Source of the DNA: Flavobacterium microcysteis | GTDB lineage: Bacteria; Bacteroidota; Bacteroidia; Flavobacteriales; Flavobacteriaceae | Direction of reading: 5' to 3' | DNA: 64,000 nucleotides | Assembly (NCBI RefSeq): GCF_006385255.1 | Contig: NZ_VFJE01000056.1 | Span: 248,001-312,000, forward strand | In this document: piece after piece, positions 1-64,000 of the stretch | Position numbering within the stretch: the first letter of the stretch is position 1 | Layout of the letters: every line of letters starts with the position of its first letter | Position numbers and translations under genes: made by a program | The notes under the pieces: generated by a model | What the model saw: the letters and a program-made list of their open reading frames with translations, nothing else | Databases searched by the model: none | Told to the model about the DNA's origin: nothing

Positions 1-1
1 T

Positions 2-586
2 TTAAACATCAATAAACTGGTAAACCAACATCAGATTCAAAAAAGGCTGGAAGAAAAAATAGAAAGATTAGCCAAAAGCAATGTCGGGCCAAAAGTGGAA
101 GAAATGTTTCAATATCTTAGAGAATTTTATAGTAACGACAGGAGAATTCTTTTAGATATAAAAAATTACAGACAGCATGGTTTGCTACTGAATCCGTTTT
201 ATGACAGATACACACCTTTGTCAGTTAAAAAAAGAAGTGTAAGGTATTTGAATTTTGTTGAAAATGCTGTCGTTAATATCGGGGAAGAAGCCCGGGTAAA
301 AAAAATAAAATTAAAAGAACGGGAGTTGGAAGTCGGAGTAAAAGGAAAAATGATTGCGCCATTCTATAATGACATGATTTACAAGTCAATAAAAAAGAAA
401 GAAATTTCATTTGATTCAGAAAAAGACAAGCCCATGCTTGATAAATATGAGGGCAGTTTTATTTTCAACATGAATACCGGAGCGGTTAAAAAAGCAAGTA
501 TCGAGATTGAGTTTTCACTCGGTAACAATTATAAAAAAACAATAAGCTATCAATTAAATGAATTAAACGATGCCGATAACAATTGA
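2..586 (+). CDS. Hypothetical protein, 5'-truncated by the window edge
   Basis: The frame is open from base 2 to the stop at 584-586, so the gene begins outside the window. The GTG at 95 is the first in-window start-like codon but need not be the real one. The visible product is about 194 residues, charged and Lys/Glu-rich, with a probable helical N-terminal stretch (repeated KLEEKIE-like charge pattern) and a more beta-like C-terminal half. There is no signal peptide or membrane segment in the visible part. The 3' end overlaps the next gene by 17 bases, which implies translational coupling with the predicted zinc peptidase. I do not recognise the family. A chaperone, adaptor or structural partner of that protein is possible, but this is inferred from position only. 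Confidence 0.6.
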   Translation, partial: LNINKLVNQHQIQKRLEEKIERLAKSNVGPKVEEMFQYLREFYSNDRRILLDIKNYRQHGLLLNPFYDRYTPLSVKKRSVRYLNFVENAVVNIGEEARVKKIKLKERELEVGVKGKMIAPFYNDMIYKSIKKKEISFDSEKDKPMLDKYEGSFIFNMNTGAVKKASIEIEFSLGNNYKKTISYQLNELNDADNN

Positions 587-2096
587 TGATACAGGACAAA
601 CAGTAACGCTGAATCCGCCGTATTCGCCAGTTACACCAGATGATAGCCTGCAAAAGATAACCCGTGTTTATTTTGCAAAAAAGACCGTTACCCAACAAGG
701 AGCAAATGTGGCGTTTACCCGTATAGATTCCCTTCATGCACAGCAGGAAGGCGGACAAAACACGCCCTATGATTCGGTATTGGGCAAGACCGTTTATCTG
801 GTTATCGAAACGGAAAACATGGCAACCTTGTCTATTGACGCCGTTATCAGGCCAGCAGATAATACATTAAACGGAAGTACGGAAACCCTGAATCTGATGT
901 GGTTTAATCCGGCAACCCAGAATTTTGAAGTCAGAAGAAAAATGACTGCTGTGGTTGGTAATTTTGACGCCTTAAATAATAAAGGAACAACAGAAAATCC
1001 AACAGGAACGCACGAACATTATACGAATCTGGCCGACCATGAAAATAAAGCGATCATAAAACTGCAGCTTAGACCATCCTTACGAACCGATTTCAATACC
1101 TGGGCAACTAATATAGCAGCGGCAGCAACACACACGACCAATTTGGAAGTTGTCGTAGAAAGAACAGATAATGAAGCTTGTGCCTACGGCCCTGATAGTA
1201 CTGAAGAAGTTAAAGAAGCCGGCATTTTCCTGAATAGTGATGCACAGGGAAGATTTAGAGTAGGGAATAGGAATTTCTATGAAATCTATGCCAGGGTTCA
1301 ATCCGGAACTACCTTTACAGACGGAACGTATAATTTTCTCCCTATGAACGGTACGACCAGAAGAAAAATCAGCAAGCTTGAAAATCCTAGCTCTACACAA
1401 GTTACCTATTATCATTACGATATTTATGGCAATGAAGTATTTATTGCTACATGCAACAAGACATCTGTCATGGGCAGGAACAACGGACAGCAGCTTGGAG
1501 CTGTACCACGTGGTGCACTCCGTACAGAAAATGCTCCTGCGGGAGGTGCGGCTGAAACCAACCATATTTTTGCAGATTCTATCGTAACGACAGGAAATCA
1601 TAGAAATGACCGGACTGCCAGAGCCTTTCCGGGCGCTTTGAGAATTGTCCGCTATACGGCATCTGGAACTAATGTGCCTTTGGTAAGAATGCCAGATACG
1701 CTAAACGTTGCCGTAAATGGCCGTGTTATTGCTTATGGATTTTCCAATACGCAACGACGATTCTGTAACCCAGATTGTTTTGCAGCATTCGTGGGCGTTT
1801 TATCACAATACGGATTAGCAGGCGTAAATTCAACGGGAATGTGTTTTGGTGATGCAACCAGCTACCCGAGTTTAGCACACCCAAATGGAGATAGTGTGGA
1901 TACGAGCTATCTGGCTAACCGACAAAATGAACAGAATTTATTAAATGCCTTTGTAGATTGGAATTTCGCTCAGGTAATTGCCGGAACAACACAGCAAGCC
2001 TGGTTACGAAACGCGCACAGGTATGCGGGAGATCACAACGACCATTTGCATTCAGGAGATTTTGACAGCAATTCGATTCATAACATATACCAATAG
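570..2096 (+). CDS. Large protein with C-terminal LAS-type zinc peptidase motifs; candidate toxin/effector
   Basis: This 508-residue protein has no signal peptide or membrane segment. Residues 1 to about 380 are beta-rich and unassigned. The C-terminal ~120 residues carry the LAS (M15/M74-type) metallopeptidase layout: H437-x6-D444 in an HxxGxSxD context, and H492-L-H494 preceded by D488-H-N-D. In that fold H437, D444 and the second His of HxH bind zinc and the first His of HxH is catalytic; the substrates are peptidoglycan cross-links. The ATG at 570 lies inside the preceding gene (17-base overlap), and a lipoprotein gene starts one base after its stop. A large leaderless N-domain, a C-terminal wall hydrolase and an adjacent exported lipoprotein fit a contact-dependent antibacterial effector (for example the type VI system of Bacteroidota). 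No secretion genes are in view, so the delivery route is inference. Confidence 0.6.
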   Translation: MPITIDDTGQTVTLNPPYSPVTPDDSLQKITRVYFAKKTVTQQGANVAFTRIDSLHAQQEGGQNTPYDSVLGKTVYLVIETENMATLSIDAVIRPADNTLNGSTETLNLMWFNPATQNFEVRRKMTAVVGNFDALNNKGTTENPTGTHEHYTNLADHENKAIIKLQLRPSLRTDFNTWATNIAAAATHTTNLEVVVERTDNEACAYGPDSTEEVKEAGIFLNSDAQGRFRVGNRNFYEIYARVQSGTTFTDGTYNFLPMNGTTRRKISKLENPSSTQVTYYHYDIYGNEVFIATCNKTSVMGRNNGQQLGAVPRGALRTENAPAGGAAETNHIFADSIVTTGNHRNDRTARAFPGALRIVRYTASGTNVPLVRMPDTLNVAVNGRVIAYGFSNTQRRFCNPDCFAAFVGVLSQYGLAGVNSTGMCFGDATSYPSLAHPNGDSVDTSYLANRQNEQNLLNAFVDWNFAQVIAGTTQQAWLRNAHRYAGDHNDHLHSGDFDSNSIHNIYQ

Positions 2097-2097
2097 C

Positions 2098-2754
2098 ATG
2101 AAAAAAATAGTTCCCATACTTGTTTTTCTAGCCACTCTTTCTTGCGGCAAAAGCATTAGTCAGGTAAATACCGTTAAAGGAATAAGCGAATCTTCTAAAG
2201 TAAGCCTTCCTTATGGTGATAAAGATGTGCTTCATGAATTCCCCGCAGATTGGACAAAAGATAATTATAAGCAAGATTCGCTTTATAACAAATTGAGCCT
2301 TTTTTTATTCCAAGACAAGGATAATCCTGCCAGAAGTACTTTCAAAATTGATTATACGGAAGCCAAAACTTTTATAGCCAAAGACTTCATTCCTTCTGAG
2401 GATGTGAAGAATAAAAAATCAAAAATAGAATTAAAAAGCGCACAGGTTCTTGATGGGAAAAACTTCAAAATAGTGTCTGTACTATACGATGGAAAAATAG
2501 ACTGCAAGACCTGCGAATATCCCAAAAGTCAAACCCAGAATGTGTTATTGAGCATCAAAGACGGAAAGGTGATAGACAAGCTACCCATATCCTATCTTAA
2601 CGGAAGCGACTTAGGACAGTCATCAAGATATTTCTATATCGATTCTGACAAGACCATCCATCTCAAAGACTTTAAGTCAGATGAAGAAGGCGTCACTTTT
2701 GCCCAATATCTCAAATATAAAATCACTCCTGACGGCAAATTTGCCAAACTCTAA
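2098..2754 (+). CDS. Lipoprotein, candidate immunity protein for the upstream peptidase
   Basis: An ATG at 2098 gives a 218-residue protein with a typical lipoprotein signal: MKK, a hydrophobic stretch and a lipobox ending L-S-C at about Cys18. A longer reading from 1978 is possible but would overlap the peptidase gene and place the signal peptide internally, so I reject it. The mature part is hydrophilic and Lys/Asp-rich, with a C-K-T-C pair in the middle. I recognise no family. The start lies one base after the stop of the peptidase gene, so the two are surely co-transcribed. An envelope-anchored protein encoded with a cell-wall hydrolase is the expected design of a cognate immunity protein; this assignment rests on context and localisation only. 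A strong terminator follows. Confidence 0.6.
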   Translation: MKKIVPILVFLATLSCGKSISQVNTVKGISESSKVSLPYGDKDVLHEFPADWTKDNYKQDSLYNKLSLFLFQDKDNPARSTFKIDYTEAKTFIAKDFIPSEDVKNKKSKIELKSAQVLDGKNFKIVSVLYDGKIDCKTCEYPKSQTQNVLLSIKDGKVIDKLPISYLNGSDLGQSSRYFYIDSDKTIHLKDFKSDEEGVTFAQYLKYKITPDGKFAKL

Positions 2755-2761
2755 TAAAAAC

Positions 2762-2792
2762 AAAAAACCTCGCCAAAAAGCGAGGTTTTTTT
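2762..2792 (+). terminator. Intrinsic terminator between lipoprotein gene and ahcY
   Basis: The stem CCTCGC (2768-2773) pairs with GCGAGG (2780-2785), extended by A/T pairs, with a six-base loop and a following T run (2786-2792). A-tracts on the other side let it serve ahcY on the minus strand too. Confidence 0.85.
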
Positions 2793-2810
2793 ATCTCAAA
2801 TCTATATTCA

Positions 2811-2870
2811 GAAATCAAAAATCCTAAATCGGAAATCAAAAATCTAAATTCAAAGATCTTAAATCAAAAA
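2811..2870. repeat. Short degenerate AAATCAAAAATC repeats
   Basis: Two copies of GAAATCAAAAATC (2811-2823 and 2832-2844) and a partial third copy (2861-2870) lie in the 3' flank of ahcY. Similar low-complexity AAATCCCAAATC-type sequence recurs near 23350 and 41855, so this may be a dispersed intergenic element. Confidence 0.5.
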
Positions 2871-2874
2871 TAGA

Positions 2875-4191
2875 TTAATATCTGTAATATTCAGGCTTAA
2901 ATGGACCTTCAACTGCAACTCCAATATAAGCAGCTTGTTCGTTGTTCAAAGTTTCCAACTCAACACCTAGTTTTGCCAGGTGAAGGGCAGCTACTTTTTC
3001 ATCCAAGTGCTTAGGAAGCATGTATACTTCATTTTTGTAAGCAGCACTGTTTTTCCATAACTCAATTTGAGCCAAAGTTTGGTTTGTGAAAGAGTTACTC
3101 ATTACAAAACTTGGGTGACCTGTAGCACATCCTAGGTTTACAAGACGACCTTCAGCCAGGATGATAATATCTTTTCCGCTGATAGTATATTTGTCTACCT
3201 GAGGCTTGATTTCGATTTTTGACGCACCGTGGTTTTTGTTCAACCAGGCCATGTCAATTTCGTTATCAAAGTGACCAATGTTACAAACAACAGTCTTATC
3301 TTTCATTTTCTCGAAGTGTTTGCCCACTACGATATCTTTGTTTCCTGTTGTAGTGATGATAATATCAGCATTAGCAACAACAGTATCTAATTTTTTAACT
3401 TCATATCCGTCCATAGCAGCTTGCAATGCACAGATTGGATCGATTTCAGTAACAGTTACGATAGAACCAGCACCTCTGAAAGAAGCAGCAGTTCCTTTAC
3501 CAACGTCACCATAACCACAAACTACAACTCTTTTTCCAGCCAACATCAAGTCAGTTGCACGACGAATCGCATCAACAGCAGATTCTTTACAGCCGTATTT
3601 GTTGTCGAATTTAGATTTAGTAACAGAATCATTTACGTTAATTGCAGGCATAGGCAATGTTCCGTTTTTCATTCTTTCGTAAAGTCTGTGAACTCCTGTA
3701 GTAGTTTCTTCAGAAAGACCTTTGATGTCAGCTACTAATTCTGGGTAACGGTCAATAACCATATTAGTCAAATCACCACCATCATCCAAGATCATGTTCA
3801 ATGGCTTTCTGTCTTCACCAAAGAACAAAGTCTGTTCGATACACCAGTCAAACTCTTCTTCGTTTAATCCTTTCCAAGCATAAACCTGGATTCCTGCAGC
3901 AGCAATTGCAGCAGCAGCCTGATCTTGCGTAGAAAAAATGTTACATGATGACCAGGTTACTTCAGCACCAAGAGCAATCAATGTTTCAATCAACACCGCT
4001 GTCTGGATTGTCATGTGAAGACAACCTGCAATTCGAGCACCTTTTAAAGGCTGTTCGTCCTTATATTCTCTGCGAAGTGCCATTAAACCTGGCATTTCAG
4101 CTTCTGCTAATTCAATTTCTTTTCTTCCCCAAGCCGCAAGAGAAATATCTTTCACTTTGTAAGCCACAAAAGGTAATGTCGTTGTACTCAT
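2875..4191 (-). CDS. ahcY: Adenosylhomocysteinase
   Basis: S-adenosyl-L-homocysteine hydrolase, a cytosolic NAD-dependent enzyme that reversibly splits SAH into adenosine and homocysteine and so relieves product inhibition of methyltransferases. The 438-residue length is normal for the family. Visible signatures are the substrate-domain block around [12 protein letters not shown], the NAD-binding glycine motif [10 protein letters not shown] in the middle, and the family's C-terminal ending with F-K-P-x-Y-Y-R-Y, the conserved Lys/Tyr tail that reaches the NAD site. The ATG at 4191 begins [15 protein letters not shown], a standard family start. The gene is monocistronic, with a TAAATTTG -7 box about 35 bases upstream and a terminator at 2762-2792. 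Confidence 0.97.
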
Positions 4192-4225
4192 CTATTTGTA
4201 TATATTTGTATTATCAAATTTTTTG

Positions 4226-4233
4226 CAAATTTA
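4226..4233 (-). promoter_or_regulatory. Putative ahcY promoter -7 box (TAAATTTG)
   Basis: On the minus strand TAAATTTG matches the Bacteroidota TAnnTTTG consensus and lies 34 bases upstream of the ahcY start. No clear -33 TTTG is visible at the expected distance. Confidence 0.5.
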
Positions 4234-4397
4234 CGGAATTACTTTTTATTAAAATAGTCCGAAAAAATTATTTAAGGTTTGTTTAATAAGAGGTAATTGT
4301 TTGAATAAGAAGCTAATCCTTGATTTTGAATCGTAGTAACAAGTTCAAAAATAGTATCAACATACTATATTGCTAATTTAAAATTGATTAAGTATAA

Positions 4398-4913
4398 ATG
4401 AAAAAAGTTAAACTCGTACTTTTTCAACTGATTGCAATATTCTTCTTAGTGAATGGTATTAAAAAAATTTATTTTGCTGTTTATTCTGATGAAATGGATT
4501 GTGTTTTAAAATTTATAAAAAACACTGAGGTTGATTGTTGGGATGAAACTAAAAGCGGAAGGATTATGGTATTTATGAATGATATTCAACTCATCCCTTT
4601 GTATGCTTTCCTTGCTGTTGTAATTATCATTTTGATTTTGAATTCTGTTCTGAAATTTTCATGGAAAACGACAATTACTGTTTTTATACTATCCTTTTTT
4701 CTAATATGGTGTATTCAAAGTGGTTTTGTGAATCCAGTATTAAATAGTCTTGGAAGAATTTTTTCTGACAATCTTTTGTATAAGTATGTAATAGAATCGT
4801 TGACATATACCGTAATTGGAATTGTTTTTTTGCTATTGAGTATAAAAACAGGAAAAGAGGATAAGGAAATAAATCAAGGTAGAAATGCAAAGAATTTAGC
4901 GGAGCAAACATAG
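4398..4913 (+). CDS. Small multi-pass membrane protein of unknown function
   Basis: 171 residues starting MKKVKLVLF. About four hydrophobic segments are visible (near residues 5-25, 58-82, 90-110 and 130-150), with a short Cys-containing soluble loop between the first two and a polar C-terminal tail. The sequence is strongly AT-rich compared with its neighbours. I recognise no family and no catalytic motif. It sits alone, about 200 bases after the divergent ahcY start and 63 bases before the phosphopantetheinyl transferase gene, with no clear operon partner. It could be a recently acquired or fast-evolving inner-membrane protein. Confidence 0.6.
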   Translation: MKKVKLVLFQLIAIFFLVNGIKKIYFAVYSDEMDCVLKFIKNTEVDCWDETKSGRIMVFMNDIQLIPLYAFLAVVIIILILNSVLKFSWKTTITVFILSFFLIWCIQSGFVNPVLNSLGRIFSDNLLYKYVIESLTYTVIGIVFLLLSIKTGKEDKEINQGRNAKNLAEQT

Positions 4914-4976
4914 GTCACAAAATGATGAAAGCCTCGATTTTGTCTGTTATTACTCAAAACTGTTTATTCAGAAATA

Positions 4977-5618
4977 ATGCTTTATAAAATTGTCCAATAT
5001 AATCCCACAACAAAAATTCTAATCTGGAAAATTACGGAGAGTTTTGACGAGTTTTTTTCTCAAGTCATCTTGAAAGAAAAAACGCTGGAGAGACTGCAAT
5101 CCATGAAATCAGAAGTACACCAAAGAGCATTTTTGAGTGTCAGGAAACTACTTCAGGAAGCAGGGCATAATGATTTGCAGCTTCACTATGACGAATTTGG
5201 CAAGCCGCATCTGGAAAATGAAACCCATATTTCCATTACGCATTCTTTTGATTTTTCTGCAATTATCCTAAGCGATGAAAACGTAGGAATCGATATTGAA
5301 CTTCGCCGTGAAAAAGTAATTCTGATTGCTGAAAAGTTTGTTGACGAAAGCGAATTCAGATTTCTGGACAAGGAAAAAAAAGAAGATTATGTTTCCAGAT
5401 TAACCGTAATCTGGGGCATAAAGGAAGCCATCTTTAAAATCAGAAATGAAAAAGGAATCAGTTTCAAAGACCATATTTTTGTAGCACCTTTTGAAATGAA
5501 AGATCAAAAAACAAAAGCACTTCTTACTTTTGCAAACCTAAATATAGAATTTGATGTCTGTTTTGAAGAAATCGAAGACTACACTTTAGTGTATGCCTTT
5601 CAGAAAGGAAATCAGTAA
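4977..5618 (+). CDS. 4'-phosphopantetheinyl transferase superfamily protein
   Basis: A Sfp/AcpT-type enzyme of 213 residues. The family transfers the phosphopantetheine arm of CoA to a serine of acyl or peptidyl carrier proteins. Diagnostic motifs are V-G-I-D-I-E (D106 and E108 bind Mg2+) and W146-G-I-K-E-A-x-x-K154, the second metal and CoA motif. Normal Sfp-type proteins have a tandem pseudodimer of about 210-240 residues, so this one is full length. It is the first gene of a tight five-gene cluster, with the next gene starting 5 bases after its stop. Its partner carrier protein (fatty-acid ACP or a secondary-metabolism carrier) cannot be told from this window. Confidence 0.88.
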   Translation: MLYKIVQYNPTTKILIWKITESFDEFFSQVILKEKTLERLQSMKSEVHQRAFLSVRKLLQEAGHNDLQLHYDEFGKPHLENETHISITHSFDFSAIILSDENVGIDIELRREKVILIAEKFVDESEFRFLDKEKKEDYVSRLTVIWGIKEAIFKIRNEKGISFKDHIFVAPFEMKDQKTKALLTFANLNIEFDVCFEEIEDYTLVYAFQKGNQ

Positions 5619-5623
5619 GCCCA

Positions 5624-6361
5624 ATGCATAGCATCTATAACGAAATACTCCAGTCCAAAAAAGAGAAAAAAAAGCTTCTGGCTATTCTTCTCGATCCTGA
5701 TAAGATCTTTCAGGATTCATTACAAAACATCATTCCTAAGATAAACCAATCGCCGGCTACCCATATTTTTATTGGCGGCAGCTTAGTACTCACAAACAAT
5801 ATTGATGAAATTATCCGGGAATTAAAGCAAAAAACCACACTTCCGATTTTGCTTTTTCCAGGAAATCCGTCACAAATCTCCATAGAAGCCCACGGTATTT
5901 TATTCCTGACTTTATTATCAGGAAGAAACCCGGATTTTTTAATCGAACATCAGGTCAAGGCAGCACCAATTCTGAAAAAAACCAACCTGGAAATTATTTC
6001 TACAGGTTATATATTGATTGATGGCGGCAACCAGACTGCTGTAGCTTCGGTAAGCAAGACGATACCGTTGCCTAGACACAATTCAGATATTGCAGTAGCA
6101 ACAGCATTGGCAGGCGAATTTTTAGGAAACAAGCTGGTTTATCTGGAGGCTGGAAGTGGTGCAAACCTCTCAGTTCCTTTAGAGACAATTTCTTTGGTTT
6201 CAAAAAATATAGGGATACCCTTAATTGTAGGTGGAGGCATAAAAGACATCCAAGGAATTGAAGATGCCTATGCCGCCGGAGCAGATTTGGTAATCATAGG
6301 AACAGCTTTTGAAAACGACCCCAATTTTTTTATAAACTCTAATTTGATGCTCCATGATTGA
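5624..6361 (+). CDS. Geranylgeranylglyceryl phosphate synthase family protein (PcrB/GGGPS-like)
   Basis: A 245-residue TIM-barrel prenyltransferase. The family attaches a polyprenyl chain to sn-glycerol-1-phosphate, the first ether bond of archaeal-type lipids; bacterial members include PcrB and a group known from Flavobacterium and relatives. Visible motifs are L-L-D-P-D-K (residues 22-27), GNPSQIS near 80-86, Y-L-E-A-G-S-G-A at 173-180 and the phosphate-binding loop GGGIKD at 203-208. The start is 5 bases after the previous gene and the 3' end overlaps pnuC by 8 bases, so it is part of an operon. The prenyl length and the final product in a bacterium without ether membranes are unknown. Confidence 0.85.
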   Translation: MHSIYNEILQSKKEKKKLLAILLDPDKIFQDSLQNIIPKINQSPATHIFIGGSLVLTNNIDEIIRELKQKTTLPILLFPGNPSQISIEAHGILFLTLLSGRNPDFLIEHQVKAAPILKKTNLEIISTGYILIDGGNQTAVASVSKTIPLPRHNSDIAVATALAGEFLGNKLVYLEAGSGANLSVPLETISLVSKNIGIPLIVGGGIKDIQGIEDAYAAGADLVIIGTAFENDPNFFINSNLMLHD

Positions 6362-6983
6362 TTTTTTTCTCAACGCCTATAAAGATAAACCCACCATTGA
6401 TATTGTTTTAGAAGCCGTTGTTTTTATTTCCGGAATCATGAGCGTTTATTTTGCCAAAAAAGAAAATATCTGGGTATATCCTACCGGTATTATTGCAACA
6501 GTAATTACAGTTTATCTATTGTATAAAGCAGGTTATTTTGCTGATATGACGCTTAATATTTATTTCTCGGTTATGAGCGTATATGGCTGGGTCAATTGGA
6601 CGAGGAAAAAAGAAGATGATTATGTCGTTAAGATTTCAAGAACAAATACAAAGCAGAAAGTCATTGGAGTATTGTTATTTTTTCTTACTATTGTTGTAAC
6701 ATATTTTGTGTATCACTTGTTCGGTAAAGAAATCTTGCCCGAGAATTATATCGACATATTCACTTCGGGATTGTTTTTTACGGGTATGTGGTACATGGCA
6801 ATGAAAAAGATTGAAAATTGGACACTATGGATTATTGCAGATATCATAGCTGTGCCATTGTATGCGTATAGAGATTTGGGGATGTTATCATTGCAATATG
6901 TAATTTTTACAATTTTGGCTATTTTAGCTTACATAGAATGGAGGAAAATCTTAAACAACAGCCCACAAATAAAATCAGAATAG
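6354..6983 (+). CDS. pnuC: PnuC/PnuT-family vitamin transporter
   Basis: This 209-residue integral membrane protein of the Pnu family has about seven hydrophobic helices, including the characteristic first block with I-S-G-I-M-S-V-Y-F-A-K-K-E-N and a Y-G-W-V-N-W motif near residues 78-83. Pnu proteins are facilitators that trap their substrate by intracellular phosphorylation. PnuC members import nicotinamide riboside; PnuT members in Bacteroidota import thiamine and are commonly linked to TPP riboswitches. Here the next gene, overlapping by 46 bases, is a NadR-like ribosylnicotinamide kinase, which favours nicotinamide riboside. However, a TPP-riboswitch TonB receptor lies less than 3 kb downstream, so thiamine is not excluded. 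Confidence 0.85.
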   Translation: MIDFFLNAYKDKPTIDIVLEAVVFISGIMSVYFAKKENIWVYPTGIIATVITVYLLYKAGYFADMTLNIYFSVMSVYGWVNWTRKKEDDYVVKISRTNTKQKVIGVLLFFLTIVVTYFVYHLFGKEILPENYIDIFTSGLFFTGMWYMAMKKIENWTLWIIADIIAVPLYAYRDLGMLSLQYVIFTILAILAYIEWRKILNNSPQIKSE

Positions 6984-9052
6984 CATTGTATGGTCCGGAA
7001 TCTACCGGAAAAACTACATTAGCAAAACAATTGGCAGAACATTTTCAATCCAATTGGATTCCTGAATTTGCCCGTGATTATTTACAGGAAAAATGGGATC
7101 GTTCCAAAGAAATTTGCCAACCCGAAGATTTGCTTCCTATAGCAATCGGACAAATGAAATTGGAAAACAAAGCCTTGTCTGAAACCGGTAACTATCTTTT
7201 TGCCGATACTAATCTGATGTGTACAAAAGTCTTTTCAGAAATCTATTATGGTTTCTGTGATGCAGTTTTGGATAAAGCCGCCCGAAAACACAAATACGAC
7301 CTGTTTCTCTTAACGGATATTGATGTTCCTTTTGAAAAAGACGACTTGCGGGATAAACCCGAGGAGCGGGAAATGCTTATAAAGAGATTTGAAGAGGCGC
7401 TGATTGAAAATAAAAAACCTTACATCCTGCTTTCCGGAAATAAAGAAGAAAGATTGCAAAAAGCAATTATCATTCTTGAGGATTTGGAAAAATTAAAACA
7501 ATTAGGATTTAATTCTTACGATTTTGTCCAGATTTATAATCAAGGAATCAGTGTGGATACAGTAGCTTATCAGCTTCAGGTATTCAATACGGGCATCCCG
7601 AAAGCGGTTTTAGAAAAACCGGCTTCAGTATCCAGCGGTATTGTGCCGCTTTCAGAAGAAGAAGCGGTTTATTATGCCAATCTCTTCGAATCTAAAAAAG
7701 AAAAGCTTAAACTTCAGAAGTTTGTGCCCGCATCTGGTGCCGCAAGTAGAATGTTCAAATTCTTAAATGAATTTGTCAACGAATATAAACTGGGCAATGA
7801 AACAATAAATGCCTATATAAACAGAAAACGTTGTGGTTCAGTTCCGATTTTCCTGATAGGGATGGAAAAATTTCCATTCCATAAGGCAGTTTTGGAATAT
7901 ACACAAACAAGATATCCGGAATATAAGCAGTGGGACAAAGACATGCGTTTTTTCTATTTTATAAAATCCATGTTGTCGTCAAGCCATTTTGATTTTGCTT
8001 CAAAACCCAAAGCAGTATTGCCTTTCCATCAATATGGAGATTATATAGCTACGCCTATAGAAGAACATTTAAATGAAAGTGGTTCGTATGCGTTTTCCAA
8101 TGGCCTTTCGAACCTGCATTTTACAATTTCGGAAGAACATCAGGACTCCTTTGATGAAATTATAAAGAATGTCAAGCCAAAGGTTGAAGCCAACACAGCG
8201 ATTAAAATCCATGTCGATTATTCCTATCAGCATAAAACGACGGACACACTTGCTGTTGACCTGCAAAATAACCCGTTCCGTCTCGATGATGGCAGTTTGT
8301 TTTTCAGGCCGGGTGGACATGGCGCTTTAATAGAGAACCTGAATCAATTGTATGCCGATGTTATTTTTATAAAAAATATCGACAATGTAATCCAGAACCA
8401 TATACATCTTATCAGTCTGTATAAAAAAGCTTTGGCAGGTATCTTGCTGGAATTTCAGGAGAAGATTTTTGCTTTCCTGAAAGTCTTGGCAACAGAAAAT
8501 ACCCAAAAAGAAACAATTGACGAAATCGTAGAATTTGTAAAGACAAAACTTCAGATTTCCATTAATGCCGATTTCCAGAAATATACCAGAGAAAACAAGG
8601 TTGCCCATCTTCAGGAAATCCTAAACAGACCTATTCGTGTTTGTGGTATGGTCAAAAATGAAGGAGAACCTGGTGGTGGTCCATTTTGGGTACGAGATAC
8701 TAAAGGGAATGTTTCCCTGCAAATTGTAGAATCCTCACAAGTGGATGCTCAAAATGCAGCACAGGCCAAAATTATGGCAAGTGCCACACATTTCAATCCG
8801 GTTGATCTGGTTTGTGGTACGAAAAACTATAGAGGTGAAAAATTCGATTTAAGAGATTTTATCGATAATGACAGCGGTTTTATTGTAGAAAAAAATAAAA
8901 ACGGAAAGCCAATCAAAGCCTATGAATTACCTGGGCTCTGGAACGGAGCTATGGCAAAATGGATTACCATTTTTGTAGAAATACCGTTGATTACTTTTAA
9001 TCCCGTAAAAACAGTAAACGACTTATTAAAGCCGGCACATCAGCCGCAATAA
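6938..9052 (+). CDS. NadR-like ribosylnicotinamide kinase fused to DUF4301
   Basis: A 704-residue two-part protein. Residues 1 to about 190 form a P-loop kinase with GPESTGKTT (19-27) and the F-A-R-D-Y, LFADTNL and TDIDVPFEKDDLRD blocks typical of the ribosylnicotinamide-kinase half of NadR, which would convert nicotinamide riboside to NMN with ATP. From about 195 to the end is a DUF4301-like region, recognised by a block around KFVPASGAASRMFKFL (near 262-277) and conserved C-terminal VRDTKGN and HFNPVDLVC segments; its function is unknown to me. The NadR helix-turn-helix and NMN adenylyltransferase domains are absent. The start overlaps pnuC by 46 bases, and there is no later Met before the P-loop, so this start is secure. 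The fusion plus pnuC linkage suggests uptake and trapping of a nucleoside-like vitamin. Confidence 0.82.
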   Translation: MEENLKQQPTNKIRIALYGPESTGKTTLAKQLAEHFQSNWIPEFARDYLQEKWDRSKEICQPEDLLPIAIGQMKLENKALSETGNYLFADTNLMCTKVFSEIYYGFCDAVLDKAARKHKYDLFLLTDIDVPFEKDDLRDKPEEREMLIKRFEEALIENKKPYILLSGNKEERLQKAIIILEDLEKLKQLGFNSYDFVQIYNQGISVDTVAYQLQVFNTGIPKAVLEKPASVSSGIVPLSEEEAVYYANLFESKKEKLKLQKFVPASGAASRMFKFLNEFVNEYKLGNETINAYINRKRCGSVPIFLIGMEKFPFHKAVLEYTQTRYPEYKQWDKDMRFFYFIKSMLSSSHFDFASKPKAVLPFHQYGDYIATPIEEHLNESGSYAFSNGLSNLHFTISEEHQDSFDEIIKNVKPKVEANTAIKIHVDYSYQHKTTDTLAVDLQNNPFRLDDGSLFFRPGGHGALIENLNQLYADVIFIKNIDNVIQNHIHLISLYKKALAGILLEFQEKIFAFLKVLATENTQKETIDEIVEFVKTKLQISINADFQKYTRENKVAHLQEILNRPIRVCGMVKNEGEPGGGPFWVRDTKGNVSLQIVESSQVDAQNAAQAKIMASATHFNPVDLVCGTKNYRGEKFDLRDFIDNDSGFIVEKNKNGKPIKAYELPGLWNGAMAKWITIFVEIPLITFNPVKTVNDLLKPAHQPQ

Positions 9053-9054
9053 TT

Positions 9055-9456
9055 TTGGATACGGAAAAAATAATATCAGAACTAAAGTTTAAGGCTGTCA
9101 GAAGCAGCGGAGCGGGAGGGCAGAATGTCAATAAGGTTTCCTCAAAAATCGTCCTGTCTTTTGATATGGCAAATTCTAAAGCGCTTTCTATAGAAGAAAT
9201 TGCGATTTTGGAAGAAAAATTGGCGCCCCGTCTTACCAACGATAAGATACTTATCCTAAACAGTGATGAAGATAGAAGTCAGTTGAAAAACAAAGAAATT
9301 GCGATAAAAAGATTGCTCCTTTTGCTGAAGCAAAATCTGATTGTTCCAAAGGAGCGAAAAGCAACAAAAGTGCCCAAAGCCGTTATCAAAAAACGAATCC
9401 AAAGCAAAAGAAAATTGTCTGAAAAAAAGGAATCCAGAAGAAAACCCGACTTTTAA
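9055..9456 (+). CDS. arfB: Peptidyl-tRNA hydrolase ArfB-like (GGQ) ribosome rescue factor
   Basis: A 133-residue class-I-release-factor-like protein. The signature R-S-S-G-A-G-G-Q-N-V-N-K-V-S-S has the catalytic GGQ at residues 21-23, and the tail is strongly basic (KRKLSEKKESRRK), as in ArfB/YaeJ, where it enters the empty mRNA channel of stalled ribosomes. The enzyme hydrolyses peptidyl-tRNA on non-stop ribosomes without needing a stop codon. The only plausible start is TTG at 9055 (alternative ATT at 9052), two bases after the preceding stop, so it appears translationally coupled and is the last gene of the operon. The gene has no functional link to its vitamin-related neighbours. Confidence 0.9.
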   Translation: MDTEKIISELKFKAVRSSGAGGQNVNKVSSKIVLSFDMANSKALSIEEIAILEEKLAPRLTNDKILILNSDEDRSQLKNKEIAIKRLLLLLKQNLIVPKERKATKVPKAVIKKRIQSKRKLSEKKESRRKPDF

Positions 9457-9499
9457 TTAAAAAATCTGAATTCTCACCCGCATTATCTTAATACTTTTC

Positions 9500-9507
9500 T
9501 ATCTTTG
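9500..9507 (+). promoter_or_regulatory. Promoter -7 box (TATCTTTG) for the TPP-regulated TonB gene
   Basis: TATCTTTG matches the Bacteroidota TAnnTTTG element. A start about 7 bases downstream would place the first transcribed bases exactly at the 5' edge of the TPP aptamer. The -33 element is not clear. Confidence 0.55.
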
Positions 9508-9510
9508 CCC

Positions 9511-9590
9511 TGTCTCAAAGGGGTGCTCCAAATAACGAGCTGAGATTATACCCAACGAACCTGGGCGGGTAATGCTGCCAAGGGAGAATG
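9511..9590 (+). promoter_or_regulatory. TPP riboswitch (THI element)
   Basis: The conserved aptamer blocks appear in order: AGGGGTGC (9519-9526), CTGAGATTATACCC (9540-9553), GAACCTGGGCGGGTAATGC (9557-9575) and a closing CCAAGGGA near 9578-9585. These are the core of the thiamine pyrophosphate riboswitch. It lies 100 bases before the TonB receptor start, so outer-membrane uptake of thiamine or a precursor is predicted to be shut off at high TPP. The likely expression platform is the hairpin at 9587-9627. Confidence 0.95.
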
Positions 9591-9627
9591 ACAACTTTTT
9601 AGAGTGCACGCTTAAAAGCTTGTCATT
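9587..9627 (+). promoter_or_regulatory. Hairpin following the TPP aptamer (possible expression platform)
   Basis: AATGACAA (9587-9594) pairs perfectly with TTGTCATT (9620-9627). After a one-base bulge CTTTT (9595-9599) pairs with AAAAG (9614-9618), giving 13 pairs around a GTGCAC-containing loop. No T run follows, so it is not a classic terminator; it could mask a translation signal or be an alternative fold. Confidence 0.5.
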
Positions 9628-9691
9628 AAGTACAATCAATTAATTTAAACAACAGAATAATTGCCCCTTTTATTCGTAAGAAAATTTACGA

Positions 9692-11932
9692 ATGAAAACT
9701 TTATTCAAAAAAAATGAGCTTGAGCCCAAGAAAAAAAGCCTAAGCCTGCCGGAGTCGTTATTGAATGCAAAAATGATGACCGGAATTGCATTTTTTGCTT
9801 CAGCTTCTCTTTTTGCCCAAGAAAAAGTAGTTGTCGATACTACAAAAACCAGAAACCTGGATGAGGTTTTGGTTTCCGCAGTGCGGGTTAACGCACAAAC
9901 ACCAGTTACGTTTAGCAACATCAGTAAGAAAGAACTGGAATCCAGAAATTTAGGTCAGGATATTCCAGCCTTATTAAATTACTTGCCGTCGGTGGTAATC
10001 ACTTCTGATGCCGGTAACGGAATCGGATATTCTGCCATTAGTGTCAGAGGTTCTGATTCAAGAAGAGTCAATGTGACGCTTAACGGGATTCCTTACAATG
10101 ATTCCGAATCGCAAGGTACTTTCTGGGTCAACATGCCTGATTTTGCTTCATCAGTTCAGAACATCCAATTGCAGCGTGGTGTAGGAACTTCTACTAATGG
10201 AGCCGGAGCTTTTGGTGCCAGTTTAAACCTGCTTACCGATTCGTATGCTACGGAAGCCAATGGCGAAATTTCAAATTCTTTCGGAAGTTTTAATTCCAGA
10301 AAACACACCTTGAAATTCAGTAGCGGTTTGCTTAAAGACCATTTCGAATTGGCCGGGCGTGTTTCTAATATTAAATCCGATGGTTATATCGACAGAGCGT
10401 CTTCCGACCTGAAATCGTATTTCTTTCAAGGAACCTATATAGCCAAAACCACATTGATTAAAGCTTTAGTATTTGGTGGAAAAGAGAAAACATACCAAGC
10501 ATGGAACGGACTGGAAGATCCGGAAAAACTAAAAAATGACAGGACTTATAATCCGTCAGGAGAATATGTTGATGACAACGGAGTGACCCGTTTCTATGAT
10601 AACGAAACGGATAACTACAACCAGGATCATTATCAGCTGCACTGGAACGAACGTTTTTCAGACAATTGGAGCACTAACCTTGCTTTTCACTATACCAAAG
10701 GAAAAGGCTATTACGAAAACTACAAGAAAAAACAGGATTTATCGGAATACGGAATCGAGCCTCAAATAATAAATGGTGTAGAAATAACGAAAAGCGATCT
10801 GATTCGAAGAAAATGGCTTGATAACGATTTTTACGGGACTACATTTTCAGCAAATTATAAAAATGAAAAAATAGATTTTATCCTGGGTGGTGGATGGAAC
10901 AAATACGAAGGTAGCCATTTCGGAAATGTTTTATGGACAAGAAGCCTTATACTGCCAGAGTATAATTTCAAATACTACGATGATTTTTCGACAAAAACCG
11001 ACTTCAATGTTTTTGCAAAAATCAATTATAAGCTGAATGAAAACTGGAGCCTTTTTGGTGATATGCAGTACAGAAATGTTGGATACAAAACCAAAGGAGC
11101 AGACACAGGTTCAGTAGATGACAATTTTAATTTCTTTAACCCAAAAGCGGGAATTACATATGTTGTCAATGACGAAAACAATATTTATTTCTCATATGCC
11201 CGTGCCAATCGTGAGCCTAATCGAAGCGATTACGAATCCGGAAACCCAAAACCTGAAAAGCTGAATGATTTTGAATTGGGTTGGAGATACAATTCGCCTA
11301 AGACAAAACTGAACGTTAACGGATACTATATGCGATATAAAGACCAGCTTGTCCTAACAGGCGCTTTAAACGATGTTGGTGCACCAATTCGTCAAAATAG
11401 TGGAGAAAGTTACAGGCTTGGATTAGAAATTGATGCTACTCTTTTCGTAGCAGAAAAATGGATTTTCCGTCCAAACGTTACTGTCAGCGCCAACAAGAAT
11501 GAAGATTTTGTTTTTCAACGTGACGGAGCTTTAGAGAAACTAGGAAATACGGATATCGCCTTTTCTCCAAATGTAATCGTTGGAAATGCGATCACGTTTT
11601 TGCCAATAAAAAATATGCAGGTTTCGCTTCTGACTAAATTCGTTGGAGACCAATATATGGGGAATATAGATTCTCAAGTTTCAAGATTGAAAAGTTACTC
11701 TGTGAGCGATTTGAATGTTTCATACGAAATCAAAACCAATACTGTTTTCAAATCGATCATATTTTCAGGACTGGTAAATAATATTTTTGATTATAAATAT
11801 GAGTCAAACGGTTATTTCTATACCTATGATGACGACTATTCTAATCCGGGTACTATTAAGACAATCGAAGGAGCAGGATATTTCCCTCAGGCAGGAATTA
11901 ATTTCCTGGCCGGAATGACATTGAAATTTTAA
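9692..11932 (+). CDS. TonB-dependent outer-membrane receptor, TPP-riboswitch controlled (thiamine uptake)
   Basis: A 746-residue outer-membrane receptor. A signal peptide ends near residue 43 (SLFAQ). The plug domain follows from about 60, with LPSVVITSDAGNG, S-V-R-G-S-D-S-R-R-V-N-V-T-L-N-G-I-P and N-I-Q-L-Q-R-G-V-G-T-S-T-N-G-A-G-A-F-G motifs. A 22-strand beta-barrel follows, ending in LAGMTLKF with a terminal Phe. No carboxypeptidase-like N-terminal domain of SusC type is present. The TPP riboswitch in its leader points to thiamine or thiamine-phosphate import across the outer membrane. The segment before the hydrophobic core is unusually long (about 28 polar residues); an internal start at M28 or M29 would leave no positive n-region, so the long form is kept. 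Confidence 0.92.
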   Translation: MKTLFKKNELEPKKKSLSLPESLLNAKMMTGIAFFASASLFAQEKVVVDTTKTRNLDEVLVSAVRVNAQTPVTFSNISKKELESRNLGQDIPALLNYLPSVVITSDAGNGIGYSAISVRGSDSRRVNVTLNGIPYNDSESQGTFWVNMPDFASSVQNIQLQRGVGTSTNGAGAFGASLNLLTDSYATEANGEISNSFGSFNSRKHTLKFSSGLLKDHFELAGRVSNIKSDGYIDRASSDLKSYFFQGTYIAKTTLIKALVFGGKEKTYQAWNGLEDPEKLKNDRTYNPSGEYVDDNGVTRFYDNETDNYNQDHYQLHWNERFSDNWSTNLAFHYTKGKGYYENYKKKQDLSEYGIEPQIINGVEITKSDLIRRKWLDNDFYGTTFSANYKNEKIDFILGGGWNKYEGSHFGNVLWTRSLILPEYNFKYYDDFSTKTDFNVFAKINYKLNENWSLFGDMQYRNVGYKTKGADTGSVDDNFNFFNPKAGITYVVNDENNIYFSYARANREPNRSDYESGNPKPEKLNDFELGWRYNSPKTKLNVNGYYMRYKDQLVLTGALNDVGAPIRQNSGESYRLGLEIDATLFVAEKWIFRPNVTVSANKNEDFVFQRDGALEKLGNTDIAFSPNVIVGNAITFLPIKNMQVSLLTKFVGDQYMGNIDSQVSRLKSYSVSDLNVSYEIKTNTVFKSIIFSGLVNNIFDYKYESNGYFYTYDDDYSNPGTIKTIEGAGYFPQAGINFLAGMTLKF

Positions 11933-11958
11933 AAAATAGTTTTTTAATTATTCCCGAA

Positions 11959-11993
11959 AACCTGGCAGGATGCAACACCTGTCAGGTTTTTTT
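11959..11993 (+). terminator. Bidirectional intrinsic terminator
   Basis: AACCTGGCAGG (11959-11969) pairs with CCTGTCAGGTT (11978-11988) with one G-T wobble; it is followed by a T run and preceded by an A run. It serves the TonB gene and the converging SRPBCC gene, whose stop codon overlaps the T run. Confidence 0.9.
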
Positions 11994-12465
11994 ATTTCAG
12001 GATTTTTTTCCATTCATCTGATTCGGCAACTTCTTTTATTGCGGTATTTCTTTTCTTTAGGAAGGAACGCAGGTAGTTTTCCAAAAAAATAAAATCGGCT
12101 AATTTTCCCAAAATGCCGAAAGGCGACTGATATTCGAAAATGTCGGTCATTAAGGTCTGATTGCCCTCGGTTTCGAAATGATGTTCGTGCCGAAATCTTT
12201 TGAAAATGCCTTCCGCCATTTCGTCAGCAAAGAAAGACGGATGGTTATAATCAGTTACTTTTGAAGTTAGAGATTGTGTGAATCCTAAGTGTTTGGCACG
12301 CCAGGTCACGCTTTCGCCTAATCCGATTAACCCGGAAGTCTTGCCTGCAATAGCTTCTTCATTGGTTTGTTTAGTCGAAACAGTATGCAAATCAATACTT
12401 CTTGATAAATCAAATACGATATCAATTGGTGCAGTGATTGTTGTTTTTAAACAAATCCGGGGCAT
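11992..12465 (-). CDS. SRPBCC/START-like ligand-binding fold protein
   Basis: 157 residues. The opening with F-D-L-S-R-S-I-D-L-H and the internal blocks G-E-S-V-T-W-R-A-K-H-L-G and F-R-H-E-H-H-F-E match the bacterial SRPBCC (polyketide-cyclase/dehydrase or CoxG-like) family, small single-domain proteins with a hydrophobic cavity. There is no signal peptide, so it is cytosolic. No catalytic residue can be named and the ligand is unknown. It starts two bases after the stop of the upstream Rieske-like lipoprotein gene, so the two form an operon on the minus strand. Confidence 0.75.
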   Translation of the reverse strand: MPRICLKTTITAPIDIVFDLSRSIDLHTVSTKQTNEEAIAGKTSGLIGLGESVTWRAKHLGFTQSLTSKVTDYNHPSFFADEMAEGIFKRFRHEHHFETEGNQTLMTDIFEYQSPFGILGKLADFIFLENYLRSFLKKRNTAIKEVAESDEWKKILK

Positions 12466-12467
12466 TT

Positions 12468-12896
12468 TTAGTTATAAACCCGAATTACATTTCCGGTAAC
12501 CTGAACGCGATAAGGCTTCATTGGATATTCTACATCTGCTTCCGCAAGACCGGTAAATAAGCTGTACCTGACATCATCACATGGGCAAACTGCATTTATC
12601 CCTTCAACCACAAGTCTCGAACAGCTGCTTGCGTATTGATTCGGACAGCTGGCATCATAAGCTCTGAAACTTCCGGCTCCTGCATTAAAAACAATAATGC
12701 CGTTAGCACCGGCACCATTAAGCGTAATCAGCTTGCCATTTCCGGTATATTGCAGATCGCTATAAAGCGGAAGGTTCATGTTGATCTCGACATTAAAAGA
12801 ATAGTTCGGGATATAAGGGTTTCTGTTGTTGATTTTGCTGTCAGAACACGCTGAAATCGCAATACCGATAAGCAAAAGGGCAATAATCTTTTTCAT
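12468..12896 (-). CDS. Rieske-fold-like lipoprotein lacking histidine ligands
   Basis: Starting at the ATG at 12896 gives 142 residues with a lipoprotein signal (MKKIIALLLIGIAISAC, Cys17). A longer frame from 12932 adds 12 residues before this signal and is rejected. The C-terminal half resembles Rieske-type domains: a surface strand, F-R-A-Y-D-A-S-C-P-N-Q, then V-C-P-C-D-D-V-R-Y-S-L-F-T-G-L, then Y-x-V-x-V-x-G-N-V-I-R-V. True Rieske sites are CxH and CxxH. Here the equivalents read C-P-N and C-P-C-D, with no histidine, so a normal [2Fe-2S] cluster is unlikely; extra cysteines (four to five in the domain) could form disulfides. Probably anchored in the envelope. Co-transcribed with the SRPBCC gene. 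Confidence 0.65.
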   Translation of the reverse strand: MKKIIALLLIGIAISACSDSKINNRNPYIPNYSFNVEINMNLPLYSDLQYTGNGKLITLNGAGANGIIVFNAGAGSFRAYDASCPNQYASSCSRLVVEGINAVCPCDDVRYSLFTGLAEADVEYPMKPYRVQVTGNVIRVYN

Positions 12897-12998
12897 AGCA
12901 AAAATTTCTATTCTATAAATTTGTTGAAACAAATTTAATTTAATTAACTTTGGTTTTATATACTAGCAGTATTAAATATTAAATTGGATTAAAAATAC

Positions 12999-13006
12999 TA
13001 TCTTTG
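12999..13006 (+). promoter_or_regulatory. Putative greA promoter -7 box (TATCTTTG)
   Basis: TATCTTTG fits the TAnnTTTG consensus. The transcript would start around 13012, immediately before the leader hairpin. A matching -33 box is not obvious. Confidence 0.5.
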
Positions 13007-13013
13007 TGAAAAG

Positions 13014-13038
13014 AAATCCCGTCGTGATGGGATTTTTT
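13014..13038 (+). terminator. Terminator-like hairpin in the greA leader (possible attenuator)
   Basis: AAATCCC (13014-13020) pairs with GGGATTT (13029-13035) around an eight-base loop and is followed by a T run (13033-13038). It sits between the -7 box at 12999 and the greA ATG at 13063, with no other gene transcribed into it, so it would terminate greA's own transcript. Confidence 0.65.
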
Positions 13039-13062
13039 CTATTTTATATAAACGATGAAATT

Positions 13063-13539
13063 ATGAGTAACGTATCTTATTATACAGCGGAAGGCTTAAA
13101 AAAATTGAAAGAGGAACTAGAACAGCTAAAAAGTATTGAGCGTCCAAAAGCGTCTCAGGCTATTGCTGAAGCTAGAGATAAAGGAGACTTGTCTGAAAAT
13201 GCGGAATATGATGCGGCTAAAGAAGCTCAGGGTTTACTCGAAATGAGAATTTCAAAGTTGGAAGAAGTGTATGCGAATGCTCGTCTGATTGATGAGTCAC
13301 AGCTTGATGTCTCTAAGGTTTTGGTTTTGTCAAATGTAAAAATCAAGAACCAGGCTAATGGCATGGAAATGAAATATACGTTAGTTGCTGAAAGTGAAGC
13401 AGATTTAAAAACGGGTAAAATTTCCGTAACATCGCCAATTGGTAAAGGACTGCTTGGGAAATCTGTAGGTGAAATAGCTGAAATCACAGTTCCAAATGGT
13501 ATCTTGAAATTTGAAATTTTAGAAATCAGCAGAGACTAA
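13063..13539 (+). CDS. greA: Transcription elongation factor GreA
   Basis: Using the ATG at 13063 gives 158 residues beginning MSNVSYYTAEGLKKLKEEL, the normal GreA length. The in-frame GTG at 13006 would add 19 atypical residues encoded by the leader hairpin and is rejected. The N-terminal coiled coil contains E-A-R-D-K-G-D-L-S-E-N-A-E-Y-D-A-A-K-E-A-Q, including the acidic tip (D and E of GDLSENAEY) that coordinates catalytic Mg2+ in the RNA polymerase secondary channel. The C-terminal FKBP-like domain has S-P-I-G-K-G-L-L-G-K. GreA stimulates cleavage of backtracked RNA. The HIT gene follows 35 bases later. The leader hairpin suggests attenuation, possibly autogenous. Confidence 0.96.
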   Translation: MSNVSYYTAEGLKKLKEELEQLKSIERPKASQAIAEARDKGDLSENAEYDAAKEAQGLLEMRISKLEEVYANARLIDESQLDVSKVLVLSNVKIKNQANGMEMKYTLVAESEADLKTGKISVTSPIGKGLLGKSVGEIAEITVPNGILKFEILEISRD

Positions 13540-13574
13540 TCATTTTAAAGCATAATCTTAAAATCTAAAAAAGA

Positions 13575-13964
13575 ATGAGCTCGATTTTCACTAAAATAGT
13601 TAACGGAGAAATACCGGCCTATAAAATTACAGAAGATGCAGACTACCTTGCATTTTTGGATGTAAATCCAAATGCTAAGGGACATACTTTGTGTATTCCA
13701 AAGAAAGAAATCGACAAAATCTTTGATATGGAGGAAGACCAATATTTGGGCTTGATGAAATTCTCCAGAAAAGTAGCAAAGGCATTGGAAAAAACAGTAG
13801 CCTGCAAAAGAGTTGGTGTTGCTGTTGTGGGACTTGAAGTACCACATACACACGTGCATTTGATTCCGCTTAACGAAATGGACGAAATGCGTTTCCAAAA
13901 CAAAGTAAAATTGACCAAGGAAGAATTTGAAACACTGGCTAAAGAAATCCAAGCCAATTTGTAA
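13575..13964 (+). CDS. HIT-family nucleotide hydrolase (HINT-like)
   Basis: 129 residues with the histidine-triad motif H91-T-H93-V-H95-L preceded by V-P, and N-terminal F-T-K-I-V-N-G-E-I-P-A-Y-K, both typical of Hint-branch proteins, which hydrolyse AMP-linked amides such as adenosine phosphoramidates. The catalytic histidine is the middle one of the triad. The protein is cytosolic, normally dimeric and of standard length. It lies 35 bases downstream of greA in the same direction and before a strong terminator, so it is probably in the greA transcript. Confidence 0.93.
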   Translation: MSSIFTKIVNGEIPAYKITEDADYLAFLDVNPNAKGHTLCIPKKEIDKIFDMEEDQYLGLMKFSRKVAKALEKTVACKRVGVAVVGLEVPHTHVHLIPLNEMDEMRFQNKVKLTKEEFETLAKEIQANL

Positions 13965-13981
13965 ATTCTTTTTAAAAGTAT

Positions 13982-14018
13982 AAAAGCCGCAAACTCAATT
14001 TGAATTTGCGGCTTTTTT
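13982..14018 (+). terminator. Bidirectional terminator after the HIT gene
   Basis: AAAAGCCGCAAA (13982-13993) pairs perfectly with TTTGCGGCTTTT (14005-14016), with T tracts on both strands. It also ends the converging histidine kinase gene. Confidence 0.92.
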
Positions 14019-15169
14019 TATAGTTTCCTAAAGCTTACCTGCATACAAGTTCCTTTTCCTATTTCGGATGAAAGGACTTTAATTCTTCCATCGTGATATT
14101 CTTCAACGATTCTTTTTGTTAAGGAAAGTCCCAAGCCCCAACCGCGTTTTTTGGTCGTAAATCCAGGTTCGAAAATTTGCTTGAATTGCTTTTTAGGAAT
14201 TCCTTTTCCGGAATCCGCCACTTTTATCTTTACAAAGCGGCTGTCTTCTTCAATAACAATCGACAAATCACCACGGCCTTTCATAGCGTCAATAGCATTC
14301 TTGACCAGATTTTCAATCGTCCAGCTATGCAATATCGGATTGATTGAGGTCTTGATAGGATGATTAGGTGCCTTAAATGAAAAATTAATCTGGTTTGAAA
14401 ATCTTGATTTCAGGTAGTCATAGGACTGTTCCGTTTCTGCAATAATATCTTTTTCTTCTAAAACAGGCTCTGACCCGATTTTTGAAAAACGGTCGGCTAT
14501 GGTCTGTAGCCTTACAATGTCTTTTTCAACTTCCGTTACCGTAGTTTCATCTACATTATCGGCTTTCATGATTTCAATCCATCCAAGTAAGGAGGATAAT
14601 GGCGTTCCAATCTGATGTGCCGTTTCTTTTGCCATACCTGCCCAAAGCTTGTTTTGGGTAGCCATTCTGCTGGCGCGGTAAAAATTAAAAATCAATAACC
14701 CGAACATGACCAAAATCAGGAATAAGGCTATTGGATAATATTTCAGATTGTTTAACAGGGAAGAGTTTCCATAATACACGTATCGAACATCTCCCGGAAG
14801 ATATTCAAGAACAATCGGATCGTTTTCATTTTTGAAATTTTTAAAAAAAGCTTGTGCCTTAATTGAATCATTGGCAATAGTCTCGTCGATATTTCTCATG
14901 CCCATAATGTTTCCATTCTGGTCAGTCAGTACGATAGGGATGGTCGTATTTTTATCAACAATCTGTCTTGGAAGCTCGATATCGTCATTGAGCAAATCGG
15001 CATTATTGATTGTTTTTAAGGAAGTCGCCCATATCTGCATTTTGATATGCTCCTCGTTTTTAAAAATCTGGAAAAAAGTGTAAGTATTCCAAAGAATCAG
15101 GGATATGATGAGAAAGGAGATTACGATGATAATCCAACGTGTGACATTTCTTTTTTCAGAAAACTGCAT
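14018..15169 (-). CDS. Membrane sensor histidine kinase, orphan
   Basis: 383 residues. A transmembrane helix near 11-29, a roughly 110-residue periplasmic sensor region and a second helix near 144-164 are followed directly by a HisKA-like region with the H-box A-K-E-T-A-H185-Q-I-G-T-P-L. The HATPase domain carries the N box (NLVKNAIDAMKG), G1 (DSGKGIP) and G2 (GWGLGLSL). No HAMP domain is obvious. It would autophosphorylate at H185 and pass the phosphate to a response regulator, but none is adjacent, so it is an orphan kinase. The signal is unknown. The start is an ATG giving MQFSEKRN before the first helix. Confidence 0.92.
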   Translation of the reverse strand: MQFSEKRNVTRWIIIVISFLIISLILWNTYTFFQIFKNEEHIKMQIWATSLKTINNADLLNDDIELPRQIVDKNTTIPIVLTDQNGNIMGMRNIDETIANDSIKAQAFFKNFKNENDPIVLEYLPGDVRYVYYGNSSLLNNLKYYPIALFLILVMFGLLIFNFYRASRMATQNKLWAGMAKETAHQIGTPLSSLLGWIEIMKADNVDETTVTEVEKDIVRLQTIADRFSKIGSEPVLEEKDIIAETEQSYDYLKSRFSNQINFSFKAPNHPIKTSINPILHSWTIENLVKNAIDAMKGRGDLSIVIEEDSRFVKIKVADSGKGIPKKQFKQIFEPGFTTKKRGWGLGLSLTKRIVEEYHDGRIKVLSSEIGKGTCMQVSFRKL

Positions 15170-15273
15170 AAATTTTATTTTGAGGTATAAATATAAGGAA
15201 AAGATATAAAGTCGAATTTTGAAACTGTTTATAAATCGTAAACACTTCTTTTATTCTTCTTGATGCAATTTAT

Positions 15274-15281
15274 TACTTTTG
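15274..15281 (+). promoter_or_regulatory. Putative promoter -7 box (TACTTTTG) for the flavin reductase gene
   Basis: TACTTTTG fits TAnnTTTG and lies 17 bases before the ATG, giving a very short leader. The -33 element is unclear. Confidence 0.4.
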
Positions 15282-15298
15282 TTTAAACGCAGAATTTT

Positions 15299-16177
15299 AT
15301 GATTAGTATAATACCGAAGGAAATCCCAACAGCAAAATTGCAGGGATATCTTCAGGGATCAGTAGGGCCGAGGCCAATAGCTTTTGCCAGCACGATGGAT
15401 AGTAACGGGAAACCGAATTTGTCACCGTTTAGTTTTTTTAATCTTTTTAGTGCGAATCCGCCAATTTTGATTTTTTCGCCATCGAGAAGAGTTCGTGACA
15501 ATACTATAAAACATACGCTGATTAATGCTGAAGCTACCCGTGAAGTTGTGATTAATGTTGTTAATTATGACATGGTACAACAAGCATCTTTGGCAAGTAC
15601 AGAATATGGCGATGGTGTAAATGAGTTTTTAAAAGCCGGATTTACAGCCATTCCGTCTGATATAGTAAAACCGTATCGTGTAAAAGAATCTCCAGTACAG
15701 TTTGAATGCAAAATACAGGAAATCATCAGTCTTGGAAATGAAGGCGGAGCCGGAAATTTAATTATCTGCGAAATCGTCAAAATGCATATTGATGAGAGTA
15801 TTTTAGATGAAAACGGAGGTGTTGACCAACATAAGATTGATTTAGTTTCACGTTTAGGAGGAAATTGGTACTCCCGTTCGAATATGGGATTGTTTGAAGT
15901 AGAAAAACCATTGACAACATTAGGTATTGGTGTGGATCAAATTCCTGATTTTATAAAAGAGAGCCCGGTTTTTGACGGTAATGATTTAGGCAAATTGGGC
16001 AACGTTGAAGCATTGCCTACAACCGAAGAAGTTGCTATATTTGTAGACCAGAATTTTGCTGTAAAAGGTGTCTTAAGTTCTGATGATCAGGAGAAAGTGC
16101 ATTTAAAAGCAAAAGAATATCTTGATAATAATGAAGTGATGGCAGCATGGAAAGTGCTATTATCAGAAAAAATATAA
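15299..16177 (+). CDS. Flavin reductase-like FMN-binding split-barrel protein
   Basis: 292 residues. The N-terminal ~200 residues match the flavin-reductase-like split barrel: G-S-V-G-P-R-P-I-A-F-A-S-T, L-S-P-F-S-F-F-N, F-S-P-S-R-R-V-R-D-N-T and E-V-V-I-N-V-V. These residues bind FMN in the family, and homologues reduce flavin with NAD(P)H or act as FMN-dependent reductases. A further ~90-residue C-terminal extension after about residue 205 (Glu/Asp-rich, with L-P-T-T-E-E-V) is common in Bacteroidota members and of unknown role. The protein is cytosolic. The next gene follows 50 bases later in the same direction. Confidence 0.85.
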   Translation: MISIIPKEIPTAKLQGYLQGSVGPRPIAFASTMDSNGKPNLSPFSFFNLFSANPPILIFSPSRRVRDNTIKHTLINAEATREVVINVVNYDMVQQASLASTEYGDGVNEFLKAGFTAIPSDIVKPYRVKESPVQFECKIQEIISLGNEGGAGNLIICEIVKMHIDESILDENGGVDQHKIDLVSRLGGNWYSRSNMGLFEVEKPLTTLGIGVDQIPDFIKESPVFDGNDLGKLGNVEALPTTEEVAIFVDQNFAVKGVLSSDDQEKVHLKAKEYLDNNEVMAAWKVLLSEKI

Positions 16178-16227
16178 TGAGAGGGCTGATTTACAAGCCA
16201 TATAAATAATAAAAACAAAAGAAGATT

Positions 16228-16608
16228 ATGGAAGTTACAGGAAGAGTTAAAGTGATAAATGCCGAGCAGCAAGTTAGTGCGTCATTTAAAAAGAGAGAAT
16301 TGGTTGTTACAACAGATGAGCAATATCCGCAGCATATCATGATTGAATTTACGCAGGATAAATGTGATTTGTTGAATAACTATACAGTAGGCGAGCCTGT
16401 TAAGGTTTCTATCAACCTAAGAGGTAGAGAGTGGGTAAACCCACAAGGTGAAACCAAATATTTCAACAGTATTCAAGGATGGAGAATCGAGAAATTGCAA
16501 GCTGAAGCACCTTCATCTTCTGCGCAAGTACCTCCAATGCCGGCAAAAGAAGCTTTTGAACCAGCAAACAATTATAAAGAAGAAGAGCACGACGACCTGC
16601 CTTTTTAA
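16228..16608 (+). CDS. DUF3127 OB-fold-like protein with an SSB-like acidic C-terminal tip
   Basis: 126 residues. Positions 1-90 are a small beta-rich domain (M-E-V-T-G-R-V-K, I-M-I-E-F-T-Q-D-K, R-G-R-E-W-V-N-P-Q-G-E-T-K-Y-F-N) that matches DUF3127, a family widespread in Bacteroidota and thought to adopt an SSB-like OB fold. It is followed by a Pro/Ala/Ser-rich flexible linker and an acidic end, E-E-E-H-D-D-L-P-F. That layout copies bacterial SSB, whose D-D-D-I-P-F tip recruits DNA-repair and replication proteins. Nucleic-acid binding or competition for SSB partners is therefore plausible but inferred. A terminator separates it from aat. Confidence 0.8.
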   Translation: MEVTGRVKVINAEQQVSASFKKRELVVTTDEQYPQHIMIEFTQDKCDLLNNYTVGEPVKVSINLRGREWVNPQGETKYFNSIQGWRIEKLQAEAPSSSAQVPPMPAKEAFEPANNYKEEEHDDLPF

Positions 16609-16626
16609 TTCAAAAATAGAAAATCG

Positions 16627-16653
16627 AAAAACCGCAAATATTGCGGTTTTTTT
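16627..16653 (+). terminator. Intrinsic terminator after the DUF3127 gene
   Basis: AAAAACCGCAA (16627-16637) pairs with TTGCGGTTTTT (16641-16651) around a three-base loop, with the T run continuing to 16653. Confidence 0.9.
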
Positions 16654-16673
16654 GTGACTTTAAGAAAATAAAA

Positions 16674-17315
16674 ATGTATTTCCTTAGTAAAGAATTGTTT
16701 TTTCCTCCGGTTGAAGAAGCCAATGATGATGGAATTGTAGCTATTGGTGGCGATTTGTCGCCAGAAAGGCTTCTATTGGCCTATAGGAGTGGAATTTTCC
16801 CGTGGTTTGATGATGATGAACCTATACTTTGGTGGTCACCGCCAGAAAGAATGGTTTTGTTTCCTGAAGAGTTCAAGGTTTCCAAAAGCATGAGAAATAT
16901 TCTGAATCAGGATATTTTTAAAGTAACCTACAACCAAAATTTTAGAGATGTTATTACAAATTGCAGCACGATAAAAAGAGATGGACAACAAGGAACCTGG
17001 ATTTCGGAACAGATGATTGAAGCCTATATAAAACTCCATGAAATGGGAATCGCCAGGTCGGTTGAAATCTGGCAGGGTGATGTATTGGTTGGAGGGCTTT
17101 ATGGTATTGATTTAGGACATGTTTTCTGTGGCGAGAGTATGTTTTCTAAAGTTTCTAATGCCTCAAAAGTGGCTTTTGTTTCGTTGGTCAGGAAATTAAA
17201 AGAAGCCAATTATAAGCTCTTGGATTGTCAGGTTCATAATAGCCATTTGGAAAGTTTAGGTGCTAGGGAGATTTCGAGAGAAGATTTTATGGGGATTATT
17301 AAAAAAGGCCAATAA
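16674..17315 (+). CDS. aat: Leucyl/phenylalanyl-tRNA--protein transferase
   Basis: An ATG at 16674 gives 213 residues beginning MYFLSKELFFPPVEEA, the usual start; an upstream in-frame ATG at 16641 would be encoded by the terminator hairpin. The motifs are strong: G-I-V-A-I-G-G-D-L-S, Y-R-S-G-I-F-P-W-F, W-W-S-P-P-E-R-M-V-L-F-P, G-T-W-I-S, G-G-L-Y-G-I-D-L-G-x-V-F-C-G-E-S-M-F and L-L-D-C-Q-V-H-N-S-H-L-E-S-L-G-A. The enzyme adds Leu or Phe from tRNA to proteins with N-terminal Lys or Arg, marking them for ClpAP/ClpS degradation. The stop overlaps the next start (TAATG). Confidence 0.96.
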   Translation: MYFLSKELFFPPVEEANDDGIVAIGGDLSPERLLLAYRSGIFPWFDDDEPILWWSPPERMVLFPEEFKVSKSMRNILNQDIFKVTYNQNFRDVITNCSTIKRDGQQGTWISEQMIEAYIKLHEMGIARSVEIWQGDVLVGGLYGIDLGHVFCGESMFSKVSNASKVAFVSLVRKLKEANYKLLDCQVHNSHLESLGAREISREDFMGIIKKGQ

Positions 17316-18145
17316 TGAATAGAAACTTTATAATTATTGCTTTACTGATGTCCGTTTTATATGCCTGCAATTCAGTTAAGTTGCCGCAGACTAAGTTTAA
17401 TGCTTCACCATTGGGCTATTCTCAGAAAATTGTTGGTGATAGTTTGGTTATCACATTAGATAATTTATTGAAATGTCCGGTACGAATAGTTTTAAATGAT
17501 TCTTTGTTAAACAAACGTTTTGAAAGCAAAGGACTGGTAGTGTTAAGTCCTAAGGAAAAGAAAAGAATCAGTATTTTTTTTGACACAGCCCAACAGCATA
17601 AATCCGGAGCGAATTATATGCTGGGAAATGCAATGTCACATCCAAAAGAAACCCGATTAGCCTTACCGTTTCAAAAAGGGAAAAAGTATACCGTAGTTCA
17701 AGGGCATAATGGTAGTTTTTCGCATAAAGACGGATTGTCAAAACTGGCTTTGGATTTTGATTTAAAAACAGGAGATACCATATGTGCAGCTGCTAGTGGT
17801 TTTGTCGTAGGTCTTATCGATAAATACCAGCATTCTGGAAAAGATAGCTCATGGAAAGATTACGCCAATTTTATTACGCTCTACCATCCTGAAACGGGAC
17901 TGTTCACAGAATATGTACATTTAAAAGAAAAAGGCGCTCTGGTAGCTATGGGTGACTTCGTAAATGCCGGACAACCCATTGCGCTATCTGGAATGACGGG
18001 ATGGACTACAATTGCACATTTGCACTTTGTTGCCTATTTTAGAAATACAAGCTGGAAATCAGAACCCGTAAATGTCAATTTTATTGAAGGCTACAAGGCA
18101 GAAGATTTAAAAGCTGGTGGCATTGTGAAAAAGAATAGCTTATAA
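17315..18145 (+). CDS. M23-family (LytM-like) peptidase lipoprotein
   Basis: 276 residues with a lipoprotein signal (lipobox L-Y-A-C, Cys18). After a beta-rich N-domain the C-terminal half is an M23 domain: H137 and D147 or D149 (S-H-K-D-G...A-L-D-F-D), V-H202-L, and A-H-L-H-F with H235 and H237. These correspond to the HxxxD/HxH zinc site of lysostaphin-type endopeptidases, although the spacing between the first His and Asp is longer than in classical LytM, so activity is probable rather than certain. Expected to act on peptidoglycan cross-bridges or proteins in the periplasm. The ATG overlaps the aat stop by one base, so the two genes are coupled. Confidence 0.85.
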   Translation: MNRNFIIIALLMSVLYACNSVKLPQTKFNASPLGYSQKIVGDSLVITLDNLLKCPVRIVLNDSLLNKRFESKGLVVLSPKEKKRISIFFDTAQQHKSGANYMLGNAMSHPKETRLALPFQKGKKYTVVQGHNGSFSHKDGLSKLALDFDLKTGDTICAAASGFVVGLIDKYQHSGKDSSWKDYANFITLYHPETGLFTEYVHLKEKGALVAMGDFVNAGQPIALSGMTGWTTIAHLHFVAYFRNTSWKSEPVNVNFIEGYKAEDLKAGGIVKKNSL

Positions 18146-18165
18146 GCACGGAGAAGGCCATAAAA

Positions 18166-18723
18166 CTACTTTTTGGTCCAACACTCTTCTATGTGGTCGT
18201 TTACCATTCCTGTGGCCTGCATATGAGCATAGATAACAGTGGAGCCTACAAACTTAAATCCTCTTTTTTTCAAATCTTTACTGATTTCATCAGAAAGTGG
18301 AGTCGTTGCCGGAACATCTGATAGTGTTTTTGGTCGGTTTATGATAGGCTTGCCATCGGTGAATTTCCAGATATAATCTGAGAAACTTCCAAATTCTTTC
18401 TGTGTTTCCATAAATGCATTCGCATTGGTCACGGCAGCACGGATTTTTAGCTGGTTTCTGATGATGCCAGAATCTTGCATCAAATCTTGGATTTTTTCTT
18501 CGGTATATTGGGCTACTTTTTTATAGTCAAAATTGTCAAAAGCTTTTTTGAAATTTTCTCTTTTGCGAAGTATGGTTATCCAGCTCAGGCCTGCCTGAAA
18601 GGTTTCCAGAATCAGGAATTCAAAAAGTTTTTGGTCGTCATACACAGGAACGCCCCATTCTTCGTCATGGTATTTTTCATAAAGACTGTCGCCAATACAC
18701 CATCTGCATCTGATTTTTTCCAT
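18166..18723 (-). CDS. tag: DNA-3-methyladenine glycosylase I
   Basis: 185 residues, standard Tag length. The family opening is visible, R-C-R-W-C then Y-H-D-E-E-W-G-V-P, followed by L-F-E-F-L-I-L-E-T-F-Q-A-G-L-S-W-I-T-I-L-R-K-R and N-D-H-I-E-E-C-W at the C-terminus. Cys6, His19 and the terminal H...C pair form the zinc site; the Glu in LILETFQAG lies in the base pocket. The enzyme excises 3-methyladenine from alkylated DNA in the cytosol. It starts 12 bases after the stop of the large TraB-like gene on the same strand and may be co-transcribed with it. It converges on the M23 gene with no clear terminator between them. Confidence 0.96.
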   Translation of the reverse strand: MEKIRCRWCIGDSLYEKYHDEEWGVPVYDDQKLFEFLILETFQAGLSWITILRKRENFKKAFDNFDYKKVAQYTEEKIQDLMQDSGIIRNQLKIRAAVTNANAFMETQKEFGSFSDYIWKFTDGKPIINRPKTLSDVPATTPLSDEISKDLKKRGFKFVGSTVIYAHMQATGMVNDHIEECWTKK

Positions 18724-18735
18724 AGCTTTAAGTTT

Positions 18736-21700
18736 CTAGAAATTAAACATCATAGCTTCATTCACTTCTTTTTCTTTTTCAAAGCTTGCCCGAGGATTCG
18801 ATTCTTTTATTATAGAATCAATTACAAGTTCGATTTGGCTTTCTTCCGAAGTTTCTTCGTCTAGCACAGTCTGTGTTTCATAGTAGGCTTGGAGATTCAA
18901 ATTGCTATTTTCTTTTATGAAATAAATCCCATGCATAATCGGTTCGCTTAACTGTGTCAATTTATTTGCCTTTTCAGATTTAAAAAAGTAAGCTGAAATA
19001 TCCTTGTGATTCTTTTTAAACTCTTTGGCAGAAATAAGTTTTAGGCTGTCTTTTTGAGTGAAATTTCTAATAACCATTAATGCTGATAGTGCTATTTCTT
19101 CATCCGGGATATTTTTAAATTCCCGCTTCGGATTTTTATTTAAGAGCAATTGCATCATTAAAAATCGCTTTTCAGGATTGGCTAATGCTTCTTTTTCTTC
19201 GCTATCAGTTAATTTGTTGTTTACGACCTTAATTCTGAGGATTTCGTTGTTGATATGAGAAATGTCAAGTTTGTCACTTTTGCTAAAAAGGTCGTCGATG
19301 TTTTTATCTTCTTTAAAGTTCGAAAGAAGAGCCAGATAATTTGCCAATTCAGAAGTTTGCATGGCATCAAAGGTGTTTTGAAAATCTTCCTCCTCTTCTT
19401 CTGAATAATTCTGTTTCGTGCTCAGCAGTCTCTTGTATTCCATTTTGGCATCTGCAATTAATGCTTTTTTATGGGAATTTATTTTTTTAATTTGTGATAT
19501 TTCTTTGTCAAATAATAGATTGCAGAATTCTAAAACAGACTGCTTGTATTCTTTGATAGTATAAAATTGGAATATTTTAGGATATAATTCTTTGCTGTTC
19601 TCTATATCTTTTTCGAAATAAGAAAAAAGCGAGTTGATTTGGTATTGATTCGTAAGCGGCAAATCATATTCAAGTAGCTCCATTATTTTTCGGTAACCCG
19701 CTTTTGATTTTTGGTTTGCCAAGGCTTTTAAAATGGAAATTTGAATTGTGGTTTTGTTGTTTTCTTTTTTGTAATAACTTTCTAAATAAGGAATAACACG
19801 ATCATCATTAATGTATCCTATTTTCTCCAATAGGGATTTTATGGCAGCGTTTTCTGAGTTTTTAAATTCGAAACTTGACAGGAAATGGGTTATTTTTTCA
19901 AAATCTTTTTTTGTGATTTCCAGCTGTTCAACTGATGTCAAGGCAGAATAACGAATCGTGTCTTTATCGCTTTTTGCATCTTCGATGAACAGGTCGAGTT
20001 TGTCTTTATCCGAAATTGACTTTTTGTCTAGGAGCGCAAAAGAGTCGAATGTTTTTTGGATGAATTTATCTTCGTTTTCCAAATCCTTATCAATCAAGGC
20101 GCTTAATAAATAATAGGAATCTCCCGTATATACTATTTTTTGTTTTAGGGCCGAAGTTGAATTTGGCTTTGAGACAACAGCATCGACAGTATAAACGTTG
20201 TTCTCTTTGTCGTAGGACTCTGTTTTAGATACAAATTCATACGAATCTTTTTTGTCAGTTGTCAGTTCAGTCCACATTGTTTTTTGTATTCCTTTTTTGG
20301 ATAAAAAGTCATAATTAAGCAATGGACTTTCAGTGTAATAATCTTCTACGTAATCAATTAAGTCTTCCTGTTTGCTCACTTTTAAGAGATGGCTTTCGAG
20401 TTTCTTTTTGATCGAGTCTAGTGAAGTCTGATTGTAATATTTAGGATAGATGGAATATTCTAAATCTACTGTCTTTCCTGATAGTGTTTGAAAGCTATAT
20501 TGGTTATTTTTCGAAATGAACGTATTCTTTGTATTCTCTGGCTTGGCCCGAGTTGCCCATAATATTTTTTCATTTCCTTTTTCTGGAATTTCAACCTTGA
20601 ATTTTGCTACTGTATCTTGAAAGGTTTTCAGGTTGGAATCATAGCGATAAGGCTCTTGTTTGAATGAATTGAAAAAGCGCAAAGCATTTTTTTCTGAGGC
20701 ATTTACTGTGCCTAATAAATAATAATCGGAACCGTGAATAAAACTTTTCAGCTTGATGTCCTTTTCACCGATTTTTGAGTTGGATTCTAAAGAAAATGTC
20801 TCTGCATTGTATTTTACATTTGATGCATAAGAATCATACTGCAAGTAAAATTCATTATGAATTTGTTGCTGTTCTTCTTCAGAACCCAGTATCTCTTTGC
20901 TGTCATTCAATACTCTTTTGGTTAGAAAATAGTAGCTTTTTTCATAAGGGTCGTAAGCCTGAATTTCCACATTGTTATTGTCAACGCCTAAACCGTCGGC
21001 TGTTTTGAAAGCAGGAGTTTCTATTGAAAATCCCCCATTTTCTGGCTGTGTTTTTTCCCAATTGTTTGAGAAGCCTTTAATTTTTATATTGTTAAAGACT
21101 TCGTTTTCATACTGCCTCACATAGTTTACGTTTCCAATCATCGAAATGGCAATAATCTCGATTGGCGTAATATAAAAACGATAATGTTGGCTATTGCCTG
21201 CTTTGGTTTTGCTTTTGATGTCATAGCCGCTATAGCTGTCGCTCTCAAAAAACTTTTTCTCAATAATATTGCCCGGAATGTTTTCAAAAAACAAGCTGTC
21301 AAGCGACTTAGGATTGTAGGTTGTATTTTCTTTTTTTACGAAGTAATTCAAAGGAAGTCTTTTGATGTTGATTATGCCACCATTAGTAAAATCTGCCGAA
21401 CCTATATGAAAATCTTTTTCTGTAAATGTTTTGTAGAGAGGAATGGCTATCATTCCGTCTTTTGTTCTGGCCGCTGAAAAATTAGGGTTTGGGAAATATT
21501 CTTCTATAGTTTTTTTCTTTGTCTGACCGCTCTCTGTCAGTTCATCAAAAATAGGTTTTACGGTATATCCTTTTTTTATCAATAGCTCGAGAATACCCTC
21601 TTTTCCGGCTAAATGGGCTGCGCCAACAGCAGCGAATAGGCTGCCTTTTTTAGCAAGAGAATCGATGCTTTTGGTCATGATATAATTTCGACTTCCGATT

Positions 21701-22377
21701 AGTGCATTTTGAGCTTTTTTAGAAAGCATAAGCTTGAACAAAGAGTCAAGCATGACAATGTCTTTCTCACGATAAAATTGATTCAATAGTTCCTCGGGAT
21801 TCTTGTTTTTTAAAAACTTAAATAAGGCTACCCTGTTTTCATCCTTAGCAATTGCATCTTCTGAACTTAAATTCATGAGAGGAATTAAAGATTCTTTTGC
21901 TATTTCAAGTCCAACTACCTTTTTGTTGTATTTTCTTCCGGTATGATAAATGAACATATCAAGAACTGAATTTTCTTGATAATCAGCCCGATTTCCATCA
22001 TCAAAGGACATCATGTTGTTGAAATAGGAATTGTCGTTAACAAAGACGGTTGCTATGGATTCTCTTTTGGCAGGACGCTTGTAGAAGTTTGTGTAAAATT
22101 TGAAGGAATTATTGAAACGGGATGGGCTTGTGAGGATTTTTAAATCTGACCAGGTTTCAGGGTCGCTTTCATTGGCAACTATATCGGCATCCAGGAGGTT
22201 CTTGTAAAAGGAATCAGAAAGATGGTAGGATATCTTTTCATTAAGATGCATTGTTCCGTACAGATATGACTTTTTAGTAAGTCCATTACCTGAAATTTCC
22301 CAGAATAGTGTTTTCTCTTTTTGTGAATAAACGGCCGAAGTAAAGAGTATGAATAGAAAAAAAATCTTGTTTTTCAA
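18736..22377 (-). CDS. Very large TraB/GumN-domain exported protein
   Basis: About 1213 residues from the TTG at 22377, giving a clean signal peptide (MKNKIFFLFILFTSAVYSQ). A TTG ten codons upstream (22407) lies inside a TATATTTG promoter box, so I reject it. Residues of roughly 20-290 are a TraB/GumN domain: F-W-E-I-S-G, S-Y-L-Y-G-T-M-H-L with the metal-associated GTMH motif, then V-G-A-A-H-L-A-G-K-E-G. TraB/GumN proteins resemble Tiki-type metalloproteases. The remaining ~900 residues are Lys/Ser/Asp-rich and beta-rich, then repeat-like helical (HEAT-like) toward the C-terminus, and are unassigned. No T9SS sorting domain is present. Canonical family members are about 300 residues, so this is a fourfold extension. 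The tag gene lies directly downstream. Confidence 0.8.
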   Translation of the reverse strand: MKNKIFFLFILFTSAVYSQKEKTLFWEISGNGLTKKSYLYGTMHLNEKISYHLSDSFYKNLLDADIVANESDPETWSDLKILTSPSRFNNSFKFYTNFYKRPAKRESIATVFVNDNSYFNNMMSFDDGNRADYQENSVLDMFIYHTGRKYNKKVVGLEIAKESLIPLMNLSSEDAIAKDENRVALFKFLKNKNPEELLNQFYREKDIVMLDSLFKLMLSKKAQNALIGSRNYIMTKSIDSLAKKGSLFAAVGAAHLAGKEGILELLIKKGYTVKPIFDELTESGQTKKKTIEEYFPNPNFSAARTKDGMIAIPLYKTFTEKDFHIGSADFTNGGIINIKRLPLNYFVKKENTTYNPKSLDSLFFENIPGNIIEKKFFESDSYSGYDIKSKTKAGNSQHYRFYITPIEIIAISMIGNVNYVRQYENEVFNNIKIKGFSNNWEKTQPENGGFSIETPAFKTADGLGVDNNNVEIQAYDPYEKSYYFLTKRVLNDSKEILGSEEEQQQIHNEFYLQYDSYASNVKYNAETFSLESNSKIGEKDIKLKSFIHGSDYYLLGTVNASEKNALRFFNSFKQEPYRYDSNLKTFQDTVAKFKVEIPEKGNEKILWATRAKPENTKNTFISKNNQYSFQTLSGKTVDLEYSIYPKYYNQTSLDSIKKKLESHLLKVSKQEDLIDYVEDYYTESPLLNYDFLSKKGIQKTMWTELTTDKKDSYEFVSKTESYDKENNVYTVDAVVSKPNSTSALKQKIVYTGDSYYLLSALIDKDLENEDKFIQKTFDSFALLDKKSISDKDKLDLFIEDAKSDKDTIRYSALTSVEQLEITKKDFEKITHFLSSFEFKNSENAAIKSLLEKIGYINDDRVIPYLESYYKKENNKTTIQISILKALANQKSKAGYRKIMELLEYDLPLTNQYQINSLFSYFEKDIENSKELYPKIFQFYTIKEYKQSVLEFCNLLFDKEISQIKKINSHKKALIADAKMEYKRLLSTKQNYSEEEEEDFQNTFDAMQTSELANYLALLSNFKEDKNIDDLFSKSDKLDISHINNEILRIKVVNNKLTDSEEKEALANPEKRFLMMQLLLNKNPKREFKNIPDEEIALSALMVIRNFTQKDSLKLISAKEFKKNHKDISAYFFKSEKANKLTQLSEPIMHGIYFIKENSNLNLQAYYETQTVLDEETSEESQIELVIDSIIKESNPRASFEKEKEVNEAMMFNF

Positions 22378-22404
22378 GAGCTGTAAGATTTTGCGGATGA
22401 AAAA

Positions 22405-22436
22405 CAAATATAGGATATAAATTGAAAAAACCTCAA
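22405..22436 (-). promoter_or_regulatory. Promoter of the TraB-like gene (TTG...TATATTTG)
   Basis: On the minus strand TTG (22436-22434) and TATATTTG (22412-22405) are separated by 21 bases, close to the Bacteroidota -33/-7 arrangement. Transcription from here would exclude the upstream TTG start and fix the start at 22377. Confidence 0.65.
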
Positions 22437-22467
22437 TCTAATAAATTAATAAAAGATTGAGGTTTTT
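22425..22467 (-). terminator. Terminator after tsf
   Basis: AAAAACCTCAATCT (22426-22439) and AGATTGAGGTTTTT (22454-22467) form a 14-pair stem with a 14-base loop. On the minus strand the stem ends in a T run just downstream of tsf. Its 3' arm overlaps the -33 region of the TraB-like gene. Confidence 0.88.
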
Positions 22468-22487
22468 AGTATGTGTTTTGGGATGTA

Positions 22488-23312
22488 TTATCCTAAAGCA
22501 GCTCTTTTGAAACCAGTAACTGTCAAGTTTGCATCAACAGATTTTACATATCCAGAAACGCTAACAGCGCCATCTTTAATGTAATCTTGGTTTACCAATG
22601 TATTGTCTTTGTAGAAACGTTGGATTTTACCTTTAGCGATGTTATCTAACATAGCTTCTGGTTTTCCTTCCTGACGTAATTGATCTTTAGCGATTTCTAC
22701 TTCTTTTTCGATGATAGATGCATCAACACCAGCCTCGTCTAATGCGATTGGGTTCATAGCAGCAGCCTGCATAGCAACGTTTCTAGCAGCTTCTTCAGCA
22801 CCAGGAACATTAGCAGAAAGAGAAACTAAAGTAGCGATTTTGTTACCAGCGTGGATGTAAGATCCAACGAAAGCACCTTCTAATCTTTCGAAAGAACCGA
22901 TTTCGATTTTTTCTCCGATAACTCCAGTTTGCTCGATTAATTTGTCAGCAACAGTGATTCCGTTGAAATCAGCTGCCAAAAATTCTTCTTTAGTTTTGAA
23001 GTTCAAAGCAAGGTTAGCCAAATCTGTAGCCAACTTTACGAAACCTTCATTTTTTCCAACGAAGTCAGTCTCACAGTTCAATGAGATAACAACACCAGAA
23101 GTTTTGTCTGCATTTACAACAGCGATAGCAGCACCTTCAGTAGATTCTCTATCAGATCTGTTAGCAGCTACTTTTTGGCCTTTTTTACGAAGGTTTTCGA
23201 TAGCTAGATCGAAGTTACCGTCAGCCTCAACAAGCGCTTTTTTGCAGTCCATCATCCCTGCACCAGTCAGGGTTCTTAATTTATTTACATCTGCAGCAGT
23301 TATAGTTGCCAT
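22488..23312 (-). CDS. tsf: Elongation factor Ts
   Basis: 274 residues. EF-Ts is the guanine nucleotide exchange factor of EF-Tu. The N-terminal UBA-like domain and signature are clear: V-N-K-L-R-T-L-T-G-A-G-M-M-D-C-K-K-A-L-V-E-A-D-G-N, and the T-D-F-V core block (N-C-E-T-D-F-V-G-K-N) that inserts next to the Mg2+ site of EF-Tu. The gene follows rpsB, as in most bacteria, separated by a 132-base spacer with a long imperfect inverted repeat. A strong terminator ends the unit. Confidence 0.98.
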   Translation of the reverse strand: MATITAADVNKLRTLTGAGMMDCKKALVEADGNFDLAIENLRKKGQKVAANRSDRESTEGAAIAVVNADKTSGVVISLNCETDFVGKNEGFVKLATDLANLALNFKTKEEFLAADFNGITVADKLIEQTGVIGEKIEIGSFERLEGAFVGSYIHAGNKIATLVSLSANVPGAEEAARNVAMQAAAMNPIALDEAGVDASIIEKEVEIAKDQLRQEGKPEAMLDNIAKGKIQRFYKDNTLVNQDYIKDGAVSVSGYVKSVDANLTVTGFKRAALG

Positions 23313-23346
23313 TTTAGTGTGTTTTTTTAAGGGTTAAAAATAAAAA

Positions 23347-23434
23347 ATTCCAAAGTCTAAATTCCAAATCCCAAGTTTATTAAATTATCAACGTATTGTA
23401 ATTTATCTGGAAATTGGAATTTAAAAATTGGAAT
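23347..23434. repeat. 27-base imperfect inverted repeat between rpsB and tsf
   Basis: The arms 23347-23373 and 23408-23434 match at 22 of 27 positions when one is reverse-complemented; each contains two ATTCCAA units. The loop is 34 bases. It is AT-rich and could form a stem in the rpsB-tsf mRNA, but there is no T run. The composition resembles the AAATCCCAAATC-type repeats near 2811 and 41855. Confidence 0.6.
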
Positions 23435-23444
23435 CTAATTTAAT

Positions 23445-24221
23445 TTATTCTTCAGTTGAAGCTTCTACAGTCTCGTTTGGAGCGTCTGTAGCTTCGTCAA
23501 CTGGCTGTTCAACTTCTTTGTCAGAAGTAGTGTTTCTGTCAGAAAGACCTTCGATAACAGCAGCAGTTACTAAAGATAAAATTTTCTCAATTGATTTAGA
23601 AGCATCGTCATTTGCAGGGATTACATAATCTACCTCTCTTGGGTCAGAGTTTGTATCTACCATTGCGAAAACTGGAATGTTTAATTTTTGAGCTTCTTTA
23701 ATCGCGATGTGTTCAGCTTTAATGTCTACAACGAACAATGCAGCAGGAAGTCTTGACATATCAGCGATAGAACCTAAGTTCTTCTCTAATTTTGCACGAA
23801 GACGATCAACCTGTAAACGTTCTTTTTTAGATAATGTCATGAAAGTACCGTCTTTCTTCATTCTATCAATAGAAGCCATTTTCTTAACCGCTTTTCTGAT
23901 AGTTACGAAGTTAGTCAACATACCACCTGGCCATCTTTCAGTGATGTAAGGCATGTTTGCTGCAGCTGCTTTTTCAGCTACGATATCTTTTGCTTGTTTT
24001 TTGGTAGCAACGAATAATATTTTTCTACCTGATGCAGCGATTTTCTTCAAAGCTTCATTAGCTTCTTCGATTTTAGCTGCAGTTTTATATAGATTGATAA
24101 TGTGGATTCCATTACGCTCCATATAGATGTAAGGAGCCATGTTTGGATCCCACTTTCTAGTCATGTGTCCGAAGTGAACACCTGCTTCTAGTAATTCTTT
24201 AACTTCTACTTTGTTTGCCAT
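23445..24221 (-). CDS. rpsB: Small ribosomal subunit protein uS2
   Basis: 258 residues. Typical S2 motifs are L-L-E-A-G-V-H-F-G-H, R-K-W-D-P-N-M-A-P-Y-I-Y, R-N-G-I-H-I-I-N-L, W-P-G-G-M-L-T-N and D-T-N-S-D-P-R-E-V-D-Y-V-I-P-A-N-D-D-A. It joins the 30S subunit late, near S1. The C-terminus after about 225 is an acidic Glu/Thr/Ala tail (P-N-E-T-V-E-A-S-T-E-E), variable in the family. It is preceded by a 165-base gap after rpsI with no firm promoter or leader structure. Confidence 0.98.
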   Translation of the reverse strand: MANKVEVKELLEAGVHFGHMTRKWDPNMAPYIYMERNGIHIINLYKTAAKIEEANEALKKIAASGRKILFVATKKQAKDIVAEKAAAANMPYITERWPGGMLTNFVTIRKAVKKMASIDRMKKDGTFMTLSKKERLQVDRLRAKLEKNLGSIADMSRLPAALFVVDIKAEHIAIKEAQKLNIPVFAMVDTNSDPREVDYVIPANDDASKSIEKILSLVTAAVIEGLSDRNTTSDKEVEQPVDEATDAPNETVEASTEE

Positions 24222-24386
24222 TTTAATAATAGTTTACGTTCTGTTGATTAGCAATGTATAAATGGCGGTTTACCGGCTGAATACATTTAGATGCTAAACT
24301 AATTTCCTGCCTCGACAGGGATTAACAACATTGTTTTGAATAATAAATGAACGATGTCTCTTCTGTTACCGAAAAGACGGGTAATA

Positions 24387-24773
24387 TTAACGTTTAGAGA
24401 ACTGGAATCTCTTACGAGCTTTCTTCTGACCGAATTTCTTACGTTCAACCATTCTTGGGTCTCTTGTTAATAAACCTTCTGGTTTCAAGATAGTTCTGTT
24501 TTCAGCGTTTACTTCGCACATTGCACGAGCGATTGCCATTCTTACAGCTTCTGCTTGACCAGTTGAACCACCACCATAAACGTTTACTTTTACGTCAAAG
24601 TTTGAAGCGTTCTCAGTCATAGAAAGAGGTTGCAAAACTTTGTACTGTAAAGTTGCAGTCGGGAAGTAAGTTGTAAATTCTTTTTTGTTTACCGTGATGT
24701 TTCCAGTTCCTTCTGTAACATAAACACGAGCAACAGCGGTTTTTCTTCTACCGATTTTGTGAATTGTAGCCAT
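24387..24773 (-). CDS. rpsI: Small ribosomal subunit protein uS9
   Basis: 128 residues beginning [19 protein letters not shown] and ending [12 protein letters not shown], the long basic tail that contacts the P-site tRNA in the 30S. The [18 protein letters not shown] block is the family signature. The ATG overlaps the rplM stop by one base, so the two are coupled. Confidence 0.98.
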
Positions 24774-25228
24774 TACTTAAGATCGTTAAGGTTAACAGTT
24801 TTAGGTTTTTGAGCTTCGTGAGAGTGCTCAGAACCTACAACAACATTTAAATTTCTGAAAAGTTGTGCGCCTAATTTGTTTTTAGGTAGCATTCCTTTTA
24901 CTGCTTTTTCCACTAAAGATGCAGGGTTTTTTGTCTGTAATACTTTAGCAGTCAAAGTTCTTTGTCCTCCTGGGTAACCTGTGTGACGCATGTAAATTTT
25001 GTCATCCAATTTGTTACCTGTAAGGTTGATTTTTTCTGCGTTGATAACAATTACGTTATCTCCACAGTCCACGTGCGGTGTATAACTCGGCTTGTATTTA
25101 CCTCTAAGGATCATAGCGACCTTTGAAGCAAGACGGCCCAAGTTATGACCTTCAGCATCAACAACAATCCACTCTTTCGTTACAGTGGCTTTGTTCGCTG
25201 AAATTGTCTTGTAGCTTAATGTGTTCAC
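24773..25228 (-). CDS. rplM: Large ribosomal subunit protein uL13
   Basis: 151 residues. Motifs are [46 protein letters not shown] and [11 protein letters not shown]. It is an early-assembly 50S protein and the first gene of rplM-rpsI. A full TTTG-N19-TACTTTTG promoter and a short G+C hairpin at the 5' end of the leader precede it. In other phyla L13 or S9 operons can be autoregulated through the leader. Confidence 0.98.
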
Positions 25229-25256
25229 AATAATTTATTTTAATTAAACATTCCAT

Positions 25257-25273
25257 CCCCAATAAAGGGGTTG
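25257..25273 (-). promoter_or_regulatory. Short leader hairpin upstream of rplM
   Basis: CCCC (25270-25267 on the minus strand) pairs with GGGG (25260-25257) around a six-base AT loop, right at the predicted 5' end of the rplM transcript and about 30 bases before the start codon. It may be an RNA stabiliser or part of an autoregulatory leader. Confidence 0.4.
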
Positions 25274-25304
25274 CAAAAGTACAATAATTATTTTTAAATG
25301 CAAA
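25274..25304 (-). promoter_or_regulatory. rplM-rpsI promoter (TTTG-N19-TACTTTTG)
   Basis: On the minus strand TTTG (25304-25301) is followed after exactly 19 bases by TACTTTTG (25281-25274), an excellent match to the Bacteroidota -33/-7 promoter. The 5' leader would be about 40 bases. Confidence 0.75.
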
Positions 25305-25428
25305 CACCTATAAAAGATTATTTTAAAGGCTGATTATCAGATTGAAAATCTGTAAATGAAGTAAGGCAAATGTACGGATTATTTTTGATTTGTCGATTCA
25401 ATAAGAGAGTAAGCCAACCTTTCAGAAT

Positions 25429-25460
25429 AAAAAAAACCATCTAAATGGCTTAGATGGTTT
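25429..25460 (-). terminator. Terminator after the ferritin-like gene pair
   Basis: AAACCATCTAA (25434-25444) pairs with TTAGATGGTTT (25450-25460). Reading the minus strand, the stem is followed by a T run (25436-25429). It lies 25 bases beyond the stop of the downstream ferritin-like gene. Confidence 0.88.
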
Positions 25461-25484
25461 GTTAAATAGTAGAAATAAGTGATT

Positions 25485-26324
25485 TTATACAATAAACAGA
25501 TTGGCTATAGTAACAGATTGTTGTGTAGTGAGCGGTTCGTCATAGGATTCTGATCCGGCCGCTCCCGGTATGGCAGGTCCTAACGATCCGTTGTTTACTG
25601 TGCTGGTATTAAATCCGGCCTGTGTTACATTTTCTTCTCCGTCATAGACCGCTTGCGTTGCAGATGGCATTCCGAGTCCTCTATCGTTTCCGGTAATCCA
25701 TCCTTTGAGTCCTCGCAGTCGTCTTACTTCCGAGGCATGGCGGGCTTCAACAGAATGAATCTGTAAAGCGGCAGTCAATAAATCGGGTGTCGATATCAAA
25801 TTACCGGCTTGTCCTTTATAGGCTCTTACTCCGGTATCTTCAAAAGCCTGTGCCAGTACTAAAAATTGCTGGTATGCGGCAGTGGTACCTATTCCTGTAG
25901 CATTAAAAGGGTCGAAAGCGCCTCCAACAGTAAAGTCAAATGTTGGTTTTGTAACCGCACTGGCTCCAAGTCCGGCAATCAAAAATTCTACATGGCTGGC
26001 TTCGTGTTTTGCAATTTGCATGAATACTTTTTCGTCTCTTCCTCCGGTTGGAATAACACCAGATTCTAATCCCAATCGATAAAACTCGTCTTCAAGATAT
26101 TCTAGTGTTAGGGCAAGTTGCAAAGCTCCAATTGGTGTGCTTGGTGTTGGTCCTATATCTGAAGCAAAAGCCTTGTTGGTAAATGCAGCCAATCCTAATG
26201 GAATTGAGGCCAAGGCTAAATTTTTACCCAATTGCCCAAATTGTCCAAAACTGTCTCTTCTGGATCCCGTACTGTTCATTAAATTATCATCAGTAAAGGA
26301 TTCTATAAATTTAAATAGATTCAT
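25485..26324 (-). CDS. Exported ferritin-like (Ferritin_2) protein
   Basis: 279 residues. A Tat-like leader is visible after a 22-residue polar lead: S-R-R-D-S-F then a hydrophobic stretch ending in K-A-F-A-S near residue 55. The mature part is a ferritin-like four-helix domain with repeated Glu/His patterns: L-E-Y-L-E-D-E-F-Y, K-H-E-A-S-H (ExxH), Q-A-F-E-D-T-G-V-R-A-Y-K-G and S-V-E-A-R-H-A-S-E-V-R-R-L. These resemble the diiron ligands of the family found in desiccation-related and Rubrerythrin-like proteins. The C-terminal ~70 residues are Gly/Asn-rich. It lies 25 bases downstream of a paralogous gene, so the pair is one operon. Metal, substrate and role are unknown; oxidative-stress or envelope iron handling is a guess. 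Confidence 0.82.
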   Translation of the reverse strand: MNLFKFIESFTDDNLMNSTGSRRDSFGQFGQLGKNLALASIPLGLAAFTNKAFASDIGPTPSTPIGALQLALTLEYLEDEFYRLGLESGVIPTGGRDEKVFMQIAKHEASHVEFLIAGLGASAVTKPTFDFTVGGAFDPFNATGIGTTAAYQQFLVLAQAFEDTGVRAYKGQAGNLISTPDLLTAALQIHSVEARHASEVRRLRGLKGWITGNDRGLGMPSATQAVYDGEENVTQAGFNTSTVNNGSLGPAIPGAAGSESYDEPLTTQQSVTIANLFIV

Positions 26325-26349
26325 AATTTCTAATTTTGTTGGTTAGTGT

Positions 26350-27093
26350 TTAAGGTAAATAGGTAGCCGTAAATTCTGTTGTGATAAAACCGCCAGCCAC
26401 AGGAAGTATCTGTGATGGATTTTTGGCAACATCCAAACCGCTTGATGCGCTTACGACATCATCGCCTGCAAAATCATTCGAATTAGGATTAATCAGGCTT
26501 CTTATTGCGGAAGCATGTCTGGCCTCGACCGAAACAATTTTTCCGGCCAATAACAAATACTCTGTGCTCGTAATTAGTTTTCCGGCTCCGTTATATGCGG
26601 CAACACCCGTGTCTTCTAATGCTTTTGCTGTTCCCAGAATAGAACTTCTGCTGCTAAAGTTTACAGTGGTGAAATCAAATTCCAGTGCGGGAAGCAATTG
26701 AGTAGAAGGATTGGACAAGGCTCCGGTCAAAGCGACCTTGAAAAATTCTCTGTGGATTACTTCATGAGCATATAAGTCAGAAAGAACCTGTTGTTCTTCG
26801 CTATTAAAAAGTGCTCCAAAGTTATTCAGGTTAACAACTCGTGTATAGAAGTCGGCTTCAAGCTGTTCTAATGCATACGCATAAGTCAAGACTCCCAGAT
26901 CGCCGCTTCCAAGATCGAATTTTCCATTTCGGACTCCTGGGGCATAAGGGCCATTGTTTGAAGAATCATCGTCATTGTTACAGCCGGTCAGGAGCAATCC
27001 AGTGGCAGCCATCGTCAGTCCGCTAATCTTTAAGAAGCTTCTTCGGTTGGTTCCCGAAGTGAGCTGTTCTTTTACAGTTACTGCGTTTTTCAT
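26350..27093 (-). CDS. Tat-exported ferritin-like lipoprotein
   Basis: 247 residues, first gene of the pair. The leader has a twin-arginine motif (N-R-R-S-F-L-K) followed by a hydrophobic core and a lipobox ending L-T-G-C near Cys38, so it should be a Tat-dependent lipoprotein; Tat export usually means cofactor loading in the cytoplasm. The ferritin-like domain shows L-E-Q-L-E-A-D-F-Y, A-H-E-V-I-H-R-E-F-F, A-L-E-D-T-G-V-A-A-Y-N-G and S-V-E-A-R-H-A-S-A-I-R, parallel to its neighbour, and the two are clearly paralogues. A run of Asp residues just after the lipid Cys (D-D-D-S-S) could influence surface export of lipoproteins in Bacteroidota. The 5' flank is a 340-base gap shared with a divergent LacI gene. 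Confidence 0.85.
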   Translation of the reverse strand: MKNAVTVKEQLTSGTNRRSFLKISGLTMAATGLLLTGCNNDDDSSNNGPYAPGVRNGKFDLGSGDLGVLTYAYALEQLEADFYTRVVNLNNFGALFNSEEQQVLSDLYAHEVIHREFFKVALTGALSNPSTQLLPALEFDFTTVNFSSRSSILGTAKALEDTGVAAYNGAGKLITSTEYLLLAGKIVSVEARHASAIRSLINPNSNDFAGDDVVSASSGLDVAKNPSQILPVAGGFITTEFTATYLP

Positions 27094-27434
27094 AAGTTAG
27101 ACATTTAAAAGGTTAATAACTAAATGGTTGATTTCAGGTTCCAACAGGAACCCTAATTGAATTACTTACGCAGAAAATTTGTTAATGGTTTTGAGAAAAT
27201 GTTATATAATTACCATGTGAATTAGTATTTTATTGTGTTTGTTTGTAATGAAATGTAATTATTTTTGAATTTTCCTAATTTTAATAAATATGGAAGTCGC
27301 TGTTGTTACGCCAAAAATGATGCTTGACATGGCGTGATAGTTATTGTTTTCCTGTTTTTAAGGTTTAATTTAAATTTTAAGTATAATTTCCAATTTTTCA
27401 CTTACTTTACATTTCCTTTATTATACGAACAGTG
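27094..27434. other. Divergent intergenic region between ferritin-like and LacI-family genes
   Basis: 340 bases, very AT-rich, with no ORF worth calling. Two inverted repeats are visible: GGTTCC-AACA-GGAACC (27137-27152, perfect) and TTACGCC/GGCGTGA (near 27307-27345, one G-T mismatch, long spacer). Either could be an operator. I see no convincing TAnnTTTG box for either flanking gene; TACATTTC near 27408 is one base off for the LacI gene. Confidence 0.5.
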
Positions 27435-28460
27435 ATGAAACCAAAAGCAACCCTAAAGCAAATAGCCAAAGAATTGAGCGTGTCTGTCTCTACAGTTTCC
27501 AAAGCGCTGAGCAACAGCCCGGAAATCAGTGAGCCTACAAAAATTAAAATTCAGGAATTTGCAAAGCTTAAAAACTACAAGCCTAATAATATTGCCATTA
27601 ACCTGAAAAACAGAAGCACAAAGACTATCGGGGTTATCATTCCGAACATCTTGAATCCGTTTTTTGCGAAAGTGTTTAGCGGGATTGAAAAGAAGGCAAA
27701 CGAAAAAGGCTATAACGTGATTACTTGTATCACTAACGAGTCTTTAAAGAAAGAAATCCACACGATAGACATGCTTAGCAACGGAACAATTGACGGATTT
27801 ATTTTGTCTATTGCAGAAGAGACGCAAAAGCAGCAAGAATTCAAGCATTTTAAAGATGCGATTTCTGATGGTATTCCTATTGTAATGTTTGACCGTATTT
27901 CTGACGAGATCAATTGCGATAAAGTAATTGTTGATGATTTTGATTCTTCGGTAAATGCTGTGAATCATATGATAAAACTGGGTTGCAAAAACATAGCGCT
28001 GCTAACGGCAATTGACAATTTGAGCGTGGCGAAATTAAGGGCGCAAGGATATGCAACAGCATTGCATGATAATGATATTGCAATCAATAAAAATTTGATC
28101 ATCCGTACTGATAATCCGGATGAATTTGATTTCAGGCTAAATGAGCTTATTAATAGCCAAACGATTGATGGCATTTTTGCGTTAGACGAACACGCTTCGA
28201 CTATGGCAATGAAAATGGCTATCAAAAAAGGAATCAAAATTCCTGATGAGCTTTGCGTAATTGGATTTGCAGACGGAGTATGGTCACGCAGATTAACGCC
28301 AAGCCTTTCTACCATCAGCCAACATGGTATTGAAATAGGAGAAGAAGCAGCTACGATGCTTATCGAAAAACTGGAAAGCAAAGAGGAAGAATACACGTAT
28401 CGAACAACGGTTATAAAAACCGAACTTCGCCAAAGAGAATCTACCCGAAAGTTATCATAA
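27435..28460 (+). CDS. LacI-family transcriptional regulator
   Basis: 341 residues from the ATG at 27435 (a GTG immediately upstream would add one Met and is not needed). The N-terminal helix-turn-helix reads A-T-L-K-Q-I-A-K-E-L-S-V-S-V-S-T-V-S-K-A-L-S-N, followed by the hinge helix (N-N-I-A-I-N-L-K-N-R-S-T-K-T-I-G-V-I-I-P) and a periplasmic-binding-protein-like ligand domain with D-G-F-I-L-S, D-E-H-A-S-T-M-A and I-G-F-A-D-G-V-W-S-R-R-L-T-P-S-L-S-T-I. It should bind a palindromic operator with a small-molecule effector, usually a sugar. No sugar-use genes lie next to it, so its targets are elsewhere or unknown; the divergent ferritin-like pair is a possible target by position. Confidence 0.93.
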   Translation: MKPKATLKQIAKELSVSVSTVSKALSNSPEISEPTKIKIQEFAKLKNYKPNNIAINLKNRSTKTIGVIIPNILNPFFAKVFSGIEKKANEKGYNVITCITNESLKKEIHTIDMLSNGTIDGFILSIAEETQKQQEFKHFKDAISDGIPIVMFDRISDEINCDKVIVDDFDSSVNAVNHMIKLGCKNIALLTAIDNLSVAKLRAQGYATALHDNDIAINKNLIIRTDNPDEFDFRLNELINSQTIDGIFALDEHASTMAMKMAIKKGIKIPDELCVIGFADGVWSRRLTPSLSTISQHGIEIGEEAATMLIEKLESKEEEYTYRTTVIKTELRQRESTRKLS

Positions 28461-28463
28461 ACT

Positions 28464-28491
28464 AAAAAGCCCACTACAAGTGGGCTTTTTT
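28464..28491 (+). terminator. Bidirectional terminator between LacI gene and serine hydrolase gene
   Basis: AAAAAGCCCACT (28464-28475) pairs with AGTGGGCTTTTTT (28479-28491) around a three-base loop, with T runs on both strands. It separates two converging genes. Confidence 0.9.
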
Positions 28492-28497
28492 ATGCTT

Positions 28498-29805
28498 TTA
28501 TTTTTCTTTAGTGAGTTTGAATTCATGTCCACCTTGCAGTATAGTCATTGCATTTGGTGAAAAGACCAATTCCAGGCTTGCAGGGTCAAAATTGAATTTG
28601 GTGTCGCTTAAAGGATTTAGCGGGAAAGATTCCTGTCCGGTTGCCTGACAGATCAGCACGCCTTTCTCTTCTTTGATTGTAATCTTTAAAGGGAAATTAG
28701 GATCGGAGTAGGTACCTACATAACTTTTAAGGATGGCAACATCTACAGTGGCTGTTTTCAGGTTAGGGAATCGGTAAGGCATTTTATAGTAAATGCTGAA
28801 AATCCCAATCATTATTCCGTTCATGTCATAGCCTTGGCCGTTGTCAAGCAATGCAATACTCAATTTTTCCTTTTGATAATGTACCAGAGTCGAGGAGAAG
28901 CTTTCGATTCCACCAGAATGACCATAGAATTTCCTTTCAGCAAAAGGCATGGCAAAAATTCCTTTTCCATATCCATTTTCGATGGTAATCATAGAGTCCA
29001 AAGAAGGCTGTTTTAGCAATTTTCCTGAAAATAAGGCATTGATAAAATTAGTCAAATCTCCGGCAGACGATAATATGGCTCCAGCTCCGCCCGGAATAGA
29101 CATGTCTTCTTTTTGGCCTTCCTTCCAGTTTTTTCCATCCCAATCATAAGAAAGAGCTTCGTTTTTTGCGCCAGTAGCAAACCCTGTATTTTTGAGTCCT
29201 AATTTTTGTATAATTCGGGTGTTGATATTGTCTGCATAGCTTTTTTTGGTAAGGTCTTCAATAATCCATCCCAGAATTACATAATTGGAATTGCTGTATT
29301 CTGCTTTTTCTCCCGGTTCAAAAACAGGTTTGCCTGCTTTGATTTTCTTCATCAGCTCGCTGCGGGTTTTTGGCAGTTTTGCATATATTGGATAATCCAG
29401 GTCGTTCGTAAAGCTATAGATACCGCTGGAGTGGGTAAGAAGATTGTCAATAGTGATATCTTCTGAGTTTTGTATTGTAGGGAAGAATTTGGACAGTTTG
29501 GTGTCAAGGGTCAGTTTTTTTTCTTCAATAAGCTGTAAAATGACTACAGACGTAAATGTTTTTGTAATGGAACCAATCTTGTATCGTGTCTGATTGTCTG
29601 CCTTGATTTTGTTTTTTACATCGGCATAGCCATAGGATTTTTCAAAAACAATCTCGTCGTTATTTCGAATGGCGACACTCCCCATGAATTTATTATTCGA
29701 AGTGAGGTAATTCAGAAGGCTGTCAATTTTTTCAAATCGCGTTTCGCTTTGTGAAAATGCATTTAACGATAGGGAAATAGACAGGAATAAGAATATTTTT
29801 TTCAT
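28498..29805 (-). CDS. Exported serine hydrolase, beta-lactamase/PBP-like fold
   Basis: 435 residues with a signal peptide (MKKIFLFLSISLSLNAFSQ). The serine beta-lactamase-related (class C/PBP4*) motifs are present: G-S-I-T-K-T-F (S-x-x-K nucleophile motif near residue 78), E-Y-S-N-S-N-Y (Y-x-N) and a G-H-S-G-G motif replacing the KTG box. A C-terminal domain of about 100 residues follows. Such proteins are D-aminopeptidases, esterases or cell-wall-related hydrolases; true beta-lactam hydrolysis should not be assumed. It precedes the aspartyl protease gene's 3' side by 25 bases on the same strand, so the two may be co-transcribed, with the protease gene first. Confidence 0.88.
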   Translation of the reverse strand: MKKIFLFLSISLSLNAFSQSETRFEKIDSLLNYLTSNNKFMGSVAIRNNDEIVFEKSYGYADVKNKIKADNQTRYKIGSITKTFTSVVILQLIEEKKLTLDTKLSKFFPTIQNSEDITIDNLLTHSSGIYSFTNDLDYPIYAKLPKTRSELMKKIKAGKPVFEPGEKAEYSNSNYVILGWIIEDLTKKSYADNINTRIIQKLGLKNTGFATGAKNEALSYDWDGKNWKEGQKEDMSIPGGAGAILSSAGDLTNFINALFSGKLLKQPSLDSMITIENGYGKGIFAMPFAERKFYGHSGGIESFSSTLVHYQKEKLSIALLDNGQGYDMNGIMIGIFSIYYKMPYRFPNLKTATVDVAILKSYVGTYSDPNFPLKITIKEEKGVLICQATGQESFPLNPLSDTKFNFDPASLELVFSPNAMTILQGGHEFKLTKEK

Positions 29806-29830
29806 GGATCTTTTTTTAAAGTGATAAACC

Positions 29831-30709
29831 CTAATTATTGATGATCATATTTCTGTTTTGGATATCAATCGTAATCTTATCTCCAAGCCAGTTGATGCTT
29901 CCGATAGCTTCATAAATCAATCCTTCGATAAAAGTAGCCTTGAAATCGGAAGCTGAAATTTTAGTGTTCGATTGTGCATTTATTTTGGAAAGATTGGTGT
30001 AATAATAGTTGTTTCCTTCGGTTGGCTTGAAATCGCTTTTCTGATGTTTCATCTCTGTTTTTGAAGGGTCAATTCCCAACGATTCCATATATCTTGAATT
30101 AAATCTGAAAACATTGAAACCTGCGCCGCTGTCTAAATTCATCTGTACAACAAGCTTGTCATCGAGCTTTACATAAGTGGCAATATCCAAAGCTTTTCCT
30201 AACTCATCTGAAACCTGGATTGGAAGCGAAATACCTTTTTTTGCCAGTTCTTTTACGGATTTTTCTGTTTCTAAAATCAATGCTTTATTCTTATAATCAA
30301 TTGTGATTGGAATGTTTCTGAAAGGCAATAACGAGATCAAACCATCTACTGGAAAATCCATGTCAAGGACTGTGAATTTTTCGGCATTTAGTTTCTGATT
30401 TCCTATTTCAAAACTTTTGGTGTCCCAAAAATCCGCTACAATCTGTTCGCCTGTGGCCCTGTGACCGGTATAAAAGCCATCTGTTTTTTTTAGGTCATTT
30501 ATGTTGTCGGCAAATTTCTTTGTCAATAGATTAAGCCCGGCACCCGTATCAAAAATGAAATTCCCTTCTATATCGTTTATTTTCGCTTTTATTAAAATAT
30601 GGCCGCTTCCCAGTAAGGTAAAGGGAATGCTGACTGTTTTATTGATTTGACTTTGCCCAAAAGAATTTAGGCATAAAAGCAGGCATAGAAATAGGGCTGT
30701 TCTTTTCAT
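29831..30709 (-). CDS. Exported two-lobed retropepsin/pepsin-like aspartyl protease
   Basis: 292 residues with a signal peptide (MKRTALFLCLLLCLNSFGQ). The first lobe has the catalytic motif N-F-I-F-D-T-G-A-G-L-N-L-L near residue 54, and the second lobe has V-Q-M-N-L-D-S-G-A-G-F-N-V-F near residue 194. Two D-[TS]-G-A motifs in one chain mean an internal pepsin-like pseudodimer could be built, unlike viral retropepsins, which dimerise. The D-S-G in the second lobe is a tolerated variant. Targets are unknown; the protein is expected in the periplasm or secreted, as there is no lipobox. It lies 64 bases downstream of polA on the same strand and 25 bases before the serine hydrolase gene. Confidence 0.85.
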   Translation of the reverse strand: MKRTALFLCLLLCLNSFGQSQINKTVSIPFTLLGSGHILIKAKINDIEGNFIFDTGAGLNLLTKKFADNINDLKKTDGFYTGHRATGEQIVADFWDTKSFEIGNQKLNAEKFTVLDMDFPVDGLISLLPFRNIPITIDYKNKALILETEKSVKELAKKGISLPIQVSDELGKALDIATYVKLDDKLVVQMNLDSGAGFNVFRFNSRYMESLGIDPSKTEMKHQKSDFKPTEGNNYYYTNLSKINAQSNTKISASDFKATFIEGLIYEAIGSINWLGDKITIDIQNRNMIINN

Positions 30710-30773
30710 TGTAGGGTTTAGAATGATTGTTTATGTGACGCAAATTGCGGGTTTCTGTTACACCTTCTCTGGT

Positions 30774-33611
30774 TTAATGTGCTTCCAGCCAATTATGACC
30801 TTTGCCTAAATCTACAATTAAAGGGACATCTAGCTTAAAGGCATTTTCCATTTCCTCCTTGATCATTGGCTGAATTTTTTCAAGCTCACTATTATGAACG
30901 TCAAAAACAAGTTCATCGTGTACCTGAAGTAACATTTTACTTTTCCAGTTTTCTTCGTTTAGACGTTTGTGGATGTTAATCATCGCTATTTTGATAATAT
31001 CTGCAGCACTTCCCTGTATTGGAGCATTGACAGCATTTCGTTCAGCAGCACCACGAACTACGGCATTCTGTGAATTGATATCTTTTAAATAACGCCTTCT
31101 TCCTAATATTGTCTGTACATAACCGTGCTGTCTGGCATATTCAATTTGTTCCTGAATGTAGGCTTTCAATCTTGGATAGGTCAGGTAGTAGGCATCAATC
31201 AAATCTTTAGATTCAGATCTTGAAAGTGATGTCTGGTTGCTTAATCCAAAAGCAGAAACACCATAGACGATTCCAAAGTTTACAGTTTTTGCGTGGCTTC
31301 TTTGCTCACGGGTCACTTCTTCCAGGGAAACATTAAAAACTTTTGCAGCTGTAGAAGCGTGAATGTCTTCTCCGTTTTGGAATGATTTTACCATTTCCGG
31401 ATCGCCGCTCAATGCAGCAATAATTCGTAATTCTATTTGAGAGTAATCGGCAGAAACCAGAGTGTAATTTTCATCTCTTGCAATAAATGCTTTTCGAATC
31501 AAACGGCCTCTTTCTGTACGGATTGGAATATTTTGCAAGTTTGGATTGTTGGAGCTAAGACGGCCTGTTGCTGCTACCGTTTGCATATAATCGGTATGGA
31601 CTCTTCCGGTTTTTGGGCTAACTTGTAAAGGCAAGGCGTCTACATAAGTGTTCAGCAATTTTACTAATTGTCGCCAATCAAGTATGTCCTGAACAAATGG
31701 ACTCGACAATGCCAAATAAGAAAGTACTTCTTCGCCGGTAGCATATTGTCCGGTTTTGGTCTTTTTTTGTTTGGTTCCGCCAATTTTTAGTTTGTCAAAT
31801 AGAATTTCACCCAACTGTTTTGGAGACGCCAGATTGAACTTTTCTCCGGCATTTTCATAAATCTGGTTTTCCAGCTTTTGAATATCGCCCTTAAGTTCTT
31901 TGGATAGCTCATGCAGGAATTCAACATCAAGATTGACGCCTTCTTTTTCCATAGCGGCAAGAACAGGAACCAGAGGTACTTCTATTTCTTCAAATAATTT
32001 TTTAGTGTTTGTATTGTCAAGTTCCTGACTGAAAATATCTTTCAGTTGGAGTGTCACATCAGCATCTTCTACTGCATATTCCTTGACATCTTCCACAGGA
32101 ACCTCACGCATGGTTTTTTGGTTTTTCCCTTTTTTTCCAATCAGTTCTTCGATTGACTGTGGAGAATATTGGAGATAGGTTTCTGATAAAATATCCATGT
32201 TATGACGCATATCCGGGTTGATCAGATAATGGGCAATCATGGTGTCGAATATTTGTCCTTTGACTTCGATATTATAATTGGCAAGGACTTTTAGGTCATA
32301 TTTTAGGTTCTGACCTATTTTTTCAATTCCTTCTGCTTCAAAAAACGGAATGAACTTGTTGACAAGAGTTTGTGCTTCGGTTTGGTCTTCAGGGAAAGGA
32401 ACGTAAAAACCTTTGCCTTTTTCCCAAGAAAATGACATACCGACCAATTCTGCAATTAGCGGATCGATTCCCGTAGTTTCCGTGTCGAAACAAACGCTGC
32501 TTTGTTTTAGCAGGTTTTGCAACAGGAATTTTATTGCCATGTCGCCTTCAATCAATTGGTAGAAATGCTCCGTGTCTTTTAATGTTTTATAAAAACTGGT
32601 TTTGACTTCTCCAGTTGTTTCGTCTGTTGTAGTGGCAAAAAGGTCGAACTGATCTTCATTTTTTGCCTGCGGTTTTTTATATAGCTTGGCGTCCGGCTGA
32701 GCGTTTGCAGCAGGCAAAGTGCTTCCCGGTCTGAAAATCGCATCGAATTGCTCAGCCATTCTCCTGAATTCAAGCTCTTGGAAAATAGCTTCGGTTTTTT
32801 CAATATCGGGACGGGTAAGCTCGTAATCTGTTTCGTCGAATGTTACATCGCAATCCGTAATAATAGTAGCCAGCTTTTTGGATAGAATCCCTTTTTCTTT
32901 GTTGGCTTCTATGTTCTCTTTCATCTTGCCTTTCAGCAGATGCGTGTTTTCAAGAAGATTTTCCATCGTGCCAAATTCTTTCAGCAGTTTTTTGGCAGTG
33001 ACTTCTCCCACACCCGGAAGTCCAGGGATATTATCAACGGCATCACCCATCATTCCTAGAAAATCGACTACCTGTTCCGGTCTTTCGATTTCAAATTTTG
33101 CCAATACTTCAGGAACACCCCAGATTTCGATTCCGTTCCCCATTCGGGCAGGGCGATACATGAAGATGTTTTCTGAAACCAATTGCGCAAAATCCTTATC
33201 AGGAGTAACCATAAATACTTTATAGTTTTGCTTTTCGGCTTGTTTTGCAATAGTTCCTATTAAGTCATCAGCTTCGCAACCGGCATATTCAATAATAGGA
33301 ATGTGCATGGCTTTTAATAATTCATGGATATAAGGAACCGCAATCTGGATAGCTTCCGGAGTAGCATCACGATTGGCTTTGTATTCAGCATACATTTCGC
33401 TTCTTACCTGGCTGCCTCCTTTATCAAATGCTACCGCGAGATGATCCGGCTTTTCTCTTTTAATAACATCCAAAAGGGAATTCATGAATCCCATAATGGC
33501 GGAAGTATCCATCCCTTTAGAGTTGATTCTAGGGTTTTTAATAAATGCGTAATAGCCTCGGAAAATTAAAGCGTAGGCATCGAGAAGAAATAGGCGTTTT
33601 TGCTGTGACAT
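30774..33611 (-). CDS. polA: DNA polymerase I
   Basis: 945 residues with all three Pol I domains. Residues 1-300: 5'-3' flap exonuclease (L-F-L-L-D-A-Y-A-L-I-F-R, V-A-F-D-K-G, E-A-D-D-L-I-G-T and P-D-K-D-F-A-Q-L-V). Around 380-520: 3'-5' proofreading domain with an intact acidic motif (C-F-D-T-E-T-T-G) and later D-V-x-L-x-L. C-terminal polymerase: motif A with D-Y-S-Q-I-E-L-R, motif B (R-S-H-A-K-T-V-N-F-G-I-V-Y-G) and motif C with V-H-D-E-L-V-F-D-V. It joins Okazaki fragments and performs gap-filling repair. The start at 33611 is normal for the family. A TATTTTTG box and the terminator of the upstream T9SS gene precede it. Confidence 0.98.
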   Translation of the reverse strand: MSQQKRLFLLDAYALIFRGYYAFIKNPRINSKGMDTSAIMGFMNSLLDVIKREKPDHLAVAFDKGGSQVRSEMYAEYKANRDATPEAIQIAVPYIHELLKAMHIPIIEYAGCEADDLIGTIAKQAEKQNYKVFMVTPDKDFAQLVSENIFMYRPARMGNGIEIWGVPEVLAKFEIERPEQVVDFLGMMGDAVDNIPGLPGVGEVTAKKLLKEFGTMENLLENTHLLKGKMKENIEANKEKGILSKKLATIITDCDVTFDETDYELTRPDIEKTEAIFQELEFRRMAEQFDAIFRPGSTLPAANAQPDAKLYKKPQAKNEDQFDLFATTTDETTGEVKTSFYKTLKDTEHFYQLIEGDMAIKFLLQNLLKQSSVCFDTETTGIDPLIAELVGMSFSWEKGKGFYVPFPEDQTEAQTLVNKFIPFFEAEGIEKIGQNLKYDLKVLANYNIEVKGQIFDTMIAHYLINPDMRHNMDILSETYLQYSPQSIEELIGKKGKNQKTMREVPVEDVKEYAVEDADVTLQLKDIFSQELDNTNTKKLFEEIEVPLVPVLAAMEKEGVNLDVEFLHELSKELKGDIQKLENQIYENAGEKFNLASPKQLGEILFDKLKIGGTKQKKTKTGQYATGEEVLSYLALSSPFVQDILDWRQLVKLLNTYVDALPLQVSPKTGRVHTDYMQTVAATGRLSSNNPNLQNIPIRTERGRLIRKAFIARDENYTLVSADYSQIELRIIAALSGDPEMVKSFQNGEDIHASTAAKVFNVSLEEVTREQRSHAKTVNFGIVYGVSAFGLSNQTSLSRSESKDLIDAYYLTYPRLKAYIQEQIEYARQHGYVQTILGRRRYLKDINSQNAVVRGAAERNAVNAPIQGSAADIIKIAMINIHKRLNEENWKSKMLLQVHDELVFDVHNSELEKIQPMIKEEMENAFKLDVPLIVDLGKGHNWLEAH

Positions 33612-33633
33612 AAAAAATGGTTTCTATAGCTTT

Positions 33634-33641
33634 CAAAAATA
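33634..33641 (-). promoter_or_regulatory. Putative polA promoter -7 box (TATTTTTG)
   Basis: On the minus strand TATTTTTG lies 22 bases before the polA ATG and just past the upstream terminator. The -33 element is weak. Confidence 0.45.
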
Positions 33642-33659
33642 CAAAACTTAAGATGTAAA

Positions 33660-33697
33660 AATAGAAAAACCGATGCTAAATAAATAGGCACCGGTTC
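33660..33697 (-). terminator. Terminator downstream of the GEVED/fibronectin T9SS gene
   Basis: On the minus strand AACCG-G-TGC (33696-33688) pairs with GCA-T-CGGTT (33676-33668) with one internal mismatch, followed by a T-rich run. It isolates the 969-residue T9SS protein gene from polA. Confidence 0.65.
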
Positions 33698-33749
33698 TTC
33701 ATAAAAAACAAAAAACTAACTAAAAAGGATATGGAACTAACGTATTACT

Positions 33750-36659
33750 TTATTTTTTAATGACTTTCTGCTTGGCAGTCTGTCCGTTTTTAAAATCGAT
33801 ATGGAAAATATAGATTCCGTTTGCAACATCAGACAGGCTTATCTGCGATGTTTTTTGAATTGAAACTAATTGTCCAAGCTGATTGTAGATTTTTACATCT
33901 TTGATTTCTAAATCAGTCAACAAATTCACAATGTCATTTGTTGGGTTTGGATACAGTTTGAAATTTGTCTTGTCGAAATCACCAATGCCAAGATTTTCCT
34001 CAACAGTCAAGGTGTAATCTTCAGCCTGTCCGTAGCTATCAGTATTACAGGCAGGAATTACAGATGATTGGTATTTTTTCATTATTCTCATTCGAACGTT
34101 TCCTATTGTTGCCGTTACAGGAACCGTAACTTCAGCATTCAATTCTACAGCGTCCTCACCAGATGAATTAGAAAGGTAACCTAACGATTGACCTTCGCTG
34201 TCTTCAAAAGTTCCGTTGTTGTTCCAGTCGATATAGATTTTGAAATAACCAGAATACGAACCGTTTGTGTTTCCTTTTAATCGGATTGGATACGTGTTTC
34301 CAACTTTTACGGTTCCAACTATTGAAGTGAAATTTTCATAAGCCGGACTTGATGTTGAAGCAGGAGATGTATTGCTGATGCCTGCAAATTCCACTAATGT
34401 AATTGGTTCTGTTCCTTGTGAAAAGTTTGGCGTGCAATATACCAAAGGCTGGTTGCTAAGCTGAACCTGTAGTTCTCCAAAAACAGTATTGTTTATGACA
34501 GAAGTAGCACGAACTTTTACCGTACCGTTAACAACAGCCGTTAGTAATCCGGTAGAACTGATTGTTGCCAGCGTATTGCCTTCTACGATTGACCAGGTTA
34601 CATTTTGGTTTGCTTCCAAAGGCAGTACGTTTGCTGCTAATTGCAATGTTCCTCCAGAAGTTGTGATTTCTGCCGGAGCGCTGTTTTGTGTCGTAACTGT
34701 AATTGAAGTTGGTGCCGTCGCATTCGCAATAGCTTCTAATGAAAATTCATCAATACCCAATCCGTAAGAAGAAGAACCTCCGTTGGTTATTCCTTGTGCG
34801 ATTACAAAGAATGGCGCTGCATAATACGATTGTGGAATAGCAATAATATAGTTGTGCCATCCAGCAGTTGTAACTGCAGGTTCAAGAGTTGTTTTAAGCG
34901 AAACAGAAAGTAGTTCTGTTGCACCGCTTAATGAGTTTGTGGTATTAACGTGGAATTTTACAACATCTGTAGTATGACCGTTCGTGTTTCTGTAAATCCA
35001 AACTTTCATACGGATTAATTCATGTGTTTGTGCAGAAAAATCGAATTGTGGACTGATGAGCAAGGCATTCGAATTGTTGTAAGCCTTGATCATTTGTCTT
35101 TCGCCGGTTATCCTTGTCGGAACCTCAGAGCTTCCTGTTGATAAAGCCCAATTAGCTGTTCCGGTAACCATAGGTGTACTCCAGCAAGAAAGATCCGCAG
35201 CATTAAAGCTTTCCGAATAAGGAAGAGCTGTTATCGCTTCACATAGTGTAGAAATATTTCCGATTGAAGAATAAACACCGTTGCAATTGCTTACAGCTCT
35301 TAATCTATAAAAATATTTAGTGTTGCTTGATAATCCGGTTACAAGAAATGTTGTCTGTGAAGAAGTTTGTGTAAATGGAGAACCTGCGATAAGACTTGAA
35401 AAGTCATTGTTGGTTGCCACTTCAATCACATAATTGAAAGGAACTGCATTTCCGTTTGTAGGAGCCGTCCAGTTCAAAGCAAAGCTATTCATTGTAGGGT
35501 TTGCAGAAGTTACCTGATTTATTGGAGCCGGGCAACTTATCGCATTTGAAGTCAATGGAGTTGTAGTGTTATAAACAGGTCCTCCCGTGCAAGCAGTATT
35601 TACGGCGTAGACAGTATATGTATAAGCGGTATTTCCTTCAATACCACTAAAAGCATTGTCTGTAAAATTTGTATTGCTACCGCTATAGCTTACATAAGCA
35701 TTAAGCGTAGTATTGTTTCCAGTAGTATAATTTGTACCGTTTTGAGGTAGGCCTGGAGCGGTTCCTTGTGGCGTTCTCAAAACCAGATATTTGTCTGCTC
35801 TAGGATTTGCTGCGGTAAAACTTCCATTTATGACAATACCTTGAACATCAAATGTAAGAGCAGTAGGTTGTGATGAAGGTGTTACGCAAGGTGAAGGCGG
35901 AACCCATGTGTAGGTATAACCTGGACTAGGCAATGAAGTAGAATTACAAGTCATTGATGAAGTATTTGAAGAGCCTGGTGCAGAAACCATCCAGTTGCTT
36001 GTAGCAATTCCGGTAGAATATCTGTTGTTGAAATCAGAACCTGTTGCTCCTCGAAGTCCAACCTGTGCGGTTGCTGAAGTTGGTGTTCCTGTTACTTTCA
36101 GATCATAAACAATATTAATTTCTCCATTTTCTTTTAAACGGATTTGGAAACTCCAGTCAAAATAGCTGGTGATTGAAGTCGAACCTACATATGGTCTGAA
36201 ATGCATCCATTGAATTACAAATTCTCTATTAGGAGCAGATCCTACTTCCTGGGTGCTGATGCTTCCTGTTCTTCCGTCAATATTGTATAGGGCGTGCATA
36301 TCATTTGCGACTGCTGAAATCGCACCGTCAAATGTTGTTGCACTATTTGAAATAGGCGTACTGCCGCTTGGAGATGTAGCCCCAAAGCTGATAAAGCCAT
36401 CTGCATGAATGTTTAGAGCAGTAAATGTAGTTCCGTTAAAAGGGAAACTGAACGGAATGGCAACCGCATTGTATTTATTGTCATCGATTGATCCAGAGCC
36501 TGTGAGAGTTGTTGGCTCTGCGATTAAGGTTGGGTTGGTTAAATCTTCAAAGGTTCCGGCGCTCTGCGAGAATCCATAATTGACAATCTGTGCTGATGTT
36601 GTTCCATAAATAAACACCAGAAACAGAAAGGCAAGGGTTTTTGTGTAATTTGTTTGCAT
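33750..36659 (-). CDS. T9SS-secreted multidomain protein (fibronectin III, Ig-like, GEVED)
   Basis: 969 residues. A signal peptide (MQTNYTKTLAFLFLVFIYGTTSAQ) and a type A T9SS sorting domain at the end (L-Y-P-N-P-T-N-D-I-V-N, Y-N-Q-L-G-Q-L-V, G-I-Y-I-F-H-I, ending K-V-I-K-K) show export through the outer membrane and probable surface attachment or release. Between them are an N-terminal beta domain, two fibronectin-III-like units (S-F-A-L-N-W-T-A-P-T-N and Y-F-Y-R-L-R-A), a jelly-roll-like region near 480-640, a Big_2-like Ig domain (L-E-A-N-Q-N-V-T-W-S-I) and a GEVED domain (Y-S-G-Y-F-K-I-Y-I-D-W-N-N-N-G-T-F, G-Q-A-E-D-Y-T-L). No catalytic motif is visible; an adhesin or matrix-binding role is likely but unproven. 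Confidence 0.9.
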   Translation of the reverse strand: MQTNYTKTLAFLFLVFIYGTTSAQIVNYGFSQSAGTFEDLTNPTLIAEPTTLTGSGSIDDNKYNAVAIPFSFPFNGTTFTALNIHADGFISFGATSPSGSTPISNSATTFDGAISAVANDMHALYNIDGRTGSISTQEVGSAPNREFVIQWMHFRPYVGSTSITSYFDWSFQIRLKENGEINIVYDLKVTGTPTSATAQVGLRGATGSDFNNRYSTGIATSNWMVSAPGSSNTSSMTCNSTSLPSPGYTYTWVPPSPCVTPSSQPTALTFDVQGIVINGSFTAANPRADKYLVLRTPQGTAPGLPQNGTNYTTGNNTTLNAYVSYSGSNTNFTDNAFSGIEGNTAYTYTVYAVNTACTGGPVYNTTTPLTSNAISCPAPINQVTSANPTMNSFALNWTAPTNGNAVPFNYVIEVATNNDFSSLIAGSPFTQTSSQTTFLVTGLSSNTKYFYRLRAVSNCNGVYSSIGNISTLCEAITALPYSESFNAADLSCWSTPMVTGTANWALSTGSSEVPTRITGERQMIKAYNNSNALLISPQFDFSAQTHELIRMKVWIYRNTNGHTTDVVKFHVNTTNSLSGATELLSVSLKTTLEPAVTTAGWHNYIIAIPQSYYAAPFFVIAQGITNGGSSSYGLGIDEFSLEAIANATAPTSITVTTQNSAPAEITTSGGTLQLAANVLPLEANQNVTWSIVEGNTLATISSTGLLTAVVNGTVKVRATSVINNTVFGELQVQLSNQPLVYCTPNFSQGTEPITLVEFAGISNTSPASTSSPAYENFTSIVGTVKVGNTYPIRLKGNTNGSYSGYFKIYIDWNNNGTFEDSEGQSLGYLSNSSGEDAVELNAEVTVPVTATIGNVRMRIMKKYQSSVIPACNTDSYGQAEDYTLTVEENLGIGDFDKTNFKLYPNPTNDIVNLLTDLEIKDVKIYNQLGQLVSIQKTSQISLSDVANGIYIFHIDFKNGQTAKQKVIKK

Positions 36660-36683
36660 GTAAAGTATATATGATTAATTATA

Positions 36684-36715
36684 AGCGCTAGTCCCAAAAG
36701 TTCAGGACTAGCGCT
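36684..36715. repeat. 11-base perfect inverted repeat between two T9SS genes
   Basis: AGCGCTAGTCC (36684-36694) is the exact reverse complement of GGACTAGCGCT (36705-36715), with a 10-base loop. It lies between the stop of the upstream gene and the next start on the minus strand. There is no T run in either direction, so it is not a standard intrinsic terminator. Confidence 0.8.
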
Positions 36716-36721
36716 GTAAGT

Positions 36722-39292
36722 TTATTTCTTGATAATTTTTTTGTTGGCAGTTTGTCCGTTTTCAAAGTCTACACGAACCATATAGATTCCGCTGGCAAGG
36801 TTTGTCAGATTGATCTGAGCTTGTTTTTGTGTAACAACAAGTTGTCCTAAATGGTTGTAAAGACTGATGTTCTTGATAGCTTCTTTTGTCTGGATATTGA
36901 CGATACTGCTCGTTGGGTTTGGATATACTATGAAATCATTTTTGTTGAAGTCAATCGTACCTAAACTTTCCTGAATGTTTATTGTATAATCTTCTACTTG
37001 TCCGTAATAAGCATTCAGGCAGGCATCAAAATCTCCTTCTTCATAAACATTCCATTGGTCCTTGATGATTCTCATTCTGGTATCTCCTATGGCAGCTGTA
37101 GCAGGAATAGTGATGCTGATGGTTGCTTCTACAGCATCCACTCCTGTTGATGGAGTCAAAACAGCATGATAGTATTCTGTCTGCATATCAAAAACTCCAT
37201 TTTTATTCCAATCAAAGAAAGCTCTGATGTCATGCTCGAATTGGCCTGCTGTGTTTCCTTTTACGGTTAGCTGATAGGTATTTCCTCTCACTACGTTTCC
37301 TACAATTGAAGTGAAATCTTCATAAGCCGGAGTGGTATTTACAACTTCTGAAGTAAGGTTATTGATATCGGAGAAATTTACCATTGTAATTGGCTCCACA
37401 TCATAATCTACAGAAACATTGCAATAGCCTGGTGTTGTCTGCGGATATTTCATACATCTGATTGCTGCGGCCTGAGCTCTTGGAGCACCAGCAGATGGAT
37501 TAGCAATTGTTGTTCCTACATATAAATATTTAGCACCTGTAGAACTTGTTGTGGAACTCCAGAAATAACCTCTGGCACCTACGAAACTAAACGATCCTGA
37601 TGCGGCTCTGTATCCTGAAGCAGGAAGCTTTAGAACACTCTGAAAAGCAGTTGCCGGGTTTTGCATGTTTTGAGATGTTACGATAGCGCTCCATTCTGTT
37701 TCGGTTGGAAGTTTCCATCCGTTTCCTAATGCTTTGCACGGATCACAACCGTTTACATCTGTCGCAGCTGAAGGAGTAGTAGCCTCCCATTTGTCTGTTG
37801 AAGCGTTTGGCGACCACCATCCGGTATAATAGGTTTCGTTTCCTGTTGCCAGTCCTGATGGATTATTTGGTGTTGGAACAGTTCCCGTAACTGAGTTTCT
37901 TTTTTGATGTCCGTCATCCCATCTTCCCCATTGGAATAAATCGCCATAGGAAGCCTCATCATTTTGAGCAGTGGCAACGCTGGCACTACCAAGATTTTGT
38001 TGTAGCCAGATATTGCCATCGCTTCCGCGAACAGTAGTATAAGTTACTCTTGTTCCTTCGTAAATGAAGGTTACGCAACCTAAATCTCCCGTATTGTTTC
38101 CTGGCTCACTGCAAGTTTCCTGATTGATTGTCTTGTTTTTGTATAATCTTGTTTGTGCCACATCGCCACCCTCAAAACCTATGGTTAATAAATCTAAGTC
38201 GCCATCATTGTCAAAATCCAACCATTGTCCTTTTGACATGTTCACGCCTACAATTGTAGCACTGTTTTCCGTGTCTAAAGTATAGGTACCGTCTAGATTT
38301 TGCTTGTATAAAACGACTGTATTTGTGCCGGCTGCATTGCTTCCTATTGAGAAAATATCGATTAAACCGTCATTGTTGTAGTCTACAAATTTTGAATTCC
38401 CGTTATAGGTTCCTGTAAAATTGTTTGCCTGAGCCGTAAAGTTTCCGAAACCATCGTTGGTGTAAATCGTAAGACTTGGAGTAGGCGTATAGTCGGTTCC
38501 TGAAATTAACAAATCCAAATGACCGTCGTTGTTGATGTCTAATGCATCAATTGAAGAAAAATAAATACCAGGTATGGTTGTTGGTTTTTCTGTAAATATC
38601 CCATTTCCGGCATTAGTATACAGCTTTGTCTCCGGAACATAGTTGGTACTGAATCCAGTTACCAAAATATCAGGAAGCCCGTCTGCATTTGCATCAAAAA
38701 CTTTGATAGCACTAAAGTAAGTGCCCATCAGTCCTGCATTCAAATCAGTGAAAGTGGCGTCAGAGTTTTGCTGATAAACTCTTGTGGTGTATTCTGACCC
38801 TAAGTTACCGTTAACAACGATGTCTGCAATACCATCATTTGTAAGATCTGCAATGGCCACTGAACCGAAGTTTACTCCTGGAATCCCAGAGGTAGTATGT
38901 TTGGTAAAGCTACCATTGCCATTATTATAATAGATTTCAAAAACGACAGAAGAACTTTCTCCTGTTTTTGTTCCTGTAATGATGAAGTCCAGGTTGTTGT
39001 CGCCATTAAGGTCACCAACAGCAATAGATGAGTACATTATCTGGCTGATGGCAGCATTTATACTTTCAGTAAAAGCGCCATTATTGTTTTTATAAAGTCC
39101 TGTAAATCCTGTATATCCCGGTTTAGCACCCGAAATTATAAAATCGGTTCTTCCGTTGTTGTCAAAATCACCTAATGCAGAATCGCCATAAAACACGCCT
39201 TGAAACGTTTGATTGGCAACTTCTTCAAATATCTGGCCCTGCACCAGACCACAGGTAAAGATTGTAGTTAATACTAAGTATATTTTTTTCAT
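36722..39292 (-). CDS. T9SS-secreted protein with FG-GAP/VCBS repeats, FISUMP and GEVED domains
   Basis: The ATG at 39292 gives 856 residues beginning MKKIYLVLTTIFTCGLVQGQ, a signal peptide. The GTG at 39316 sits inside a TAACTTTG promoter box and is rejected. Residues of about 20-395 are repeated beta-propeller units with D-x-D-x-x-G-x-x-D/N-x-x-x-G signatures (D-F-D-N-N-G-R-T-D, D-L-N-G-D-N-N-L-D, D-I-N-N-D-G-H-L-D), which bind Ca2+ in integrin-like propellers. Next comes a Fibrobacter-succinogenes-type major domain (W-L-Q-Q-N-L-G, Y-G-D-L-F-Q-W-G-R-W-D-D-G, L-P-T-E-T-E-W), then GEVED and a type A sorting domain (Y-P-N-P-T-S-S-I-V-N, final K-K-I-I-K-K). A surface adhesin or substrate binder is likely. 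Confidence 0.9.
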   Translation of the reverse strand: MKKIYLVLTTIFTCGLVQGQIFEEVANQTFQGVFYGDSALGDFDNNGRTDFIISGAKPGYTGFTGLYKNNNGAFTESINAAISQIMYSSIAVGDLNGDNNLDFIITGTKTGESSSVVFEIYYNNGNGSFTKHTTSGIPGVNFGSVAIADLTNDGIADIVVNGNLGSEYTTRVYQQNSDATFTDLNAGLMGTYFSAIKVFDANADGLPDILVTGFSTNYVPETKLYTNAGNGIFTEKPTTIPGIYFSSIDALDINNDGHLDLLISGTDYTPTPSLTIYTNDGFGNFTAQANNFTGTYNGNSKFVDYNNDGLIDIFSIGSNAAGTNTVVLYKQNLDGTYTLDTENSATIVGVNMSKGQWLDFDNDGDLDLLTIGFEGGDVAQTRLYKNKTINQETCSEPGNNTGDLGCVTFIYEGTRVTYTTVRGSDGNIWLQQNLGSASVATAQNDEASYGDLFQWGRWDDGHQKRNSVTGTVPTPNNPSGLATGNETYYTGWWSPNASTDKWEATTPSAATDVNGCDPCKALGNGWKLPTETEWSAIVTSQNMQNPATAFQSVLKLPASGYRAASGSFSFVGARGYFWSSTTSSTGAKYLYVGTTIANPSAGAPRAQAAAIRCMKYPQTTPGYCNVSVDYDVEPITMVNFSDINNLTSEVVNTTPAYEDFTSIVGNVVRGNTYQLTVKGNTAGQFEHDIRAFFDWNKNGVFDMQTEYYHAVLTPSTGVDAVEATISITIPATAAIGDTRMRIIKDQWNVYEEGDFDACLNAYYGQVEDYTINIQESLGTIDFNKNDFIVYPNPTSSIVNIQTKEAIKNISLYNHLGQLVVTQKQAQINLTNLASGIYMVRVDFENGQTANKKIIKK

Positions 39293-39315
39293 AATGTGTG
39301 GGTTTGTAAACGCCA

Positions 39316-39323
39316 CAAAGTTA
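39316..39323 (-). promoter_or_regulatory. Promoter -7 box (TAACTTTG) of the FISUMP T9SS gene
   Basis: On the minus strand TAACTTTG matches TAnnTTTG and overlaps the alternative GTG start, which supports translation from 39292. Confidence 0.55.
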
Positions 39324-39559
39324 TTTATTTAGATTAAATAAAAATAAGACATGATTTAGTTTTGCCAAATATTCTTTTTACGGCTTTCCGTATTTGTGAT
39401 TCCTGAATATTTTAACATACAAATTTTATTATGTGATAATTCAATTATAAAATTGGGTATCAATTCTAGTTGTTAAATCCCGTTATAGTTAAAATTTATC
39501 CAATTAAATTAATAGCAGTAGCATTATTTATTTACTTTGCTTAAATTCTAACTCATACT

Positions 39560-40792
39560 ATGCTTCGCTGGATATTTTTTATTGCTTTTGTTGTTTTGGT
39601 CGAACTTTATGCATTTCAAGCATTCAAGACAATCACAAGGGCAAAATGGATTCTGATTCCATACCAACTTATTTCACTTGCTGTCATCGTTTTTGTCATA
39701 TATTCTTTTACCCAGTTTGATAAGAGCGTGGGGCAAAACCGACAATCATTAATAACTATCGGACTTGTTTTGCTGACTTTCTTGCCAAAGCTCGTCGTGA
39801 CTTTTATTTTGTTTGGAGAAGATGTTTATCGCGTTTTTTCAGGCATCATCACTCATTTTTTAGGCAATAACGACAGAGGGCATTTTCTTCCTGACAGAAG
39901 GAAATTTATAAGTCAGATGGCACTTGGAGTGGCAGCTGTTCCTTTTGTTTCGCTTTTGTATGGTATGACGGTAGGGAAGTATAACTTTAAGGTGATTAAA
40001 CAGACTTTGTTTTTTCCTGATCTTCCGGATAGTTTTGACGGTACTACAATTACGCAGATATCTGATGTGCATAGTGGCAGTTTTGATAACCCTGAGAAAA
40101 TCCAATATGCGATTGACCTGATTAATGAACAGCAATCGGATTTGGTTTTGTTTACAGGCGATATCGTAAATACACATGCGACTGAAATGCATCCCTGGGT
40201 TGATACCTTTAAGAAAATACACAATCCAAAACTGGGCAAATATTCTGTGTTAGGAAATCATGATTATGGTGAATATGTGGAATGGCCTTCTGATAAAGCA
40301 AAATTTGAAAATTTTGACGCCATTAAGGATTTGCACAGGCAGATTGATTTTAAATTATTGCTCAACCAGAATGTGAAAATCAATAATGGAACCGATGAAA
40401 TTGCTTTGATAGGAGTAGAGAACTGGGGGCATAATTTTAAAAAAGCAGGTGACCTGACCAAAGCATCTGAAGGTCTTACGGATTCAGATTTTAAGATATT
40501 GATGAGCCATGATCCTTCGCATTGGGAATATGAGATAAAAAACCATGCAACAAAATACCATCTGACATTGAGCGGGCATACGCATGGCCTGCAGTTTGGG
40601 ATAGAAATTCCAGGCTTTTTCAAGTGGAGTCCGGTGCAATATATTTACAAACAATGGGCTGGATTATATGAAAATCTAGGACGTTATATCTATGTAAACC
40701 GAGGCTTTGGATTCCATGCTTATCCCGGCAGAGTAGGGATTTGGCCAGAAATAACTGTCATCACGCTAAAAAAAGGTGAAAATGTAGCATAA
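39560..40792 (+). CDS. Membrane-anchored metallophosphoesterase
   Basis: 410 residues. Three to four N-terminal membrane helices (to about residue 150) are followed by a calcineurin-like phosphoesterase domain: Q-I-S-D-V-H-S-G (DxH), F-T-G-D-I-V-N (GD), L-G-N-H-D-Y-G (GNHD), L-M-S-H-D-P-S-H and S-G-H-T-H-G-L-Q (GHTH). These are the dimetal ligands. The YkuE-like layout suggests an active site facing the periplasm or cytoplasm with lipid-type substrates such as UDP-diacylglucosamine or phosphatidate in relatives, but the substrate here is not determined. The end of the gene forms one arm of a 12-base inverted repeat. Confidence 0.9.
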   Translation: MLRWIFFIAFVVLVELYAFQAFKTITRAKWILIPYQLISLAVIVFVIYSFTQFDKSVGQNRQSLITIGLVLLTFLPKLVVTFILFGEDVYRVFSGIITHFLGNNDRGHFLPDRRKFISQMALGVAAVPFVSLLYGMTVGKYNFKVIKQTLFFPDLPDSFDGTTITQISDVHSGSFDNPEKIQYAIDLINEQQSDLVLFTGDIVNTHATEMHPWVDTFKKIHNPKLGKYSVLGNHDYGEYVEWPSDKAKFENFDAIKDLHRQIDFKLLLNQNVKINNGTDEIALIGVENWGHNFKKAGDLTKASEGLTDSDFKILMSHDPSHWEYEIKNHATKYHLTLSGHTHGLQFGIEIPGFFKWSPVQYIYKQWAGLYENLGRYIYVNRGFGFHAYPGRVGIWPEITVITLKKGENVA

Positions 40793-40813
40793 TTCAGCAA
40801 ATATGCTACATTT
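40780..40813. repeat. 12-base perfect inverted repeat over a stop codon and a -7 box
   Basis: AAATGTAGCATA (40780-40791) is the exact reverse complement of TATGCTACATTT (40802-40813), with a 10-base loop. The left arm contains the end of the phosphoesterase gene; the right arm overlaps TACATTTG, the putative promoter box of the next gene. Confidence 0.8.
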
Positions 40814-40814
40814 G
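40807..40814 (+). promoter_or_regulatory. Putative -7 box (TACATTTG) for the thioredoxin-like gene
   Basis: TACATTTG fits TAnnTTTG, about 50 bases before the ATG, and is embedded in the inverted repeat at 40780-40813. The -33 match is weak. Confidence 0.4.
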
Positions 40815-40864
40815 TATAAAAAATTGTTGTAATTTAGAAATAAAGTCAAAGTAAACTTTCAATT

Positions 40865-41161
40865 ATGTCAAAATTTGGAGAACTTATCAATGCCTCTGTA
40901 CCGGTCTTAATTGATTTTTATACAGATTGGAATGAACAGTCTGTGTCAATGCACCCAGTGATTAGAGACGTAGCCGCTGCTTTGGGAGACAAGGCAAAAG
41001 TGATTAAGATTGATGTAGACAAAAATCAAGAATTGGCAGATGCTTTGCGGATTAAAGGGCTTCCAACGCTTATGATTTATAAAGAAGGTCAGATGGTTTG
41101 GAGACAGTCTGGTGAGCTCGATGCTAACACTATAATTGGTTTGGTGCAGGAACAGCTTTAG
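40865..41161 (+). CDS. Thioredoxin-fold protein lacking the CxxC active site
   Basis: 98 residues with the thioredoxin core: V-P-V-L-I-D-F-Y-T-D-W, then V-I-K-I-D-V-D-K-N-Q-E-L-A, and the cis-proline loop K-G-L-P-T-L-M-I-Y-K-E-G. The place of the W-C-G-P-C redox site is W-N-E-Q-S, so both catalytic cysteines are missing and the protein contains no Cys at all. Dithiol exchange is therefore excluded; a scaffolding, chaperone-like or binding role is more likely. It has no signal peptide and is probably cytosolic. The stop overlaps the end of the converging deacetylase gene by four bases. Confidence 0.85.
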   Translation: MSKFGELINASVPVLIDFYTDWNEQSVSMHPVIRDVAAALGDKAKVIKIDVDKNQELADALRIKGLPTLMIYKEGQMVWRQSGELDANTIIGLVQEQL

Positions 41162-41802
41162 CTGATCTTATCAAAAACAAATCCTTTCTCTTTTAGATAG
41201 CGTATTGCTTCAGGCAATACAATTTGAAGGTTTCCAAAAGCCTTTATGCTGTCATGGAAAACAATTACGCTTCCGCTTGTTGTATTCTTAATTACATTTT
41301 TAAGGCACTTTTCTGGCGTGATATTTTTGTCAAAATCCATGCTTATTACATCCCACATAATAATTTTATAGCCAAGTCTTCGCAATAATCTGGCTTGCGA
41401 CGCTTTTATTTTTCCATACGGAGGACGAAACAGTTTTGATCCGTGGCCCTCATTTTTTGCATGTTGTTGAATGGCCTTTTCACACAACATCGTATTTTCT
41501 ATATACTCTTTTTTAGCCGTTTTCCATCCTTTCAGATGATTGAAGGTATGGTTGCCAATGGCATGCCCATCCTGAATTATTTTCTGGAAGATGTCCGGGT
41601 GTTTTTCAATGTTGTCACCAATACTAAAGAAAGTAGCCTTTATGTTATGCTCTTTTAACAGATCAAGCACCCATTCTGTGATTTCAGGAATTGGGCCGTC
41701 GTCAAAGGTTAGGTAAATTGTATTGGCATTGTTTGGGATATCCCAAGTGTATTTTGGAAAAACCCATTTGATCAACCGATTTGTTTTTACCCATAAACCC
41801 AT
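41158..41802 (-). CDS. Polysaccharide deacetylase (NodB homology domain)
   Basis: 214 residues. NodB motifs are complete: L-T-F-D-D-G-P (motif 1, catalytic base and metal Asp), G-N-H-T-F-N-H (motif 2, metal His), F-R-P-P-Y-G-K (motif 3), M-W-D-V (motif 4) and V-I-V-F-H-D-S (motif 5, catalytic His). It removes acetyl groups from N- or O-acetylated sugars, such as peptidoglycan or exopolysaccharide. No clear cleavable signal peptide is visible; an N-terminal stretch with W-V-F-P-K-Y-T-W is not hydrophobic enough. Its substrate and location are uncertain. The 3' end overlaps the thioredoxin-like gene by four bases. Confidence 0.93.
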   Translation of the reverse strand: MGLWVKTNRLIKWVFPKYTWDIPNNANTIYLTFDDGPIPEITEWVLDLLKEHNIKATFFSIGDNIEKHPDIFQKIIQDGHAIGNHTFNHLKGWKTAKKEYIENTMLCEKAIQQHAKNEGHGSKLFRPPYGKIKASQARLLRRLGYKIIMWDVISMDFDKNITPEKCLKNVIKNTTSGSVIVFHDSIKAFGNLQIVLPEAIRYLKEKGFVFDKIS

Positions 41803-41822
41803 CTCAAATCTTTTTTAAAGAA

Positions 41823-41855
41823 GATGTGCCAATTTGAATTTCAAATTGGCACATC
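41823..41855. repeat. 15-base perfect inverted repeat upstream of the deacetylase gene
   Basis: GATGTGCCAATTTGA (41823-41837) is the exact reverse complement of TCAAATTGGCACATC (41841-41855), with a three-base loop. It lies 27 bases beyond the stop of the DUF2723 gene and 20 bases before the deacetylase start, both on the minus strand. Only a short T stretch follows, so it may be a weak terminator or an RNA-stabilising element. Confidence 0.8.
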
Positions 41856-41881
41856 CTAAATCCCAAATCGGGAATTTTGTT

Positions 41882-44800
41882 TTATTCGTTATCTCGTTCA
41901 AAACGTTTAAACATTGCGTTATAAGAATTGAAGTCTTTTTTGTTGGCTTCGTAGAATTCTTTGTCTCCACGATCTTTCATGACCTCAAGTAATCCTCTGT
42001 AACGTTCAATATCAGTAACAATGTCAACATAATAATCGTTTTGTTCTGTGGCTGAGAACGTTTTGAAATAAGTCAGGTTCTCCTGGTACTTTTTCATCAG
42101 TTTTTTCAGGATTTCCCTTGCTTTTTCTTTTTCGCCTACTTCATAATAGCCGCCTGCAAAAGGTTCCACAAAAGCATAATAACCGTATTGGTCGATTGGC
42201 ATTTGTTTCATGGCCAAATCAATAATGTTTTTCGCTTTCTTAGGCTTGCCTTCATTGATAAGTTGTTCCATCAATCGGGCAAGATTTGTTCTGTAGCTGA
42301 TACTGTTTTTACGTGTTTCCGGATCATGGTAGATTTTCGTGCTTCCGCCATTGCCCCAATCCCATTTCATCACAATATTATACATCTTGTCAGAATCAAT
42401 CTGTCCCATATCCATTGGGCTAGGTGCTTTTGAAAGTGATGTTTTTACAGGAACAAGTTTGTAAACCATTCCGTCCAACTGTAAATAATCTTTCATCCAA
42501 AGATAATCATCATCTCCAAAGCTTCCTCCGGTGAAGTAAATAGGGCGTTTCCAGTTGTTGTTGGCTACGACATTTAACATCATCAATCGGTTTTTGTAAA
42601 GTGCTCTGTCTTTGATATCAATATCGATATAAGGGACAATTGAATCGTTGTATTTAGGAGAAACTACCTTGTTGGCAATAACTTCTTCTTTGTTGACTGG
42701 AATCCTGATCTTGTTAGTCGGGAAATAGTGGATTTTTTGTCCGTTAGGAAGCTCATACAGCGCTCTCGGGTCGTTCAATGAAAGGAAGTTCATGAAATCA
42801 TTGATATTCCATCTCTTTTCAGTTTGAGGCCTGTGGATTGAATAATCCAGCTTATCTCCAACATATTGTTCGTGCTTGAAGCTTATTGGCAACGGTTCTG
42901 AACTGTATGCTTTGGCTTTCATCTGGTCGATATACCAATCCGTCATAAACAAGCTAGTGTTTACGATACGAATGTCGGTTCTAATGTTTTCGATTTCTTG
43001 TGCATACCAAAGCGGGAACGTGTCATTGTCGCCAATGGTAAACAATATGGCGTTCGGCTCACAGGAATTCAGATAGGCTTTTGCCATAGCAATTGCTGTG
43101 TATTTACCAGAACGGTCGTGGTCATCCCAGTTTTGAGAAGCCATTAACACCGGTGCGGCCAATAATGTTGTTGCAATAACAACAGGTCCTGCAATTTTAG
43201 GATTCAGCCATTTTTTGATAAAATCAAATATCGCATAAACTCCAAATCCAATCCAGATAGCAAATACATAGAAAGATCCTACCAGAGCATAATCTCTTTC
43301 ACGAGGCTCGAACGGCCTTTCGTTCAGGTAGATTTTTAATGCCAATCCGGTAAACAGGAATAAAACAAGCAATACATAAAAGCTTTTCAGGTCTTTATTG
43401 GCATGATAGATCAATCCGATGATTCCTAGTAGGAATGGCAGGAAATAGTACAAATTGCGTCCTTTGTTGTTCAAAACATCAGCAGGAAGATTTTGCTGTG
43501 ATCCCAGGCGTGCTTCATCAATAAAAGTGATTCCGCTCATCCAGTTACCGTCAAGATTGTCATATTTTCCTTGATTGTCGTTTTGTCTTCCGGTAAAGTT
43601 CCACATCAAATACCTCCAGTACATATATCCGAATTGGTATTCGAACATGAACTTGAAGTTGTCTGCCGTTGTTGGCTTATCAATGATTAAATAATCACCG
43701 TATGATTTTAGGAACTTATTATATCCTTCCGTATCAATCTGTCCCGAAGCATAAGCTTTGCGGAACTCATCAACATTTTTCTCCATTTCAGCACGCAATT
43801 GCGATGTGTAATGTGCCAATTCTTCTTCAGATAAATCGTTTGGATTGATGCCATATCTAGGAAGTTCTTCCTCGTAAGCGTAATTAGGATTCATTCTGAA
43901 GGTTAATACATGGGTAAATGTCATGTAGTTTTCAGCATGTTCCGGACTCCACATTCTTGGCAGGAATGCCTTGTGGTTGTCGTCTGTATTTTGTTCGGCG
44001 TTTTTGTAATTGTTTACGATTACATATTTTCCAGTTTTGTAGTCTCTTTCGTAGTTAGGAGCCTTGTCAAGATAAGGGTTGTCCTTGTCTAGCCCTGCAT
44101 AAGTATCTGAAAATTGAGGTCCGTAGAATAACGGATTTACACCATATTGCTCTCTGTTGTAGTAAGCAAGAACTTCTCTCGCATCAGATGGCTTGTTTTC
44201 GTTGATAACTGTATTCGCATTGGCACGAATTGGCAGCATCATCCAGGTAGAGAATCCAATCAGGATGAAAAGGATGCACAAAATCATGGTGTTATACTGT
44301 ACGTAGCCTTTTTGCTTGGTATATTTTAATCCAAAATAGAACAAAACAATAAACAATAATGCGACAAAAATAGTTCCTGAATCAAAAGGCATTCCTAGGC
44401 TGTTGACCATAAAAACTTCGGTTTTTCCAAAGAATCCCATTGTTAACGGCAGAAGCAGCTTGAATATGAAAAGTAAGATAGAAACTACTACGATGTTTGC
44501 AATGATAAAGTTCTTGACCGTAACAGTTTTGTAGTGTTTGAAGTAGTATAAGAATCCAATTGAAGGAATTGTAAGCAATGCCATGAAGTGAACTCCAAAA
44601 GAAAGTCCAATAATCAATGAGATAAGCAGTAACCAGCGGTTTCCACGAGGAGTATCCATATCCTGCTCCCATCTCAATCCTAACCAGAACAATACAGCTA
44701 TAAGCAAACTGGCCATAGCATAAACTTCTGCTTCAACAGCATTAAACCAGAAACTGTCTGAGAAAGTATAAGCCAAAGAACCTACAAATGCACTTCCTAA

Positions 44801-45163
44801 AATTGCGATTCCAGTATTTTTATCGATTCCAGAAGACTTAGAAGCCAACTTTTTCAATAATAAGGTCAGTGACCAGAACATAAAAAGAATGGTAAATGCG
44901 CTAGAAAAAACAGACATCATGTTCACCATTAAAGCCACTTGTGAGGCATTTGACGCAAACATAGCGAAGAATGCGCCCATCATCTGGTATAGTGGAGCTC
45001 CCGGTGGGTGACCTACTTCGAGCTTGGCGGCTGTTGAGATGTATTCGCCGCAATCCCAGAAACTTAATGTGGGTTCAACAGTCAGGGAGTAAGTTACCAA
45101 TGCGATAGCAAAAGCAGTCCATCCCAAAATTGTATTCCATTTTTTAAAGTTGAAAGATACCAT
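41882..45163 (-). CDS. DUF2723 multi-pass membrane protein (GT-C glycosyltransferase-like)
   Basis: 1093 residues. The opening with F-L-P-like hydrophobic helices (about residues 1-330, ten or more membrane segments) and S-F-W-D-C-G-E-Y-I-S-T-A-A-K-L-E-V-G-H-P-P-G-A-P-L-Y near residue 33, with the acidic D and E in the first loop, match DUF2723. This family is related to GT-C protein O-mannosyltransferases and to TMEM260. Further helices near 560-670 are followed by a soluble C-terminal domain (about 690-1093) with I-G-D-N-D-T-F-P-L-W-Y-A-Q. A role in attaching sugar to exported proteins is inferred from the fold family. The start at 45163 and an upstream gap with a tRNA gene are unremarkable. 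Confidence 0.85.
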   Translation of the reverse strand: MVSFNFKKWNTILGWTAFAIALVTYSLTVEPTLSFWDCGEYISTAAKLEVGHPPGAPLYQMMGAFFAMFASNASQVALMVNMMSVFSSAFTILFMFWSLTLLLKKLASKSSGIDKNTGIAILGSAFVGSLAYTFSDSFWFNAVEAEVYAMASLLIAVLFWLGLRWEQDMDTPRGNRWLLLISLIIGLSFGVHFMALLTIPSIGFLYYFKHYKTVTVKNFIIANIVVVSILLFIFKLLLPLTMGFFGKTEVFMVNSLGMPFDSGTIFVALLFIVLFYFGLKYTKQKGYVQYNTMILCILFILIGFSTWMMLPIRANANTVINENKPSDAREVLAYYNREQYGVNPLFYGPQFSDTYAGLDKDNPYLDKAPNYERDYKTGKYVIVNNYKNAEQNTDDNHKAFLPRMWSPEHAENYMTFTHVLTFRMNPNYAYEEELPRYGINPNDLSEEELAHYTSQLRAEMEKNVDEFRKAYASGQIDTEGYNKFLKSYGDYLIIDKPTTADNFKFMFEYQFGYMYWRYLMWNFTGRQNDNQGKYDNLDGNWMSGITFIDEARLGSQQNLPADVLNNKGRNLYYFLPFLLGIIGLIYHANKDLKSFYVLLVLFLFTGLALKIYLNERPFEPRERDYALVGSFYVFAIWIGFGVYAIFDFIKKWLNPKIAGPVVIATTLLAAPVLMASQNWDDHDRSGKYTAIAMAKAYLNSCEPNAILFTIGDNDTFPLWYAQEIENIRTDIRIVNTSLFMTDWYIDQMKAKAYSSEPLPISFKHEQYVGDKLDYSIHRPQTEKRWNINDFMNFLSLNDPRALYELPNGQKIHYFPTNKIRIPVNKEEVIANKVVSPKYNDSIVPYIDIDIKDRALYKNRLMMLNVVANNNWKRPIYFTGGSFGDDDYLWMKDYLQLDGMVYKLVPVKTSLSKAPSPMDMGQIDSDKMYNIVMKWDWGNGGSTKIYHDPETRKNSISYRTNLARLMEQLINEGKPKKAKNIIDLAMKQMPIDQYGYYAFVEPFAGGYYEVGEKEKAREILKKLMKKYQENLTYFKTFSATEQNDYYVDIVTDIERYRGLLEVMKDRGDKEFYEANKKDFNSYNAMFKRFERDNE

Positions 45164-45255
45164 ACAGAACTAATAAAATTTATACTTGCAAAGAAAATGC
45201 TTTTTTATGTAACGAAAAGCTAAAAAAAAAATATTCAATAAAAATTGAATAAAAA

Positions 45256-45286
45256 TTTGCGCAATATGTTTTTTGTGCTAAATTTG
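45256..45286 (+). promoter_or_regulatory. tRNA-Gln promoter (TTTG-N19-TAAATTTG)
   Basis: TTTG (45256-45259) and TAAATTTG (45279-45286) are separated by exactly 19 bases. The transcript would start near 45293, 14 bases before the tRNA. Confidence 0.75.
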
Positions 45287-45306
45287 CACCCGCAATCAAG
45301 CACTGC

Positions 45307-45377
45307 TGGCCTATGGTGTAATGGTAACACAGCTGATTTTGGTTCAGTCGTTCTAGGTTCGAGTCCTAGTAGGCCAA
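45307..45377 (+). tRNA. tRNA-Gln (anticodon TTG)
   Basis: A 71-base cloverleaf: acceptor TGGCCTA (45307-45313) pairs with TAGGCCA (45370-45376), discriminator A45377. The D-arm region has TGGTGTAATGGTAACA, the anticodon loop is TTTTGGT between a GCTGA/TCAGT stem, and the T arm has AGGTTCGAGTCCT. The anticodon TTG reads CAA and CAG glutamine codons. No CCA is encoded. It is a single-gene unit with its own promoter and terminator. Confidence 0.96.
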
Positions 45378-45380
45378 CAA

Positions 45381-45409
45381 AAAACCTCTCAGATTTGAGA
45401 GGTTTTTTT
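45381..45409 (+). terminator. Terminator after tRNA-Gln (bidirectional)
   Basis: AAAACCTCTCA (45381-45391) pairs with TGAGAGGTTTT (45396-45406) around GATT, with a T run to 45409. It also lies just beyond the stop of the converging universal stress gene. Confidence 0.92.
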
Positions 45410-45427
45410 ATTTATAATCGGTTTGGA

Positions 45428-46252
45428 TTAAATCTTGAAAGTAACGACTGGTCTCTGAGCATGATTGACCAAATCTTCACTAATGCTTCCGTTAAAGAAA
45501 TGGGAAAGTCCTTTTCTTCCGTGTGTGCTCATTCCAATTAAATCGGCATTGATGCTTTTTGCGAAATTCAGCACTCCTTTTTCTACGTTAGTATCGTTGT
45601 AGATGTGGAATGTGTAGTCGCTGATATCGAAATTGGCAACGAAATCCTGCATGATTTTGTTAGAAAGGTCCGTTGACTTGAAGCTGTTTGGGGTGTTGAT
45701 CATTACCAGATTCAGGTGGGCGTTGAATTTTTTTGCAAAATCAACCACTTTTGCAAACGAGCTTTTTATCTCATCGCTAAAGTCAGATGCAAAAACAAAT
45801 TTTTCTACGCTGAATTCTCCTTCTTCTTTTTTGATGACCAAAACTGGAATATCTGAAGAACGAACAACCTTTTCAGTGTTTGACCCGATAAACATTTCCT
45901 GGAAACCACTAGCTCCATGTGAACCCATAACGATAAGGTCTACATTGTTTTTTTTGCTGATGTTGATGATTCCTTCGAATGTTTTTTCGAACTGTATAAT
46001 TTCTGAAACCTGTATTCCTTCAAGATAGCTGATGTCCATCAGGCTCTCCAGTTTTTCGATAGCCTTGTTTTTGAAAAACATGATTTCAGGAATGTCGCTT
46101 CCGGAGCCAATAGCGTCACTTCCTTGTCCCGGAAGTTCAAGCATGTGAAGAAGCACAATCTCTCCATGATTTTTTTTAGCAATCTGGGCGGCAACTTTTA
46201 GGGCGTATTCTGCATGGTCAGAAAAATCGGTTGGAACTAAAATTTTTTTCAT
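45428..46252 (-). CDS. Double universal stress protein (two UspA domains)
   Basis: 274 residues with two tandem Usp domains. Domain 1 opens M-K-K-I-L-V-P-T-D-F-S-D-H-A and has the nucleotide-binding loop M-G-S-H-G-A-S-G-F-Q-E-M-F-I-G-S. Domain 2 has F-V-F-A-S-D-F-S-D and M-S-T-H-G-R-K-G-L-S-H-F-F-N-G-S. Both G-x2-G-x9-G-[ST] loops are intact, so ATP binding is likely in both. Such cytosolic proteins accumulate under stress or stationary phase, with no known single reaction. It stands alone on the minus strand between the tRNA and rimP. Confidence 0.93.
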   Translation of the reverse strand: MKKILVPTDFSDHAEYALKVAAQIAKKNHGEIVLLHMLELPGQGSDAIGSGSDIPEIMFFKNKAIEKLESLMDISYLEGIQVSEIIQFEKTFEGIINISKKNNVDLIVMGSHGASGFQEMFIGSNTEKVVRSSDIPVLVIKKEEGEFSVEKFVFASDFSDEIKSSFAKVVDFAKKFNAHLNLVMINTPNSFKSTDLSNKIMQDFVANFDISDYTFHIYNDTNVEKGVLNFAKSINADLIGMSTHGRKGLSHFFNGSISEDLVNHAQRPVVTFKI

Positions 46253-46342
46253 AATTTAAGTATAAGTATGTGATTATACAGTTTGTTTTTTCTTACATAA
46301 AGGTAAGAATTTAATTTAATATGGCACAATATACTACAATGA

Positions 46343-46373
46343 TTTTCAATATAGAAAAAAAACACTATATTTG
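46343..46373 (+). promoter_or_regulatory. Promoter of the rimP-nusA-infB operon (TTTTC-N-TATATTTG)
   Basis: TATATTTG (46366-46373) is a perfect TAnnTTTG box, with TTTTC near 46343-46347 about 19 bases upstream in the -33 position. Predicted transcription starts near 46380. Confidence 0.65.
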
Positions 46374-46401
46374 CAGCGTTATTTATTAAAACTTAAATAA
46401 T

Positions 46402-46427
46402 GAGGGGACAAATAGTCCCCTCTTTTT
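46402..46427 (+). terminator. Terminator-like hairpin in the rimP-nusA-infB leader (possible attenuator)
   Basis: GAGGGGAC (46402-46409) pairs perfectly with GTCCCCTC (46415-46422) around AAATA, followed at once by five Ts (46423-46427). It lies after the operon's TATATTTG box and 9 bases before the rimP ATG at 46436. The upstream neighbour is divergent, so it cannot be that gene's terminator. Confidence 0.8.
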
Positions 46428-46435
46428 ATAAAAAT

Positions 46436-46900
46436 ATGACATTTAAGGAAAAAGTTAGCGAGTTATTAAAAGCAGGTCTGGAAGAAAAACCGTCCATTTT
46501 TCTTATTGATCTTACAATTACGGATGCTTTCAAAATTATTGTTACTTTAGATGGTGATAATGGTGTAACTTTGCAGGACTGTATTGATATCAGCCGTGCT
46601 ATAGAACACAATCTCGACCGTGAAGAACAGGATTTTTCTTTGGAAGTAGCTTCAGGAGGCGTTTCGGCTCCGCTAAAACTGGTAAGACAGTATAAGAAAA
46701 ATTTGGGTAGGACGCTACAGGTAAAAACTGCAACCGACATTATAACTGCAGAACTTGTTGATGCTAATGAAGAATTTATCACATTGGCCTGGGCTGCAAG
46801 AGAACCGAAAAAAATAGGTAAGGGAAAGGAAACTGTCGAGAAGAGACAAGAAATTCCGTATACCGACATAAAAGAAGCAATTGTTACAATAACATTTTAA
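46436..46900 (+). CDS. rimP: Ribosome maturation factor RimP
   Basis: The ATG at 46436 gives 154 residues beginning [19 protein letters not shown]. The in-frame ATG at 46400 would add 12 residues encoded by the leader hairpin and is rejected. The family pattern is visible: [22 protein letters not shown] and [12 protein letters not shown]. RimP assists 30S assembly. It is the first gene of the classic rimP-nusA-infB unit, with nusA 14 bases downstream. Confidence 0.95.
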
Positions 46901-46914
46901 TTTAAAGAATAGGC

Positions 46915-48159
46915 ATGGAGAATATTGCATTAATCGAGTCATTTTCAGAGTTTAAAGACGACAAGCTGATTGATCGTGTAACGCTTATGGCGATTTTGGA
47001 AGATGTGTTTAGAAATGCACTGAAGAAGAAGTACGGTTCTGACGACAACTTCGATATCATTATCAATCCTGATAAAGGTGATATGGAAATTTGGAGAAGA
47101 AGAGTTATTGTAGCGGATGAGGATCTGGATTTCGAAAATGAAGAAATTACATTGACCGAAGCAAGAAAAATCGAGCCGGATTTCGAAATTGGAGAGGAAG
47201 TTTCTGAAGAGGTTAAATTAATCGACTTAGGAAGAAGAGCGATCCTTGCTTTGCGCCAAAACCTGATTTCAAAAATACATGAACACGATAATACGAATCT
47301 TTATAAGCAATTTAAAGATTTAATTGGCGATATTTATACTGCAGAAGTGCACCACGTACGTCCAAGAGCTGTAATTTTGGTGGATGATGAAGGAAACGAA
47401 ATCGTGCTTCCGAAAGAAAAACAGATTCCATCTGACTTTTTCAGAAAAGGAGATAACGTTCGAGGAATTATCGAAAACGTGGAATTGAAAGGAAATAAGC
47501 CTCAGATTATCATGTCTAGAACATCTGAGAAGTTCTTAGAGAAATTGTTTGAACAGGAGATACCTGAAGTATTTGACGGATTGATCACAATTAAAGGTGT
47601 GGTTAGAATTCCAGGTGAAAAAGCAAAAGTAGCTGTAGATTCATACGATGACAGAATTGATCCGGTTGGTGCTTGTGTGGGTATGAAAGGTTCAAGAATT
47701 CACGGTATCGTTCGTGAATTAGGAAACGAAAATATTGATGTTATTAATTATACAACTAATACGCAATTGTTTATTACAAGAGCATTGAGTCCTGCTAAAG
47801 TTTCTTCTATCAAAATAAACGAAGAAACAAAAAGAGCTGATGTTTTCTTGAAATTGGAAGAAGTATCGAAAGCAATCGGTAGAGGCGGACACAATATCAA
47901 ATTGGCGGGTCTTTTGACAGGATATGAATTGGATGTTATCCGAGAAGGCAATGTAGCTGAAGAAGAAGATGATGTTGAATTGACAGAGTTCTCTGATGAG
48001 ATCGATGCTTGGGTAATCGAGGAATTTGCGAAAATTGGCCTTGACACTGCAAGAAGTATCTTGAAACAAGATGTTAATGATTTAGTTAGAAGAACAGATC
48101 TTGAAGAAGAAACGATCCTTGATGTAATCAGGATTTTAAAAGAAGAGTTCGAAGACTAA
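46915..48159 (+). CDS. nusA: Transcription termination/antitermination factor NusA
   Basis: 414 residues. The N-terminal RNA-polymerase-binding domain is followed by an S1 domain (near 135-200, T-A-E-V-H-H-V-R-P-R-A-V-I-L) and two KH domains (G-A-C-V-G-M-K-G-S-R-I-H-G-I-V-R-E-L and G-R-G-G-H-N-I-K-L-A-G-L-L-T-G). A short acidic C-terminal extension replaces the repeats of E. coli NusA, as usual in Bacteroidota. NusA slows RNA polymerase and strengthens intrinsic hairpin termination. This makes the leader hairpin of its own operon a logical feedback target. Confidence 0.97.
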   Translation: MENIALIESFSEFKDDKLIDRVTLMAILEDVFRNALKKKYGSDDNFDIIINPDKGDMEIWRRRVIVADEDLDFENEEITLTEARKIEPDFEIGEEVSEEVKLIDLGRRAILALRQNLISKIHEHDNTNLYKQFKDLIGDIYTAEVHHVRPRAVILVDDEGNEIVLPKEKQIPSDFFRKGDNVRGIIENVELKGNKPQIIMSRTSEKFLEKLFEQEIPEVFDGLITIKGVVRIPGEKAKVAVDSYDDRIDPVGACVGMKGSRIHGIVRELGNENIDVINYTTNTQLFITRALSPAKVSSIKINEETKRADVFLKLEEVSKAIGRGGHNIKLAGLLTGYELDVIREGNVAEEEDDVELTEFSDEIDAWVIEEFAKIGLDTARSILKQDVNDLVRRTDLEEETILDVIRILKEEFED

Positions 48160-48203
48160 ACTCAGCAACAACACAACAAAAAAGGTAATAATAAAAAGGT
48201 TTT

Positions 48204-51086
48204 ATGTCTGAAGAAAGAGTAATAAGAATAAACAAGGTTTTAAGGGAATTGAATATTTCGCTGGATAGAGCCGTTGACTATCTTAAGGATAGGGGTATTG
48301 CTATTGATGCAAACCCAAACGCAAAAATATCTGACAAGGAATATGATATTCTGCAAAGTCAATTTGCTGGCGATAAGGGGAGAAAAGAGGCTTCAAAAGA
48401 AGTTGGGGAAGAGAAAAGAAAAGAAAAAGAGGCATTGCGTGTTGAAAGAGAGCGTGAAATAGAGGAGAAACGCAAACAAGAAGAAGAACGCCAACGTCAA
48501 GAAGTTATCAAAGCTAAGGCTGTATTGAGCGGTCCTAAGCAAGTGGGGAAAATCGATTTGGAACAAAAAGCTCCTGCGACTGAACCAGCACCAAAAGCCA
48601 CTGAGCCAACTCTTGCTCCAGAAAAACCTGCTGAACCTGTAAAAGAAACTGTTGAAAAACAAGAGGTTGCTGCTCCGGTTGAAACACCAAAGCCGCCTGT
48701 AGAAGTTGCTAAGGAAGAAGCGAAGCCTGAAGTTGTGAAGGCAGTAGAGAAAGTAGAGAAAAAAGAAACGGTTGTGCCAAAAGCGGAAACTAAGGATGCT
48801 AATGAGCAGCCAGTTGTTGAAGAGGCAATAGCGACTCAGTATCAGAAATTGACAGGAACTACTTTTACGGGCCAGACAATTGACTTGTCTCAATTTAACA
48901 AGCCTAAAAAGAAGAAAGAAGATCCGAAGCCGGCTCCAAACAGACCGGGAACTCCTGGTGCTGCTGGTGCTAATGCAAACAACAACAATAATAAGAATAA
49001 AAGGAAAAGAATTCCTGGAAAACCTGGAACTCCGCAAGGAGGTGGGCAGCAAGGTCAACAGACTGGAAATGGTCCTCGTCCGGGTGGTGGCAATAACGTG
49101 GGCGGAAATAACGCAAACAGAAATGCCAGACCAGGGTTTAATAAAGGTAACAGACCTGCTGTTGTCGCAAAAGTTGAGCCGACAGAAGAAGAGGTTAAAA
49201 ACCAAATCAGAGAGACCTTAGAAAAACTCCAAGGAAAAGGGAATAAGTCTAAGGCGGCTAAATACAGAAGAGACAAAAGAGATACGCACCGTCAGAAATC
49301 TGATGACGAGCAAAGAGCATTAGAAGAAGGAAGCAAAACAATCAAGGTGACAGAATTCGTTACTGTAGGTGAAGTTGCAACTATGATGGATGTGCCAATT
49401 ACTAAAGTTATTGGTACGTGTATGGCTCTTGGAATCATGGTAACCATGAACCAGCGTTTGGATGCTGAGACTTTATCAATCGTAGCAGATGAATTTGGCT
49501 ATGACGTTGAATTTATTACAACTGATATTGAAGAAGCGCAGGAAATTGTTGAAGATAGAGAAGAAGACTTGGTGACAAGAGCTCCGATAGTTACAGTAAT
49601 GGGTCACGTTGACCACGGTAAAACTTCCCTGTTGGATTACATTCGTAAAGAAAACGTAATTGCTGGTGAATCTGGAGGAATCACGCAACACATTGGTGCT
49701 TATGCGGTGACTCTTGATAACGGACAGAAAATTACATTCCTTGATACTCCTGGTCACGAAGCGTTTACAGCGATGCGTGCGAGAGGTGCTCAAGTAACCG
49801 ATATTGCAATTATCGTAGCAGCAGCTGACGATGATATCATGCCGCAAACCAAAGAAGCAATCAGTCATGCTCAGGCAGCTGGTGTTCCAATGATTTTCGC
49901 AATTAACAAGATTGATAAGCCAGCAGCTAACCCTGAAAAAATCAAGGAGCAATTGGCGGGAATGAACTTATTGGTTGAAGATTGGGGTGGAAAATACCAG
50001 TCACATGATATCTCAGCTAAAGTTGGTACCGGAGTTAAAGATCTTTTGGAAAAAGTGTTACTTGAAGCAGAAATCCTTGACTTAAAAGCCAACCCTTCTA
50101 AACCAGCAGTAGGTACTGTTGTAGAAGCGCAGCTGGATAAAGGTAGAGGTTATGTGACTACAATCTTGGTTCAGGCCGGAACATTAAAAGTAGGTGACTA
50201 CGTATTGGCTGGTAAAAACCACGGTAAGGTTAAGGCAATGTATGATGAAAGAGGAAATGCGGTTAAAGAAGCAGGTCCTTCAACGCCAATCTCGATTCTT
50301 GGTTTGGATGGCGCGCCAACAGCTGGTGACAAGTTCAACGTTTTTGAAGATGAAAGAGAAGCGAAGCAAATTGCAGCTAAGAGAACACAATTGATCCGTG
50401 AGCAATCTGCCAGAACTAAGAAACATACAACTCTTGCAGAACTTGGAAGAAGAATTGCATTAGGTCAGTTTAAAGAATTGAATATTATCATCAAGGGAGA
50501 CGTTGACGGTTCTGTTGAAGCATTGGCGGATTCATTCTCTAAACTATCTACTGAAGAAATCGAAATCAAGATCATTCATAAAGGTGTTGGTGCGATTACA
50601 GAAACTGATGTTAACTTGGCTTCTGCGTCTGATGCGATTATTATCGGATTTAACGTTAGACCTTCAGGTAATGCGAAGCAATTGGCAGAGAAAGAAGAAA
50701 TCGATATCCGTAACTACTCAATCATCTATGATGCAATTGACGACCTGAAAGATGCGATGGAAGGAATGCTTTCTCCTGAAATGAAAGAAGAAATTACCGG
50801 TACTGCAGAAATTCGTGAAACATTCAAAATTTCTAAAGTGGGTACGATTGCAGGATGTATGGTTACTGACGGAAAAATCTTCAGAAGTTCTAGAATCCGC
50901 TTAATCCGTGACGGAGTAGTTATCTACACTGGCGAATTGACAGCCTTGAAACGTTTCAAAGATGATGTTAAAGAAGTGTCGAAAGGATATGATTGCGGTA
51001 TCCAAATCAAAGGTTATAATGACATCGAACAGATGGATATTATCGAAGCCTTCCAGGAAGTTGCAGTTAAGAAGAAACTGAAATAA
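48204..51086 (+). CDS. infB: Translation initiation factor IF-2
   Basis: 960 residues. A short helical N-terminus ([13 protein letters not shown]) is followed by a low-complexity region to about residue 390: a Glu/Lys/Arg-rich coil, Pro/Ala/Glu-rich stretch and Gly/Asn/Pro-rich stretch. The GTPase starts near 466 with G1 [13 protein letters not shown]2 G-G-I-T-Q-H-I-G, G3 D-T-P-G-H-E, G4 N-K-I-D-K. Domains II to IV end at K-K-K-L-K. It places fMet-tRNA on the 30S. The gene ends the operon and is followed by a strong terminator. Confidence 0.97.
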
Positions 51087-51094
51087 TTCAAATA

Positions 51095-51126
51095 AAAAAA
51101 CCCGATGTGAAAGCATCGGGTTTTTT
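51095..51126 (+). terminator. Terminator after infB (bidirectional)
   Basis: AAACCCGATG (51098-51107) pairs with CATCGGGTTT (51114-51123), with a T run to 51126 and an A run on the other side, serving also the converging SPOR gene. Confidence 0.92.
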
Positions 51127-51144
51127 GTTGTTTATCGTTTTAAT

Positions 51145-51534
51145 CTATTTGCTAGGCTTTATAAGTAGCGCATTTGGATACTTTTTCTTTAGGTCGCCCA
51201 AGTTGCGTTCCGCTTCAATTTTGGTCTTAAAATTGCCAATCCATACTTTGTAGGTTGGTGTATTGAATACGATCGTACCATCTAGGGTTTTGAACTCCTT
51301 TTTGAAATCCTGAAGCATTTTTTTAGCGTTCTCGCTGTCGCCATTAAAAATCTGGATTTTATACCTCTCATTTACTGTTAAAGAAGAGTTGATTTTGCGC
51401 TTTTCATTGAGCAATTGCTCAAATTTTGGGTCCTGTGTGACCTTAATATTTTTTTCTTGTGAATGGGCAGGAATTGTTAAAAATGCTATGAAAGAAGCAT
51501 TTATGAACAGGGATTTCGGACTTAAAATTCTCAT
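51145..51534 (-). CDS. Exported SPOR-domain protein
   Basis: The ATG at 51534 gives 129 residues with a signal peptide (MRILSPKSLFINASFIAFL...AHSQ). The upstream start at 51555 adds seven residues before it. The C-terminal ~75 residues form a SPOR-like domain: Y-K-I-Q-I-F-N-G-D, a helix with K-K-M-L-Q-D-F, T-Y-K-V-W-I-G-N-F-K-T-K-I-E-A-E-R-N-L and K-Y-P-N-A-L-L-I-K-P. SPOR domains bind denuded peptidoglycan glycans, often at the division septum. No partner enzyme is adjacent. Converges on infB. Confidence 0.88.
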   Translation of the reverse strand: MRILSPKSLFINASFIAFLTIPAHSQEKNIKVTQDPKFEQLLNEKRKINSSLTVNERYKIQIFNGDSENAKKMLQDFKKEFKTLDGTIVFNTPTYKVWIGNFKTKIEAERNLGDLKKKYPNALLIKPSK

Positions 51535-51635
51535 AATGAAGTTAATTTTGTACAAATGTAATATTTCTGTTTTTAACCAAATCTAAAAAAATTATTTAGA
51601 ATTAGTATAAATTGGTATTTAAGACTTATTTAAGG

Positions 51636-51666
51636 TTTTGAGAATAGTTCATAAGTCGTATTTTTG
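51636..51666 (+). promoter_or_regulatory. Promoter of the act-cox operon (TTTTG-N18-TATTTTTG)
   Basis: TTTTG (51636-51640) and TATTTTTG (51659-51666) are separated by 18 bases, a good Bacteroidota promoter. Expected start near 51673 gives a leader of about 83 bases before actA. Confidence 0.7.
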
Positions 51667-51755
51667 TGCAAGTTTTAAAGAACGTATTGATTTTTCTCGT
51701 TATTTTCTTAGAAGAAAAAACCATACCAAAAATTAGTCGATAATCATTTTTAAAT

Positions 51756-53081
51756 ATGAAAAAGGTGGGTAACCATAATTCGATTTCAAGAATATTACTG
51801 TTCAGTTTAGCGCTAATGCTAACATTTTCCGTTTCATCTTTTGCTCAAGATCCAGCTGCTCCAGCTGCCGCGGCCGCAGCTCCTGCTGCAGGTGCTGGCG
51901 ATGCTGCTGCTGGTAAAGCGCTTTTTAATGCCAACTGTGCTGCGTGTCACAAATTAGACGCAAAGATGACAGGTCCGGCTTTGAGAGGCGTGACTGAAAG
52001 ACATGATAAAAAATGGCTTCATGCTTGGATTAAAGATAGCCAGGCAATGATTAAAGCTGGTGATGCTGCTGCAGTAAAAGTTTTTAACGAAAACAACAAG
52101 TCAGTAATGACTGCATTCCCTCAGTTGTCTGATGCTGATATTGATAATATCTTGGCATATACTTCTGAGCCAAAAGCTGAGCCAAAAGTAGCTGTTGGAA
52201 CTGCTTCAGATGGTGGTGGAATGGAACAAGGGGGTGTTGGTGTTTCTAACAATGTAATCCTTGGTGTGTTAGCTCTTGTTATGGCGATGCTTGTAGTGAT
52301 GTTGTTCTTGGTGAACAATGTTCTTGGCAAGATTGCTAAAGCAAACGGAGTTGAACCAATTAAGAAAGAGCCTACTATTCCAATCTGGATTGCTTTTGCT
52401 AGAAACCAATTCTTGGTTTTGGTTACTGTAATCTTCCTGATGCTTGCCAGCGGATATTTTATCTATGGTTATCTGATGCAGGTTGGTGTTGATCAAGGTT
52501 ATCAGCCAATCCAGCCAATCCACTATTCTCACAAAATTCACGCTGGTGATAACGGTATTGACTGTAAATATTGCCACTCTTCTGCAAGAGTTAGTAAAAC
52601 TGCGGGTATTCCTTCTTTGAATGTTTGTATGAACTGTCACAAGAATATCTCAGAAGTTGCTGAAACTACTGCAACTCCAGAGCACAGCAAAGCGTTCTAT
52701 GATGGAGAAATCCAAAAGCTTTATGATGCTGTAGGTTGGGATAAGACAACTCAAAAATATACTGGAAAAACACAGCCTGTAAAATGGATTAGAATTCATA
52801 ACCTTCCTGATTTTGTTTATTTCAACCACTCTCAGCACGTTTCAGTTGCTGGTGTTGAATGTCAGACTTGTCACGGTCCTGTTGAAACATTTGAACTTAT
52901 GGAGCAGCATGCGCCTCTTACAATGGGATGGTGTGTGGATTGCCACCGCAAGACAGATGTTAAGATGGAAGGTAATGCATACTATGAAAAAATCCATGCT
53001 GAGCTTGCTAAGAAGTATGGTAAAGACAAACTTACTGCCGCTGAAATGGGCGGTCTAGAATGCGGTAAGTGTCACTATTAA
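51756..53081 (+). CDS. actA: Alternative complex III subunit ActA, six-heme cytochrome c
   Basis: 441 residues. A signal/anchor (to about residue 30), then an Ala/Pro-rich linker and a single-heme cytochrome c domain (C-A-A-C-H at 61-65), two membrane helices (about 168-190 and 216-240), then a multiheme domain with C-K-Y-C-H (270-274), C-M-N-C-H (291-295), C-Q-T-C-H (369-373), C-V-D-C-H (393-397) and C-G-K-C-H (436-440). That is six CxxCH sites. ActA carries electrons from the Fe-S subunit side to an acceptor cytochrome in quinol:electron-acceptor oxidoreductase (complex III replacement). First gene of the operon; actB follows after 31 bases. Confidence 0.93.
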   Translation: MKKVGNHNSISRILLFSLALMLTFSVSSFAQDPAAPAAAAAAPAAGAGDAAAGKALFNANCAACHKLDAKMTGPALRGVTERHDKKWLHAWIKDSQAMIKAGDAAAVKVFNENNKSVMTAFPQLSDADIDNILAYTSEPKAEPKVAVGTASDGGGMEQGGVGVSNNVILGVLALVMAMLVVMLFLVNNVLGKIAKANGVEPIKKEPTIPIWIAFARNQFLVLVTVIFLMLASGYFIYGYLMQVGVDQGYQPIQPIHYSHKIHAGDNGIDCKYCHSSARVSKTAGIPSLNVCMNCHKNISEVAETTATPEHSKAFYDGEIQKLYDAVGWDKTTQKYTGKTQPVKWIRIHNLPDFVYFNHSQHVSVAGVECQTCHGPVETFELMEQHAPLTMGWCVDCHRKTDVKMEGNAYYEKIHAELAKKYGKDKLTAAEMGGLECGKCHY

Positions 53082-53112
53082 TCAATTATTAAGAAGCTAA
53101 TATATATATACG

Positions 53113-56100
53113 ATGTCATCAAACAAAAAATACTGGAAAAGTGTTGAAGAACTAAACGATAATAGTTCTATTGTTGAGACGCTCAGAAATAACGAGTTCG
53201 CGGAGCCAATTCCGGTGGAGGAGTTTTTAGGAGACAAAGAATCATTATCAGCAACATCAACATCACGTCGTGATTTCTTAAAATATGTAGGATTTAGTAC
53301 AGCGGCTGCATCGTTAGCAGCTTGTGAAGGTCCGGTAATTAAATCGATTCCTTACGTAGTACAGCCGGAAGAAATTATCCCAGGTGTTGCAGATTATTAT
53401 GCAACGACTATGGCTGACGGTTTTGATTTTGCTAATGTCTTGATCAAAACACGTGAAGGTCGTCCGATTAAAGTTGAAAACAATATAGTTGACGGAGTAA
53501 AGCTTAGTGCTAACGCAAGAGTTCATGCTTCCGTTCTTTCTTTATACGATAGTACTCGTCTAAAACAACCTAAAATTGCAAACAAGGATGCTTCTTGGTC
53601 TGATGTTGATGCAAAAGTTAAGGCGAGCTTAAACGATGCAAAAGCAAATGGAGGTCAGGTAGTGTTGCTTACCGGAACAATGGCAAGTCCATCTACTGAT
53701 AAGTTAATTGCTGAATTCATTGCAAAAAATCCTTCTGCAAAACATATAGTTTATGATGCGGTTTCTGAATCAAATGCTTTGGATGCTTTCCAAATGGCAT
53801 ATGGAGAAAGAGCTTTGGCAGATTACGATTTTTCTAAATCAGAAGTAATCGTTTCTGTAGGAGCAGATTTCTTAGGAGACTGGCAAGGTGGAGGATTTGA
53901 CTCAGGATATGCAAAAGGGCGTGTTCCGAAAAACGGAAAAATGTCTAAGCACATCCAATTGGAGTCAAATATGTCTTTATCAGGTGCAAATGCTGATAAG
54001 CGTATCCCATTGACAACTACTGACCAAAAACATGCTTTGGTTAAAATATATAATATCATTACGGGTGCTTCTGTTGGAACTCAAAAAATTGCAAGAGAAG
54101 AAGACGTGATGAAAGCAGCACAGCAGCTTAAATCTGCAGGATCAAAAGGAGTTTTGGTTTCTGGTTTGGATGATTTAAATGCACAATTGCTAGTGTTTGC
54201 AATCAACAATGCATTGAAATCTGAAGCATTCAATCCTTCTGGTGCTAGATTGACTAGAAAAGGTGATGCTAAAGCAGTTGCTCAATTAGTAGCTGATATG
54301 AAAGCAGGAAGTGTTCATACTTTGATTATGAATGGTGTGAACCCAGTTTACACACTTGCAGCTTCAAAAGATTTTGCTGAAGGCTTGAAAAAAGTAAAAT
54401 TATCTGTAGCTTTCTCTTTGAAAAAAGATGAAACAGCTATTCTTTCTTCAATTGCTGCTCCAGCACCTCACTACTTAGAATCTTGGGGAGATGTTACAAT
54501 TTCTAAAGGAAATTACAGCATCATGCAGCCAACGATTCGTCCTTTATTCGATTCAAGACAATTCCAAGAAGCTTTATTGCTTTGGTCTGATAATTCTACA
54601 TCTTATTACGATTACCTAAAAGCTGTTGGTTCTTCAATCGCTTCAGGAACAACTTGGAACAAATTAGTTCATGATGGTGTGTATGCTACGCCTGTAACTG
54701 CTGTTTCTGGTGGTAATGCAGATTTCGCTAAGGCGGCTTCTGATTTGGCTCAGGCTAAAAAGCAAGGTGAATTCGAATTATTGCTTTATACTAAAACCGG
54801 AATGGGAGATGGCCAGCAGGCTAACAACCCATGGTTGCAAGAATTCCCGGATCCGATTACACGTGTTTCATGGGATAACTATGTAACAGTTTCCAGAGCT
54901 GATGCTGAAAAATTAGGCTTAGAAAACTACAACGTAGCAAACGGTGGTTTGAACGGAAGTTATGTTTCTATTGAAGTTGGCGGAGCAAAATTGGACAAAG
55001 TTCCGGTAATCATCCAGCCAGGTCAGGCAGTGGGAACAATCGCTGTAGCTTTAGGTTATGGTCGTAAAGAATCATTAAAAGAAGAAATGCAGGTAGGTGT
55101 TAATGCCTACACATTATATGCAAACTCTAATGCAAACCAGGGTGCGAAAATCACTAAAGTTAGTGGTGATCACGAATTCGCTTGCGTTCAGTTGCAAAGA
55201 ACATTGATGGGTAGAGGAGATATCCTTAAGGAAACAACTCTTAGCACATTCAACGATCCTAAAGTTGATGCTAGTGTTTGGAATCCTGCTCCAATGGTTT
55301 CGTTAGACCACAACCCTGTTAAGGCAAACACTGTTGACTTATGGGAGTCGTTTGACAGATCAGTTGGACACCACTTTAAATTATCTATTGACTTGAATTC
55401 ATGTACAGGTTGTGGTGCTTGCGTCATTGCTTGTCATGCTGAAAATAACGTTCCTGTTGTTGGAAAAGCTGAAGTTAGAAGAAGCCGTGATATGCACTGG
55501 TTGCGTATTGACAGATACTATTCTTCTGAAGAGACTTTCGCAAAAGACAACGAGAAAAAAGAAGGATTCGAAGGATTGTTCGGAGATAAAGGATCTCTTG
55601 GAGGATTTGGAGAAATGGAACACCCTTCAGATAACCCTCAGGTAGCATTCCAGCCGGTAATGTGTCAGCACTGTAACCACGCTCCTTGTGAAACTGTTTG
55701 TCCAGTTGCGGCAACTTCACACGGACGTCAGGGACAAAACCACATGGCTTACAACAGATGTGTTGGAACTCGTTACTGTGCTAACAACTGTCCGTACAAA
55801 GTACGTCGTTTCAACTGGTTCTTGTACAACAAAAACTCTGAGTTTGATTACCACATGAATGACGATTTAGGTCGTATGGTATTGAATCCTGATGTAGTTG
55901 TTCGTTCAAGAGGGGTTATGGAAAAATGTTCATTCTGTATCCAGTCAACTCAAGCTGTCATCTTGAAAGCGAAGAGAGAAGGAAGACCGGTGAAAGAAGG
56001 AGAATTCAATGATGCTTGTGCTTGTTCTGCAGCATGTACTTCTGGATCTATGGTGTTTGGAGATGTAAATGAGAAAGAAAGTCCTGTTGCTAAATTAGAG

Positions 56101-56184
56101 CAAGACCCAAGAATGTATCATTTGCTAGAGCATGTTGGAACAAAACCTAATGTATTCTATCAAGTAAAAGTTAGAAATACCTAG
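53113..56184 (+). CDS. actB: Alternative complex III subunit ActB (Fe-S/molybdopterin-like)
   Basis: 1023 residues. A twin-arginine motif S-R52-R53-D-F-L-K and a following hydrophobic stretch with lipobox L-A-A-C71 predict Tat export of a folded Fe-S lipoprotein. Residues of about 80-720 resemble a molybdopterin oxidoreductase scaffold without an obvious cofactor-ligand Cys. From about 755 are ferredoxin-type clusters: C-T-G-C-G-A-C-V-I-A-C, C-Q-H-C-N-H-A-P-C-E-T-V-C-P, C-V-G-T-R-Y-C-A-N-N-C-P and C-S-F-C-I...C-A-C-S-A-A-C. Together with ActC it takes electrons from menaquinol. Gap to actC: 36 bases. Confidence 0.95.
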   Translation: MSSNKKYWKSVEELNDNSSIVETLRNNEFAEPIPVEEFLGDKESLSATSTSRRDFLKYVGFSTAAASLAACEGPVIKSIPYVVQPEEIIPGVADYYATTMADGFDFANVLIKTREGRPIKVENNIVDGVKLSANARVHASVLSLYDSTRLKQPKIANKDASWSDVDAKVKASLNDAKANGGQVVLLTGTMASPSTDKLIAEFIAKNPSAKHIVYDAVSESNALDAFQMAYGERALADYDFSKSEVIVSVGADFLGDWQGGGFDSGYAKGRVPKNGKMSKHIQLESNMSLSGANADKRIPLTTTDQKHALVKIYNIITGASVGTQKIAREEDVMKAAQQLKSAGSKGVLVSGLDDLNAQLLVFAINNALKSEAFNPSGARLTRKGDAKAVAQLVADMKAGSVHTLIMNGVNPVYTLAASKDFAEGLKKVKLSVAFSLKKDETAILSSIAAPAPHYLESWGDVTISKGNYSIMQPTIRPLFDSRQFQEALLLWSDNSTSYYDYLKAVGSSIASGTTWNKLVHDGVYATPVTAVSGGNADFAKAASDLAQAKKQGEFELLLYTKTGMGDGQQANNPWLQEFPDPITRVSWDNYVTVSRADAEKLGLENYNVANGGLNGSYVSIEVGGAKLDKVPVIIQPGQAVGTIAVALGYGRKESLKEEMQVGVNAYTLYANSNANQGAKITKVSGDHEFACVQLQRTLMGRGDILKETTLSTFNDPKVDASVWNPAPMVSLDHNPVKANTVDLWESFDRSVGHHFKLSIDLNSCTGCGACVIACHAENNVPVVGKAEVRRSRDMHWLRIDRYYSSEETFAKDNEKKEGFEGLFGDKGSLGGFGEMEHPSDNPQVAFQPVMCQHCNHAPCETVCPVAATSHGRQGQNHMAYNRCVGTRYCANNCPYKVRRFNWFLYNKNSEFDYHMNDDLGRMVLNPDVVVRSRGVMEKCSFCIQSTQAVILKAKREGRPVKEGEFNDACACSAACTSGSMVFGDVNEKESPVAKLEQDPRMYHLLEHVGTKPNVFYQVKVRNT

Positions 56185-56220
56185 TCATAAATAATTAATT
56201 AAGAAACAAGATAAAGGATT

Positions 56221-57624
56221 ATGTCGTCTCATTACGAAGCACCCATTAGAAAACCTTTAGTTATAGGTGATAAATCTTATCACGATGTAACAGTAGATGT
56301 AGCTGCACCTGTTGAAGGTAGAGCTAACAAACAATGGTGGATTGTATTTTCAATCGCCTTAGTTGCATTCCTTTGGGGAATGGGCTGTATTATATACACT
56401 ATCTCTACTGGTATTGGTTCATGGGGATTAAATAAAACAATTGGATGGGCTTGGGATATCACTAACTTCGTTTGGTGGGTTGGTATCGGTCACGCAGGAA
56501 CGTTGATTTCCGCAGTACTTTTATTATTCCGTCAAAAATGGAGAATGGCGATTAACCGTTCTGCAGAAGCAATGACCATCTTCTCGGTTGTACAAGCGGG
56601 TCTTTTCCCAATCATTCACATGGGTCGTCCATGGTTAGGGTACTGGGTATTGCCAATCCCAAACCAGTTCGGGTCACTATGGGTTAACTTTAACTCTCCG
56701 TTACTTTGGGACGTATTCGCGATTTCTACGTATCTTTCTGTATCATTGGTTTTCTGGTGGACAGGTTTACTTCCGGATTTCGCAATGCTTAGAGACAGAG
56801 CAATCACTCCTTTTACAAAAAGAATTTATTCAATCTTGAGCTTCGGTTGGAGCGGTAGAGCAAAAGACTGGCAACGTTTCGAAGAAGTATCTTTGGTTCT
56901 TGCAGGTTTGGCAACGCCACTTGTACTTTCTGTACACACGATCGTATCTTTTGACTTCGCAACATCCGTAATTCCAGGATGGCACACTACAATCTTCCCT
57001 CCATACTTCGTTGCTGGAGCGGTATTCTCAGGATTCGCAATGGTAAACACCCTGCTTATCATCATGAGAAAAGTTTCTAACCTTGAAGCTTATATCACAC
57101 TACAACATATCGAATTGATGAACATCGTAATCATGATTACAGGTTCTATCGTTGGTGTAGCTTATATCACTGAGTTGTTCGTTGCATGGTATTCAGGTGT
57201 TGAATACGAACAATATGCATTCTTGAACAGAGCAACAGGTCCTTACGCTTGGGCTTACTGGGCGATGATGACATGTAACGTATTCTCTCCTCAGTTCATG
57301 TGGTTCAAAAAATTAAGAACAAGTATCATGTTCTCTTTCGTTATCTCGATTGTGGTAAACATCGGTATGTGGTTTGAACGTTTCGTAATTATCGTAACTT
57401 CATTACACAGAGATTACCTTCCATCTTCTTGGACAATGTTCTCACCAACATTCGTTGATATTGGAATATTTGTCGGAACAATCGGTTTCTTCTTTGTATT
57501 ATTCTTGTTATATGCTAGATCTTTCCCTGTGATTGCTCAAGCGGAGGTTAAGACAATCTTGAAATCTTCTGGAGAAAACTATAAAAAACAAAGAGAAGAA
57601 AATAAACATTCACACCATGAGTAA
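56221..57624 (+). CDS. actC: Alternative complex III subunit ActC (NrfD/PsrC-like membrane protein)
   Basis: 467 residues with about ten membrane helices. The NrfD-type quinol subunit pattern is visible ([33 protein letters not shown]). It binds menaquinol on the periplasmic side and is paralogous to ActF. The 3' end overlaps actD by 8 bases. Confidence 0.95.
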
Positions 57625-58141
57625 TAAAGTTATATACGCTATTTATAATGATGATGACGTGCTTATGGATGCCGTTAAGAAAACACGTGCAGCTCATCAC
57701 CATATTGAAGAAGTTTTCACGCCTTTTCCAGTTCACGGATTGGACAAAGCAATGGGAATATCTCCAACTCGATTAGCAATCTGCGCTTTCTTATACGGAT
57801 TAGTAGGTCTTTCTGTAGCAACAACAATGATGAACTACATCATGATTTCTGACTGGCCTCAGGATATCGGTGGAAAGCCAAGTTTTAGCTATATCGAAAA
57901 CATGCCGGCTTTCGTTCCGGTTATGTTCGAGATGACCGTTTTCTTTGCTGCCCACTTAATGGTAATCACATTCTACATGAGAAGTAGATTGTGGCCATTC
58001 AAAAAAGCAGAAAACCCAGATGTGAGAACTACAGACGATCACTTTTTGATGGAAGTTGCAGTTCATGGAGACGAGAATGAATTAGTTACATTCTTTCAAA
58101 ATACTGGAGCAGTAGAAGTTAAAGTAATAGAAAAGCATTAA
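57617..58141 (+). CDS. actD: Alternative complex III subunit ActD (DUF3341)
   Basis: 174 residues, beginning with a small soluble domain (I-Y-A-I-Y-N-D-D-D-V-L-M-D-A-V) and then two membrane helices (about 53-75 and 97-120) with H-G-L-D-K-A-M-G-I and F-V-P-V-M-F-E-M-T-V-F-F-A-A. This matches the DUF3341 subunit that packs near ActB/ActC. It overlaps actC by 8 bases and is 8 bases from actE. Confidence 0.93.
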   Translation: MSNKVIYAIYNDDDVLMDAVKKTRAAHHHIEEVFTPFPVHGLDKAMGISPTRLAICAFLYGLVGLSVATTMMNYIMISDWPQDIGGKPSFSYIENMPAFVPVMFEMTVFFAAHLMVITFYMRSRLWPFKKAENPDVRTTDDHFLMEVAVHGDENELVTFFQNTGAVEVKVIEKH

Positions 58142-58149
58142 GAGTAGAT

Positions 58150-58695
58150 ATGAAAAGTTTATATAAAATAACACTTTTAGTAGGAATCGCGATAACAGCA
58201 GTTTCTTGTCACAACAAGAAAAAGCCAAATTATCAATACTTTCCTAACATGTATGAATCAGTAGGCTACGAAACCTATTCTGAGTCTGGTGCTTTTAAAG
58301 ATGGAAAAGAAGGGCAATTGCCTGCAAAAGGATCAATTCCAAGAGGTTTTGAACCTTATGAATATGAAAATTCAACAGCTGGTTACGAATTGGCTAAAGC
58401 CAATCTAAAATCTCCATTGGATTCAATCGCTAGAAATTCTGATAAAGGAGCTAAGCTATTTGCAATCTACTGTGCAATTTGCCACGGAGAAAAAGGAGAT
58501 GGAAAAGGAAACCTTGTAAAAAGAGAGAAATTCTTAGGGGTTCCTAGCTATGCTGATAGAGTTATTACAGAGGGAAGTGTTTTCCACGTTGAGACTTATG
58601 GATTGAATGCAATGGGTTCTCATGCGAATCAATTAACTGCTCAAGAGCGTTGGATGGTTGCAGCTTATGTGATGAAACTAAAAAGTGAATTATAA
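58150..58695 (+). CDS. actE: Alternative complex III subunit ActE, monoheme cytochrome c lipoprotein
   Basis: 181 residues with a lipoprotein signal (lipobox A-V-S-C, about Cys20) and one heme site, C-A-I-C-H, near residues 111-115, followed by a distal Met ligand candidate (N-A-M-G-S, around 157). It is the mobile-side cytochrome of the complex, passing electrons on toward the oxidase. Gap to actF 27 bases. Confidence 0.93.
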   Translation: MKSLYKITLLVGIAITAVSCHNKKKPNYQYFPNMYESVGYETYSESGAFKDGKEGQLPAKGSIPRGFEPYEYENSTAGYELAKANLKSPLDSIARNSDKGAKLFAIYCAICHGEKGDGKGNLVKREKFLGVPSYADRVITEGSVFHVETYGLNAMGSHANQLTAQERWMVAAYVMKLKSEL

Positions 58696-58722
58696 TTGTA
58701 GAACAAACTGATCTTAATAGAT

Positions 58723-60261
58723 ATGTACACATTTTCAAGCAAATTAAAAACCTTTTCTATTATCCTTATGGTTGTAGGTATCCTTGGGGTAGGATATAGT
58801 TTTTTAAGTGCACCAAAAAATACAGCTGAAGTAGAGGAAATCCTTAAGAAAGAAGCAGAAGAGCACGGCGGACATGGAGCGCATCATGAAGAAGCGACTC
58901 ATGGTAAGCAAGAAGCTCACGGAACTGCTACAGAAGCTCATGAGACAGTAGCAACCAAAGAAGCTAAACCTGAAGCTTCTATGGCAGATTCAGTTCATGT
59001 AGATACAATTTCAGTTTCTAAAGATACGGCTCACGCAGTGGCAGCTACAGAAGAGCACCATGCTGATCATGCAGCAGTTGCAGCTCATGGTCATGACAAA
59101 GCTGAAGGCGGTCATGATGATGCTCATGCAGCAGAACATGCTAAACACGTAGAGCACGTTTTCCACCAATTAAAAAACAAGCCTTGGGCAGCCGTTTATG
59201 TAGCAGCATTGTTCTTTATGTTGATTTCATTAGGTGCATTAGCATTCTATGCAATCCAACAAGTTGCACAGGCAGGATGGTCTCCGGTTTTATTTAGAGT
59301 AATGCAAGGAATCACGGCATATTTGCCATGGGGTTCTGTTATCGTATTTATTCTTTTGGCACTTGGAGCTTTCCACGTACACCACTTGTTCGTATGGATG
59401 GATGCAGACTTATTAGATCCTGCAAATCCTAAGTATGACAAATTGATTGCAAACAAATCAGGCTACCTAAACGAATATTTCTGGTTGATCAGAGCAGCAG
59501 TTTTCATCATCGGATGGAACCTATACAGATATTTCTCAAGAAAGAACTGTTTGGCTCAAGACCAGGCAAGCGACAACGCTTTCTATAAAAAGAATTTCAA
59601 GATCTCTGCTGGATTCTTGGTATTCTTTATCGTAACAGAATCGATCATGTCTTGGGACTGGATTATGTCTGTTGACCCTCACTGGTTCAGTACATTATTC
59701 GGATGGTACGTTTTCGCAAGTTTCTTCGTAAGCGGTATCACAGTAATTGCGATGGTTACATTATACCTAAAATCAAGAGGATACTTAGAATATGTAAACA
59801 CAAGCCATATCCACGATTTAGCTAAATTCATGTTTGGTATTAGCGTATTCTGGACCTACTTATGGTTCTCACAATTCATGTTGATCTGGTATGCAAACAT
59901 TCCTGAAGAAGTAACTTACTTCATCACAAGAATTGAGCAATACAACTTGCCTTTCTTCGGAATGGTTGCTATGAACTTCCTTTTCCCAGTATTGATTTTG
60001 ATCAATACAGACTTCAAACGTCTGACTTGGATTGTTGTTATGGCAGGTGTTGTAATCTTGGCAGGACACTACATTGATTTCTATAATATGATTATGCCGG
60101 CTACTGTAGGTGACCGTTGGTTCATCGGAGCAGGTGAAATAGGAGCGATATTGTTCTTCCTTGGATTATTTATCTTTGTAATCTTTACAGCGCTATCTAA
60201 ATCTCCTCTATTGGCTAAGAGAAATCCATTTATTGAGGAAAGTAAACATTTTCATTATTAA
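58723..60261 (+). CDS. actF: Alternative complex III subunit ActF with a long histidine-rich N-terminal insertion
   Basis: 512 residues. After one N-terminal helix (8-28) comes a roughly 100-residue hydrophilic segment (about 45-150) with about 20 His, mostly in HH, HGH, HAxxH spacings. From about 153 on there are NrfD-like membrane helices (A-V-Y-V-A-A-L-F-F, W-D-W-I-M-S-V-D-P-H-W-F-S-T, F-W-T-Y-L-W-F-S-Q). The membrane core resembles ActC. The His-rich loop lies before helix 2 and could bind metal or protons; it is not a feature of every ActF that I know. coxB follows after 19 bases. Confidence 0.93.
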   Translation: MYTFSSKLKTFSIILMVVGILGVGYSFLSAPKNTAEVEEILKKEAEEHGGHGAHHEEATHGKQEAHGTATEAHETVATKEAKPEASMADSVHVDTISVSKDTAHAVAATEEHHADHAAVAAHGHDKAEGGHDDAHAAEHAKHVEHVFHQLKNKPWAAVYVAALFFMLISLGALAFYAIQQVAQAGWSPVLFRVMQGITAYLPWGSVIVFILLALGAFHVHHLFVWMDADLLDPANPKYDKLIANKSGYLNEYFWLIRAAVFIIGWNLYRYFSRKNCLAQDQASDNAFYKKNFKISAGFLVFFIVTESIMSWDWIMSVDPHWFSTLFGWYVFASFFVSGITVIAMVTLYLKSRGYLEYVNTSHIHDLAKFMFGISVFWTYLWFSQFMLIWYANIPEEVTYFITRIEQYNLPFFGMVAMNFLFPVLILINTDFKRLTWIVVMAGVVILAGHYIDFYNMIMPATVGDRWFIGAGEIGAILFFLGLFIFVIFTALSKSPLLAKRNPFIEESKHFHY

Positions 60262-60280
60262 TATTTAAAGAAAAAAACAG

Positions 60281-61441
60281 ATGACAAGTTTGTTGGTAAT
60301 TATAGTTTTAGTTTTATTAGCTGTTGCGATTTGGCAATTAACTAAAATTTTCGATTTGACTCAAATTGGCGGTCTAAGTGATAATTCACAAGTTGCCAAT
60401 GATAGAGACAATAATATTAATGGATACATGATGTTTGCCTTCTTGGTTTTCATATATGTTACGACAATTTATTGCATAATTCAGTTTGGACACTTCCCGT
60501 TAATGAGCAACTCTGCTTCAGTTCACGGACAAGATGTAGATAACCTGATGTGGATTTCGATGATTTTGATCTTCATAGTTCAATTCATTACTCAGGCTCT
60601 TTTGCACTACTTTGCGTTCAAATACAGAGGTAAGCAAGGAAAAAAAGCATTATATTTTGCTGATAACGATAAATTAGAGTTCATCTGGACTATTATTCCA
60701 GTAATCGTTTTGGCTGGTTTGATCTTGTACGGATTGTATGCTTGGACTAACATTATGTTTGTTGACGAAGACGAAGATGTTATCGTTGTTGAATTATATG
60801 CAAAACAATTCTCTTGGGAAGCTAGATATTCAGGTGAGGATAACGTACTTGGAAAAGCAAACGTAAGATATATTGAGGGAGTAAATACTTTAGGTGTTGA
60901 TGTATCTGATCCTAATGCTCAAGATGACAAAGTAGTAACTGAATTGCACTTGCCAAAAGGTAAAAAAGTATTATTCAAAATGCGTTCTCAAGACGTATTG
61001 CACTCTGCTTACATGCCACACTTTAGAGCTCAGATGAACTGTGTTCCTGGTATGGTTACTCAGTTTGCCTTTGTTCCTAACAAAACTACAGCTGAAATGC
61101 GTCAGCACCCGGATATTGTTGAAAAAGTAGCACACATCAATGAGCTTAGAGCTAAAAAGAGTGTTGAACTAGTGAAAAAAGGAGAACAAGGATTAGATCC
61201 TTACAACTTTGATTTCCTATTGCTATGTAACAAAATCTGTGGACCTTCTCACTATAACATGCAAATGAAGATAGTTGTAGAAAGCGAAGCTGATTTCAAA
61301 AAATGGTTAAGCGATAAGCCAACATTGGTTTCTGCAGTAAAAGCTGAAAAAGAGCCAAAAGCAGAAGAAGGTGCAGCAGCGCCAGCGGATACGACAAAAG
61401 CTCCAGTAGCAGACACAACTAAAGTTGTAGCAGCCAAATAA
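60281..61441 (+). CDS. coxB: Cytochrome c oxidase subunit II
   Basis: 386 residues. Helices near 2-18, 47-67, 88-112 and 127-149 are followed by the periplasmic cupredoxin domain with the CuA site: M-P-H near 244 and C-N-K-I-C-G-P-S-H-Y-N-M (C-x3-C-x3-H-x2-M) near 313-324. The C-terminal ~45 residues are a Lys/Glu/Ala-rich tail. There is no fused cytochrome c domain, so electrons must arrive from ActE/ActA or another cytochrome. Co-transcription with actA-F suggests the complex III-aa3 oxidase supercomplex known from Flavobacterium johnsoniae. Confidence 0.95.
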   Translation: MTSLLVIIVLVLLAVAIWQLTKIFDLTQIGGLSDNSQVANDRDNNINGYMMFAFLVFIYVTTIYCIIQFGHFPLMSNSASVHGQDVDNLMWISMILIFIVQFITQALLHYFAFKYRGKQGKKALYFADNDKLEFIWTIIPVIVLAGLILYGLYAWTNIMFVDEDEDVIVVELYAKQFSWEARYSGEDNVLGKANVRYIEGVNTLGVDVSDPNAQDDKVVTELHLPKGKKVLFKMRSQDVLHSAYMPHFRAQMNCVPGMVTQFAFVPNKTTAEMRQHPDIVEKVAHINELRAKKSVELVKKGEQGLDPYNFDFLLLCNKICGPSHYNMQMKIVVESEADFKKWLSDKPTLVSAVKAEKEPKAEEGAAAPADTTKAPVADTTKVVAAK

Positions 61442-61481
61442 TAATTAGTATATCTTTTAAATAAAATTTAAATTATAATAT

Positions 61482-63287
61482 ATGTCAGCAGTAGGTCACG
61501 ATAACGATCACGGACACGATCACGAACACGAACACCACCATAAGGATACCTTCATCACGAAGTATATCTTTAGTATCGATCACAAGATGATTGCTAAGCA
61601 GTATTTGATTACTGGTATCATCATGGGGATTATTGGTGTAGGAATGTCAATGCTTTTCAGAATGCAATTGGCATGGCCGGAAGAATCTTTTGGCGTGTTC
61701 AAATTTTTCCTTGGAGAGAAATTCGCTCCAGGAGGAGTAATGAGAAACGATGCTTACCTTGCTTTGGTTACAATTCACGGAACAATCATGGTATTCTTCG
61801 TTTTGACTGCTGGTTTGAGCGGTACGTTTAGTAACCTCTTGATTCCATTGCAGATTGGAGCACGTGATATGGCATCCGGATTTATGAACATGATTTCATA
61901 CTGGTTGTTCTTCCTTTCAAGTTTGATCATGGTGATTTCACTTTTCGTTGAATCAGGGCCGGCTTCTGCAGGTTGGACAATTTATCCTCCGCTTTCTGCA
62001 TTGCCACAAGCAATTCCAGGTTCAGGTACAGGTATGACATTATGGTTGGTTTCTATGGCTATTTTCATCGCTTCTTCTTTGATGGGATCGTTGAACTACG
62101 TAGTAACAGTTATCAACTTAAGAACTAAAGGTATGTCAATGACAAGATTGCCACTTACAATCTGGGCTTTCTTCATTACTGCAGTTATCGGTATCGTATC
62201 TTTCCCGGTTCTTTTATCAGCTGCATTATTATTGATTTTCGATAGAAGCTTCGGTACTTCATTCTTCCTTTCTGATATTTATATCGCAGGAGAAGTATTG
62301 CACTACCAAGGTGGTTCTCCAGTATTGTTCGAACACTTATTCTGGTTCTTAGGACACCCTGAAGTATATATCGTATTATTGCCAGCACTTGGTATTACAT
62401 CTGAAATTATTGCAACTAACTCTCGTAAGCCAATCTTTGGTTACAGAGCGATGATTGCTTCTATATTAGCGATTGCATTCCTTTCAACTATCGTTTGGGG
62501 TCACCACATGTTCATCTCGGGTATGAACCCGTTCCTTGGGTCAGTGTTTACTTTCACAACGTTGTTGATTGCAATTCCTTCTGCTGTAAAAGCATTTAAC
62601 TACATCACGACCTTATGGAAAGGTAATCTGCAGATGAACCCTGCGATGCTTTTCTCAATCGGATTGGTTTCTACGTTCATTACGGGTGGTTTGACAGGTA
62701 TCATCCTTGGAGATAGTACTTTGGATATTAACGTTCACGATACATACTTCGTTGTAGCGCACTTCCACTTGGTAATGGGTATCTCAGCACTTTACGGGAT
62801 GTTTGCCGGAATCTACCACTGGTTCCCAAGAATGTTCGGTAGAATGCTAAACAAAAACTTAGGTTATATTCACTTCTGGGTGACTGCAATCTGTGCTTAC
62901 GGAGTATTCTTCCCAATGCACTTTATCGGTATGGCAGGTCTTCCAAGACGTTACTATACAAACACAGCTTTCCCGTTATTTGATGACTTGCAAAACGTAA
63001 ACGTATTGATTACTGTATTTGCTTTAGTTGGAGGAGCTTTCCAGTTGGTTTTCCTTTGGAACTTCTTCGTAAGTATCTTCTACGGAAAGAAAGCAGTTCA
63101 AAACCCATGGAGATCCAATACTTTGGAATGGACAGCTCCAGTAGAACACATCCACGGAAACTGGCCTGGAGAACTTCCAGAAGTTCACAGATGGCCATAC
63201 GATTACAGCAAGCCTGGCTTTGATGATGATTTCGTTCCGCAAACAGTGCCAATGAAAGAAGGCGAAGAAGAACTTCACCATTCTTAA
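61482..63287 (+). CDS. coxA: Cytochrome c oxidase subunit I
   Basis: 601 residues with about twelve membrane helices and the heme-copper oxidase core: H-G-T-I-M-V-F-F (low-spin heme His), W-F-L-G-H-P-E-V-Y-I-V (CuB His cross-linked Tyr), W-G-H-H-M-F (CuB His pair) and H-D-T-Y-F-V-V-A-H-F-H (heme a/a3 ligands). The first 20 residues contain eight His (H-D-N-D-H-G-H-D-H-E-H-E-H-H-H), a separate His-rich element from that of ActF. The enzyme reduces oxygen to water and pumps protons. Subunit III and IV genes are not next to it; a terminator follows. Confidence 0.97.
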   Translation: MSAVGHDNDHGHDHEHEHHHKDTFITKYIFSIDHKMIAKQYLITGIIMGIIGVGMSMLFRMQLAWPEESFGVFKFFLGEKFAPGGVMRNDAYLALVTIHGTIMVFFVLTAGLSGTFSNLLIPLQIGARDMASGFMNMISYWLFFLSSLIMVISLFVESGPASAGWTIYPPLSALPQAIPGSGTGMTLWLVSMAIFIASSLMGSLNYVVTVINLRTKGMSMTRLPLTIWAFFITAVIGIVSFPVLLSAALLLIFDRSFGTSFFLSDIYIAGEVLHYQGGSPVLFEHLFWFLGHPEVYIVLLPALGITSEIIATNSRKPIFGYRAMIASILAIAFLSTIVWGHHMFISGMNPFLGSVFTFTTLLIAIPSAVKAFNYITTLWKGNLQMNPAMLFSIGLVSTFITGGLTGIILGDSTLDINVHDTYFVVAHFHLVMGISALYGMFAGIYHWFPRMFGRMLNKNLGYIHFWVTAICAYGVFFPMHFIGMAGLPRRYYTNTAFPLFDDLQNVNVLITVFALVGGAFQLVFLWNFFVSIFYGKKAVQNPWRSNTLEWTAPVEHIHGNWPGELPEVHRWPYDYSKPGFDDDFVPQTVPMKEGEEELHHS

Positions 63288-63304
63288 ATCATAAAAAGAG
63301 TACC

Positions 63305-63341
63305 AAAATCCGTTTCAAGAAATTGAAACGGATTTTTTTTT
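63305..63341 (+). terminator. Terminator of the act-cox operon
   Basis: AAATCCGTTTCA (63306-63317) pairs with TGAAACGGATTT (63324-63335), followed by a long T run to 63341. Confidence 0.93.
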
Positions 63342-63420
63342 GAAAAAAGTTTTAGGTTTTTGTCCAATATTAAAATCTCGATTGTCATTACAGTATATAA
63401 CAATTAAAACTTCAAATAAA

Positions 63421-63873
63421 ATGGAACAAAGAATCAACATTCATGTAAAAGGGCAGGAGGCTATGAAAACACTTTTCGGCATTGGCGCCTACCTGAAAAA
63501 ATCACCTGTAGAACTAGCGCTTTTGGAATTAGTTTACTTTCGGGTATCTCAAATCAATGGCTGTGCTTATTGTTTGGATATGCATTCAAAAGATGCCCGT
63601 GCCAAAGGCGAAACAGAACAGCGTCTTTATGGTTTGAGTGCCTGGAGAGAAGCACCCTACTTTACAGAAAAAGAAAGAGCCGCATTTGCCTGGGCAGAAG
63701 AACTGACTAAATGTGAAGTAACAGATGCGGGTTATGCAGAAGTTGCAGCCCAATTTTCAGAACAGGAATTAATCGATCTGACTTTAGCGATTACAACTAT
63801 CAATACCTGGAACCGAATCAATATTGCTTTTCCTCATGCTATCGGAACCTATAAAGTTGGCCAGTTCGGTTGA
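63421..63873 (+). CDS. AhpD-like carboxymuconolactone decarboxylase family protein
   Basis: The ATG at 63421 gives 150 residues (MEQRINIHVKGQEAMKTL). An upstream in-frame start (63340) lies in the terminator and is rejected. The redox/family motif N-G-C-A-Y-C-L-D-M-H-S-K near residues 45-56 has the C-x-x-C-x-x-x-H pattern of AhpD-type alkylhydroperoxidases; W-R-E-A-P-Y-F and L-I-D-L-T-L-A-I-T-T-I-N-x-W-N-R complete the fold. Such proteins reduce peroxides with thiol partners, but many homologues have no known substrate. Small single-domain cytosolic protein, probably with the YciI-like gene downstream. Confidence 0.9.
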   Translation: MEQRINIHVKGQEAMKTLFGIGAYLKKSPVELALLELVYFRVSQINGCAYCLDMHSKDARAKGETEQRLYGLSAWREAPYFTEKERAAFAWAEELTKCEVTDAGYAEVAAQFSEQELIDLTLAITTINTWNRINIAFPHAIGTYKVGQFG

Positions 63874-63925
63874 TTTTTAAATTGGAAACTTTCACTACAT
63901 TTAATACTATCAAAAACAAAACAAG

Positions 63926-64000
63926 ATGAATGAATTTGTATTAATAATTCGAAGAGATATGGTCAGCAAAGATGCCATACCATCGCCGGAACAAATGCAG
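63926..64000 (+). CDS. YciI-like protein, 3'-truncated by the window edge
   Basis: An ATG at 63926 opens a frame running to the window end, encoding M-N-E-F-V-L-I-I-R-R-D-M and then S-P-E-Q-M-Q. The start pattern is typical of the small YciI/DGPF-like family (about 110-120 residues), often next to AhpD-like or sigma-factor genes. It starts 52 bases after the AhpD-like stop. Only 25 residues are visible. Confidence 0.6.
   Translation, partial: MNEFVLIIRRDMVSKDAIPSPEQMQ

Follow-up and report, generated by a model that had tools for sequence, protein, structure and literature searches.

The rimP-nusA-infB genes of Flavobacterium microcysteis are preceded by a predicted promoter-proximal intrinsic terminator, and this terminator is probably an attenuator at which NusA raises termination and so limits its own operon. 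Four lines of evidence support the attenuator reading, namely the anatomy of the leader, its conservation, covariation in its inner stem and its link to nusA; we infer the start site, termination in the cell, its partial efficiency and the role of NusA as sensor. Coordinates refer to the window, the whole stretch of 64,000 nucleotides analyzed (contig NZ_VFJE01000056.1, positions 248,001 to 312,000).

Anatomy of the leader and its genes

The leader terminator hairpin, P2 (46402..46422, plus strand), reads GAGGGGAC-AAATA-GTCCCCTC and is recognized by sequence, fold, conservation and covariation. On inspection its stem is perfect, with eight pairs, six of them G-C, formed by arms at 46402-46409 and 46415-46422 around the 5-nt loop AAATA. 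A T5 tract (46423..46427, plus strand) and then ATA follow, and a transcript of roughly 50 nt is predicted to be released at the T5 tract. Upstream, on the same strand, the rimP promoter box TATATTTG (46366..46373), a −7 box of the Bacteroidota sigma-A type, can be read directly, and such a box also stands before the stem in relatives. The spacing from box to P2 is 28 nt, and 13 nt lie between the hairpin and the rimP ATG at 46436. A perfect eight-pair stem with T5 between box and rimP start had been claimed in the preliminary description; all of its coordinates were reproduced, and the observation of a real rimP leader hairpin is confirmed. Because TAnnTTTG is stated to sit at −12 to −5 in F. 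psychrophilum in the main text of PMC9723704, we place the transcription start near 46378 and the RNA end at roughly +50.

A 64-nt leader folds with −19.8 kcal/mol (z −4.95), and one of 200 shuffles was equally stable. The window has a single copy of the motif GGGGAC-N3..7-GTCCCCTCTTTT, which is also the only one in the 4.06-Mb genome, and none of 100 dinucleotide shuffles contains it. Likewise, a covariance model of the terminator scored the rimP site with 51.3 bits in the window's own genome and the runner-up with 31.1; most of the next-best sites were ordinary terminators, flanked by an A-tract on the 5' side and a T-tract on the 3' side. By general terminator criteria P2 is one of three terminator-like sites in a 2-kb stretch, against a shuffle mean of 1.0 (sd 1.1), and the hairpin is detected on the minus strand too, there with a poor tail. 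A window-wide survey of other leader terminators returned three sites, all without a TAnnTTTG box; it missed rimP, for which it used the mechanical start at 46400, and was set aside.

The presumed operon lies on the plus strand and consists of rimP (46436..46900; NCBIfam NF002531 RimP, 212.4 bits), nusA (46915..48159; TIGR01953 NusA, 362.5 bits), whose product is the presumed effector and target of the feedback, and as third gene infB for IF-2 (48204..51086; TIGR00487 IF-2, 814.3 bits). The closest named match to this NusA comes from F. macacae (99% identical). A gene like those of universal stress proteins (UspA-like; 45428..46252, minus strand, matches below curated cut-offs) serves as context only. 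As it is divergent, P2 is not the 3'-end terminator of this upstream gene.

The mechanical rimP frame begins at an in-frame ATG at 46400, which makes it 12 codons longer and carries it across the hairpin. Automatic annotation may place the rimP start there; the start common to relatives is 46436. A leader peptide from the ATG at 46400, which overlaps the stem start, was considered and rejected, since this ATG is absent from many leaders outside the genus.

Conservation across Bacteroidia

Leaders of the genus, the family and the order were taken from RimP searches with region fetches and from named loci. The rule applied to them was a TAnnTTTG, any in the fetched stretch being allowed, followed within 45 nt by a G/C-rich hairpin with a T-tract. 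This arrangement stands before rimP in 136 of 138 Flavobacterium leaders (shuffled stretches, 1 in 680), in 65 of 68 leaders from other genera of the family (1 in 325) and in 25 of 29 leaders from the order outside this family (1 in 125). The genus set combines 60 of 61 leaders from the RimP genome search with 78 of 80 named loci, with near-identical genomes in both, and its two misses are leaders cut by contig ends. The 68 family leaders, 28 best-scoring and 40 hand-chosen, come from 138 genomes matched outside the genus; the 29 order leaders are every match outside the family in the RimP search.

All four misses in the order (L142-L145) belong to one genus, in which the hairpin is longer and interrupted. 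The simple GAGGGGAC hairpin is missing from them. Visual inspection suggests that ATTTACGGAAAA, ahead of the G-rich hairpin, might base-pair with TTTTTTCGTA..GTAAAT behind it and so mask the U-tract, and the arrangement is possibly a different switch.

For the other families of the class we scored 56 leaders from 52 families, four of them sampled twice, which were chosen from the listed RimP matches after the model matches had been seen, and thus not blind. A hairpin of this kind, with a T-tract and with GGG in its 5' arm, was found in 50 of these 56 and in 0.36% of shuffles. All 50 carry a TAnnTTTG or TAnnTTCG box at most 60 nt upstream of the hairpin, and GGGGAC is present in 30. The same detector found no hairpin in the other six, among which L277 keeps the GAGGGGAC hairpin without a proper T-tract and L307 has a GGAGG...CCTCC hairpin with a T-tract. 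The same arm sequence GAGGGGAC recurs in many families, and the distance from stem to gene differs widely within the class.

R1, a covariance model of the terminator, was run over 247 class genomes. Among the matches listed, 67 genomes had both R1 and RimP, and in 40 of them the best R1 match lay just upstream of the RimP domain. R1 also matches ordinary terminators: 55 of the 98 matches listed for genomes with a listed rimP lie away from rimP, ten entries on the opposite strand of a listed site being left out of the R1 count.

Covariation and exchange of the inner stem

Alignment A1 holds 86 distinct Flavobacterium leader sequences from 136 of 168 loci; 32 loci did not fit, 29 of those from outside the genus. 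Both A1 and the model alignment A2 were selected with patterns in which the outer stem and the T-tract are fixed, so that invariance there is no evidence; the inner stem is free in A1. Over both helices of A1, 95.5% of the cells are paired, and pairing falls to 44-63% if the partner is slid by 1-3 columns. Cells changed on both sides number 116, of which 114 are in P2, compared with 38.9 (sd 8.5) in column shuffles. An alignment of orthologous leaders had been suggested earlier as a check for covarying stems, and by this count the inner stem of P2 does covary. Two stricter measures are weak: pairs with a double change number 7 versus 5.1, with 10 of 500 shuffles as high, and further pair types 18 versus 16.7, with 102 of 500 as high.

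The outer GAGG/CCTC is constant, and the inner stem is GGGGAC (or GGGGGC), GGGAAGC or GGCACGC, with pairing preserved and few intermediates between the three sequences in Flavobacterium. On a quick rimP+nusA tree (FastTree, 106 loci) these three types require at least 13 changes; well supported branches force 8, 6 and 6 changes for the three stem labels. In L089 and L094, which are close on the tree, the sequences from promoter to stem and from stem to rimP are identical and the stems differ. Elsewhere in the family, two leaders (L196, L234) have a stem G-C flipped to C-G.

Hairpins with GGGAAGC and GGCACGC also occur away from rimP in some genomes, GGGAAGC in the window's genome too, and it is possible that swapped stems were copied from other terminator sites. 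Possibly only three sequences fit as inner stem. If true, this would point to direct reading of the stem by NusA or the polymerase, and not to hairpin stability alone. The most far-reaching version, in which one ancestral nusA-feedback terminator runs through the Bacteroidia, its stem is read as sequence and exchange in Flavobacterium is limited to GGGGAC, GGGAAGC and GGCACGC, is a tentative proposal that we rather doubt. The repeated swaps of whole stems nevertheless provide a natural set of variants for what NusA and RNA polymerase read in terminators.

Proposed mechanism and strength of the terminator

According to the proposed mechanism, RNA polymerase would start about 5 nt past TATATTTG and make a leader of about 50 nt, at the end of which it would meet a strong G-C hairpin and a short U5 tract. 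Some polymerases would stop there, and the remainder would enter rimP-nusA-infB. NusA bound to the polymerase would increase the stopping fraction, so that surplus NusA lowers nusA transcription, and attenuation would work without any antiterminator. In the window, the longest pairing of the pre-stem leader with either arm of P2 is 3 nt, and hence we see no antiterminator partner upstream. Downstream, one 7-nt match to an arm, with four G-U pairs, lies in a T-run of rimP.

Of 136 genus leaders, 133 have a T-run of 5; elsewhere in the family and order its length is mostly between 4 and 8. For comparison, 119 other hairpin-T sites in the named loci, a set that includes both strands of one hairpin and related loci, have a median T-run of 6 and more A before the stem. 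A T-run of at most 5 is not special, as 36 of these 119 sites share it. In mean strength score the leader hairpin (23.0) exceeds the other terminators found in these loci (19.7). NusA-dependent terminators reportedly tend to have weak hairpins (Mondal, 2016), and the strong leader hairpin therefore counts against NusA dependence. Distal interruptions of the U-tract are frequent among the NusG- and NusA-dependent terminators of B. subtilis (PMC8060035). The combination of a strong hairpin and a short U-tract with an interruption is consistent with intermediate, tunable termination.

Such a terminator could also be a fixed brake without any sensing function, lowering transcription of the operon by the same proportion at all times. 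The near uniformity of stem strength and T-run in the genus would suit this, as would the fact that neither a ligand site nor an antiterminator is seen. However, a weaker promoter would achieve a constant reduction just as well, and the recurrence of the GAGGGGAC arm in many families suggests selection beyond strength. We consider a fixed brake unlikely.

The terminator in genomes without recognizable rimP

Genomes without rimP separate the candidate sensors. We queried 30 Bacteroidia genomes without a RimP match for NusA and found nusA in 23. We left out two of these that lie at a contig edge, one that is masked and two (G334, G412) in which a rimP-like ORF precedes nusA, and scored the remaining 18. 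The RimP search can thus miss genes, as G334 and G412 demonstrate. A second search of the 18 scored genomes gave no RimP_N match above cut-off; four had weak ones below it. Nor did the longest frame in the 750 nt before nusA resemble RimP.

In 12 of these genomes the 160 nt before nusA contain a hairpin with a G-rich arm and a T-tract. In 11 of them it lies 23-59 nt before the extrapolated nusA start, behind a promoter-like box (loosened pattern) and with no space for rimP. The twelfth call (L336) was discounted, being 108 nt away with no box before the hairpin. With the same detector, the controls gave one call among 41 other mechanical ORFs of these loci and none in shuffles. The 11 hairpins adjoining nusA come from four families (f1, f6, f31 and f76).

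The scanned stretch yielded no such leader in the remaining seven: nothing was detected in six, and the seventh is the discounted call. L344 has a hairpin about 190 nt upstream, beyond the scanned stretch; L337 and L338 have, by eye, GGAGG...CCTCC and TTTGTT further upstream of nusA, which the rule did not count. No hairpin was found before nusA in L330, L333 and L351. The loci L333, L337 and L338, all of one family, have no recognizable rimP, and their reading frame is longer than the NusA of the window. Leader control may be changed or gone in this lineage.

In most genomes without rimP the terminator remains with nusA, and judged from its position it tends to go with nusA rather than with rimP. 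That the hairpin stays with nusA when rimP is absent argues against RimP and for NusA as the sensor. Feedback on the leader by RimP, IF-2 or the state of the ribosome, in place of NusA, has in its favor that both proteins are encoded in the same gene cluster, and RimP is mentioned as a possibility in the main text of PMC2965389. Yet the 11 hairpins stand before nusA in genomes with no recognizable rimP, an argument against RimP, and this kind of feedback altogether appears quite improbable. The argument does not extend to IF-2, which could still be involved; this factor is not known to act on terminators.

Feedback by NusA itself, as put forward in the preliminary description, is likely given the conservation, the covariation of the inner stem, the lack of a visible antiterminator partner and, above all, the nusA-adjoining hairpin in 11 of 18 genomes. 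It stands as the best reading of the leader terminator, although the idea was already in print.

P1 and possible roles of the leader RNA

P1 is a putative weak A-U hairpin, GUUAUUUA / UAAAUAAU (46378..46401, plus strand), that adjoins P2 at the presumed RNA 5' end and was recognized by folding in Flavobacterium only. In the 86 aligned sequences 96.1% of its cells are paired and only two cells are changed on both sides, the 5' arm being partly in the selection pattern. RNAalifold did not call P1 in the alignment. The mean folding z of the pre-stem segment is −2.5 in the genus, −0.6 in the family and about 0 in order and class, which gives no support to P1 as a shared part of the leader beyond Flavobacterium. 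P1 as a palindromic DNA operator is disfavored by its loop lengths, 7 to 12 in the 86 sequences.

The hairpin might instead act after transcription, by protecting the mRNA 5' end or controlling rimP translation. Its position 13 nt from the start codon, the presence of P1 at the presumed 5' end in Flavobacterium and L277, which keeps the stem with no proper T-tract, would agree with this. The nearly constant T-run of 5 in the genus, with at least 4 in most other leaders, and the highly variable distance from stem to gene in the class speak against it, and we regard such a role as very improbable. That the short terminated RNA regulates other transcripts is extremely unlikely: a discrete RNA of some 50 nt is predicted, and the corresponding S. 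agalactiae operon has a short leader RNA (PMC4448216), but sequence variation is unrestricted in the loop and, outside the genus, in the upstream segment, and no conserved seed is seen outside the stem.

Relation to known leaders

The idea of NusA feedback through the leader is not new, as it has already been published for the same operon in other bacterial groups. The rimP-leader of Naville and Gautheret (2010) is, in the main text of PMC2965389, the commonest attenuator of their survey, a G-rich/C-rich hairpin with a T-stretch that lies 4-130 nt from the gene, has no visible antiterminator and has NusA as best candidate sensor. This main text has no words beginning with Bacteroid or Flavobact. 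The window element is similar in that it, too, precedes rimP-nusA-infB, where its transcription is presumed, and in its G-rich 5' arm, C-rich 3' arm and T-stretch with no visible antiterminator. The signature given there, GGGc...gCCC, appears to differ, if read strictly, from GGGGAC...GTCCCC in the window. Most Bacteroidia leaders have GGGGAC...GTCCCC, and some relatives have GGGC...GCCC.

In B. subtilis, NusA is autoregulated through NusA-stimulated termination in its leader, as cited in a review (PMC12288461). There a NusA effect is reported, and for the window element one is predicted; the B. subtilis leader measures 180 nt (PMC2965389, main text), compared with about 50 nt predicted here. 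For S. agalactiae gbs0413-gbs0418, PMC4448216 describes a short and a long RNA with a common start and intrinsic termination 31 nt after it, and proposes NusA feedback. This leader is from another phylum and has RNA-seq evidence, in contrast to the Flavobacterium leader, which is predicted. Closest in origin is a structured rimP 5' element of F. psychrophilum, found also in other Flavobacteriaceae genera and without an Rfam match (PMC9723704). It shares gene and genus with P2 and is presumably the same element, the main text of that paper giving neither mechanism nor sequence.

In E. coli, GGGC-UUUAG-GCCC with a T-run stands about 17 nt upstream of annotated rimP; this leader differs in a second hairpin-T site upstream and in metY before it. 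The B. subtilis nusA attenuator is said to work without an antiterminator (Mondal, 2016). The preliminary description had called the sequence unrelated to the enterobacterial leader and suggested independent evolution. We drop this claim, since a layout shared across the class is similar to that of the general rimP-leader, and GGGC...GCCC occurs in some relatives as it does in E. coli.

We conclude that P2 is a well-conserved Bacteroidota example of an already known kind of leader, and by analogy the Bacteroidia element likely works like the known nusA/rimP leader attenuators. Among the matches listed in our literature search, which covered mostly open-access main texts, none described a terminator linked to NusA ahead of rimP or nusA in Bacteroidota. 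New here are the class-wide range, the nusA link in genomes without rimP and the repeated three-way stem exchange in Flavobacterium. This extends the proposed widespread control of the core transcription factor NusA to Bacteroidia, a class with promoters unlike those of model bacteria.

Rfam includes an enterobacterial rimP leader; no rimP family was among the leader matches with E up to 10. The best leader match, SraG, had 26.8 bits where 50 are needed, and membership of P2 in an Rfam family was rejected, as no family reaches its gathering score. At gathering score, Rfam finds only a tRNA in the window. At 45307-45402 lie a tRNA gene and, behind it, a hairpin that has T-runs on both strands (stem from 45385) and sits between the tRNA gene and the 3' end of the UspA-like gene.
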